From a virus, in IMG/VR virus record IMGVR_UViG_3300020162_001386, positions 1 through 30,412 of that record: DNA of 30,412 nt; one strand, written 5' to 3'. This document shows positions 1-30,412 of this stretch, piece after piece. The position numbers and the translations under genes are program-made. The notes beneath the pieces are model-generated. The model ran no database searches and was not told the DNA's origin. It saw nothing but the letters and a program-made list of their open reading frames with translations. How positions within the stretch are numbered: position 1 is the stretch's first letter; each line of letters begins with the position of its first letter.

Positions 1-63
1 GAGTTTTTGGGGCGCTTCGATGAAGGCGCGGACATTCAAGACATTCAGGACGCAATCACATGA
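1..63 (+). CDS. 3' end of an upstream gene (partial)
   Basis: The first 20 codons are open in frame 1 and end at a TGA that overlaps the next start (ATGA). The visible tail reads EFLGRFDEGADIQDIQDAIT, an acidic, probably helical end with no recognisable family. If the window is circular, it is the in-frame C-terminus of the gene starting at 30122: base 30412 closes a codon and base 1 opens the next one with no stop between. The function is unknown; the overlap shows it belongs to the same operon as the downstream nuclease. Confidence 0.6.
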   Translation, partial: EFLGRFDEGADIQDIQDAIT

Positions 64-464
64 CCAAGGGCGCATCCGCCAAGGGAAAGAGCAGCCGAGC
101 CAAGGGTGCGCGGGGCGAGCGCGAGCTTGTGCGCTGGTTCCGAGATGAACTCGGAATCATGGCAACCCGCAACCTACAGCAGTACGCAGAGTCTCAGCTT
201 GGGGACATTGTCATTGGCCCATTCTGCATTGAAGCGAAGAATCACAAGCGGCTTAGTGTTCGCCAATGGTGGAAGCAAGCGGCGGAACAAGCGAAGAAAG
301 CCGATGCAATCCCCGTTCTCGCGTATCGGGTTGCGGGCGTCAAGCTTGGCTGGCGCTTTGTCCTGCCGCACACCAGCGCGCAAGGGGAGTGGAGTCACGA
401 CTTCGAGTTCACCGTAGACGTAGGCCCCGCGTGTTTCGCCATGATCGTTAGGGAGGCCCTTTGA
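60..464 (+). CDS. PD-(D/E)XK nuclease, Holliday-junction-resolvase-like
   Basis: This 134-residue protein has a basic N-terminus followed by GARGERELVRWFRDELG, with a candidate first acidic residue near position 22. GDIVIG contains Asp49, and FCIEAKNH supplies Glu58-x-Lys60. This E...GD...ExK order is the PD-(D/E)XK nuclease core used by archaeal-type resolvases and many phage Holliday-junction nucleases. A helix with Gln residues (WKQAAEQA, 71-78) follows, as in that family. It probably cleaves branched DNA before packaging or during recombination, which fits an early operon that also feeds the ERF annealing pathway. The ATG overlaps the previous stop. The fold assignment is fairly secure; the substrate is inferred. 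Confidence 0.72.
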   Translation: MTKGASAKGKSSRAKGARGERELVRWFRDELGIMATRNLQQYAESQLGDIVIGPFCIEAKNHKRLSVRQWWKQAAEQAKKADAIPVLAYRVAGVKLGWRFVLPHTSAQGEWSHDFEFTVDVGPACFAMIVREAL

Positions 465-751
465 ACGCTCACCGCCAAGGCTTCGGGCCGGATGGCCGTC
501 CGCTCTGCTTCAACCGCGAGGCGCGCGCAACCTACGTCGCCAACGCTGGATTCATCGACGGTAAGTTGGTGAACGTCGTCATTCCGTGGGCGTTTTCCGA
601 GGGCTGTAAATCGTGGCTGGCCGACCCGTCCACCGACCCCGTACCGCTGGCGGAGGGGTGGAGGTGTGGCGGTTGTACGTACTTTCCCGGCGACTACGTA
701 GACCTGGCGCTTACCCGCCGACACGACCGGAAAATGAGGGAGGGCAAATGA
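461..751 (+). CDS. Small phage protein with a CxxC pair, unknown function
   Basis: The 96-residue product starts at TTG, whose last two bases form the previous stop (TTGA), and is preceded by a strong GGGAGG at 451-456, which decides this rare start. Its N-terminal part is NAHRQGFGPDGRPLCFNREA, and the C-terminal third has WRCGGCTYFPGDYVDLAL, a CxxC pair that could bind a metal although no second pair is obvious. The tail is basic. I do not recognise the family. Its position between the nuclease and a helix-turn-helix protein suggests an accessory early role. Confidence 0.7.
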   Translation: MNAHRQGFGPDGRPLCFNREARATYVANAGFIDGKLVNVVIPWAFSEGCKSWLADPSTDPVPLAEGWRCGGCTYFPGDYVDLALTRRHDRKMREGK

Positions 752-1014
752 CCGAACTTCACCGCCTCATAGGCGAGCTGTCACGTCAAATGGTGGCCGA
801 GGGCTACCCCATCAACTGCGCGATGGACGCGGAAGCGCTGATTCTGTCCTTCCTCGCGAATGAGGGGCGGAAAGCGAAGACCGAAGCGGACGCGGCTAGG
901 GCAATGGTTCGCGGAGCTGCTAAGGCCGCAGAGACGCAGGGGTGCCACCGATCGACCATCTACCGCAGGGCGCACAGGTTGTCGCGCAAATTGCGAGAAC
1001 TTGCGACACGTTAG
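748..1014 (+). CDS. Small helix-turn-helix protein
   Basis: This 88-residue protein starts at the ATG overlapping the previous stop, with GAGGGAGGG just upstream. The N-terminal half looks helical and has no known motif. The C-terminal residues GCHRSTIYRRAHRLSRKL look like a recognition-helix region of a helix-turn-helix. It may bind DNA as a small regulator, but no operator can be assigned from the sequence. An open frame continues upstream to 613; it was rejected because it crosses the preceding gene and lacks a ribosome site. Confidence 0.65.
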   Translation: MTELHRLIGELSRQMVAEGYPINCAMDAEALILSFLANEGRKAKTEADAARAMVRGAAKAAETQGCHRSTIYRRAHRLSRKLRELATR

Positions 1015-1028
1015 CCGGAGACTGCAAA

Positions 1029-1050
1029 CCCAGCTAGGTTAGGGGCTGGG
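1029..1050 (+). promoter_or_regulatory. Hairpin covering the ribosome site of the next gene
   Basis: CCCAGC (1029-1034) pairs perfectly with GCTGGG (1045-1050). The loop holds TTAGGG, and the ATG of the next gene begins two bases after the stem. The structure would compete with ribosome access to that start. It has no T-run, so it does not look like an intrinsic terminator. Confidence 0.35.
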
Positions 1051-1052
1051 CG

Positions 1053-1373
1053 ATGAGCGACGAGCGTTTAGACGAGGTGAGGATTGTCCCGCTTGAGTCG
1101 GGATTCATCGTTACGCGGGCATTCCGTGACGAGTACGACGAGCGCGACGAGCACCGCACAGCAGAGCCGACGCTTACCGGCGCGATTGGCATCGCGGCCC
1201 GCGCGCTGGGCTATCACGGAACGATTGAGTTCAGCCAAGGCCCGTACCTTCGGCAAGCGGTCACTGTTCCCGTAGTGGACGACCCCGCAGCCTACGCGCC
1301 CCCCGGCGTCCCGTTTGACGCAGAAGAGCCGCCGCTTAGGGCTGGCACCGCGAAGCCGGGGGATAAGCTGTGA
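1053..1373 (+). CDS. Hypothetical acidic phage protein
   Basis: A 106-residue protein rich in Asp and Glu, with a charged stretch (RDEYDERDEHR) near residue 25 and a proline-rich C-terminus. No domain was recognised and there are no membrane segments. The start lies just after a small hairpin, and the stop overlaps a GTG that could open a tiny 25-codon frame. It belongs to the same rightward operon as its neighbours. Confidence 0.6.
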   Translation: MSDERLDEVRIVPLESGFIVTRAFRDEYDERDEHRTAEPTLTGAIGIAARALGYHGTIEFSQGPYLRQAVTVPVVDDPAAYAPPGVPFDAEEPPLRAGTAKPGDKL

Positions 1374-1447
1374 GCGCGTGGCTTCGTGAGTTTTTGGGAC
1401 CTTCGCGTTTATCTTCCATTCTTGCTTGGTCGGGGGCGACAGCGTGA
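1370..1447 (+). CDS. Possible 25-residue coupling peptide
   Basis: A GTG overlapping the previous stop opens a 25-codon frame (MSAWLREFLGPSRL...). Its TGA overlaps the GTG start of the phosphoesterase. Both junctions have the GTGA form common in this genome, so ribosomes could be handed across the gap by this short frame. No function is visible. It could equally be a chance open stretch. Confidence 0.3.
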   Translation: MSAWLREFLGPSRLSSILAWSGATA

Positions 1448-2283
1448 GGCGTCACGTAGTCATTTCGGATACCCAAGTTCGCAAGGGCGAACCTACGGCC
1501 CACTTGTCGTGGGCTGCGGCTTGGATCGTGGAACACAAGCCCGACGTTATCGTACACATGGGCGACCATTGGGACATGCCCGCGTTGTCGGCGTATGACC
1601 TCCCCGGCACGCTGAAAGCCGAGGGGCAGCGTTACGAAGATGACGTAGAGGCAGGAAATGATGCCTTTAAGCTCCTTTCCGGCCCCGTAGAGGCGGAAAT
1701 CCGCCGCATCAAGCGGAACAAGAAACGCGCATGGGAGCCGGAACGACACTTCCTGTTCGGCAACCATGAAAACCGCATTGATCGGGCGCTGAATCAGAAC
1801 CCCAAGTTCGCTGGGATGATCGGCTATCACCACCTGAACACGCAGGGGTGGAAGCGCCACGCTTACCTAGAGCGCTTGTGGATTGACGGGATTGTCTACT
1901 CTCACTTTTTCCAGTCGTCGCACTCTAGCCACGCCATCGGCGGAAGCATCGACAACCGCTTGAACAAGATCGGCGCGTCGTTCGTGCAAGGCCACGAACA
2001 GGGGATAGTCTACGGGCTGCGACAGCAGGCCAGCGGCACCGAATGGCATGGGCTGGTCGCTGGTTCGTTCTACCTCCACGACGAGGGCTATCGGGGCGCG
2101 CAGGGGCAGGAGCATTGGCGCGGCATCGTCGTGTTGAACGAGGTCAAGGAAGGCCGCTACTGCGTGATGCCGCTTACCGTGAACTATCTCTGCCGCTGGG
2201 CTGAGGGCATCAGCGTGGGCGAATGGCTGCGGCGCAACTACAAGAACGCGGAACACCGTTTCACGCTGGCGAGGAAGCCATGA
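1444..2283 (+). CDS. Calcineurin-like metallophosphoesterase
   Basis: This 279-residue protein has the metallophosphoesterase metal motifs in order: SDTQ at 8-11 in place of the usual DxH, GDHWD at 40-44, GNHEN at 106-110, a histidine in YSHFF (154) and GHEQG at 183-187 in place of GHxH. The fold binds two divalent metals and hydrolyses phosphomono- or diesters. In phages such enzymes may act on nucleic acids, nucleotides or protein phosphates, and the substrate here cannot be told. GTG 1444 was chosen over an in-frame TTG at 1426 because GGGGG sits at 1432-1436 and nothing suitable precedes the TTG. The stop overlaps the next ATG. Confidence 0.82.
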   Translation: MRRHVVISDTQVRKGEPTAHLSWAAAWIVEHKPDVIVHMGDHWDMPALSAYDLPGTLKAEGQRYEDDVEAGNDAFKLLSGPVEAEIRRIKRNKKRAWEPERHFLFGNHENRIDRALNQNPKFAGMIGYHHLNTQGWKRHAYLERLWIDGIVYSHFFQSSHSSHAIGGSIDNRLNKIGASFVQGHEQGIVYGLRQQASGTEWHGLVAGSFYLHDEGYRGAQGQEHWRGIVVLNEVKEGRYCVMPLTVNYLCRWAEGISVGEWLRRNYKNAEHRFTLARKP

Positions 2284-2741
2284 CCATCATTGACCCGTTT
2301 TACCTGTACCTGATTCTCCAGCTTGACAGCATCAAAGCATTCATTGTCTTTTTGGGCGCGCTGTCTCTTGCAGTTCTTTGCATCCTTTCCATTGTTCTTT
2401 TGATTCGCGGATCGGACGCGAAAACTTCGGCCAAGGCATATGCCGGAGAAGATCACCCCACTTACAAAAGGCGCTTTGCGGAAGAAACGGAAACGGCAGA
2501 AAGCTCATTCCGCCTTCTTCATGGAGCGATTCGCTTTCTTCCGGCCCCTTTTCTATTGCTGGCGCTAGATGCTGCGCTCCCAACTTCCGAGCGCATGGCC
2601 GTTCTTGTCGTCCTGCCCGCCATCGCCAATAACGAGGCAGTTCAGAGCGAGGCGAAAGAGGTTTACGACCTCGCCAAGCGCGGCCTTAGCTCGCTGATTG
2701 AAGCTGCGCCCGAGGAAGCCAAAGAGCCCGAGGCCAAGTAA
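2280..2741 (+). CDS. Membrane protein of about 153 residues, unknown
   Basis: The product has a strongly hydrophobic segment (about 18-42, containing FIVFLGALSLAVLCILSIVL) and one or two weaker ones near 83-110 (FLPAPFLLLALDAAL and MAVLVVLPAIA). Its C-terminus is Glu- and Lys-rich. It overlaps the phosphoesterase stop (ATGA), and its own stop overlaps a second tiny membrane gene. The pair might be a holin/antiholin set or membrane-active early proteins, but no family was recognised and both lie far from the endolysin. Confidence 0.65.
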   Translation: MTIIDPFYLYLILQLDSIKAFIVFLGALSLAVLCILSIVLLIRGSDAKTSAKAYAGEDHPTYKRRFAEETETAESSFRLLHGAIRFLPAPFLLLALDAALPTSERMAVLVVLPAIANNEAVQSEAKEVYDLAKRGLSSLIEAAPEEAKEPEAK

Positions 2742-2902
2742 TGAACGCAGCCCTTGGCGTCATCGCCGCCCTTTTGCTGTTCGTTGGCTTGTGGGGCTTG
2801 TGCCTCGCGGCTATTCCTCCGGTCGCACAGTTCCCACTAGGGGCGATTGCGCTGGCCTTGGCGTTCCGGCTTGGGCAGGCCGTGGAGGATTCGCAGGAGT
2901 GA
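2741..2902 (+). CDS. Tiny two-segment membrane protein, 53 residues
   Basis: An ATG sharing one base with the previous TAA opens a 53-codon frame. It contains two hydrophobic stretches (ALGVIAALLLFVGLWGLCLA and a second around FPLGAIALALAF) and a short charged tail. Its exact fit between two neighbours (TAATG upstream, a 2-base gap downstream) supports it as a real gene. Size and topology resemble small phage holins, but the lysis cassette is elsewhere, so that is only a possibility. Confidence 0.6.
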   Translation: MNAALGVIAALLLFVGLWGLCLAAIPPVAQFPLGAIALALAFRLGQAVEDSQE

Positions 2903-2904
2903 GC

Positions 2905-3432
2905 ATGGACGGAGCGCAGGGAAGCACGGGGGCCACGGAAGGCCCTGACTTTGTTGGATGCTGGGACATCAAGGGGCCAGGACTCGACGCCGCCTTTTCG
3001 GGCCGTCTGTCGGACACCGCCCTAGACGCCTCGCGCATGGCCTCCGCCACCTTTGGCGAGGGCTTCCCCGGCTGGGAAATCTACCGCACCGTCGTTTCCG
3101 GCGACACCATCTTTCTGCGCCGCCTAGAGGCGTACGCCATCGGCATGGCCCGCGCCTTGACCCGCGCGCAGCGGAAGACCGGACACCCCGAGGTAGCGCG
3201 CAGGGCGAGGCGTAACGACTGGATTGGGCAGGCCGCACGCGACGCCCTTTTCATGGTGATTCACGGCAAGCCCCCCGTGGGGATCAATGCTCGCGCCGCA
3301 CAGCTTGGCGTGTCCAATGAGACTTACCAGCGCATCCGTGACAGCGTGGCGGGCGGCATGACCATCGGGCTAGAGGCGTACCGGGCGCAGTTGTTCTACT
3401 TTTACTGGAAGGTGCGACGTATTGGCGGATAG
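2905..3432 (+). CDS. Putative late-gene regulator (antitermination Q-like position)
   Basis: This 175-residue protein ends the early block and precedes the structural genes. Residues 88-105 are basic (RAQRKTGHPEVARRARR). Residues 127-147 (GINARAAQLGVSNETYQRIR) look like a helix-turn-helix of the sort found in phage Q-type antiterminators and sigma-like regulators. The C-terminal YWKVRRIGG is basic. Location, motif and size together suggest a late regulator; no direct homology can be shown here. ATG 2905 was chosen because it follows the previous stop by two bases with AGGAG just upstream. The longer open frame from 2698 crosses the previous gene. Confidence 0.5.
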   Translation: MDGAQGSTGATEGPDFVGCWDIKGPGLDAAFSGRLSDTALDASRMASATFGEGFPGWEIYRTVVSGDTIFLRRLEAYAIGMARALTRAQRKTGHPEVARRARRNDWIGQAARDALFMVIHGKPPVGINARAAQLGVSNETYQRIRDSVAGGMTIGLEAYRAQLFYFYWKVRRIGG

Positions 3433-3453
3433 CGCCGGAATCGGTGGGAGCCT

Positions 3454-3813
3454 ATGGGCTGGGATGTTGCGGACATGAAACTCCGCTTGCCAATGGGCCA
3501 TCCCACCACATACGGAGCCCCCATGCGCCGCGAAACGCCAGAAGAGAAAGTCCGACGCGAACAGCGCGAGCTTATCGCCCGCCTGAACGCCGCCCGCGAT
3601 GCCCGCCTGACGACTGCCCGGCAGAATCAGATGCGGATGGCCGGCTCTCCGCCGATGCCGTCGAATCAGTACGCGCCCGCGCAGGGGCAGGCCCCAAATA
3701 CGATCCCGCTTGGTGGATTGGCTGGCCGCGCCCAGAACGCCTTGCAGAACCGCGCGAGGCAGATCGACACGCACACGGATCGGTCCGTCCGAGGCCGGAA
3801 GGCTCCGCGATGA
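3454..3813 (+). CDS. Hypothetical phage protein
   Basis: A 119-residue, basic, Gln- and Arg-rich protein. Residues 24-55 are probably helical (RRETPEEKVRREQRELIARL...), followed by a Pro- and Gln-rich low-complexity stretch. No family was recognised. GGGAG at 3444-3448 supports ATG 3454. The stop overlaps the next start (ATGA). It could be a small structural or assembly factor because it lies just upstream of the packaging genes. Confidence 0.6.
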   Translation: MGWDVADMKLRLPMGHPTTYGAPMRRETPEEKVRREQRELIARLNAARDARLTTARQNQMRMAGSPPMPSNQYAPAQGQAPNTIPLGGLAGRAQNALQNRARQIDTHTDRSVRGRKAPR

Positions 3814-4058
3814 CCGACGAGACGGAAAGCGAAGAACTCGACATTGAGTTCGAGGCCGCAGAGCCGCGCGCCGTCACTTTCGACGTGCCGGAAGGCCAGA
3901 TCATGATTCCAGACATTGACGCGCTGGCCGAAGCCCTTGGGGACGTGCCGCTTGCCTTCTGGGCGCATGAAAATGGCCTTCTGTGGCTGACGCCTCGCCG
4001 CCGCTGGGAGAGCATCGACATTTCCGACGCTGGCCCTAAGCCCGTCCGCAAGAACTGA
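3810..4058 (+). CDS. Hypothetical acidic protein, 82 residues
   Basis: An acidic N-terminus (TDETESEELDIEFEAAEP) leads into a small, probably globular part (IMIPDIDALAEALGDVPLAF, then a Trp-containing LLWLTPRRRWESI). The start overlaps the upstream stop. No family was recognised. The frame remains open upstream to 3444, but that part overlaps the 3454 gene and has no ribosome site of its own. Confidence 0.6.
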   Translation: MTDETESEELDIEFEAAEPRAVTFDVPEGQIMIPDIDALAEALGDVPLAFWAHENGLLWLTPRRRWESIDISDAGPKPVRKN

Positions 4059-4059
4059 T

Positions 4060-4374
4060 ATGGGCACCCCCACTACCGGCTACCTCAAGGCGTATGCGGA
4101 CGCGGACACGCCGCTGACGCTTTACGTGCGCACGGAGGAAGGCCGCGCCGTTTTGACGGGCGAGTCTGCCCCCGTGCTGCTGGTGTCCATGCGCCGCTTT
4201 GGCAGTCAGGTGCCGGTGAGTACGCTCCCCGCGACGGGTGACGCCTTGGGGAAGGTCACGTTCACCGTGACGGCCAGCGAGGTGAAGCGAACCCTTTTCC
4301 CGGGCACCTACGCCTACCGCCTTACGGCTGACGGCGTCCACGTTCAGGACGGCGTCTTTGAGGTCGCTGCGTAA
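4060..4374 (+). CDS. Small all-beta phage protein, unknown
   Basis: This 104-residue protein alternates short beta-prone stretches (LTLYVRTEEGRAVL, APVLLVSMRRF, KVTFTVTASEV, TYAYRLTADGVHV). The pattern is consistent with an immunoglobulin-like sandwich such as those in decoration or baseplate proteins. No specific family is claimed. It sits immediately before the small terminase, and its stop shares a base with the terminase ATG (TAATG), so the two are translationally coupled. Confidence 0.6.
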   Translation: MGTPTTGYLKAYADADTPLTLYVRTEEGRAVLTGESAPVLLVSMRRFGSQVPVSTLPATGDALGKVTFTVTASEVKRTLFPGTYAYRLTADGVHVQDGVFEVAA

Positions 4375-4763
4375 TGGCTGCCGGCCGCCCAACGCTCTAT
4401 GACTCCGCGTATTGCGAACGGGTTGTCGAGCTTGGCATGGAGGGCAAGAGTCGGGCGCAGATTGCCAGCGCGCTAGGCGTTGCGAAGGCAACAATCCAGA
4501 ACTGGGAGGCCTCGCATCCAGAATTTCTGGCCGCAATGACACACGCGAGGGACGAGGCGCAGGCGTGGTGGGAGGGCATGGGCCAAGCTGGCCTGACCAT
4601 GCAGGGCTTTAACGCCTCGCTGTGGGCTAAGAACGTGTCGTGTCGCTTCCGTGAGGACTACAGCGAGCCGAAGAATGTCATTCTGTCCGGTGACGCTGCT
4701 AACCCTGTACGCACGGTCAACCGGGTTGAGATTGTGGCCGTGGAGGCCAAGGCGGGCGATTGA
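4374..4763 (+). CDS. Terminase small subunit (DNA recognition)
   Basis: A 129-residue protein opening with AAGRPTLYDSAYCERVVELG and a helix-turn-helix at about 26-45 (SRAQIASALGVAKATIQNWE), followed by a helical segment. This arrangement is typical of small terminase subunits that recognise the packaging site and stimulate the large-subunit ATPase. It lies directly upstream of the large subunit, separated only by a 57-residue ORF. A pac site may lie within this gene, as in P22, but none can be located by reading. Confidence 0.78.
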   Translation: MAAGRPTLYDSAYCERVVELGMEGKSRAQIASALGVAKATIQNWEASHPEFLAAMTHARDEAQAWWEGMGQAGLTMQGFNASLWAKNVSCRFREDYSEPKNVILSGDAANPVRTVNRVEIVAVEAKAGD

Positions 4764-4933
4764 GCGATCACCCATACCGCCGACAGGTTGAGCTTGCGCG
4801 GGCGCTTGTTGCTGCTGACGACAAGGCGAAGGCCGACGCGCGGCGTGGGGTGCCTTCGGACGATTTCGACGGGCTTAGGGATGCGCGCTGGGCGCTTGCT
4901 GACTTTCACCGCGAATGGCTTGGGCTTGAATGA
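4760..4933 (+). CDS. 57-residue ORF between the terminase subunits
   Basis: A TTG overlapping the small-terminase stop (TTGA), preceded by GGAGGCCAAGGCGGG, opens a 57-codon frame. Its TGA overlaps the large-terminase ATG. The product is charged and probably helical (HPYRRQVELARALVAADDKAKADARRG... broken into a second helix ending WALADFHREWLGLE). Overlaps at both ends and the good ribosome site argue that it is translated. It may be an accessory packaging peptide; the function is unknown. Confidence 0.6.
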   Translation: MSDHPYRRQVELARALVAADDKAKADARRGVPSDDFDGLRDARWALADFHREWLGLE

Positions 4934-6210
4934 CGACGCTACGGGTGCAAATCCCGAGGCCCATGCTGCCCTTCGCCACCGAGCGAAAGCGGCACAAGGT
5001 CGCAAGGGGCGGGCGAGGTTCCGGCAAGTCGTGGAGCATCGCCCAGCTACTTATCGTAAGGGCTTACGCCGAGCCGATCCGGTGGCTGTGCTGCCGCGAG
5101 GTCCAGAAGTCGATCAAGGAATCCTCAAAGCGGCTGCTAGAGGATCAGGTTGCGGCCCTTGGGCTGTCGTCGCACTTCGAGGTACTGCGCGACTCCATCC
5201 GTGGGGCTAACGGCTCGGAATTCGCCTTCGCTGGCCTGCGCGACCATACCGCCGACAGTCTGAAGTCCTACGAGGGCTTCGACGGGGCATGGATTGCCGA
5301 GGCGCATAGCGTCTCCGAGCGCTCGGCCACGGTGCTGAGTCCGACGATCCGCAAGCCGGGGTCGGAACTCTGGTGGGATTACAACCCCGACCAGGAGGAT
5401 GATTTCGTTCACCAGTTGGCCGAGCGTCCCGACGACGACACACTCGTCGTGACGATGAACTGGCGTGACAATCCGTGGTTTCCGACCGAGCTAGAGAAAG
5501 AGCGCCGGAAGCTGCTTGGGCTGAATCAGGACCTTTATCGCCACGTTTGGGAGGGCGAGTGCCGCAGTAACGCGGGCCTCCTGTTTAAGCGCGATTGGTT
5601 CAAGTTCTACGACCGGAAGCCCGAGCGCCTGTCCATCTACATCGCCAGCGACTACGCGGTAACGCCTGACGGCGGCGACTACACGGAACACGGCGTATGG
5701 GGCCTGTCGGATACCGGCGACCTGTACGCGCTGGATTGGTGGCACGGCCAGACCGACCCCGCCACGTGGATCGATGCGTGGATTGAGCTTTGCAAGAAGT
5801 GGAGCCCGCTCAACGCATTTGAGGAAGCGGGCGTGATCCTTCGCGCGGTGGATGGGTCGATCACCAAGCGGATGAGGGAAACGCAGACGTTCACACGTCG
5901 AACGGCTCTAGCGTCTGCCGGTGCCAAAGCGGAGCGCGCCTTGGGCTTCGCGGCTCGCGCGTCTGCCGGCGCGGTGTACCTGCCAAGCGGCCCTCTATGG
6001 GCCACGCGCCTGCTGAACCAGCTTTGCGCCTTCACTGGCGAAGACGGCAGGCCGGATGACGCGGTGGACGTTTGTAGCCTTATCGGGCGCGGGCTTGACC
6101 ACATGCACAACGCCAGCGGAAGCGGCGACGAGCCGAAGCGGCGCAGCCGGCTGGACGACTATGGCCCCGGCGAAGGCGACGGACAAGAATCCAATTGGAA
6201 GGTGGCATGA
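4930..6210 (+). CDS. Terminase large subunit (packaging ATPase/nuclease)
   Basis: This 426-residue protein is the motor that packages DNA into proheads. The Walker A motif is GGRGSGKS (27-34, Lys33). A Walker B-like strand is GFDGAWIAEA (116-125), with Glu124 as the likely catalytic residue. The coupling-type motif ELWWDYNPD is at 146-154. The RNase H-like nuclease half starts at IYIASDYAV (Asp241), with further acidic residues in GRPDDAVDV near the C-terminus. Length and motif order fit the PBSX/Terminase_3-type group. The start overlaps the preceding small ORF, and the stop overlaps the portal ATG. Confidence 0.93.
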   Translation: MTTLRVQIPRPMLPFATERKRHKVARGGRGSGKSWSIAQLLIVRAYAEPIRWLCCREVQKSIKESSKRLLEDQVAALGLSSHFEVLRDSIRGANGSEFAFAGLRDHTADSLKSYEGFDGAWIAEAHSVSERSATVLSPTIRKPGSELWWDYNPDQEDDFVHQLAERPDDDTLVVTMNWRDNPWFPTELEKERRKLLGLNQDLYRHVWEGECRSNAGLLFKRDWFKFYDRKPERLSIYIASDYAVTPDGGDYTEHGVWGLSDTGDLYALDWWHGQTDPATWIDAWIELCKKWSPLNAFEEAGVILRAVDGSITKRMRETQTFTRRTALASAGAKAERALGFAARASAGAVYLPSGPLWATRLLNQLCAFTGEDGRPDDAVDVCSLIGRGLDHMHNASGSGDEPKRRSRLDDYGPGEGDGQESNWKVA

Positions 6211-8144
6211 AAGACAAAGACACGCTGGAGCGCTGCGTACAGCAGTTCCGCGACGCCATCGACGAGACGCAGGAAGAGCGCGACACCGCCGAGCAGTGCC
6301 GCGACTACTACGACGGCAAGCAGTGGACGGATGACGAGATTGAGGCGCTGCAAAAGCGCGGCCAGCCCGTCATCGTGTCGAACCGCATCGCGCCGAAGGT
6401 CAATAGCCTGATCGGCTTTGAAAAGCGTGGCCGCACCGATCCCAAGTGCTACCCGCGCACGCCGAAGCATGACGCCGAGGCCGATGCCGCGACGGACGCC
6501 CTGAGGTTCGTGTGCGAGCAGAACCGCTTTACGTCGATCAAGTCGGACGTGGCAGAAAACCTCATCATCGAGGGTGCGGGTGCCTGCTCGGTGACGGTTG
6601 TCCCGGATGGCAAGGGCGAGTTTGACATCAAGATCAACCTTGTCCCGTGGGATCGCTTCTACCGCGATCCGCACAGTCGCCAGCGTGATTTCAGTGACGC
6701 GAAATACATGGGCGTCGTCATCTGGATGGACGAGGCCGAGCTTTACGAGCGGTTCCCCGACGCCGAGGAACACATAAAGGCGTCGTATGGCGGCAACTCC
6801 GACGATGTAGGCGACACGTACGAGGATCGCCCGCGCTTCATGTGGGCCGACTCTGCCCGCAAGCGCGTTCGCGTGATGCAGCATTATTATCTCGAGAGCG
6901 GCGTTTGGCACACTGCCATCTTCTGTCGTGGCGGCTATCTGCGCGACCCGCAGCCTTCGCCCTATCTTGACGACAAGGGCCGGCCCGAGTGCCCGCTGAT
7001 TGCCGTTTCCGCCTACGTTGACCGCGAGAACCGCCGCTATGGCGCGGTGAAAGCCATGCTGTCGGCGCAGGACGAGATCAACAAGCGGCGCAGTAAGGCC
7101 CTGCACCGCCTTACCATGCGCCAAGTCGTTGCCGAGGATGGCGCGGTCGAGAACAAGGCGCAGGCGAAGGCCGAGCTTGCCAAGCCCGACGGGTTCGTCG
7201 TGGTGCGCCCTAACGCTCGCTTTGAGCTGCTCGATGGCTCGATGCCGCTCCAAGGCGAATTTGAGTTGCTGCGCGAGGCCAAGGCCGAGATTGACGCCAG
7301 CGGCGTGAATCCGTCGCTTGAAGGCAACATGATGGCCCCGAGTGGCCGCGCGCAGGAAGTGTCGCAGGCTGCCGCGCTGAGTGAGCAGGCGATCATCTTC
7401 GACGCCCTGCGCGACTGGTCACTGCGCGTCTATCGCAGCGTGTGGAACCGCATCCGCCAGCATTGGGCGGGGCCGAAGTGGGTGCGCATCACGGACGACG
7501 AGCGCAACCTGCGATGGGTTGGGCTGAACACGCCGATCACGCGCGGCGAGATGCTGGTGAAGGAAGCCGAGGCGCGGGGGATGGCCTTGACGCCCGAGCA
7601 GCTTGCGCAGATTCAGGCCGACCCGATGATGGCCGAGCCGGTGGGCGTGCAGAATGAGGTGGCCGCGCTTGACGTTGACATCATTGTCGATGAAGGCCCC
7701 GATAGTGTCACGATCCAGAGTGAGCAGTTTGAGGCGCTGGTTCAGTTGAAGCAGGCCGACCCGTCCGCCATCCCGATGGAAATGGTGATCGAGGCGTCCA
7801 GCCTGCGGAACAAAGACCGCATCATCGAGCATCTGAAGTCGGGCGGCATCCCGCCGCAGGTGCAGGCGCAGATGGCCGAGATGCAGGCCGCGCTAGAGGC
7901 TGCACAGGCCGCTGCCACGCAGGCGCAGCAGCAGGCGCAGCAGATGGCCGCACAGGCTCGGCTAGAGGCGCAGAAGCTGGCGATTGACCAGCAGCAGGTG
8001 CAGGTCGATGCCGCGAAGGCCGAGGCCGACCGGATCAAGGCGCAAGCCGAATTGATCAAGGCACAGGCGCAGATGCTTGAAGTTCAACAGCGGTACGCGG
8101 CCCCCGTGATCGTCCCCGCCGAGCCGGTGGCGACATTCGGCTAG
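6207..8144 (+). CDS. Portal protein, P22 family
   Basis: A 645-residue protein forming the dodecameric DNA gate of the prohead. The N-terminal half reads as the P22 gp1-type portal family: CRDYYDGKQWTDDEIEAL, then VSNRIAPKVNSLIGFEKRGR, and further on NLIIEGAGACSV and PWDRFYRDPHSR. The C-terminal region from about residue 550 is a long Gln- and Ala-rich coiled coil, comparable in position to the P22 barrel helices. ATG 6207 overlaps the terminase stop and is preceded by GGAAGGTGG. An in-frame TTG at 6195 is less likely. Confidence 0.92.
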   Translation: MKDKDTLERCVQQFRDAIDETQEERDTAEQCRDYYDGKQWTDDEIEALQKRGQPVIVSNRIAPKVNSLIGFEKRGRTDPKCYPRTPKHDAEADAATDALRFVCEQNRFTSIKSDVAENLIIEGAGACSVTVVPDGKGEFDIKINLVPWDRFYRDPHSRQRDFSDAKYMGVVIWMDEAELYERFPDAEEHIKASYGGNSDDVGDTYEDRPRFMWADSARKRVRVMQHYYLESGVWHTAIFCRGGYLRDPQPSPYLDDKGRPECPLIAVSAYVDRENRRYGAVKAMLSAQDEINKRRSKALHRLTMRQVVAEDGAVENKAQAKAELAKPDGFVVVRPNARFELLDGSMPLQGEFELLREAKAEIDASGVNPSLEGNMMAPSGRAQEVSQAAALSEQAIIFDALRDWSLRVYRSVWNRIRQHWAGPKWVRITDDERNLRWVGLNTPITRGEMLVKEAEARGMALTPEQLAQIQADPMMAEPVGVQNEVAALDVDIIVDEGPDSVTIQSEQFEALVQLKQADPSAIPMEMVIEASSLRNKDRIIEHLKSGGIPPQVQAQMAEMQAALEAAQAAATQAQQQAQQMAAQARLEAQKLAIDQQQVQVDAAKAEADRIKAQAELIKAQAQMLEVQQRYAAPVIVPAEPVATFG

Positions 8145-8166
8145 CCCAAGCCAACAACCACACACA

Positions 8167-8196
8167 GAGAGTCGCCTTCGGTCGGCTTTCGCGTTT
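8167..8196 (+). terminator. Possible intrinsic terminator after the portal gene
   Basis: AGTCGCC (8170-8176) pairs with GTCGGCT (8181-8187) around a TTCG tetraloop, with one C/T mismatch and one wobble. The stem can extend outward by three weaker pairs. It is followed by TTTCGCGTTT, a broken T-run. It resembles a degenerate UUCG terminator and would probably only attenuate the structural transcript. Confidence 0.4.
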
Positions 8197-8200
8197 CCAG

Positions 8201-8243
8201 CGCCCGGAAAAGGGCGACCCGTTCGGGGCGGGATGAACCCCGG
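8201..8243 (+). promoter_or_regulatory. Two further hairpins in the scaffold leader
   Basis: CGCCC-GGAAAA-GGGCG (8201-8216) is a perfect 5-bp hairpin. CGGGG (8224-8228) pairs with CCCCG (8238-8242). Together with the upstream terminator-like stem, the 138-base gap between portal and scaffold is filled with structure and no gene. P22 scaffold synthesis is known to be post-transcriptionally controlled; a similar role here is only an inference. Confidence 0.35.
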
Positions 8244-8281
8244 TGCGCGACGACGGCGGACGGTCGAACTAGAGGCAAGAC

Positions 8282-9028
8282 ATGACCAGCGAAAAGGACG
8301 ACAACGATTTCCTCAGCGAAATGATGCAGGACGAACCGGAGCAGGCCGAAACGCCAGAGCCGGAAGAGTCCGAAGTCGAAACGGGCGAGCCGGAGACGGC
8401 AGACGAACCGGAGGTGACGCCGACCCCCGAACCAGCGAAGGAAAGCACCACTGTCCCGCTCGCATCGCTCAAGGCGGAGCGTGAAAAGCGCCAGCGTGCC
8501 GAGGCCGAACGCCAGCGATTGGAAGCCGAGCTTGCCGCGTTGCGGCAGCAGCCGACCCAGCCGCAGACGCCGACGCAGCCGCTGGACTTTTACGCAGACC
8601 CGGAAGGCTACGTCTCCAGCGTCGTCACCAAGGCGCAGCAGCAGGCGGAAGCCCGACTGTACGCCGCGTTGGAAGCCGAGGCCCGCGACTCCCTCCCCGA
8701 CTACGACGAGCTGATGGAAGGCCTAGTTCCGGTTGTGCAGAACAACCCGGTGCTGCGCCAGCAGATTTTCAGCAGTCCGAACCCGGCGAAGGCCGCGTAT
8801 CAGCTTGCCCAGCGCATCAAGGCGATGGAGTCGATGCAGGACCCCGTTGCTTATGAGGCGCAGATGCGTGCGCGCATCAAGGCCGAGCTGGAGTCCGAGC
8901 TTGCAGCCAAGGCGGAAGCCAAGGCCGCAGCCGCCCGAGCCATTCCGCCAGACCTCGCCGGGTCTCGCTCCGCCACTGCAAAGGGCGCAGCCCCCGTCGA
9001 ACTGTTCACCGAACTTTTCCCGAAATAA
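8282..9028 (+). CDS. Capsid scaffolding protein
   Basis: This 248-residue protein has the signature composition of a scaffold: a very acidic, Pro/Glu/Thr-rich N-terminus (residues 5-55), a charged coiled coil (ASLKAEREKRQRAEAERQRL, about 60-85), a Gln/Pro linker, then helical segments and an Ala/Lys-rich region near the C-terminus. Scaffolds of this kind co-assemble with coat protein and leave before DNA entry. Its position between portal and capsid is canonical. The ribosome site is AGAGG at 8271-8275. Assignment rests on composition and synteny because scaffold sequences diverge quickly. Confidence 0.8.
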   Translation: MTSEKDDNDFLSEMMQDEPEQAETPEPEESEVETGEPETADEPEVTPTPEPAKESTTVPLASLKAEREKRQRAEAERQRLEAELAALRQQPTQPQTPTQPLDFYADPEGYVSSVVTKAQQQAEARLYAALEAEARDSLPDYDELMEGLVPVVQNNPVLRQQIFSSPNPAKAAYQLAQRIKAMESMQDPVAYEAQMRARIKAELESELAAKAEAKAAAARAIPPDLAGSRSATAKGAAPVELFTELFPK

Positions 9029-9044
9029 CACAAAAGGCTAAAAC

Positions 9045-10130
9045 ATGACCACGATTGTAAGCGCGGCAAACCGCGTAAAGCAGTGGGACTCCAATTTCTT
9101 CAAGGAGTACATCCGCCAGCACCGCTTCAAGCGGTACATGGGTTCGTCCGAGAACTCGATTATTCAGGTGCAGAATGACCTGACTAAGAAGCAGGGCGAT
9201 GCAATCACCATCCCCCTTGTCGGCGCGCTGAACGCTGCCGCCGGCCCGAACAACGGCACCACCACGCTTGTCGGTAACGAGAAGGCCCTGCCGAACGACG
9301 GTCACCGTATCAGCGTCCGCGTTGTGCGCGATGCCGTTGTTGTCAGCATGGAAGAAGAACAGGCCTCGCCTATCGCCATCCGTGACGCTGGCAAGGTCTC
9401 GCTGAAGGACCTGGCGGGCCGCTATCTGCGAAACGACATCATCACCGCGATGGGGTCGATTCAGGGCGTGTCTTACGCCACTGCCACGGCGACCCAGCGC
9501 AACCAGTGGAACGCCGCCAACGTTGACCGCGTTCTGTTCGGCAATAGCGTGTCGCTCTACAACGCCACGCACGCCACGGCGCTCGCCAACATCACGGGCA
9601 CCATGCGTCTGTCGCGCGGCATCGTCTCGCTGCTGAAGCGTCGCGCGCAGTCGGCCATCACGGCGAACGGCGAAGGCATCCGCCCGTTCACCTTCGGTGA
9701 GGATGAGGAAACCTACGTGCTGTTCGCCGGCACCGAGGCCTTCCGCGACCTCAAGACCGACCTTGAAAGCGTGCATCGCGATGCCCGCGAGCGCAGCATC
9801 GACAACCCGCTGTTCACCGGAACGACCTCGCTCTTTTGGGACGGCGTCGTTGTCCGTGAAATCCCGGAAATCCCGGCGACGGGCAACGTGGGCGCGGCCT
9901 CGGCTCGCGTGGCTCCGGTCTACCTTTGCGGCGCGCAGGCGCTCGGCGTGGCGTATGCCCAGCCGACCAAGACCACCGTCCGCAAGGAAGACGACTACGG
10001 CTTCCGAAACGGCGTTGGCTTCTACGAGCTGCGCGGCGTGGAAAAGGTGCTCTGGGGGCAGGGCAACCTCACCACGGCGAAAGACTGGAGCATGGTCACG
10101 GGCTTCGTCGCGGCTCCGCTCGACGCCTAA
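9045..10130 (+). CDS. Major capsid protein (DUF4043/N4-gp56-like family)
   Basis: A 361-residue coat protein. The N-terminal block with VKQWDSNFFKEYIRQHRFKR, MGSSENSIIQV and KKQGDAITIPLVGAL resembles the phage capsid family often annotated DUF4043 or N4 gp56-like. These have the HK97 fold and differ in sequence from P22 gp5. Later landmarks are a region around the YVLFAGTEAFRDL block and GFYELRGVEKVLWG. Length and location after the scaffold fit. A strong GC hairpin follows the stop. The assignment as the major capsid is firm; the exact family is recalled from motif memory. Confidence 0.88.
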   Translation: MTTIVSAANRVKQWDSNFFKEYIRQHRFKRYMGSSENSIIQVQNDLTKKQGDAITIPLVGALNAAAGPNNGTTTLVGNEKALPNDGHRISVRVVRDAVVVSMEEEQASPIAIRDAGKVSLKDLAGRYLRNDIITAMGSIQGVSYATATATQRNQWNAANVDRVLFGNSVSLYNATHATALANITGTMRLSRGIVSLLKRRAQSAITANGEGIRPFTFGEDEETYVLFAGTEAFRDLKTDLESVHRDARERSIDNPLFTGTTSLFWDGVVVREIPEIPATGNVGAASARVAPVYLCGAQALGVAYAQPTKTTVRKEDDYGFRNGVGFYELRGVEKVLWGQGNLTTAKDWSMVTGFVAAPLDA

Positions 10131-10140
10131 TCGGCTATGC

Positions 10141-10170
10141 GGGGGGATGGGGATTCCTATCCCCCCTGTT
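10141..10170 (+). terminator. GC-rich hairpin after the capsid gene (terminator or attenuator)
   Basis: GGGGGGAT (10141-10148) pairs perfectly with ATCCCCCC (10159-10166). An alternative inner stem, GGGGAT (10149-10154) with ATCCCC (10159-10164), excludes it. The bases after the stem are TGTT, so the T-run is weak. It probably attenuates or stabilises transcript ends so that coat protein exceeds downstream tail proteins. An excellent ribosome site, AAGGAGG, for the next gene follows at 10171-10177. Confidence 0.55.
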
Positions 10171-10181
10171 AAGGAGGCAGC

Positions 10182-10535
10182 ATGGCGACTTATAACCGGC
10201 AGCGATTGGTGCGCGACTGCCTCATTGAAATCGGCATCCTCGACCCGAACGAGTCGCCGTCTGCCGAAGACTACGAGGCTACGGATTCCATCGTACAGCA
10301 GCGCATGGAAGGGCTGTACGATGAAGGCTTGATCCCGTTCGACCTCGACGGCGTCATCCCGGCGCGCTTCATGCGCCCGCTGGTGAAGGTCATCTCGGCG
10401 GAACTTGTGGCTGCATACGGCGTGCAGAGTCGCGCAGAATTGATCCTTGCCCGCGCGGCTGAGGGTATGCGCGACCTGTGGGCGCTGCGCGATCAAGCGC
10501 AAATCGACACGCCGACTAGGGCGATGTACTTCTAA
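10182..10535 (+). CDS. Head-completion/tail adaptor, P22 gp4-like
   Basis: A 117-residue, largely helical protein. It opens with ATYNRQRLVRDCLIEIGILD and carries ARFMRPLVKVISAELVAAYG, a pattern seen in head-tail connector proteins of P22-like and related podophages. In P22, gp4 binds the portal ring and is the platform for gp10. Its position directly after the capsid and before the gp10-type genes supports the same role. The ribosome site AAGGAGG is five bases from the ATG. The stop shares a base with the next start (TAATG). Confidence 0.72.
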   Translation: MATYNRQRLVRDCLIEIGILDPNESPSAEDYEATDSIVQQRMEGLYDEGLIPFDLDGVIPARFMRPLVKVISAELVAAYGVQSRAELILARAAEGMRDLWALRDQAQIDTPTRAMYF

Positions 10536-11539
10536 TGAAGTACCGCGAAGTTAACTTGCTAGGCGGCTTCTACAAGGACGCCTCGCAGCCGTGGTCGAGT
10601 CAGGACACGGTGAATTGGCTGCCCGCTGGTGACGACTCAGGCCAAGCCCGTAGCGAAATGATGTTGCGCGGCGCTCCCGGCCTGCGCGAAGTCACGTTCG
10701 GCACGGATAGCGGCGGGGGTGGTGGCGGCGGTGGGGGTGGTGGCATCGTCGTTTCCCCCGTGGGCATCAGCGGCACGCCGACCAATGGCGAGCGCGGCGT
10801 GGCGTACACGTTCACGTTCACCGCTAGCGGCGGCACGGGGCCGTACTTGTGGAGTCTCGCGGCTGAGGCTCCGCCAGGTCTCACGATCAATCCCACGACC
10901 GGCGAGCTTTCCGGCACGCCGACGCTCGCGGGCTCCTATTTCTTCGTCGTCGTCGCCACGGATTCGACGGGCCTCCCTGCGTCTCGCGCCGTGAGCCTGC
11001 GCGTCACCGCCCCGCTTGGGCCGGAGGTCGCGCTGGATAACCCCGACTTCGCCACGGCAACGGGCTGGACGACGGTCAACCAGACGGCAACGCCCGGTTT
11101 CAGCTTCCAAAGCGGGGCGGGGCGCACCGGCCCCGGCTTCCTGCGGTGGGTCACTTCCGCCGCGCTGCCGGGGAACTACTTTGGCGACACGATAACGAAT
11201 GACGCTGTTGTCGAGGCTGACGGCAACGAGTTGAACGCGATTGGGTTCGTCCGCTGCACCGCTGCCGGTCCTTCGCCTAACGGTGAATACGCCGACATCT
11301 TGCTAGGCGTTCAAATCTTCAACGACGCTGCCTGCACCGTTCCGGCTAATTCCAACTGGCAGGCCTTCGAGTCGAACGTCAGCGTGCGATTCAACGGTGT
11401 GCGCGATTGGGTCGCGCTGTTCCTGAACATCACGCCGCAGGAAGGCAAGTATTACCGCCTCGCCTTCCAGTGCCGCGCTGGTCTTTCGGCAACCATCGAG
11501 TTTGATGATTGCTCATGGAACGCGAGGAACCGCGCGTGA
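10535..11539 (+). CDS. gp10-type N-terminal module fused to Ig-like and C-terminal beta domains
   Basis: This 334-residue protein begins with a module (1-52: REVNLLGGFYK, QPWSSQDTVNWLPA, MLRGAPGL) like the N-terminus of P22-type packaged-DNA stabilisation proteins. A run of 11 glycines (60-70) then leads into a putative Ig domain (about 80-158, with APPGLTINPTTGELSGTPT typical of He_PIG repeats). A C-terminal region (about 165-334: NPDFATATGWTTV, YYRLAFQCRA, IEFDDCSW) resembles carbohydrate-binding jelly-rolls. It lacks the gp10 body. It may dock on the tail through the module and present binding domains; that is inference. The next gene starts within its stop. Confidence 0.68.
   Translation: MKYREVNLLGGFYKDASQPWSSQDTVNWLPAGDDSGQARSEMMLRGAPGLREVTFGTDSGGGGGGGGGGGIVVSPVGISGTPTNGERGVAYTFTFTASGGTGPYLWSLAAEAPPGLTINPTTGELSGTPTLAGSYFFVVVATDSTGLPASRAVSLRVTAPLGPEVALDNPDFATATGWTTVNQTATPGFSFQSGAGRTGPGFLRWVTSAALPGNYFGDTITNDAVVEADGNELNAIGFVRCTAAGPSPNGEYADILLGVQIFNDAACTVPANSNWQAFESNVSVRFNGVRDWVALFLNITPQEGKYYRLAFQCRAGLSATIEFDDCSWNARNRA
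10710..10743 (+). repeat. G-rich tract coding for poly-glycine linker
   Basis: A run of GGN codons with two stretches of five consecutive G encodes the 11-glycine linker of the first gp10-module protein. G-runs of this kind can slip during replication, altering frame or linker length. Confidence 0.7.
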
Positions 11540-12672
11540 AGGAAATCAACCTTATCGGCGGGTTCTACAAGTCAAAAACGCTGCCTTGGTCGGCGCAGGA
11601 CGTTGTGAACTGGGTGCCGGTCAAGTCCGTTGCCGGTGGCGCGCGGAGCCCGTACAAGCTGCGCGGACTGCCGGGGCTCAAGGCGCTAAACGAAAGCATC
11701 TTGCCGCCGCCGCCGCCGCCGCGATGGCTGCTGAAGATCGGCGCGCTTCCTGCTGTGCCGGCTCAGAGCCTTGGAATTTTCAGCAGCCCCGATGGCGATG
11801 ATTGGAGCGCGACTGTCCCCGTGGCTGGTGGCGGCTCTTTGGAGCATGTGAATCTTGGGTTTGACGGCACGGCGCTGATTACTTCCACAGGCCAAACGGG
11901 GCGTCGTTACACCGGTGACGCGGGCGTAACGCTCTCGACGCTTTACACAGGTGGCCCGATAATTTCCGCCAGTGGCGGTCGCGCCGCAAAGCTAGGAGCA
12001 TCTTGGTTTCGCGCCAGTGGGCCTTTTATTCGCCTTTCCGTGTCGTCAGACAACGGCGTGACTTTCACCGAGGCGATCAGCGACAACGACTCCAGACTGC
12101 AAGACATTGTTACTGCAGACGACGGACGGCTTGTCGGCGTGACAGAGGGAACTAGCACGTTCATTAGCGATGACGGCGGCACGAATTGGTCGGCGCGGCC
12201 CTCGCTCAGTGCTGGCGGGTTTCCTACTGGCATCATCACTGTCGAGCGCATCCGAAAGACCGGGACGCTGGTTGCGACCTACATTGCCGGAGTTCCCGCA
12301 GACCCGCCGAACCAAGGCCGAATCTCTATCAGCCGCGACAATGGCGAGACGTGGCAAGAGCGCGATTACCGCTTCGGCATCCGGCAGGACGAGGGCGGAA
12401 CGGTTGTGGGCTTGACCGAGTGGGGCAATGGCTTCATTGCGGCTGGAACGCAGTCGGGAAAGATCGCCATTAGCCGAAACGACGGCGAGACGTTCACCAC
12501 ATCTCCATTTTCCTTCCCAACGCTGCTTCGCGGACTTTCTGGCGATAACCAGAAGCTCATTGCCTGCGGCGATGGCGGCGAACTCTGGAAAACCACCGAC
12601 GGCGTTACGTGGACAAAGGTCGCCGTCCCGTATCCAGACGCCGACATTCTCTGGGTGAGCCAAGTTCCATGA
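11536..12672 (+). CDS. gp10-type N-terminal module fused to an Asp-box beta-propeller
   Basis: A 378-residue protein from a GTG that overlaps the preceding stop and has GAGGAA at 11523-11528. Residues 1-51 repeat the N-terminal module of the upstream protein (EINLIGGFYK, LPWSAQDVVNWVPV, LRGLPGL), roughly half identical. Six prolines (57-62) form a linker. The rest carries six Asp-box (BNR-type) motifs: SPDGDDW (84-90), SDNGVTF (171), SDDGGTNW (211), SRDNGETW (266), SRNDGETF (313) and TTDGVTW (353). These mark a beta-propeller like sialidase or Ycf48-type proteins. Catalytic sialidase residues were not identified. It may be a receptor-binding or tail-decorating protein. Its stop overlaps the next ATG. 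Confidence 0.7.
   Translation: MKEINLIGGFYKSKTLPWSAQDVVNWVPVKSVAGGARSPYKLRGLPGLKALNESILPPPPPPRWLLKIGALPAVPAQSLGIFSSPDGDDWSATVPVAGGGSLEHVNLGFDGTALITSTGQTGRRYTGDAGVTLSTLYTGGPIISASGGRAAKLGASWFRASGPFIRLSVSSDNGVTFTEAISDNDSRLQDIVTADDGRLVGVTEGTSTFISDDGGTNWSARPSLSAGGFPTGIITVERIRKTGTLVATYIAGVPADPPNQGRISISRDNGETWQERDYRFGIRQDEGGTVVGLTEWGNGFIAAGTQSGKIAISRNDGETFTTSPFSFPTLLRGLSGDNQKLIACGDGGELWKTTDGVTWTKVAVPYPDADILWVSQVP
11704..11721 (+). repeat. (CCG)6 triplet repeat coding for poly-proline linker
   Basis: Six CCG units encode prolines between the gp10-type module and the Asp-box propeller. Unit gain or loss would change linker length without shifting the frame. Confidence 0.75.
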
Positions 12673-13907
12673 CGATTTCAGACCCTATTCGCGGCCTGCG
12701 CAATGTCGAAGGCCTGCTATTCATTGTCGCTGGCGACAAGCTCTATCAGCTCGGAACCAACGGTGTCGCCATTGATCGCGGGACGATCCCCGGCGTTGAT
12801 CGCGTGTCGATGGATTACAACCAAGTTGCCGGCGGCAACCAGCTTGCCATCGACAACGGTTCGTCACGCTACATCTTCAACACCGCGACGCAGGCGCTTT
12901 CGCAGGTCACTGACGATCAGTTCCCCGGTTCGTTTGCCGCTGAGTTCCTAGACGGATACTTGCTTGGCGTGGAGCCATTCGGGCGCTATTGGTTTTGGAG
13001 CGACCTAGCGGACGGCCTGAGCTACAGCAGCTTTGACCGCGCGCAGGCGGAAGCGCGGCCCGATCCCATCATTGCGCTGAAGGTTTTCAACCGAGAGGCG
13101 TGGGTATTCGGTCGCGACACGACAGAAGTATTCGTCAACACTGGCGCGCTTACTGGAACGTTCCAGCGGGCCTCCGGCACCGTCCTGAACGTCGGCTGTG
13201 CTGGCCGCTTTGCCGTGGCCCGTAGCAATGCGGGCATCTTTTGGCTTGGCGGCGATGGCCGGTTCTATGCGGCGAACGGGTACAACCCGCAGCCCATCTC
13301 GGCCGCCCCCGTCGAGCAGGCTATCCGTGGATTGGATTGGACGCAGTGTTACGCTATCAGCTGGGAGGACGAGGGGCACAGCGTCGTTTACTTCGGGTTC
13401 CCGAACGGGCAGACCTTCGGATACGACGTTAGCACCGGCATGTGGCACCGCAGGCAGTCGCAAGGGCTGCAAGGCTGGCGCATCGGCCACCTTGAGCGCT
13501 GGAACGGCAAGTGGATTGCCGGCGACATCTACAGCGGCGGCATCTACGAACTCGCATGGGACGCCTACGACGAGGCGGGCGGCCCGCTGGTATGCGAGCG
13601 CACCTCGGGCGTGTTCTCGGACTCGCAGCACCGGCTGGTTTTCTCCGGCCTTGAGCTTGTCATGGACACCGGCAGTGGCAACGGCAACGCCGCGCAGAAG
13701 GTCATCTTGCAGTATTCCGACGACGGCGGGCGCAACTGGTCGAATTGGCGTGAGGGAAGCATGGGCGCAGTGGGCGAGCACGCCAAGCGCATCCGCTTTC
13801 ACCGTCTCGGCGCGTCCCGAAATCGCGTGTTCCGCGTTCGCGTGAGCGACCCGCGCAGGCGTGACCTGATTTCCGCCTCTCTCTCTGTCGAATCAACCGG
13901 CCAGTAA
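12669..13907 (+). CDS. gp10-like packaged-DNA stabilisation protein lacking its N-terminal module
   Basis: The 412-residue product matches the body of P22 gp10-type proteins, which plug the portal and form the tail hub. It has PIRGLRNVEGLLFIVAGDKL near the start, then RVSMDYNQVAGGNQLAID, SFDRAQAEARPDPIIALKVF, and a C-terminal QYSDDGGRNWSNWREG. In single-ORF homologues the module ending LRG-PGL normally precedes the RGL...LYQL segment. Here that module is absent and occurs instead on the two upstream genes. The ATG overlaps the previous stop. The body is therefore probably functional but depends on N-terminal parts made separately, or has lost them. Confidence 0.78.
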   Translation: MTISDPIRGLRNVEGLLFIVAGDKLYQLGTNGVAIDRGTIPGVDRVSMDYNQVAGGNQLAIDNGSSRYIFNTATQALSQVTDDQFPGSFAAEFLDGYLLGVEPFGRYWFWSDLADGLSYSSFDRAQAEARPDPIIALKVFNREAWVFGRDTTEVFVNTGALTGTFQRASGTVLNVGCAGRFAVARSNAGIFWLGGDGRFYAANGYNPQPISAAPVEQAIRGLDWTQCYAISWEDEGHSVVYFGFPNGQTFGYDVSTGMWHRRQSQGLQGWRIGHLERWNGKWIAGDIYSGGIYELAWDAYDEAGGPLVCERTSGVFSDSQHRLVFSGLELVMDTGSGNGNAAQKVILQYSDDGGRNWSNWREGSMGAVGEHAKRIRFHRLGASRNRVFRVRVSDPRRRDLISASLSVESTGQ

Positions 13908-13921
13908 GGCCAGGAGCAAGA

Positions 13922-14599
13922 ATGACCCCCCTTTCCCTCGGCCTCAGCCTTGGCGGCTCTGCTTTGCAGGGCATTTTTGGCAGCAGCGCAGCCCGTGCCC
14001 AGCGCCGTGCAGCAGAGCAGCAGGCCGCGATGCTGGCCCAGCAGCGGGCCGAGACGCGGGCCGACTTCCAGCCCTACATGGGGCTTGGGCAGGGCGCCCT
14101 TGGCCGCATGGCAGCGGTTGACGGTGGCGATTACAGCGCCTTTGAACAGTCGCCGGATTACCAGTTCTCGCTGGATCAGTCGATGCGTGCGAGCGACCGT
14201 TCTGCCGCTGCGCGTGGCTCGCTCTACTCTGGCGGTGCCGATGCCGACCGCATCCAGCTTGCGTCGGGCCTTGCCTCGCAGAACCTACAGAACTACCTCG
14301 GGCGCATGATGCAGCAGGCGCAGATGGGTCAGAGTGCCGCCGGTACGGTCGGCTCGATTGGCGCGCAGTTGATTGGCGCGCAGGCTGGCGCAGTCGGCGC
14401 ACAGGGGCAGGCGCGAGCCAACGGCCTCGGCGCGCTGTCCGGCATGGCCGGTGATATGGCCTTCGCTGGCGGCAACTATCTCGGCGGACGCGGGAATATG
14501 CCCGCACAGCCGCTTGGCGGCGGCGTGTGGGGCCTCGGCGGCACGGGCGACATTGGTGCGGGCCTTGCGGGCGGCACGCGCTACGGCTTCGGGGGCTGA
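13922..14599 (+). CDS. DNA ejection protein, gp7-like position (p32-type DNA transfer protein)
   Basis: A 225-residue protein with a Gly/Ala-rich N-terminal segment (LSLGGSALQGIFGSSAARAQ) that could insert in membrane, followed by a Gln-rich helix. The block QPYMGLGQGALGRM, then SPDYQFSLDQSMRASDRSAA, and GSLYSGGADADRI is conserved in podophage DNA transfer proteins. A glycine-rich C-terminus follows. It occupies the place of P22 gene 7, the first of three ejection proteins. AGGAG precedes the ATG. Confidence 0.75.
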   Translation: MTPLSLGLSLGGSALQGIFGSSAARAQRRAAEQQAAMLAQQRAETRADFQPYMGLGQGALGRMAAVDGGDYSAFEQSPDYQFSLDQSMRASDRSAAARGSLYSGGADADRIQLASGLASQNLQNYLGRMMQQAQMGQSAAGTVGSIGAQLIGAQAGAVGAQGQARANGLGALSGMAGDMAFAGGNYLGGRGNMPAQPLGGGVWGLGGTGDIGAGLAGGTRYGFGG

Positions 14600-14602
14600 C
14601 GC

Positions 14603-16048
14603 ATGGTGAACTTCGCTCAGAACTTCATCGCGGGGCAGCAGATGGGCCGCGAACGCCGCTTGCAGGACGAGGCCCTTGCCAAGCAGAGCCAGCTTGGGCG
14701 GCTGGTGGGCGAATCGCTCACCGCCCCCGTGACGGCGCGCGACAGCTACCTCGGTCAGATTGCAGGCCTTGACCCTAACGCCGCCTTGACGCTCAGCACG
14801 CGCTTCCAGGGTGAGGCGCAGGCGCAGCGTGAGGCCGAACAGGCGCGCGTGCAGAACATGGCGCGACTGTTCGCCGTAGCCCCGGCGCAGAGCCGCGCAA
14901 CCATGTGGGGTCAGATTCGCCCCGCGTTGCAGGGCATGGGCTTTGAAGCGCCGGAGGCGTGGGACGAAGGCTTGATGCCAGTGGTGCAGCAGTTGGGCGG
15001 GGTGACCGGCGAGAGCTTCCGCCCTATGGTGGTGGCCCCCGGCTCGGCCCTTGTCGGCCCTGACGGCCGTGTCGTGTTCCAGAATCCCGGTCGCGAAGAC
15101 CCCGGCACGCTGGTGGACGTTCCCGTCGTCCGCAACGGCGTGCGCGGCACAGAAAAGCGCATCTGGCGCGGTGGTCAGCTTCTCCCGCTGGATCAGGCCG
15201 TGGGCGGCGGCAGCGCGCCGCAGACGCCCCAGCCGAGCGCCCAGCCCGTCATGGACGCCGTTCTTGCGCAGGCTAACGAGATGGCTCGCCGTGGCGTTCC
15301 CGATGCCGACATCGAACGGTACATCGCCAGCGCTGCGCAACAGGGCGGCGTGCAAGTCACGCCGACGCAGGCCCAGCTTGACGCCAACGCGCAGCGCACC
15401 ATCCAGAGCCAGACCTTCGGCGCTCCGGCTCCGATGCCCGCGCCTGCGGCGGCTCCGGCCACTGACAGCGTCGGGTTCGACCCGGGGCCTGCGCAGCCGC
15501 GCATGGCGACGCCGCAGGAGTTGGCGCAGTTTGGCTACGCCCCGGGCGACTTGGTCGAGATTCAGCCGACCGGCGTCCCGCGCCCGATCCGCGCCACTGA
15601 GGCTCCCGGCGCAAAGGCCCCGAGCGCCGAGACTGCGAACAGGGTTTCGCTCTATGACAACGCCTTGCGGGCCGCGATTGAGTGGCGATCCCTTGTCGTG
15701 AGCCCTGACGGATCGTTCAACGACATTGCGGCGCGGATGCCGCAGGCCAAGGCCCTTTTGACTCAGGCGCTACGCGCAAAACTTCGCGCAGAGTCCGGGG
15801 CGAGTATTTCCGCCGAAGAAATCAGCGGCGAGACGGATCGATACATGGGCGGGCTGTTCTCCTCCGACTCAACCGCCGTGCAAAAGGCGACCGCGTTGGT
15901 TGACGACCTGACGAACCAGCGCGTAGCCCTTGACCCATCAGGCATGATCCGGCCGGCAATCCCGGCGGCATTGCCGCAGCAGCCCGCCTCGCAGCCGTCG
16001 TCGGGCGGCATACGCATCATTTCAGTGACCCCGGCAGGCCAGCAATGA
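14603..16048 (+). CDS. Internal virion/ejection protein, gp20-like position
   Basis: This 481-residue protein starts three bases after its neighbour. The N-terminal half is helical and Gln/Ala/Arg-rich. A Pro/Ala-rich linker spans about residues 280-320. The C-terminal region (YDNALRAAIEWRSLV, then LRAKLRAESGASISAEEI and DRYMGGLFSSDSTAVQKATA) is a domain often found at the C-terminus of phage virion proteins, including ejection proteins. Its place between gp7- and gp16-like genes suggests a gp20-type role in forming the trans-envelope DNA channel. The stop overlaps the next ATG. Confidence 0.68.
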   Translation: MVNFAQNFIAGQQMGRERRLQDEALAKQSQLGRLVGESLTAPVTARDSYLGQIAGLDPNAALTLSTRFQGEAQAQREAEQARVQNMARLFAVAPAQSRATMWGQIRPALQGMGFEAPEAWDEGLMPVVQQLGGVTGESFRPMVVAPGSALVGPDGRVVFQNPGREDPGTLVDVPVVRNGVRGTEKRIWRGGQLLPLDQAVGGGSAPQTPQPSAQPVMDAVLAQANEMARRGVPDADIERYIASAAQQGGVQVTPTQAQLDANAQRTIQSQTFGAPAPMPAPAAAPATDSVGFDPGPAQPRMATPQELAQFGYAPGDLVEIQPTGVPRPIRATEAPGAKAPSAETANRVSLYDNALRAAIEWRSLVVSPDGSFNDIAARMPQAKALLTQALRAKLRAESGASISAEEISGETDRYMGGLFSSDSTAVQKATALVDDLTNQRVALDPSGMIRPAIPAALPQQPASQPSSGGIRIISVTPAGQQ

Positions 16049-18354
16049 GCGCAATGCAGCGCTACAAATTTGAATACGGCGGCAACGTCTACGAGGTCGA
16101 AGCGCCGGAAGGCACGACACCCGAGCAGCTTGTCGCGGCTGTCAGCAAGCCGCAGATCATCAGCCAAGCCCCAGCCCGCACCGCCCTGCAACAGGTTGGC
16201 GACGAGATGGGCACTGGCGAGCGCCTGTTGGTCGGCATCGGTCGCGGGTTCACCGATGTCGGACAGGGCGCAAAACAGCTTGGCCTGCGCGCTGGCGGAC
16301 TTGTCGGCGCGGTTACGCCCGAGCAGATCGCGGCCTATGACCAAGCCGTTGCCGACGAGGCCGCGCTATTTGAGGGCGGGCTTGGTGATTCGACGGCGGC
16401 AAGCATTGGCCGATTCGTCGGCCAAGCCGCAGCGACCGCGCCCGTGGCTGGCGTCGGCGGAGGCTTCATCGCCAAGGGCGCTACCGGCCTCGCGCAGGTC
16501 GGCCGTGCTGCTGCGGTTGGCGCAGGGCAGGGAGCTGTTACCGGCGCACTGAACCCCGTCGTCAATGGAAAGGAATTCTGGCAGCAGAAGGCCATCCAGG
16601 CCGGCACGGGCGCAGCCCTTGGCGCTCCGCTTGGCGCGGCTGGTCAGGCTGTTGTTCGCGGCCTTCAGGGTGCGGTAAACGCTCCGGCAAATGTCGGCAA
16701 CTTCCTCGCTGACACACTTTCCCCCCAGAGCCCCGCGCAGATTCAGATTGCCATTGATGCAGCCGCAGCGCGGGGCGATGACGCCGCTGTTGAGGCGCTG
16801 ATTCCGGCATTGCAGCGAGCGCAGCAGCGTACCGCGCAGAACGTCGGCTCTATCCAGTCCGTGTTGACTGGATCGAACGCGCAGCGGCGCGTTGGTGACC
16901 GCGTCTCCCAACAGTCGGGCATTACCCTTTCGCCCGCTCAGGCGTCGGGCAGCAAGGCTGCGACGATGGTTGAAAACCTCGCCCGCCAGTCGGTTTTTAC
17001 CCGTGACCGTATGTTTCTCGGGGACCAGAAGCGTGCGCGGCAGATGGTTAACGCTGTTCGGCAGTTTGGGCGTCAGCTTTCGCAGAACGAAACGTCGCCA
17101 GCCGTCTTTGCCGAGCGCCTACAGTCCACCGTTCGCGGCATGGTCACCGACCTTTCAAAGCGTCGCACGGAGGTTGCAGGCGGGGCGTACCGCGCTATTA
17201 CTCAGGCAACGCAGGGTCAGCCGCTGGTTGCCACGAATAACACGCTTGATGAAGTCGCGAAGTTGCTTAGTGACTTTGGCGACCTATCGTCCGCCGACGG
17301 CAAGAAGATTTCAGCATGGGCCAATGATTTCTTCGACCGGCTGAAAGGCGACGGCAGCATCACGCCAGACCGCGCCATCCGTGAATTGCAAGCATGGACG
17401 GAGGCTGGCCGCGCTGGCGAAGGCTTGTTTGAAGGCGTGACCAATCGCAGCACCGCCAAGACCGCCGCAAACCGCCTTGCGGCGGCCATGATGCGCGACC
17501 TTGACGAGGCGGCGGGCGCCAACGGCGGGGCTATTGGCGACTCGCTTAGGAAGGCCAACGATCTGTGGCGGCAGTATTCCGGCGAAATTGACACGCTTCA
17601 GGCGTCTGCGCTTGGTCGCATCATTGGCGACGACATGGTGGGCGAGTTGAGCGGAACCACGTTCAACACCGTCTCGCCAGAGGCTGTTGTGCGCAAACTC
17701 GACGGCCTTGCCGCGTCCGAGCTTGGCATCGTCAAAGACTACTTGCAGAAGGTGAATCCGCAGCTTTGGGGCGAATACCAGCGCCTTACGGTAGAACGGG
17801 CGATGCAGGCGGCGCGCGCCTCTGCGCCGAGCATGGGCGGGCGTCCTGCGGCTATCAATCCTGGCGCGTTCGTTCGCCAGCTTGAGGGCGGCAGCGGGAG
17901 CCAAGCCGTCAACGCTCAGGCGCGGCTCCGCGTGTTGTTTGACGACAACCAGCAGCTTTCGTCAATCCTTGAGGCCTCGCGCCGCATGGCTGACACGACG
18001 GGCGCAAGCTTCAGCGGAACGGCTCCTGCGCAGGAAGCCATGACCATGATGCAGCGCCTTTCTCAGGCCGGAGCGCAGGCCGCTGGCGGCGTGGCGAACT
18101 TGGCAGGTCTTCGCGTTGTGGCGAGCCAGAGCGTGCCGGGTTCGGCTCGCGTCCCGCTGCGTACTCGTCAGCTTTCTGAGTCGGCGCTTGGCCGAATCGC
18201 TGGCTTCAACACGGCGGCGGCTGGTGCTGTCGGCGCGTTCGACCCGCTGGAAATCAACGTTACTGGCGGGATTCCAGTTTCCGTCGAGGAAGCCGAGCGC
18301 GATCAGCGCGAGTTTCGAGAATGGAAGCGTCAGCGGCAGCAGGGCCAACGTTAG
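16045..18354 (+). CDS. Large ejection protein, gp16-like position
   Basis: A 769-residue protein whose N-terminus (YKFEYGGNVYEVEAPEGTTP) is a small beta module shared by many phage virion proteins. Gly/Ala-rich hydrophobic segments (about 70-100 and 130-215, with repeated GAxxG spacing) could enter membrane, followed by a long helical body. Size, composition and place match the last of the three ejection proteins, which leave the capsid with the DNA. The 3' end overlaps the opposite-strand membrane gene by 95 bases. No lytic transglycosylase motif was found. Confidence 0.72.
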   Translation: MSAMQRYKFEYGGNVYEVEAPEGTTPEQLVAAVSKPQIISQAPARTALQQVGDEMGTGERLLVGIGRGFTDVGQGAKQLGLRAGGLVGAVTPEQIAAYDQAVADEAALFEGGLGDSTAASIGRFVGQAAATAPVAGVGGGFIAKGATGLAQVGRAAAVGAGQGAVTGALNPVVNGKEFWQQKAIQAGTGAALGAPLGAAGQAVVRGLQGAVNAPANVGNFLADTLSPQSPAQIQIAIDAAAARGDDAAVEALIPALQRAQQRTAQNVGSIQSVLTGSNAQRRVGDRVSQQSGITLSPAQASGSKAATMVENLARQSVFTRDRMFLGDQKRARQMVNAVRQFGRQLSQNETSPAVFAERLQSTVRGMVTDLSKRRTEVAGGAYRAITQATQGQPLVATNNTLDEVAKLLSDFGDLSSADGKKISAWANDFFDRLKGDGSITPDRAIRELQAWTEAGRAGEGLFEGVTNRSTAKTAANRLAAAMMRDLDEAAGANGGAIGDSLRKANDLWRQYSGEIDTLQASALGRIIGDDMVGELSGTTFNTVSPEAVVRKLDGLAASELGIVKDYLQKVNPQLWGEYQRLTVERAMQAARASAPSMGGRPAAINPGAFVRQLEGGSGSQAVNAQARLRVLFDDNQQLSSILEASRRMADTTGASFSGTAPAQEAMTMMQRLSQAGAQAAGGVANLAGLRVVASQSVPGSARVPLRTRQLSESALGRIAGFNTAAAGAVGAFDPLEINVTGGIPVSVEEAERDQREFREWKRQRQQGQR

Positions 18355-18592
18355 GGATTCCCGGCAGGACTTTGGCGTAAAGGATTCGCTTCAGCCATTG
18401 CGGCGCGTAGCGGTCGATAAGGGCCTCGGCCCCGATGAACAGCATCCCAATGACCGTCGTGAGGATGAAAACGCCAAGCATCCCTCCAGCGATCACGGCC
18501 GGATCGCCCTTGGCGACAAAGATTGCGGGGGCGGCGCTAAGGAACAGCGTCGCCGGTACTGAGTAAACGAGAACGCGCTTCCAAGTCTTCAC
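18260..18592 (-). CDS. Small membrane protein on the opposite strand (superinfection-exclusion candidate)
   Basis: The only minus-strand gene among the structural genes. From GTG 18592 the product has 110 residues: a short basic lead (MKTWKR), a hydrophobic segment (about 7-25, LVYSVPATLFLSAAPAIFV), a second one (about 34-56, IAGGMLGVFILTTVIGMLFI), then a basic cytoplasmic-type tail. GTG was chosen because GGAGGG lies just upstream and a TATACT box upstream would start the RNA near 18627. ATGs at 18613 and 18628 are therefore too early. In P22 this exact interval, after gene 16 and before the tailspike, holds leftward immunity and exclusion genes such as sieA. A comparable moron role is inferred from place and topology only. 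Confidence 0.62.
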   Translation of the reverse strand: MKTWKRVLVYSVPATLFLSAAPAIFVAKGDPAVIAGGMLGVFILTTVIGMLFIGAEALIDRYAPQWLKRILYAKVLPGIPNVGPAAADASILETRADRARLPRRKLESRQ

Positions 18593-18604
18593 AAACCCTC
18601 CTGG

Positions 18605-18624
18605 CCCGCCCATGCGGGGCTTTT
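18605..18624 (+). terminator. Possible terminator before the fibre genes
   Basis: CCCGC (18605-18609 region) pairs with GCGGG around a CCAT loop, and TTTT follows at 18621-18624. It could end ejection-gene transcription on the plus strand. On the minus strand the same stem lies in the leader of the membrane gene. The stem is short, so confidence is limited. Confidence 0.35.
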
Positions 18625-18633
18625 GCATTGCGG

Positions 18634-18660
18634 AGTATACATGACATTCCAGTTCTACAA
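18634..18660 (-). promoter_or_regulatory. Promoter for the opposite-strand membrane gene
   Basis: On the minus strand TATACT (18639-18634) is a near-consensus -10 box, one base from TATAAT. A weak -35 (TTGTAG, 18660-18655) lies 15 bases upstream. Transcription would begin near 18627 and leave a leader of about 35 bases ending in GGAGGGTTTGTG. Having its own promoter is what an independently expressed moron would need. Confidence 0.5.
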
Positions 18661-19432
18661 CCCCTCCCCGGTGCTTTGGGAGTTGACCGCGCTCGCCCCG
18701 GCCAATGGCGGCTCTATCCAGTTCTACGCCATCAACACGACGACGCCCAAGGCAACGTTTGCCGACTTCGCGCAGACCGTCACCAATCCCAACCCCGTGC
18801 CGCTGGACAGCGCGGGCAGGCCGGAGGTGCCGTTATGGCTGGACGGCGATTACAGCGTAACCGTGCGGAACGCTGACGGCGAGACCATCGACACGTTCGA
18901 CCTACGCGACCCTGCGGCGGGCGGAACGACCATCCCGCCGCTTGTCTCGGGCCGGTTTCTCACAAACAACGGCACCTCGCTGCAATGGTCGGTGATTCGC
19001 CAGCTTCCCGACCCCTCGGGGCAGGCCGGTAAGGTCCTTTCCACGGACGGCGCAAACTACCTGTTCACGAACCTCCCCGCCGCGCCCACGCTCCCCGTCG
19101 AGGTCTTCACGACCGGCGTCGAGATTGGCGACGGCACGCGGAAGCTTCGCATCATCACCGGCACGGACACCGCGCCCTCCTCGGGCACGAACCGAACATC
19201 GAAAACCATCACGTTCGGCGTCACCTTCCTTACGCCGCCGGTTTGGGTTGATGCGACAGTGAATCAGGTGCCGATTAGTTCCGTGGCCCTTGTCGCCAAG
19301 GCTGTCACCAGCGTGACAACGACGACGGCCCTTGCCACCTTCGACACCGCCGACCGCCACTTCGTTGACGGCTCTTACATCACCTCCGGCTTTCCGTTCA
19401 CGTGGATCGCGATTGGCGAGGTTGCCGCGTGA
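18641..19432 (+). CDS. Tail fibre/tailspike-type protein with head-binding-like N-terminus
   Basis: A 263-residue protein. The N-terminal part (NGGSIQFYAINTTTPKATFA, then NPNPVPLDSAGRPEVPLWLD and DYSVTVRNADGETI) has the pattern of the P22-tailspike head-binding domain that attaches fibres to podophage tails. The C-terminal part (KTITFGVTFLTPPVWVDATV) resembles the receptor-binding tip fold found at the end of many fibres. The usual beta-helix is missing, so this is a short fibre or an adaptor. ATG 18641 follows GGAG. Confidence 0.7.
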   Translation: MTFQFYNPSPVLWELTALAPANGGSIQFYAINTTTPKATFADFAQTVTNPNPVPLDSAGRPEVPLWLDGDYSVTVRNADGETIDTFDLRDPAAGGTTIPPLVSGRFLTNNGTSLQWSVIRQLPDPSGQAGKVLSTDGANYLFTNLPAAPTLPVEVFTTGVEIGDGTRKLRIITGTDTAPSSGTNRTSKTITFGVTFLTPPVWVDATVNQVPISSVALVAKAVTSVTTTTALATFDTADRHFVDGSYITSGFPFTWIAIGEVAA

Positions 19433-19911
19433 CGGTCAACAGCATCCCCAACGCCGGCCAGCCTATCGCCGGAGGCATGAGGGTTGATCCGACTTGGTAC
19501 AAGTGGCTGCGCGAACTCGACCGCGAGGCGCGCGACACGGGCGCGGACTTGTCCGCAGAGATTCAGGCGATTGCGCGGAAGCTTGGATCGCCTGACGGCA
19601 CCATCGACGGAATCCCCGAATCGTCGCAGAGCTTGACCGCGCTCCCACCCCTTGCGATTAGCGGGAATCAAGTCACGCTGTCAACGCTTACCGCAGACAC
19701 GGCGGGCGAGTTGTTCGGCATCACGCGGGACGCCTACGGGCGCATTTCCGCGCTGCGTCCTGTCGTCGCTGGCGCGGGAATCGTTATCGACGGCACGACG
19801 AACACCGATCAAATCGAAATCAGCGCGAGCGCATCGGGACAAGTGAATCGCATTACCTCCGCTGGCGACTTCCGGCGCACGACTCAGAATGACTTGCGGG
19901 AGATTGCCTGA
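19429..19911 (+). CDS. Fibre-associated protein, 160 residues
   Basis: GTG 19429 overlaps the previous stop. The N-terminus (IPNAGQPIAGGMRVDPTWYK) precedes a helical stretch (WLRELDREARDTGADLSAEI), which may trimerise. A beta-prone C-terminal part with repeated TLTADTAGELFGI and AGAGIVIDGTTNTDQIEI follows, a style common in phage fibre shafts. No enzyme motif is visible. It lies between two fibre proteins and probably joins the same receptor-binding assembly. Confidence 0.62.
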   Translation: MTVNSIPNAGQPIAGGMRVDPTWYKWLRELDREARDTGADLSAEIQAIARKLGSPDGTIDGIPESSQSLTALPPLAISGNQVTLSTLTADTAGELFGITRDAYGRISALRPVVAGAGIVIDGTTNTDQIEISASASGQVNRITSAGDFRRTTQNDLREIA

Positions 19912-20921
19912 TGGGCGTTGTTCGCATCCAAGACCTTGCCAGCGCGCCCAGCGCATTGACCGGCACTGAGTCCGTCGAAATAGAACAGGGCGGCGTTAGC
20001 TATAAGACCACGGCGCAGGCAATCGCAGACCTTGCCTCTGGCGGCGTGACTGACGGTGATAAGGGCGACATCACCGTATCGGGAACGGGCGCAGCGTGGA
20101 CGATTGATAACGACGCGGTGACGAATGCCAAGCTAGCGAACATGGAAACGGCCACGTTCAAGGGCCGCACCACGGCAGGAACAGGCGACCCGGAAGACCT
20201 GACGGCGACGCAGGCAACGGAGCTTCTAAACACGTTCACGACCTCGCTAAAGGGCCTTGCTCCCGCCTCTGGCGGCGGCACTAGCAACTTCCTTCGCGCT
20301 GACGGGACTTGGGCTGTGCCGAGTGGTGGCGGCGGCGGGTCGCTTGACTACAACACGTTTCTGTTTCCTTCGAACCCATCGGGGATCATCTTCACCGACA
20401 CCACGGCACGCCGCGCGCTGGTTGAAATCCCCCTTTCGCAGACCATGCGGTTTATCCAACCCCGCAATTCCGGCAAGTGGTACATGGAATGGCTAATCAA
20501 TGCGATGGGCACGAGTGGCGGCCCAACGTTCGGCGCTGGGCAGTCTGCTATGGTCCTCGGAACGAATCAGGTCGGAGACAACACCGGCACGGGGTCAACC
20601 GCGCGAACCGCAACTTGGGGCCTCATCGCAAGCAGCGGCAACAAGTATCACGGCGGCGCAGATAGCTACGGCTCTATTTCCACCACGAGCGACGTAATCA
20701 TGATGGCCGTAGACATCGGCGCGGGCCGCATTTGGTGGGGCAAAAATGGCACTTGGTTTGCTTCAGGCAATCCCGCCGCAGGGACGGGCGCTGCATACAC
20801 GAACTTGGCCAGCTACATCGTGCCGGCAATGAGCTTGAGGACTGGCGCAGAGGCAACGGCGCGTGTCACCTCCGGCGAATTCTCGCATTCCATTCCTTCC
20901 GGTTTCTCAGCCTGGGCCTAA
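19911..20921 (+). CDS. Tail fibre with C-terminal SPRY-like domain
   Basis: This 336-residue protein has an N-terminal shaft rich in fibre repeat phrases (GGVTDGDKGDITVSGTGAAW, DNDAVTNAKLANM, LRADGTWAVPSG) and a glycine linker near 145. A C-terminal domain from about 150 follows, with SGKWYMEWLINAMG, RIWWGKNGTWFASGNPAAG and PSGFSAW. That order matches the SPRY/B30.2 fold used by some phage fibres as the receptor-binding tip. It is the likeliest host-recognition protein here. The start shares a base with the previous stop (TGATG). Confidence 0.75.
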   Translation: MGVVRIQDLASAPSALTGTESVEIEQGGVSYKTTAQAIADLASGGVTDGDKGDITVSGTGAAWTIDNDAVTNAKLANMETATFKGRTTAGTGDPEDLTATQATELLNTFTTSLKGLAPASGGGTSNFLRADGTWAVPSGGGGGSLDYNTFLFPSNPSGIIFTDTTARRALVEIPLSQTMRFIQPRNSGKWYMEWLINAMGTSGGPTFGAGQSAMVLGTNQVGDNTGTGSTARTATWGLIASSGNKYHGGADSYGSISTTSDVIMMAVDIGAGRIWWGKNGTWFASGNPAAGTGAAYTNLASYIVPAMSLRTGAEATARVTSGEFSHSIPSGFSAWA

Positions 20922-20924
20922 GCC

Positions 20925-21281
20925 ATGAACCCCTCTGTCAACGCTTTCCGCTTTTCCGCCGGCAACAGCTACGCCGTAGACATCCTTGGCGAGTCCGTCT
21001 TTTTGCTTGTTGAACGCTCTAGCGGCTGGGAGCGAGTCAACGAACTGCCCGACTACTCCGCTAGCAACTTCGCTATTAGTGCCGCAGGTGGCCCCGTGAA
21101 ATTTGTCGAAGCCTTTATTGAAGCCTTGAACGCTGTCCTTCGCATTTTGCAGGGCGGCGCAGCCCCCGGCGATCTTCCCGAGCCTGACGGCACGCCGCAG
21201 GGTGACGTACTCGCTTACCTGAATTCGTCCGTCGTCGCACATACGATGATGGACGGCGTTGTGCAGCTTCGCGTGAAGTGA
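20925..21281 (+). CDS. Hypothetical protein between fibre and lysis genes
   Basis: A 118-residue protein with a beta-prone N-terminus (SYAVDILGESVFLLVERSSG) and an amphipathic helix (FVEAFIEALNAVLRIL), but no clear membrane segment. No family was recognised. It follows the SPRY fibre by three bases and shares its stop with the next ATG. A fibre chaperone or tail accessory role is possible but unproven. Confidence 0.6.
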   Translation: MNPSVNAFRFSAGNSYAVDILGESVFLLVERSSGWERVNELPDYSASNFAISAAGGPVKFVEAFIEALNAVLRILQGGAAPGDLPEPDGTPQGDVLAYLNSSVVAHTMMDGVVQLRVK

Positions 21282-21493
21282 TGGACGCGGTTTACATCAT
21301 CGGCGCAATCGTCGGCGCTGGCACCCCACTCCTCACCGGCCTCGTTTGGCTGATTCGCTTGGAAGGCCGTATAAATACAGAGACGGCGCTACGGGAGGCG
21401 CTAAGGCAACGGATAGACGGTTTCGAGGCGCGCATCTATGAAGTCTTGGAGCGCATCGAGTCGAAGCTAGACCGCAAGGCCGACAAAGAATGA
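21281..21493 (+). CDS. Membrane-anchored coiled-coil protein (holin candidate)
   Basis: The 70-residue product has one hydrophobic segment (about 4-26, YIIGAIVGAGTPLLTGLVWL) and then a charged coiled coil to the end, with no signal cleavage site. It lies directly before the endolysin and overlaps it (ATGA). SAR endolysins are normally triggered by a pinholin or holin, and this is the only membrane protein in the lysis cassette besides the spanin. The topology also resembles XhlA-type haemolysin proteins. Start 21281 shares a base with the previous stop. Confidence 0.55.
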   Translation: MDAVYIIGAIVGAGTPLLTGLVWLIRLEGRINTETALREALRQRIDGFEARIYEVLERIESKLDRKADKE

Positions 21494-22014
21494 CGACGCC
21501 AGCCCCCGGCGTCCGCAACGGGCCAATCGCCGGAGTAGCGGCGGGCATTGCACTTGCAACGTCATTTTTGATCTTGCATGAAGGCGAAATTCTCGGCAGC
21601 TACGCCGACCCCGTCCACGGCTGGCGCGTGCCTACAGCCTGCTACGGCCAGACCGGCCCGCACATCCGCATGGGCCAGGTCTTCACCCGTGCCGAATGCC
21701 GCGCGATGCTTGACGCCGAGCTAGTCACCAAGGCGCAGCAGCTTGACCGCTGCATTACGCGCCCCCTGCCGGATCACTCCGCCGCCGCTGTCCTGTCGCT
21801 GGCCTACAACAACGGCACGCGCAAGATTTGCGATTCGACGCTTGTCCGGCAAATCAATGCAGGGCAGCCGCCCGCCGCCTACTGCCAACAGTTTGACCGC
21901 TGGATGTTTGCAGGGGGGAAGGACTGCCGCGACCCGCGCAACAACTGCCGTGGCATCGTCAAGCGGCGCACGGAAGAAAAAGCGCTTTGCATTGGCACAG
22001 CCCACATTAAGTAA
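21490..22014 (+). CDS. SAR endolysin, GH24 lysozyme (lambdoid R21 type)
   Basis: A 174-residue muramidase. Residues 11-29 (GPIAGVAAGIALATSFLIL) form a weakly hydrophobic, Gly/Ala-rich signal-anchor-release segment. The T4-type catalytic triad follows: Glu31 in LHEGEILG, Asp40 and Thr49 (RVPTACYGQT). Family landmarks continue with SLAYNNGTRKICDST and GKDCRDPRNNC. Eight cysteines lie after the anchor. The enzyme would be exported by the Sec system, held in the membrane and released to cut peptidoglycan. The start overlaps the previous stop. Confidence 0.9.
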   Translation: MTTPAPGVRNGPIAGVAAGIALATSFLILHEGEILGSYADPVHGWRVPTACYGQTGPHIRMGQVFTRAECRAMLDAELVTKAQQLDRCITRPLPDHSAAAVLSLAYNNGTRKICDSTLVRQINAGQPPAAYCQQFDRWMFAGGKDCRDPRNNCRGIVKRRTEEKALCIGTAHIK

Positions 22015-22039
22015 TCCTTGAATACGCGCCTGAGGCTGT

Positions 22040-22423
22040 ATGACGACACTTGAACGGATCATCGCGAAGTTGGGCATCGTGGGCGTGTTAGCAATCCTGC
22101 TAACGCTGTCCGTCCTGCTGAACCTTTGGCAGTTCAACCGCGCCGGAAAGGCTGATGCGCGTTGCGCAACACGCATCGCGGAAATGGTCGCGGAAGTTGA
22201 CCGCAAGACCGCCGCCCGTGAAGTGGCCGCGCTAGAGATTGGCCGCGAGACGGACAAAGCCGCATCAAATGCCGTCGAAGTCATCGAAAAGGAAACAGTT
22301 CGCTATGTTGACCGCATCCGCCGAGTGCCCGTCGAGGTGCCTGCTAATTGCCCTCGCACTCTCCCTGACGGCGTGCAAGACGCCATCACCGACGCTGCCC
22401 GAAGCACCAATCGTCCAATGTGA
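22040..22423 (+). CDS. Rz: Rz-like inner-membrane spanin
   Basis: This 127-residue protein has an N-terminal membrane anchor (about 11-31, LGIVGVLAILLTLSVLLNLW) and a periplasmic helical region (IAEMVAEVDRKTAAREVAAL...). It lies directly after the endolysin. Its distal part contains, in the +1 frame, the start of a lipoprotein gene, the hallmark of overlapping Rz/Rz1 pairs. With Rz1 it would join inner and outer membranes and disrupt the outer membrane at lysis. Confidence 0.82.
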   Translation: MTTLERIIAKLGIVGVLAILLTLSVLLNLWQFNRAGKADARCATRIAEMVAEVDRKTAAREVAALEIGRETDKAASNAVEVIEKETVRYVDRIRRVPVEVPANCPRTLPDGVQDAITDAARSTNRPM

Positions 22424-22586
22424 GCAAGGCAAGACCCCGCCCGTAGGCGACCCGCCCGCCGACTGGTGGGCCGATGGCCCCGCGTGGGCTGTCGAGGTCT
22501 TGGGTGTGCTGCGGCAGGAACGGGCCTACCGCTCCGCGGAACATGAATGCCTTTCCCGCCTGCGGTCGCAGAGCGTCATCCGCTAA
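22305..22586 (+). CDS. Rz1: Rz1-like outer-membrane spanin lipoprotein
   Basis: Read in the +1 frame relative to Rz, the product is 93 residues from ATG 22305. It has a signal sequence with lipobox LTAC (21-24, mature Cys24), then a Pro-rich stretch (TPSPTLPEAPIV and TPPVGDPP) typical of Rz1. It overlaps Rz by 119 bases and extends beyond it. AAGGAA precedes 22305. An in-frame ATG at 22269 would add a more basic N-terminus and is an alternative. The encoded lipoprotein would pair with the Rz periplasmic domain. Confidence 0.82.
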   Translation: MLTASAECPSRCLLIALALSLTACKTPSPTLPEAPIVQCEQGKTPPVGDPPADWWADGPAWAVEVLGVLRQERAYRSAEHECLSRLRSQSVIR

Positions 22587-22749
22587 CCGCTCCCCCGCCG
22601 TTACACCGCTACCCCGCTGAAAGCCGCGCCATTACTGCAAAGCATGGTGCCGGGGCGCGGGAACTGTCAGAAAACGGGGCAAGCGTTGGCGGGCACAGGG
22701 GCGCTTGCTAGGCTCTCCCCTGCGCATTCGCAGGCGGATACGTACTCAG
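22587..22749 (+). other. Convergent intergenic region with inverted repeats
   Basis: This 163-base gap separates the rightward late operon from the leftward operon and holds no credible gene. Three inverted repeats are visible: CCGCGCC/GGCGCGG (22624-22660), GCAAGCG/CGCTTGC (22679-22708) and a perfect CCTGCG-CATT-CGCAGG hairpin (22719-22734). None has a T-run on either strand. They may act as factor-dependent or bidirectional stops. Confidence 0.5.
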
Positions 22750-22980
22750 TCACGCGCCCTCCGGTGGCTCTGGTAGTGGCATCCAGTGGGTTGGGTCGGT
22801 GCCGGTTTCAGTGCATACGGTTCCGCCGTAGCAGTACGCCCCGCACGAAACGGCTTGATGTTCTCCGCTGGCATGGAAGCGACGCCCGTCCCATACACCG
22901 ACAACAGGGGTGCGCGACCACTTGATCCAGAACAGGGCCTCCACGCCAACGGGCGCGGTGCTGATCGGCTGCCAGTTCAT
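22750..22980 (-). CDS. DUF551-like small phage protein
   Basis: The 76-residue product begins NWQPISTAP and ends with DPTHWMPLPEPP. These two ends define the DUF551-type family common in phage and prophage accessory regions; its function is unknown. It is the last gene of the leftward operon. ATG 22980 overlaps the stop of the preceding 26-residue frame and follows GGGGGACGA. The open frame continues upstream to 23064 but lies antiparallel in phase to the small membrane peptide. Confidence 0.78.
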   Translation of the reverse strand: MNWQPISTAPVGVEALFWIKWSRTPVVGVWDGRRFHASGEHQAVSCGAYCYGGTVCTETGTDPTHWMPLPEPPEGA

Positions 22981-23057
22981 TCGTCCCCCGGCCCTTGGCT
23001 GGAAAGAACCGCCCACACGGCGGCGAAAAGAATCAGCATCACGGCCAGAAAGATCAC
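22977..23057 (-). CDS. 26-residue single-pass membrane peptide
   Basis: GTG 23057 overlaps the previous stop (GTGA), and the TGA overlaps the next ATG (ATGA). The peptide is almost entirely one hydrophobic helix (IFLAVMLILFAAVWAVL) with a short polar tail. Overlaps on both sides and a clean membrane segment make translation plausible despite the size. The function is unknown. Confidence 0.5.
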   Translation of the reverse strand: MIFLAVMLILFAAVWAVLSSQGPGDE

Positions 23058-23527
23058 TTCGCACCCCTCGCGGCGTTGGCGATCTTCCAGATGTCGTAGC
23101 CCATGCCTAGGCTAGTGCTGTCTGTGCGGATAATCACGGCGTCCAGTGCGGCCTCCAGCTCCGCGATGCGCTTGGCGTGCGACATAGCGGCGGCGTCAGC
23201 TTCGGCATAGCACGCTTCTGCCGATTGCCACAGGCGTTCTAGCTCCGCGACGCGGGCCTCGACCAAGTCAAGGTCGGTTCGCATAGCGGCGACCTCTTTC
23301 ACCGCCCAGCGGGCAAGCCGCCAATCTTCGTTGCTGTCAGGATCAGCGCCCGTCAGCCGGAAGCAATCGGCCAAGTCCTTGTGAAGCTCCGCGACGCGGG
23401 CGAGGAGGATGCGTTCTCTTTCGGCAAAGGCGTCGAACATTGCGATGAAGTACGCCCCTGTCTTTTTGTCCATCGACCCTTTGTGCTTCGGGACGGGAGG
23501 CAGCGGCGGCAGTTCAGGCGTGATCAT
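23054..23527 (-). CDS. Hypothetical coiled-coil protein
   Basis: A 157-residue protein with a Pro-rich start (ITPELPPLPPVPKHKG). Two long heptad-like stretches follow (ERERILLARVAELHKDLADC and VEARVAELERLWQSAEACYA), the repeated RVAEL phrase suggesting a coiled coil. ATG 23527 overlaps the upstream stop; the ATG three codons earlier is not needed. No family was recognised; the operon context is accessory early genes. Confidence 0.62.
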   Translation of the reverse strand: MITPELPPLPPVPKHKGSMDKKTGAYFIAMFDAFAERERILLARVAELHKDLADCFRLTGADPDSNEDWRLARWAVKEVAAMRTDLDLVEARVAELERLWQSAEACYAEADAAAMSHAKRIAELEAALDAVIIRTDSTSLGMGYDIWKIANAARGAK

Positions 23528-23757
23528 GGCTGGCACTCATTAAGCATCTTCTCGATGGCGTCGCGGAGCGCAGGCCATTCCTCGCTAGTGATTGCGACAC
23601 GCCCCGGCGTAAGGCTTGCCTCCTGCAAGACCTCCACGTATTCGCCAGCGCCCTCGCTGGTGATGCGGATAGTTGTTGCGTAGTCGCTGTAAACAGACTC
23701 GCCCTCACGATACACGATGACTGCCATCGTGCGGCAGGCGTAAGAGTGCGCGATCAT
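23524..23757 (-). CDS. Hypothetical protein, 77 residues
   Basis: The product (IAHSYACRTMAVIVYREGES...) is a small mixed alpha/beta protein with an acidic middle (RITSEGAGEYVEVLQEASLT) and a helical C-terminus (EEWPALRDAIEKML). ATG 23757 overlaps the preceding stop. An internal ATG at 23727 would also be possible. No family was recognised. Confidence 0.6.
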   Translation of the reverse strand: MIAHSYACRTMAVIVYREGESVYSDYATTIRITSEGAGEYVEVLQEASLTPGRVAITSEEWPALRDAIEKMLNECQP

Positions 23758-24002
23758 GGCTCCCCCATCGCCTTGATGGCAGCGTCTGCCCTTGCGAGCC
23801 ACACATCCTCTCTATTCAGCCCGTGCGTATTCGCGTCGTGGATCGTCCTCGCCACCCGCTCCCGATCCGGCGTGAGGCGCGGCTTGAGGCGCTGCCAGCA
23901 CACGGCATCGATCTCGTCGCCGTGCTTCATCACGACATCCTCGACAACTTGGATGCAGTCGAGAACGTTCCCGCCCCCCGTGTCGATCTTGATTTCACTC
24001 AT
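23754..24002 (-). CDS. Hypothetical protein sharing a C-terminal motif with its neighbour
   Basis: An 82-residue protein. Its C-terminal half (RLKPRLTPDRERVARTIHDA...LARADAAIKAM) resembles that of the next upstream gene, and a 29-base stretch coding RLTPDRERVA is repeated with one mismatch. The N-terminal half is unrelated and acidic. The ATG overlaps the upstream stop. The function is unknown; the shared helix-rich tail suggests duplication or a common partner. Confidence 0.62.
   Translation of the reverse strand: MSEIKIDTGGGNVLDCIQVVEDVVMKHGDEIDAVCWQRLKPRLTPDRERVARTIHDANTHGLNREDVWLARADAAIKAMGEP
23851..23879 (+). repeat. 29-bp direct repeat, copy 1
   Basis: These 29 bases are identical except for one base to 24147-24175. 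On the minus strand they encode the LTPDRERVA motif in two adjacent genes. Confidence 0.85.
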
Positions 24003-24271
24003 TGCGATCCTCCTGCACCCTGAAATGTGGCGGGCGGCGCAGCCTGCGCCGCGTCGATGGCGGCATCGGCTGCTTGCAATAGCGCCGGCCTGTCGTGCCT
24101 GTCAGTCTCCCAGCCGTTATCGTTCAGTACGTCCATGATCGCCATCGCCACCCGCTCACGATCCGGCGTGAGGCGGGCGCGGAGGCGCTCTAACGCAGCC
24201 GCTTTGTCGGCGAAACCAAAGTGCCGCGCTTCGTCAATGCAGAAGTTCAGCCATTGCAATTCACTTGTCAC
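23999..24271 (-). CDS. Hypothetical protein with LTPDRERVA motif, 90 residues
   Basis: From GTG 24271 the product has a helical N-terminus (LQWLNFCIDEARHFGFADKA), then ARLTPDRERVAMAIMDVL shared with the downstream neighbour, and an Ala-rich tail. The start overlaps the previous gene by 11 bases with GGGGGTGGG upstream. The pairing of two adjacent genes with one motif points to local duplication. The function is unknown. Confidence 0.6.
   Translation of the reverse strand: MTSELQWLNFCIDEARHFGFADKAAALERLRARLTPDRERVAMAIMDVLNDNGWETDRHDRPALLQAADAAIDAAQAAPPATFQGAGGSQ
24147..24175 (+). repeat. 29-bp direct repeat, copy 2
   Basis: Partner of the copy at 23851-23879, with a single mismatch at the twelfth base. 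It encodes the same LTPDRERVA peptide in a neighbouring gene. Confidence 0.85.
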
Positions 24272-24461
24272 GGCCCACCCCCACGCGCTCTGGTTTCATC
24301 GCAGCCGGATCACCAACAATGCGCCCCGGTTCCCATTTTTCCGCCTTGTACGGCCATGCCTTCGACATAAGCGCCGTCGCGCAGATGGATAGGTAGAGCT
24401 TGCCGTCCCTGTAGTATTCGCGGCACCAAGTGACCGGGTTGTCGTGGACGCAGGCGGCCAT
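24261..24461 (-). CDS. Hypothetical protein, 66 residues
   Basis: The small protein (AACVHDNPVTWCREYYRDGK...) has two N-terminal cysteines and a basic C-terminus. ATG 24461 shares a base with the previous TGA, and GAGGGGGAG precedes it, so it is preferred to the GTG one codon earlier. No family was recognised. Confidence 0.58.
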   Translation of the reverse strand: MAACVHDNPVTWCREYYRDGKLYLSICATALMSKAWPYKAEKWEPGRIVGDPAAMKPERVGVGRDK

Positions 24462-24766
24462 CACTCCCCCTCCCGCGCGGCGGCGAGCAAGTCACGCACT
24501 TCCTTTTCGATGGCAACGGCAAGCGTCACATCGACGGGCATGTGCTTGGTTGTCGGGTGCGTCCACGCGCGACCGATGGCGCCAAGCAAATCCTCGCGCA
24601 AAGGCACCGCAGCGGGCGGGGCTTGCTTTAGCGCGCGCACTTTCTCGGGCAGGTCGTGATAGCTCCACGAAATGTTGCTGGGCGGAAGTCCGTTCACGAT
24701 GACTGCAATCTCTGCCAACAGTTTGCCCATTCGCTCGATGAGGTATTCGTCTTCCTTGCGGCTCAT
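24461..24766 (-). CDS. Hypothetical helical protein, 101 residues
   Basis: This acidic, mostly helical protein (EYLIERMGKLLAEIAVIVNG...) has a second half carrying VPLREDLLGAIGRAWTHPT and a C-terminal charged helix. ATG 24766 overlaps the upstream stop. It has no membrane segment and no recognised family. Confidence 0.6.
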   Translation of the reverse strand: MSRKEDEYLIERMGKLLAEIAVIVNGLPPSNISWSYHDLPEKVRALKQAPPAAVPLREDLLGAIGRAWTHPTTKHMPVDVTLAVAIEKEVRDLLAAAREGE

Positions 24767-25455
24767 TGTTCCTGCTCCTTCAACAGTTCCAGCTTGGCAA
24801 GTTCAAGCGCTCCGATGGCCTCGGTCACGCTGAGTCCGTAGCCGTTGGCGTAGACGGCGACATTGATCGATTCGACCAAGCGGGCAAGGTCGGCGCGTGG
24901 CTGGCGCATAGGCGTTACGTTCGCGGCAGGCACCGCAGCGGCAGGCTGCTGGGCGAGGTGCGCGCGCACGATGTCCCATGCCGTCGGGTCTGCGTAAAAC
25001 GGGTCGCCCGCGTCGCATCCCGCTCGGCACTCGTCCATGCGGGCCAGAGCGTTCGCGAGGCTGGCAGCCACCGCAGCGGGCGTGTCCACAAAGTCAGCAT
25101 TCGTCACCGGGCCAGCGTCGCCCACGTACTCCACCTCGCCAGGCTGCGGCAGCCAATCAGCCACCGCAGCGGGCGGGGCTTGTGGGGCGAAGCAGAGGGG
25201 CAAGTGCTGACAGCCTGCGTAGGCCTCCTGCCATGCAGCTTCTGCGCGGCGTGAAGCCTTTTCGGTCATGTGAAGCATCCGAATACCATCAGGCATGGTA
25301 AGCGCCCACGCCACCGCCTCACCCTGCGCCGCGTCGAGGGCGGCGAGGAGGTCGGCCATTGCATCCTCAAGCTTCGCCCATGTTCCGGAGCCTCCGCGCT
25401 CAGATTTTCGAAGCGCCTCACGCGCTGCCGCAATCGCTCGGTCTAGGTCAGCCAT
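24763..25455 (-). CDS. Hypothetical Ala-rich protein, 230 residues
   Basis: The longest unknown protein of the leftward operon. It begins with a helical segment (LDRAIAAAREALRKSERGGS), then EAVAWALTMPDGIRMLHMTE and CQHLPLCFAPQAPPAAV. The last block resembles a phrase in many phage hypothetical proteins of mosaic origin. Ala/Pro-rich linkers separate three blocks, suggesting a modular protein. GGGGG precedes the ATG, which overlaps the 38-residue ORF by eight bases. The function is unknown. Confidence 0.62.
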   Translation of the reverse strand: MADLDRAIAAAREALRKSERGGSGTWAKLEDAMADLLAALDAAQGEAVAWALTMPDGIRMLHMTEKASRRAEAAWQEAYAGCQHLPLCFAPQAPPAAVADWLPQPGEVEYVGDAGPVTNADFVDTPAAVAASLANALARMDECRAGCDAGDPFYADPTAWDIVRAHLAQQPAAAVPAANVTPMRQPRADLARLVESINVAVYANGYGLSVTEAIGALELAKLELLKEQEQ

Positions 25456-25564
25456 TGCAGCGTACCCCCATGCGTGCCTGCAACGGCAATTGCGTGCCCT
25501 TCGGGGTGCGAACGGGGCCGAGAAAGGCCAGACGTTGGTTAATCGTGAGCTTCTTTCGCTTCAT
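25448..25564 (-). CDS. 38-residue basic peptide
   Basis: ATG 25564, preceded by AGAGGG, opens a 38-codon frame (KRKKLTINQRLAFLGPVRTP...) ending eight bases inside the next gene. The peptide is strongly basic with no membrane segment and could bind nucleic acid. Its ribosome site and junction support translation. Confidence 0.5.
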   Translation of the reverse strand: MKRKKLTINQRLAFLGPVRTPKGTQLPLQARMGVRCNG

Positions 25565-25573
25565 GGCGCCCTC

Positions 25574-25765
25574 TTAGTTAGGTGCCCCGTTTACGCCGAG
25601 GCCACGCGGGTATCGGTTCCAAGCATCGCTTGACCCCACCAATCGCCGCTCTGAGTCCGGCGCGACTCCTTCCGCCTTCGCTTCAAGGTTTCTGCCCCTG
25701 GGGGGCTGACGGCTTGCGCCGACCTTTACTAGCGCGACACTTGCGGAATCAAAATGGGATGTCAT
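25574..25765 (-). CDS. Doubtful 63-residue ORF in a structured spacer
   Basis: A frame from an ATG inside the end of the SSB-like gene fills most of the largest gap in the leftward operon. The product is basic and low in hydrophobic residues, and no ribosome site precedes the ATG. The same DNA holds three consecutive hairpins, so it may be untranslated. It is kept as a low-confidence alternative. Confidence 0.25.
   Translation of the reverse strand: MTSHFDSASVALVKVGASRQPPRGRNLEAKAEGVAPDSERRLVGSSDAWNRYPRGLGVNGAPN
25653..25721 (-). ncRNA. Structured intercistronic RNA candidate
   Basis: On the minus strand three hairpins follow each other: CGGC-GCAA-GCCG with a GNRA loop (25721-25710), GCCCC-CCA-GGGGC (25706-25694) and GAGTC-GCGCCG-GACTC (25668-25653). 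They lie in the only gap longer than a few bases within the leftward operon. The region may be a processing or attenuation site, or a small RNA. Confidence 0.35.
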
Positions 25766-26030
25766 CGTCCGGGGGCTGGTCGTTGCTCTGGGCTGGCGGA
25801 GCCGCAGGCAGTGGCTTACCTTCGCCCCTGGGCTTCCAGTCGTTAATCTGCGCGTAGCCCTTGCCTTCCTGACTGCGCTTCAAATCGACGTACACCGGGC
25901 CGCTCTGGCGCTTCGCCCATTCGATGATGCGTTCCGGCTCAATCTTGAGCGCGCCCAAGACGTACTCCGGCGCACCGTCGCGGGGGAGGTTGAAGTACAG
26001 GCCGGGGATGAATTTTTCCTTGTCGCTCAT
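25749..26030 (-). CDS. Small recombination partner with SSB-like C-terminal tip
   Basis: A 93-residue protein beginning EKFIPGLYFNLPRDGAPEYV, with a compact beta-rich body (VYVDLKRSQEGKGYAQINDW), a Pro/Gln linker and the terminal residues DDDIPF (88-93). That acidic tip is identical to the end of E. coli SSB, where it recruits repair and replication proteins. No complete OB fold is obvious, so it may be a reduced SSB-like protein or a mimic of the tip. It follows the ERF gene (TAATG), which supports a role in single-strand annealing. Confidence 0.7.
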   Translation of the reverse strand: MSDKEKFIPGLYFNLPRDGAPEYVLGALKIEPERIIEWAKRQSGPVYVDLKRSQEGKGYAQINDWKPRGEGKPLPAAPPAQSNDQPPDDDIPF

Positions 26031-26713
26031 TACGCCGCCTTTCTCGCTTCATGCGCCTTTTTCAGCGCGGTTCGGGTCTTGGAATCAAGGCGCGTCCACA
26101 ACGCCGCCTTTTCATCCGTGTTGAATGCCTGACGTTCGATGAACTCCCACGCGCCAGCGGAGTCGCCCGACTCGATGAACTCGACAATCGTGGCGGCGCA
26201 CTTGAGCAAACCGGCCTGCGTCTCGCGGTCAACCGCCTCCCACGCGCCGCTTGTGGGCTGGCCTTCGGGCTTGGCGCGGGGCTGAACCTCATGCGTCGTC
26301 GCGTCGGCGTCGTTGTCGCCTTCGGTCGGGATGGCGAACGCCTGCATCGCGGCGTACTTGTAAGCGGCGCTCATGGCCTTGTTGGTGGCCTTGTCGCCGC
26401 TGTCCATTGCCTCGCCATACATCGGCCCAACGGTGTGCTTGCTGCCGTCCTCGGCGCACACAAAGTCGAACTCAGCTTCGACCGTCACGTAGAACAGCGC
26501 GGTTCCGTTCTTGTTGACGCGCTCCACGACTTCGCGGGACTTGCAGCGCGGCAGGATGCAAAGCGCGTTCTTCGCCAGGATCGGCGCGAGCGCGTTGTAC
26601 ACGTCGTCAATGCCTCGGAACTGGTAGCCCTGCTGTTCGTTCTTGCGGGCCTTGCTGATGCCATCCTTCGCCAGTTCCGCCTGCACGGCGGCGATTGCCT
26701 TATACACGCTCAT
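26030..26713 (-). CDS. erf: ERF-family single-strand annealing protein
   Basis: A 227-residue recombinase. The N-terminal domain carries the ERF superfamily pattern: SKARKNEQQGYQFRGIDDVY near residue 20 and GDKATNKAMSAAYKYAAMQA followed by FAIPTEGDNDAD near 105-135. A linker and a helical C-terminal domain follow. ERF proteins anneal complementary strands; in P22 Erf circularises the genome by recombination between terminal repeats. AAGGAG seven bases before ATG 26713 fixes the start. The stop overlaps the SSB-like gene. Confidence 0.9.
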   Translation of the reverse strand: MSVYKAIAAVQAELAKDGISKARKNEQQGYQFRGIDDVYNALAPILAKNALCILPRCKSREVVERVNKNGTALFYVTVEAEFDFVCAEDGSKHTVGPMYGEAMDSGDKATNKAMSAAYKYAAMQAFAIPTEGDNDADATTHEVQPRAKPEGQPTSGAWEAVDRETQAGLLKCAATIVEFIESGDSAGAWEFIERQAFNTDEKAALWTRLDSKTRTALKKAHEARKAA

Positions 26714-26861
26714 CGTTCATCTCCTTATGTGCTGCGGCGACGTTCCAGCCGAATACAAAGCTAAATGCCGTTCCGATCAGGTAGGAGTCGAAGATTGCCG
26801 CGCTATATGCGCCAGCATAGCCCAAGAAGATCAGGGCGCAGATTCGGGTCGCTTTGCTCAC
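26700..26861 (-). CDS. 53-residue two-segment membrane protein
   Basis: GTG 26861 overlaps the upstream stop. The product has two hydrophobic segments (ICALIFLGYAGAYSAAIF and YLIGTAFSFVFGW) and a charged tail (KEMNDERV). It ends 14 bases inside the ERF gene, and its 3' end carries the ERF ribosome site, so the two are coupled. The function is unknown. Confidence 0.55.
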   Translation of the reverse strand: MSKATRICALIFLGYAGAYSAAIFDSYLIGTAFSFVFGWNVAAAHKEMNDERV

Positions 26862-27049
26862 TTGTCGTCTCCGATGCTCGGCGCGCTGGGCGCGATTTGT
26901 TCCGCCTCGTACTCCCGCGCAAACTGGCGATCAAACTCCGCCTGAAATCGCGGCCCCAGCATCAGCGGAAAGCCCGTGAGGGCGGCGCGGCCATACCAGC
27001 CCGCGAGGCGTTCCCGGTTCGATGCCGGGTGTTCAGTGGTCAAGATCAT
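26858..27049 (-). CDS. Hypothetical protein, 63 residues
   Basis: The product (ILTTEHPASNRERLAGWYGR...) has a short amphipathic middle (AALTGFPLMLGPRFQAEFDR) and an acidic tail. ATG 27049 overlaps the upstream stop and follows GAGGGACGACGA. The open frame extends upstream to 27169, but that part runs through the preceding gene. No family was recognised. Confidence 0.58.
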   Translation of the reverse strand: MILTTEHPASNRERLAGWYGRAALTGFPLMLGPRFQAEFDRQFAREYEAEQIAPSAPSIGDDK

Positions 27050-27186
27050 TCGTCGTCCCTCTGCAAATAATAGCGCCGGTCTTTGGCGCGGTAGGTGTGC
27101 CGGTTGCGCCAGGACATGACGAAAGCGGCGACATTCAGGGCCAGCACGTAGGCGGCTAACAGGAGCCAAATGGCGTCAGCGCTCAT
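27046..27186 (-). CDS. 46-residue single-pass membrane protein
   Basis: ATG 27186, with GGAGGGCCAGGA before it, opens a 46-codon frame with one clear membrane helix (about 5-24, AIWLLLAAYVLALNVAAFVM) and a very basic cytoplasmic-type tail (SWRNRHTYRAKDRRYYLQRD). The stop overlaps the next ATG. It is one of three tiny membrane proteins in this operon. Confidence 0.58.
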   Translation of the reverse strand: MSADAIWLLLAAYVLALNVAAFVMSWRNRHTYRAKDRRYYLQRDDE

Positions 27187-27361
27187 TCCTGGCCCTCCGC
27201 TTTGGCGATGGCGGCGCGGCGGCGATTAGGCGGGCGTCGGTTTCGGGGAAAGTGCGCTCGCCAAAGGTGCAGACGACGCTGTCACCGTCACCAACAACGC
27301 ACGGCGAGCCGTAACCAAGAATGCGGCCAAGCAACCACGGCCCCGGCGTATGCGCGATCAT
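27176..27361 (-). CDS. Short HTPGPW-type phage protein, probably frameshifted at its end
   Basis: The 61-residue product starts IAHTPGPWLLG and carries TDARLIAAAP, a combination common in small phage proteins and present again in the gene at 30122. After AAAP the sequence turns to SPKRRARNER, and the stop lies inside the next gene. A one-base shift in the GCC/GCG run would give AIAKAEGQE and a TGA overlapping the next ATG, the junction typical of this operon. A frameshift or truncation is therefore likely. Confidence 0.55.
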   Translation of the reverse strand: MIAHTPGPWLLGRILGYGSPCVVGDGDSVVCTFGERTFPETDARLIAAAPPSPKRRARNER

Positions 27362-27714
27362 TTGCCCGCCTCGTGCGCGCGAAATCCTCGCCAGATTCCC
27401 TCCGCCATTTCCGCCCACTGTTCGCGCTGCTTTTCGCGGTGCGCGGCGGCATCATCGGCCAGCTTCCGCACAGCTCCATCGGCGCGATCCATCGCAGCTT
27501 GAGCGGCGTACACATCGCGGAAGGCTGCGGCCAATTCCTCGTCGCCAACGTCCGGCTTTTCAGCCTCGCGCCAGTCGGCCAAGCGAGCGTTCACCGCCTC
27601 GCGGATGATCCGGCCCGCCTCCAAGTCATCACCTGCAACGATGGCGGCGGCGATGCGCTCACGGACGCGGAAAATCGCACTGTCGATGGCGTCGAGCAGG
27701 GTCAGGTCGCTCAC
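27358..27714 (-). CDS. Hypothetical helical protein, 118 residues
   Basis: An acidic, helical protein (LTLLDAIDSAIFRVRERIAA...) with an Ala-rich central part and a charged tail (KQREQWAEMAEGIWRGFRAH). GTG 27714 overlaps the previous stop. There is no membrane segment and no recognised family. Confidence 0.6.
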   Translation of the reverse strand: MSDLTLLDAIDSAIFRVRERIAAAIVAGDDLEAGRIIREAVNARLADWREAEKPDVGDEELAAAFRDVYAAQAAMDRADGAVRKLADDAAAHREKQREQWAEMAEGIWRGFRAHEAGK

Positions 27715-28046
27715 GGGGCGCCCCTCTCGTTCAGTTGGTCGATGGCGTCGTCAAGGAAGTTCGACTGGGTGTCCTGCGCGATGCGGTCGAGGGCCAGTAC
27801 AAAGTTCGCCAGAACCGCCGTGGCGAAGTCGGCGGCGATGCCCGCGCGGTCGGCGTGCTTGGCCTTGTAGAGGCGCAGCGCAAGCGCGGCAACATCTACG
27901 CCCTCGCCTTCTGAAACGGCCTGCGCGGCGGCCTCCTGATTCTTGGCGTCTTCACACGCCAGCTCATATGCCAGTTCGTCGGCCTCATCGTTGCCGGCCA
28001 TGTGCGCGTCAACTGCGCTGGCCAGGAATGCGTCGAAGTTGCTCAT
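27711..28046 (-). CDS. First gene of the leftward operon, hypothetical, 111 residues
   Basis: An acidic helical protein (SNFDAFLASAVDAHMAGNDE...) with no helix-turn-helix. It is not a CI-type repressor even though it lies where one is often found in temperate phages. GGAGGAA precedes ATG 28046; the open frame continues to 28094 without a ribosome site. A hairpin (28059-28075) sits in its leader. Confidence 0.65.
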   Translation of the reverse strand: MSNFDAFLASAVDAHMAGNDEADELAYELACEDAKNQEAAAQAVSEGEGVDVAALALRLYKAKHADRAGIAADFATAVLANFVLALDRIAQDTQSNFLDDAIDQLNERGAP

Positions 28047-28058
28047 TGCTTCCTCCGT

Positions 28059-28075
28059 GCCGAGTCCGTCTCGGC
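28059..28075 (-). promoter_or_regulatory. Inverted repeat in the leader of the leftward operon
   Basis: GCCGAG (28059-28064) and CTCGGC (28070-28075) form a perfect inverted repeat around five bases. In RNA it would be a hairpin at the very 5' end of the leftward transcript, possibly stabilising it. In DNA it could be an operator. Confidence 0.45.
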
Positions 28076-28084
28076 GTGGGAAGC

Positions 28085-28113
28085 ATTGAATCACAGTGTT
28101 CCGCCGAGCGCAA
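28085..28113 (-). promoter_or_regulatory. Weak leftward promoter candidate
   Basis: On the minus strand TTGCGC (28113-28108) and TTCAAT (28090-28085) are separated by 17 bases. The match to consensus is partial (3/6 and 4/6), but the place is right for the leftward operon and would start RNA near 28078. Confidence 0.35.
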
Positions 28114-28177
28114 CATGCAGCGCGCTAAAAATTGCACATTGCAGGCAGTCCGTTTATTGTTCGTTCATCCTTGGGGC

Positions 28178-28206
28178 TTGACCGCCGTTCCGTGGCGTGA
28201 AATGAT
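28178..28206 (+). promoter_or_regulatory. Rightward early promoter
   Basis: TTGACC (28178-28183) and AATGAT (28201-28206) are separated by 17 bases. The predicted transcription start falls at or near 28213, the first base of the Cro-like gene, which implies a leaderless message. No other gene-like sequence lies in 28047-28212. Confidence 0.5.
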
Positions 28207-28212
28207 AGCCCC

Positions 28213-28392
28213 ATGAATACACACACATTCCGCGCGCTTGTTGACCATGTAGGCTCACGCACTGTTGCCGAGCGTCTTGCCGGCATCCGCAATAAGGCCC
28301 GAGCCCATCGCCTGTATCACGGCGCTCCGCATACCGTAGATGAAATCCGAGCGATTGCCCGCGCATTTCAGACAGCGATGATTCCCAAGTGA
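28213..28392 (+). CDS. Small Cro-like regulator, first gene of the rightward operon
   Basis: A 59-residue basic protein (NTHTFRALVDHVGSRTVAER...). A helix pair around residues 14-35 (GSRTVAERLAGIRNKARAHR) and a following helix (VDEIRAIARAF) suggest a minimal helix-turn-helix. Size, charge and place beside a divergent control region fit a Cro-type regulator. No Shine-Dalgarno sequence precedes the ATG (AGCCCC), consistent with a leaderless transcript. DNA binding is inferred, not shown. Confidence 0.55.
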   Translation: MNTHTFRALVDHVGSRTVAERLAGIRNKARAHRLYHGAPHTVDEIRAIARAFQTAMIPK

Positions 28393-28404
28393 GGGGCTAA
28401 ACCC

Positions 28405-28635
28405 ATGCCGTGCCCAACAGGAAAACAGCAGTACACCACCGCCGCCGCAGCGTCCCGCGTCAAGGCCGCATCGGACAAGCGCCATGGGAAGGGAAAGGCC
28501 GGTGGCTGGCACAAAGGCCCCGCGATGGTCTACCGCTGCCGCGAGTGCGGGCAGTGGCACATAGGCCATTCGGTCGCGCCTCTCCGCAACGCTCGCCCGC
28601 GCTATGAGCCCGTGTGCGATTGGAGCTTCGCTTGA
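28405..28635 (+). CDS. Small phage protein with zinc-knuckle-like motif
   Basis: A 76-residue basic protein opening PCPTGKQQYTTAAAASRVKA. Its central YRCRECGQWHIGH (about 43-55) is a CxxC...H arrangement shared by a recurrent phage family with an YRC..C..WH.G signature. It may bind zinc and nucleic acid; the role is unknown. GAGGGG lies upstream of ATG 28405. The stop overlaps the next start. Confidence 0.65.
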   Translation: MPCPTGKQQYTTAAAASRVKAASDKRHGKGKAGGWHKGPAMVYRCRECGQWHIGHSVAPLRNARPRYEPVCDWSFA

Positions 28636-28937
28636 TTTCCCCCGCCAAGCCTTACGCCGAAGTCATGAGCGGCGGACAGCCCGAGCCCTCCGGGTTGACG
28701 TGTGCGGATTCCTTGAAGGCGTCGAAGGGGCAGGAAATGACCGCAGTCATCAAGCAGCAGGATCAGATTGAAGTGTTCGTCAACGAGGCCGGAAGCATCA
28801 CTCTGAAGCAGACGAACCCGCTTGGCGAGGAGCAAATCATCGTGTTCTGGCGCGAGCATTCGGGGCGCATTTGCGACGCCATCGACGCAGCCGCCCGCGA
28901 TGCCGAGATTGACGAGATTCAGGGGCGCGGCGAGTAA
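28632..28937 (+). CDS. Hypothetical protein, 101 residues (internal start possible)
   Basis: TTG 28632 overlaps the previous stop and follows GGAG at 28621-28624. The conserved-looking part begins at Met36 (TAVIKQQDQIEVFVNEAGSI...), whose ATG at 28737 has AAGGGG upstream, so a 66-residue product is a real alternative. The body is beta-prone, then helical and acidic (CDAIDAAARDAEIDEIQGRG). The stop shares a base with the replication gene. The function is unknown. Confidence 0.55.
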   Translation: MISPAKPYAEVMSGGQPEPSGLTCADSLKASKGQEMTAVIKQQDQIEVFVNEAGSITLKQTNPLGEEQIIVFWREHSGRICDAIDAAARDAEIDEIQGRGE

Positions 28938-29842
28938 TGGACTGGTTCCGCTGGCACCACGGAAGCGTCACCGACCCCAAGTTTCAGCTTGTGGCGAAGA
29001 AGGCCAAGGCGTCCGTCGCGGAAGTCGTGGCGGTTTGGGCTTACGTGCTGGAAACGGCAAGTCAGAACCCCAAGCGCGGCCACGTTGGCGGACTCGACGC
29101 CGAGGCTATCGACCTGGCCCTTGGCATGGATGACGGGACGACCGCAGCGATTCTGGCCGTCCTGAATGATCGCGGGATTCTCTCCGATGGCCGGATTGCC
29201 GCTTGGGAGAAGCGCCAGCCGAAGAAGGAAGACGAAACCGCGGCGGATCGCCAGCGGCGCAAGCGCGAACGGGAGCATGAACTGGCGTTGGCCGCTATTT
29301 CGGCCAGCGTGACAGATGACATGTCACGCCATGTCACGCCATGTCACGCAGCGTCACGCCCCGTCACGCTAGAGGAGAAGAGAGAAGAAGAGAAAGATCA
29401 AAAGCAAGATCAAGAGCAAAAGCATGAGCGCGTGCCGCGCTCGGCTGGCCGGTTCGAAGACTTCTGGCAGGCCTACCCGAACAAGAAAGGCCGCAAGGAC
29501 GCCGAGGCTACGTGGCGTCGGAAGGGTCTCGACGCTGAGGCCGACACGATCATCGCTGACGTTCGCCGCCGCGAGAAACACGACCGCGACTGGCTCAGGG
29601 GCTACGCGCCCCACGGATCGACCTACGTCAACGCCGAGGGCTGGCGCGACGGATTGCCGCCAACGCCTTTGCCGCAGCAACCGGCACAGATGCAGCCCTC
29701 CCGACAGATGCAAGCAATCCAAAACCTACTGCGAGTGACGCCCCATGAAAGCAACGAACCCGCCAACCTGGTTCATCTCGACGCTGGAAACGGCTTTGGC
29801 TCAGACCTACTCGCTCTGCCTCCCCGGCTCGCCGGGGGCTGA
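28937..29842 (+). CDS. Phage replication initiator (lambda O-like)
   Basis: This 301-residue protein has three parts. The N-terminal domain (about 1-105: WFRWHHGSVTDPKFQLVAKK, GILSDGRIAAWEKRQPKKED) has the winged-helix pattern of phage replication proteins. A basic linker spans about 105-170, and its codons carry the iterons. The C-terminal domain (RFEDFWQAYPNKKGRKDAEA...GSTYVNAEGWRDGL) is shared by many phage replisome proteins and probably contacts the helicase loader. Like lambda O, it would bind repeats inside its own gene to open the origin. The start shares a base with the preceding stop. Confidence 0.78.
   Translation: MDWFRWHHGSVTDPKFQLVAKKAKASVAEVVAVWAYVLETASQNPKRGHVGGLDAEAIDLALGMDDGTTAAILAVLNDRGILSDGRIAAWEKRQPKKEDETAADRQRRKREREHELALAAISASVTDDMSRHVTPCHAASRPVTLEEKREEEKDQKQDQEQKHERVPRSAGRFEDFWQAYPNKKGRKDAEATWRRKGLDAEADTIIADVRRREKHDRDWLRGYAPHGSTYVNAEGWRDGLPPTPLPQQPAQMQPSRQMQAIQNLLRVTPHESNEPANLVHLDAGNGFGSDLLALPPRLAGG
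29307..29369 (+). repeat. Iteron cluster, probable replication origin
   Basis: Five tandem 10-bp units ending in GTCACGC lie at 29320-29369: three exact CATGTCACGC copies, then AGCGTCACGC and CCCGTCACGC. One inverted copy, GCGTGACA, is at 29307-29314. The 10-bp period puts every unit on the same face of the helix and cannot be explained by codons. It sits in the linker of the replication initiator gene, as in lambda ori. Confidence 0.72.
29371..29430 (+). other. Purine-rich, A-rich segment beside the iterons
   Basis: Bases 29371-29397 are all purine, and the following 30 bases remain A-rich with two GATC sites. In a GC-rich genome this is a local low-stability stretch, placed like the AT-rich unwinding region next to lambda O-binding sites. 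It encodes the Glu/Lys/Gln-rich linker. Confidence 0.55.
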
Positions 29843-30125
29843 CGTACTGCCCGCGACGGCTGCTACTTGGGCTGACGACCTGTGGCACGACCCGCGTTAC
29901 TCGTGGGCTGACCCTGACACCGACCGCGCGCGCATCGCTCACGCCTTCCGCCAGCTTCGCCGCAACTGCGAGCGTTGGCCGACCCTCGCGGACTTTTCCA
30001 AGGCGCTGCCGCCGCCGCTCGAGGTTCCGGCGTTGAAGCACCAGCCGTGCAGCCCCGAGCAAGCTGCCGCGAACGTGAAGCGCCTGCAAGCGATGGTCGA
30101 GGAAATGTTCGGGGTGAAGTCGTGA
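29745..30125 (+). CDS. Replication-associated protein after the initiator, 126 residues
   Basis: ATG 29745 lies 98 bases inside the end of the initiator gene in another frame. The protein has an N-terminal helical domain (PTWFISTLETALAQTYSLCL...), a Trp-rich acidic middle (TWADDLWHDPRYSWADPDTD), then HAFRQLRRNCERWPTLADFS and a helical tail. Such proteins follow initiators in related phages and may act like lambda P or ninB-type accessories; no motif settles it. The stop overlaps the next GTG. Confidence 0.6.
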   Translation: MKATNPPTWFISTLETALAQTYSLCLPGSPGADVLPATAATWADDLWHDPRYSWADPDTDRARIAHAFRQLRRNCERWPTLADFSKALPPPLEVPALKHQPCSPEQAAANVKRLQAMVEEMFGVKS

Positions 30126-30412
30126 CCGCGCATACCTTCGGGCCTTGGGTTGCTGAGTGCGACCCCAGTCACTTCGACACGCTCTCTACGGTTGTCGCTG
30201 GCGAAAAGCGCGAGTCGAAAGGCATCGACCGTCAAATGATCGTGCAAGTTGGCGGATGGGCTGACTGGCGCGAACAGGAAGCCAATACGCGCCTAATCGC
30301 CGCCGCGCCGGAGTTGCTGCACGTCGTTCAGTGGGTGCGCGATTGCGAGTCGCTTCGCAGGGAAAACGGCGAAAGCGGGTTGCATGACGACCTAGTTAGC
30401 GCCATTGACGCC
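30122..30412 (+). CDS. HTPGPW/RLIAAAPELL-type phage protein (runs off the end)
   Basis: GTG 30122 overlaps the preceding stop. The 97 visible codons read TAHTFGPWVAECDPSHFDTL..., then ANTRLIAAAPELLHVVQWVR, a phrase pair typical of small phage proteins of unknown function. A second, shorter copy lies on the minus strand at 27176-27361 and shares 21 identical bases. The frame is open at the window end. In a circular genome it would continue into the partial frame at base 1 and end at base 63. Confidence 0.65.
   Translation, partial: MTAHTFGPWVAECDPSHFDTLSTVVAGEKRESKGIDRQMIVQVGGWADWREQEANTRLIAAAPELLHVVQWVRDCESLRRENGESGLHDDLVSAIDA

Follow-up and report, generated by a model that had tools for sequence, protein, structure and literature searches.

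The hub of P22-type phages is a ring of gp10-type subunits, which is seated on the adaptor (gp4-like) ring and does not itself plug the portal. This gp10 or nozzle ring retains the packaged DNA, and the solved relatives among the matches listed are single chains. The ring of T7 gp12 likewise sits on the adaptor and is not itself the portal plug, according to the structural passages of PMC6702177. The original prediction for the present locus took the P22-type protein as a single polypeptide that plugs the portal; the single chain is borne out, and the seat of the ring is corrected to the adaptor.

The window, meaning the whole 30,412-nucleotide stretch of viral DNA analysed here, encodes a hub that is, judged by profile matches, a member of this family by descent with a deviating chain plan (Table 1). 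Re-checking of the open reading frames upheld the three predicted genes and their stop-start overlaps, with a GTGA junction between ORF A and ORF B and an ATGA junction between ORF B and ORF C. A module of about 50 residues indeed opens two consecutive proteins, the copies sharing 51.9% identity over 52 aa (tblastn). The product of the small gene just upstream of ORF A weakly matches the 'P22 tail accessory factor' of locus L011 (E 2e-4 over 38 residues, single-pair BLASTP) and is probably a gp4-like adaptor.

Table 1. Features of the split hub locus, in coordinates of the window
Feature	Position	Strand	Basis
Small gene just upstream of ORF A, probably gp4-like adaptor	10182..10535	+	Position; weak BLASTP match
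ORF A, first module-cargo protein, 334 aa	10535..11539	+	ATG start; overlaps the stop of 10182-10535
N-module 1 = gp10 N-terminus, residues 1-53 of ORF A	10535..10693	+	PHROG-578 positions 1-53
11-glycine run, linker from module 1 to cargo	10712..10744	+	Sequence
Ig-like domain of ORF A, residues 111-158 (Pfam's best stretch)	10865..11008	+	He_PIG, E 2.2e-12
Rest of ORF A cargo, mostly beta by prediction	11018..11536	+	AlphaFold2 pLDDT 47.8, two-row alignment
ORF B, second module-cargo protein, 378 aa	11536..12672	+	GTG start
N-module 2 of ORF B	11536..11694	+	PHROG-578 positions 4-52, E 9.4e-7
6-proline run, linker from module 2 to cargo	11704..11721	+	Sequence
Putative Asp-box (BNR) cargo of ORF B	11722..12669	+	Pfam below cut-off; six boxes visible by eye
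ORF C, gp10 body lacking the N-module, 412 aa	12669..13907	+	ATG start; PHROG-578 59-471, E 2.2e-108
Part P: propeller and start of C-terminal platform	12669..13673	+	P profile 1-335; strand map of L041
Part C: C-terminal strands, fused in ORF C	13701..13898	+	C profile 1-66, E 4e-36

Profile search against PHROG-578, a 486-position profile named 'head closure Hc3' that represents the P22 gp10 hub family, revealed that residues 1-54 of ORF A match positions 1-53 (E 1.4e-7), residues 2-51 of ORF B match positions 4-52, and residues 6-409 of ORF C match positions 59-471, so that ORF C is the gp10 body without its module, as predicted. The module is thereby tied to gp10 itself, and relatives with module and body in one frame exist. 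ORF C also matches Pfam PF11134 (Phage_stabilise) below the curated cut-off (E 9.2e-4). The gp10-type N-terminal part is thus present in the window but carried by two other ORFs, and the hub is encoded by three ORFs instead of one polypeptide per subunit. The proposal of a gp10 spread over three ORFs holds for the split into module and body and needs one correction: as the gp10 sequence equals one module plus the body, two proteins offer a single missing N-terminus. No further N, P or C parts of the family were found on either strand of the window (best other matches E 0.0029 or higher); the match at E 0.0029 falls inside the Asp-box region of ORF B. Hereafter, N denotes the module, P and C the two parts of the body, and a slash a break between ORFs.

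To locate the breaks within the fold, we used the AlphaFold2 model of L041, a single-chain relative with 48% alignment identity to ORF C; the model (pLDDT 89.9, pTM 0.89, 37-row alignment) is that of L041, not of ORF C. It closely resembles P22 gp10 (8eap_D), with a Z of 39.0 and an rmsd of 2.2 over 436 aligned residues, in addition to the hubs of Pan3 (Z 38.8), Sf6 (35.7) and Pam1 (34.4), and more weakly the larger nozzle proteins of phicrAss001 (27.0) and SU10 (25.8), in agreement with a platform plus propeller fold. Both cuts fall between strands of this model. The N/P cut lies at residues 56-60, between strands 49-55 and 61-67, and ORF C starts six residues ahead of the position matching residue 61; the P/C cut lies at residues 388-399, between strands 377-387 and 400-406. 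Strand 49-55, although carried by the module, should belong to the propeller, because the alignment of unrelated propellers begins only at about residue 46 (virginiamycin B lyase, 46..353; RACK1, 48..352). In T7 gp12, the passages of PMC6702177 on its fold describe three platform strands in the first 45 residues and a propeller ring closed by the first strand in sequence. By analogy, strands 4-7, 29-32 and 42-45 of L041 would belong to the platform, and strand 49-55 would be the closing strand. The corresponding statement on SU10 words the closure in reverse, with the C-terminal strand outermost (PMC9509320, propeller description). The module alone was predicted as unstructured (pLDDT below 50 for residues 1-69), a result that says little against this view, as it stems from a two-row alignment.

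Based on these similarities, we consider it fairly probable that the hub is assembled from separate chains via strand donation, the module docking exchangeable cargo such as Ig, Asp-box and other domains. The N-module would give the body, in trans, its platform strands and the first propeller strand, which closes the ring like "velcro". As the chain is cut directly after this closing strand, a domain could be fused to the cut end; the module-cargo protein would then insert into the hub ring and expose its cargo there. In the window, the sites of one body would be shared by, or divided between, the protein with Ig and β-rich cargo and the one with Asp-box cargo, either randomly, in a 3+3 alternation, or with one of them placed elsewhere. 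The stop-start overlaps would couple translation, which should favour the encounter of modules and body during folding, and relatives with modules in common could exchange cargos. The predicted role of the module as a docking tag that supplies the N-terminus in trans fits the profile match, the cargo turnover described below and the end of the module just after a propeller strand; the docking itself we infer.

The nearest relatives of the body are seven viral loci with 79-84% identity to that of the window, equivalent to four dereplicated loci (L002, L004, L007 and L014). All six that extend upstream have a module-cargo ORF followed by the body, whereas the contig of the seventh, L008, is cut off before this region. 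Their modules are 64-71% identical to those of the window and carry different cargos: Ig plus an Asp-box type in L002, Ig plus a region without assignment in L004, and cargos with no Pfam match in L007 and L014. L017 has the tandem plan of the window, namely a module with Ig and a further region, a module with Ig and an Asp-box type, and the body; it encodes a homologue of ORF A over most of its length (41% identity in the alignment). Altogether, six further dereplicated loci separate the module from the body, four with one module-cargo ORF, one in tandem and one free of cargo. The last is L065, in which module and body are joined by an ATGA overlap, the contig ending soon after; its module falls outside the clade of the window in the module tree. 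In addition, L018 has tandem modules, the first being a 63-residue ORF without cargo, on a contig that stops ahead of any body.

Comparison of the window with L002 revealed where the two phages differ. The terminase (98%), portal (98%), coat (99%) and gp4-like (93%) proteins are nearly identical, followed by part P (85%), part C (78%) and the modules (64% and 68%). By contrast, only a third of cargo 1, its Ig part, could be matched (40%), and cargo 2 has no match at all. The cargo is thus the most changed stretch, as judged by these alignments, yet the ejection-type genes past the hub also vary, with 57% for the next gene and 43% over 22% of the following one. This second drop in identity argues against our reading insofar as the cargo is not the sole variable place.

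These relatives surfaced once body and module served as separate queries; whole ORF A or ORF B found none among the viral contigs. Against phage records, ORF A gave partial matches, none with 80% coverage, and ORF B gave no match; most of the listed matches of ORF A cover the Ig part. A scan with the two-row alignment of ORF A returned only the contig of L017. A scan with the position-2 module revealed no additional tandem locus among the contigs, two new contigs being a P/C split (L146) and a single chain (L151), and among 398 genomes it found only two already known.

The predicted make-up of the cargos was sustained in part. The Ig-like domain of ORF A is well supported (47.7 bits against a curated 24 for He_PIG), whereas the 'jelly-roll-like' part was seen by eye alone. 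Similarly, the six Asp boxes of ORF B are recognizable by eye, but the matches to Sortilin-Vps10 (E 8e-7, 28.6 bits against a cut-off of 33) and BNR (E 1.3e-5, 24.9 bits against 27) miss the curated Pfam scores. Among 62 cargo pieces collected from all loci, 33 match He_PIG, 7 BNR and 6 Sortilin-Vps10, multiple matches per piece being possible; others match WD40-type propellers, one Laminin_G_3 and one GTA_TIM. In L019, the second ORF has 527 residues ahead of part C, including a GTA_TIM barrel at residues 219-495 (E 1.1e-106). Proteins with binding or glycan-cleaving functions often have domains of these kinds, and the cargos probably bind receptors or glycans. A single cargo family was considered and rejected: clustering joins 37 of the 62 pieces, but the best pairs mostly share the Ig part only. 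One cargo type occurs at both split sites, as indicated by the alignment of the N/P cargo of L002 with the P/C cargo of L055 (412 columns, 28.9%, E 2.7e-13). Other tail-fibre candidates are encoded at 18623-20921 of the window, so the cargos may be secondary binders.

Phylogenetic analysis of the bodies placed the N/P split in one clade (support 100/100), in which L017 branches first, the window second, and then the one-module phages. In the tree of 74 modules, which has only 51 columns and many unresolved forks, the first modules of the window, L017 and L018 cluster (94/86), as do their second modules (87/85), apart from the single modules of L002, L004, L007 and L014. As first and second modules group by class, the duplication probably predates these three phages, both classes having been kept. 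The order of the body tree suits an ancestral tandem followed by loss, with two independent gains as the alternative. The first modules are on long branches (0.48-0.56), which could mean a changed role and speaks against our main reading. The absence of cargo from the first module of L018 points to a separate structural function for module 1.

A more elaborate picture is conceivable, though we put it at somewhat under an even chance: the hub may serve as a docking board for several proteins. A ring without its closing strand would be closed in trans by two old, diverged classes of module-cargo proteins, each bearing its own surface-binding domain, so that rings would be mixed or alternate 3+3 and combine two specificities; recombination between the modules they have in common would swap the cargos. 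Another explanation, which we regard as improbable, is that the module-cargo proteins, or only one class of them, bind another site on the tail such as the adaptor ring, the module being a mere tail tag and the body working without it. The separation of the two module classes since before the divergence of the window, L017 and L018 would suit different sites, as would the cargo-free first module of L018; moreover, according to PMC6702177, the platform of T7 gp12, which includes the N-terminal strands, is turned towards the adaptor, and contact with the adaptor is likely anyway. However, wherever the contig of an N/P-split locus extends there, the module gene lies immediately ahead of the body, and this body lacks a strand that propellers possess. 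We retain strand donation to the hub ring as the preferred reading.

Splitting extends beyond the gene described in the original prediction, since a second split site, P/C, is commoner among the relatives collected. From module and body scans and four cultured phages, we assembled 76 rows including the window, using N, P and C profiles; dereplication relied on the first 400 matched bases, which leaves some near-copies, and the sample is biased in that the scans began from the clade of the window. Part C lies on a separate ORF (N-P/C) in 50 rows, unlike in the window. Ten rows are single N-P-C ORFs, among them L050, whose P and C are separated by 155 residues, and two cultured phages have single ORFs with the module below threshold. 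Four rows are N/P-C, two are N/N/P-C (the window and L017), and eight are incomplete (4 N-P, 1 N, 1 N/P, 1 N/N and 1 P-C). L054, one of the 50 N-P/C rows, likely has a frameshift error within P. Excluding it, the upstream ORF of the 45 close N-P/C rows has 143-454 extra residues (median 396), usually a variable cargo, and four rows have a gap of 525-948 bases between NP and C, space enough for another ORF. In the 70-row body tree, the P/C split requires at least seven changes, at least six of which are forced by well-supported branches, a count that merges sub-labels and truncated rows and does not distinguish gains from losses. Chain plans change even among close relatives, given that NP of the single-chain L041 is 90% identical to that of L032 and 87% to that of L035, both split.

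The split is also found in bacterial genomes. With the NP-part profile (A7) at E of 1e-30 or below, 17 of 395 genomes of the Pseudoxanthomonas dokdonensis family matched: nine split as N-P/C, seven with a single ORF (in two of which the module is below threshold) and one, L132, a single chain with 531 extra residues at the P/C position. L050 and L132 show, by sequence, that the P/C site accepts cargo within a single chain too. A prophage region of P. dokdonensis DSM 21858 (L094) has the P/C split. At 1e-20, 4 of 299 genomes in the order sample matched, comprising three of the nine split and one single ORF. In the phylum sample, 10 of 398 genomes matched; two belong to the nine, and no split was detected in the other eight, one of which has two copies and no C match. 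The phage records matching ORF C (52) or the NP part of L035 (45) are all below 60% identity, and gp10 is a single ORF in each of the four opened first. Acetobacter phage phiAX1, considered from its annotation as an enzyme-cargo split, also has gp10 on one ORF.

Large inserts in single chains such as L050 and L132 raise the question whether frameshifting or stop read-through fuses the pieces, so that one chain would contain the cargo internally, and in 3 of the 46 close P/C junctions part C indeed follows in the same frame past one stop. Nevertheless, we consider fusion very improbable. The 46 junctions have six different spacings (-4 in 20, -1 in 10, -8 in 7, +1 in 4, +2 in 2 and +3 in 3), and C occurs in each of the three possible frames with respect to the upstream ORF (32, 11 and 3 of 46), which rules out one programmed frameshift device. 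In addition, every junction except that of L019 (45 of 46) has a start codon 9-27 bases ahead of its C match. The values of pN/pS range from 0.04 to 0.56 over 20 comparisons (8 modules and 12 C parts), the highest being those of the module pairs of the window against L017 (0.48 and 0.54) and L025 against L074 (0.56), indicating that modules and detached C parts are under purifying selection. An error of sequencing or assembly, or decay of the gene, would suit L054, in which the propeller is broken across a pair of overlapping frames and no start codon was found there. For the family, such an origin has a negligible chance, as identical plans recur across several metagenome assemblies and the split recurs in the nine bacterial genomes, where contigs reach 3.4 Mb; in addition, its junctions carry start codons and its pieces are under purifying selection. 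The split itself is thus, on this sequence evidence, real.

Compared to known systems, the hubs of P22 (gp10), Sf6 (gp8), Pam1 and Pan3 belong to the same family, by a profile match over nearly the full length, and share the fold of the single-chain relative L041 (Z 34.4-39.0), but each is one chain, whereas the N-terminus in the window is borne by cargo proteins in two versions. Like the hub of the window, the nozzles of T7 gp12, SU10 gp17 and phicrAss001 gp44 are hub rings with added domains. In SU10 and phicrAss001 these include Ig-like domains (PMC9509320, PMC10172136), which the nozzle sections of these papers place within one chain, either inside propeller blades 2 and 3 or between them; in the window and its relatives, by contrast, the cargo sits at the start of the propeller or within the C-terminal region, with the chain break behind it. 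Sulfitobacter phage GT1 has two tubeA (adaptor) genes that possibly form two-protein rings (PMC10386132); the passages concerned describe duplication of whole adaptor genes, not a split gp10, and mention no cargo at a cut end. Among the matches listed from open-access literature, most subscription papers lying outside this scope, we found no report of a split hub or nozzle.

If our reading is true, a machine under pressure would tolerate breaks inside its own fold and act as a natural display system based on strand donation. Phages may in this way exchange the parts that recognize the host while the plug itself stays as it is. How short-tailed phages change such domains without remaking the hub thus becomes testable, and the C part of gp10, a small separate ORF in many prophages, is easily overlooked. 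Tail fibres and tailspikes, too, have a conserved N-terminal anchor and an exchangeable distal part. This combination of a constant anchor with an exchangeable binding part, as outlined in the abstract of PMC12692247, is found here as well. However, the anchors of fibres are tail-attached domains of the fibre itself, whereas the anchor in the window appears to be a piece of the hub's own fold.

The related locus L019 carries an enzyme-like cargo, a variable domain fused to the cut end of a hub piece, at the N-terminal side of the C-terminal strands (C) of the gp10-type hub, because a stretch harboring a GTA TIM-barrel domain (1.1e-106) precedes C in one ORF. The ORF bearing the second module of locus L018 is followed by a 322-residue ORF without a Pfam match, and the contig stops short of any body, the hub without its N-terminal module (N). 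Locus L065 is cut between N and the propeller part (P) at the same position as the window; its module falls outside the clade of the window, and the contig ends.

Downstream of the ejection-type genes, three window ORFs within 18623-20921 look like tail-fiber parts. The family PHROG-10080, matched by one of them, also matches five of the 62 hub cargos.

Coordinates and contents of split-hub features and candidate tail-fiber ORFs
Feature	Position	Content
L019 second ORF	7632-9416	stretch of ~527 residues, then C part of split hub, fused
L018 first module	5304-5495	sole content of 63-residue ORF
L018 second-module region	5492-7238	module joined to repeat-rich cargo
L065 cut between N and P	6000-6308	ATGA overlap, cargo-free
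Window candidate tail-fiber ORF	18623-19432	PHROG-26190 match, 2.2e-66 (family function unknown)
Window candidate tail-fiber ORF	19911-20921	SPRY domain 9.1e-6, slightly below cut-off; PHROG-10080 2.7e-8

The hub is a single ORF at locus L132, with 531 residues separating P from C, and at locus L050, with 155 residues between them (7168-7632). The bacterial genome carrying L132 (G914) has two hub copies of equal scores, ~37 kb apart. At locus L054, the propeller is interrupted at profile position 213/214, where two frames overlap (6792-6819); the break probably stems from faulty sequencing or from decay of the gene. Directly 5' of gp10 in Acetobacter phage phiAX1 (L096), with a small overlap, lies a gene annotated as cycloisomaltooligosaccharide glucanotransferase (3185-5005); gp10 of this phage is itself a single ORF.

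Follow-up and report, generated by a model that had tools for sequence, protein, structure and literature searches.

Phage origins of replication that lie within a gene are known from the lambda group, and initiator–origin pairs with a readable specificity code are few. Iterons of the lambda type come four to six together and are long imperfect palindromes of about 18–20 bp, and the lambda O initiator carries its DNA-binding part first and its partner-binding part last. The oriO of lambda has four iterons and that of Stx phages six, longer than the repeats described here and bound by O dimers, and unwinding in lambda needs no more than two iterons together with the AT-rich region (PMC7466680). 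In the PLE satellite, RepA keeps its C-terminal domain while its DNA-binding domain covaries with the origin and is swapped together with it as a module; the PLE origin is noncoding and consists of three semi-palindromic iterons of about 30 bp (PMC8263062).

The locus described here lies in a viral record of 30,412 bases, analysed as a whole and referred to hereafter as the window. It resembles oriO of lambda and Stx phages in that a candidate origin sits in the middle of an initiator gene with several iterons beside an easily melted region, and in that iteron number alters the length of the protein (PMC7466680). Unlike these, the family of the window has 3–7 non-palindromic direct repeats of 10 bp and a purine tract with a 5-bp period. 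The first-pass annotation had called the locus lambda-like with much shorter repeats, which was borne out for the layout, with in-gene iterons between the DNA-binding and C-terminal parts (the same order as in lambda O) and an adjacent weak duplex, but not for the ancestry of the protein: no match to a lambda O family in Pfam was obtained for the window protein (E values up to 1) or for its N-terminal relatives, a result still compatible with distant kinship. As in PLE, the DNA-binding domain covaries with the candidate origin, the two being exchanged as one module, and the C-terminal domain is conserved; unlike in PLE, the origin of the window family would be located in the gene, the rule linking it to the protein can be read at the level of residues, and RepA_N is another domain (PMC8263062). 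A literature search (weak evidence, with subscription papers mostly outside it) found no description of 10-bp in-gene iterons or of a helix code. From the comparisons reported below, the repeats are most probably a phage theta-type origin inside the gene of its own initiator, which would be read by a basic helix, with an adjoining tract that is opened and a helicase that is recruited.

The window protein matched PHROG 9474, 'replication initiation protein' (E 5.7e-24), with residues 1–262 aligned to positions 1–273 of the 288 in the profile. No sequence relatives of its N-terminal part were found among solved structures, and the best structural neighbours of the winged-helix model were the wHTH domains of CAP/CRP (Z 7.8, a middling score). 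The N-terminal phage replisome organiser family Phage_rep_org_N (PF09681), an annotation used for some named phages, gave no match with the window protein and low profile similarity to a small number of relatives, the best being L018 (E 0.0016; 18.9 bits against a curated cut-off of 23.3). The C-terminal domain was 84–89% identical in L004 and L006 and is common to initiators with other DNA-binding parts; a structure comparison of its fold returned no PDB match. Within the basic helix, the residues of interest are R105, Q106 (codon at 29252–29254), K109 (29261–29263) and R110, of which Q106 and K109 occupy the positions designated X and Z below.

Table 1. Features of the candidate origin and its initiator gene, in window positions.
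Feature	Position	Strand	Evidence or remark
Replication initiation protein gene, 301 aa, contains candidate origin	28937..29842	+	ORF; PHROG 9474
Winged-helix domain, residues ~14-95	28976..29221	+	AlphaFold2 with 94 relatives, mean pLDDT 87
Basic helix, residues 100-113 (ETAADRQRRKRERE), proposed iteron reader	29234..29275	+	AlphaFold2 separate helix; covariation with iteron type
Single inverted GTCACGC copy (GCGTGAC)	29307..29313	-	Not conserved among relatives
Iteron 1	29320..29329	+	CATGTCACGC
Iteron 2	29330..29339	+	CATGTCACGC
Iteron 3	29340..29349	+	CATGTCACGC
Iteron 4	29350..29359	+	AGCGTCACGC
Iteron 5	29360..29369	+	CCCGTCACGC
Purine tract (AGAGGAGAAGAGAGAAG...), 52 nt, proposed unwinding element	29371..29422	+	Adjoins last iteron
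Cassette junction (L007 similarity 28937-29404; L004/L005 similarity 29411-30129)	29404..29411	.	DNA comparison
C-terminal all-helical domain (FWxAYPxKxGRKDA...TYVNxxxWxD), predicted to recruit a partner	29453..29650	+	AlphaFold2 helices, pLDDT 72

The five tandem 10-bp units and the single inverted unit of the first-pass annotation were both present, the former at 29320–29369 in the linker of the initiation gene. Each unit contains GTCACGC, at 29323–29329, 29333–29339, 29343–29349, 29353–29359 and 29363–29369, with an exact spacing of 10 bp. The window has 20 copies of this heptamer where 8.2 (sd 3.0) were expected, a count reached in none of 100 shuffles, and a triple array of it was found at a single location in the whole record. 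When the gene was resampled so as to preserve the protein, five units in a row at 10-bp spacing arose in 34 of 200,000 resamples with the gene's own codons, the repeats being included in that codon pool; uniform codons gave none in 200,000. The inverted unit was rejected as a conserved element, being absent on inspection from the linkers of relatives. GC skew across the window tracked gene direction and was uninformative on the origin.

When viral contigs and genomes of prokaryotes were scanned, 132 distinct genes with the N-terminal domain emerged, 102 after reduction of redundancy in the linker. A purine tract was recognised in 94 of these 102, with 10-bp iterons immediately 5' of it. The repeats, mostly 3–7 cores phased at 10 bp (sometimes 11), were in the same place in varying frame and with varying unit sequence. 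The 66 nt that precede the tract contained 518 pairs of identical hexamers at a lag of 10, where protein-preserving resampling gave 26.1 (sd 7.2; at most 44 in 200 resamplings), and spacings of 11, 20, 21, 30 and 31 were also elevated. The ACG core of the iterons used all three codon frames (175/153/93). In the tract itself, pairs at a lag of 5 numbered 356 against 8.5 after protein-preserving resampling. The tracts were 92% purine, and their GC content was 39% against a background of ~63%. In 88 of 94 genes the tract ranked in the weakest 1% of duplex windows (±1.5 kb), and in 68 of 93 it began 5–6 bp past the A of the final ACG core. The first-pass description of the stretch following the iterons as purine- and A-rich needs correcting: it is a purine tract, with a 5-bp period in relatives, and not just rich in A.

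A period of 10 or 5 bp held in changing frames cannot be due to selection on the protein, and selection must act on the DNA. The same argument had been made at first pass from the fact that 10 is not a multiple of 3, and it gained from the resampling, which removed the signal, and from the use of all frames; selection on protein repeats was therefore rejected. Tandem repeats can arise by slippage, and phage initiators commonly have charged linkers of low complexity, so that selection on the linker peptide, or functionless slippage, might be thought of as the source of the array. Such an origin of the repeats seems scarcely credible given the loss of signal on protein-preserving resampling, the use of all codon frames, and the retention of units across divergent relatives with their type matched to a helix. 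The comparison of repeats in homologous initiators that had been called for thus revealed phased repeats kept beside the weakest duplex with frames and units changing, and homologues with the amino acids conserved and the repeats missing, which would have spoken against an origin here, were not found as a rule. The exceptions were L151 and L154, from one metagenome bin with several paralogues, which had an A..W helix and zero copies of CGAACG in the gene; possibly these are decayed copies or have their origin elsewhere. The sequence comparisons thus support an intragenic iteron origin that is family-wide and extends beyond the window.

Many relatives, including L123, L121, L136 and L140, had a second iteron cluster in the coding part of the winged helix (~codons 38–60), which was not present in the window. 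In type it matched the linker cluster, with 267 cognate copies against 71 when shuffled (maximum 117), and it set the amino acids of the protein loop, which changed with it: SVTQGDADVTRGDV for GTGACG, SATQCNADATRGNV for GCAACG and ASNATERGRT for CGAACG. Initiator iterons often control expression too, and these second clusters could be control sites, which would suit a view of the repeats as an autoregulation operator or an incompatibility or copy-control site, bound by the initiator without being a start of replication. We regard that view as improbable, because the linker array is in mid-gene, not at a promoter, and abuts the weakest duplex at fixed spacing, all of which fits an origin. Downstream of the initiator, a gene for a DnaB-like helicase was found in L121 and L127 and one for a P-like loader in L140; the other seven ORFs tested downstream of relatives gave no helicase or loader match, and the window ends shortly past the initiator, ahead of any helicase gene.

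The variable bases of the iterons among relatives were the two before ACG (-2/-1 in G-NN-ACGC). Iterons were more uniform within than between genes at position -1 (0.84 vs 0.40) and at position -2 (0.65 vs 0.40). With iteron types called under an assumed AC[G/A] core, the column of the N-terminal domain most informative on type was residue 106 (0.34), followed by another helix column (0.16). Residue 106 belongs to the motif S/A-T/A-E/D-R-X-x-x-Z-R-x-R in the predicted separate helix at 100–113. When the helix was aligned on its first Arg, normalised covariation with iteron type was 0.68 at +1 (X), 0.61 at -3, 0.50 at +4 (Z) and then 0.44 at -2; it was low at -1, +3, +6 and +9, placing the signal on one face (-3, +1, +4). 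All helices had Arg at 0, and 91 of 93 also had it at +5.

A tally of gene consensuses, covering the 157 genes to which an iteron type could be assigned, suggests that residues X and Z of the helix match iteron bases -2/-1. K..Q helices went with GTC (47/48), V helices with GNA (33/33), T helices with GTG (10/10), and Q..F/H and K..W helices with GTA and GGA, respectively (3/3 each). A..W helices were paired with CGA in 24 of 27 genes, the remaining three having CAA; S..W likewise had CGA (6/6), and S with another Z had GCA (15/17). The window helix is Q..K with GTC, where K..Q is usual.

An initial set of 93 genes served to fix the rule, which was then put to 68 non-redundant genes that three later scans had newly supplied. 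The held-out prediction was correct in 50 of 55, against a mean of 23 and a maximum of 36 in 10,000 label shuffles, a comparison that overstates independence since the relatives share ancestry. Two of the misses (L234 and L240) were ties between CAAACGC and CGAACGC; L184, L214 and L230 had an unexpected type and are true or unclear exceptions. A further exception was L371 (1192–1980), in which a Q..Y helix went with a GTGACGTCAC palindrome and not with the expected GTAAC repeats. In L257, L259 and L260 (initiator ORFs beginning near locus position 2000), a T5orf172/MUG113 (GIY-YIG-like) domain replaced the basic helix and the phased repeats were gone along with it, and the remaining protein, including the C-terminal initiator part, continued. 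These recall the origin-directed nuclease Odn of phage ICP1, a fusion of RepA_N with T5orf172 (PMC8263062), with the C-terminal initiator part kept in the three proteins reported here.

The winged helix might itself read the iterons, the basic helix gripping the backbone only and covarying through adjacency and inheritance as a block. The predicted fold is indeed a DNA-binding winged helix, the blocks are exchanged as cassettes (see below), and, because helix and iterons are adjacent, part of the covariation could be joint inheritance. A tree from which the helix had been left out required at least 31 changes of iteron type, and the independent contrasts on well-supported branches were few, five in all, each in the predicted direction (p 0.06). 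Against such a role, the best winged-helix column reached 0.15 for iteron type and the helix up to 0.68 (in an alignment on its own motif), and block inheritance does not predict a signal confined to one face of the helix. In addition, L010, L012 and L017 have close winged helices, different iterons and correspondingly different helices. Iteron-first scans for triples of GTTACGC and GTAACGC returned mostly unrelated tandem repeats; L359 (6925–7524) and L366 (10706–11638, minus strand) alone were initiator-like with a matching helix, V..H or V..Y, and had other N-terminal parts. Both carried GTAACGC sites 3' of the helix, two direct and three or more inverted, and L368, a relative of L359, combined a Q..F helix with GTAACGC. 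Of the two, L366 could itself be a remote winged-helix protein, and a search for relatives of L359 and L366 among phage records found none. On this evidence we consider reading by the winged helix unlikely, and take the basic helix as the candidate reader in what follows.

The basic helix invites comparison with bZIP proteins. In Pap1, the base-contacting positions of NxxAQxxFR are N86, A89, Q90, F93 and R94 (PMC7261193), and the covarying offsets of the initiator helix (-3, +1 and +4) together with those of its Arg residues (0 and +5) coincide with these five. Half-sites are TGAC for Gcn4 and TTAC for Yap proteins (PMC3334620). As in Pap1, Gln and Phe at the specificity positions correspond to GTAAC, which is the TTAC half-site on the other strand with the flanking G that is contacted by Arg82. 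The helix departs from the bZIP signature (NxxA....R) in that N and A are replaced by S/A and the invariant R, Arg at +5 being kept; it also differs from bZIP proteins in that no leucine zipper was seen, a variable linker follows, and the sites recur in one orientation every 10 bp and do not form a palindrome bound by a dimer. C/EBP proteins have Val at the X position. They bind GTAAT and GCAAT sites (PMC10941009), and this dual binding together with Val parallels the permissive V class of initiator helices. Sequence kinship to bZIP proteins was considered and rejected: a short query modelled on L095, with one letter changed, gave no PDB bZIP match, and no Pfam bZIP match was obtained at E values up to 10 in ten relatives. 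The resemblance is therefore probably one of mechanism, and convergent, and the helix was not filed as bZIP because two signature residues differ, the zipper is absent and the repeats are direct. A bZIP-like helix insertion in a prokaryotic protein has also been proposed for bacterial RptR; unlike the initiator with its direct repeats in a candidate replication origin, RptR is a transcriptional repressor that acts as a dimer on a 6-bp palindrome (PMC12255303).

Evidence for exchange came from comparison with relatives. The DNA of L005, from a related phage, was 79–84% identical to the window upstream (27358–28057 and 28404–28637) and downstream (29411–30129), and between these conserved flanks it had a different N-terminal domain and different repeats. 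The swapped repeats are palindromic, as in the unit GGAACCCAGTGGGTTCC from the corresponding gene of L004; the linker there (907–965) has units of ~17 bp that are spaced about 21–22 bp apart (G[G/A]AACC-N5-GGTT) and are nearer to lambda iterons than the repeats of the window are. Conversely, L007 shared DNA similarity with the window over exactly 28937–29404 and nowhere else. The replacement in L005 and the sharing with L007 imply that the DNA-binding domain, the iterons and most of the tract travel as one cassette, and the same exchange implies that the C-terminal domain is reused with other DNA-binding parts.

These sequence features, namely the repeats, selection at the DNA level, the fixed layout, the adjacent weakest duplex, cassette exchange and a predictive residue-to-base rule, suit a model in which initiator monomers would bind head-to-tail along a single face of the DNA, each helical turn offering one of the five 10-bp iterons. 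The main reader would be the basic α-helix just past the winged helix, placed in the major groove, with its invariant Arg residues touching fixed bases and X and Z selecting the two bases before ACG. The array would strain and then open the adjoining purine tract, and the C-terminal helical domain would bring in the replicative helicase or its loader. From the layout of relatives and the analogy with lambda we infer binding, opening and helicase recruitment; groove contacts, head-to-tail assembly and actual use as a start site are proposed in the same sense.

We lean somewhat towards a wider reading, in which phage initiators of a large family recognise their origins by a lone bZIP-like helix with two side chains coding for two bases, specificity is switched often through both residues and all iterons, and some charged linkers (REEKSREE, DKDKDK) are the translated shadow of origin DNA. 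The odd repetitive linkers of certain phage replication proteins would then be explained. If the rule is true, the origins of many uncharacterised phages and prophages could be located by sequence, the iteron being predictable from the initiator with a reverse check possible, and the family would provide a natural series of matched protein–DNA pairs for studying joint change of initiator and origin specificity. It would also suggest that bZIP-like reading of DNA arose in bacterial viruses without the zipper.

Some additional genes were observed at these loci. L110 has a second replication-initiation-like gene (4308–5213; PHROG 3729) downstream of its first initiator. In the window, an Erf-type single-strand annealing protein (PF04404, E 1.7e-21) is encoded upstream of the initiator on the opposite strand (26030–26713, minus strand). 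Further upstream, two neighbouring small ORFs on the minus strand (23754–24002 and 23999–24271) have the common motif RLTPDRERVA..., which suggests that they encode duplicated small phage proteins.
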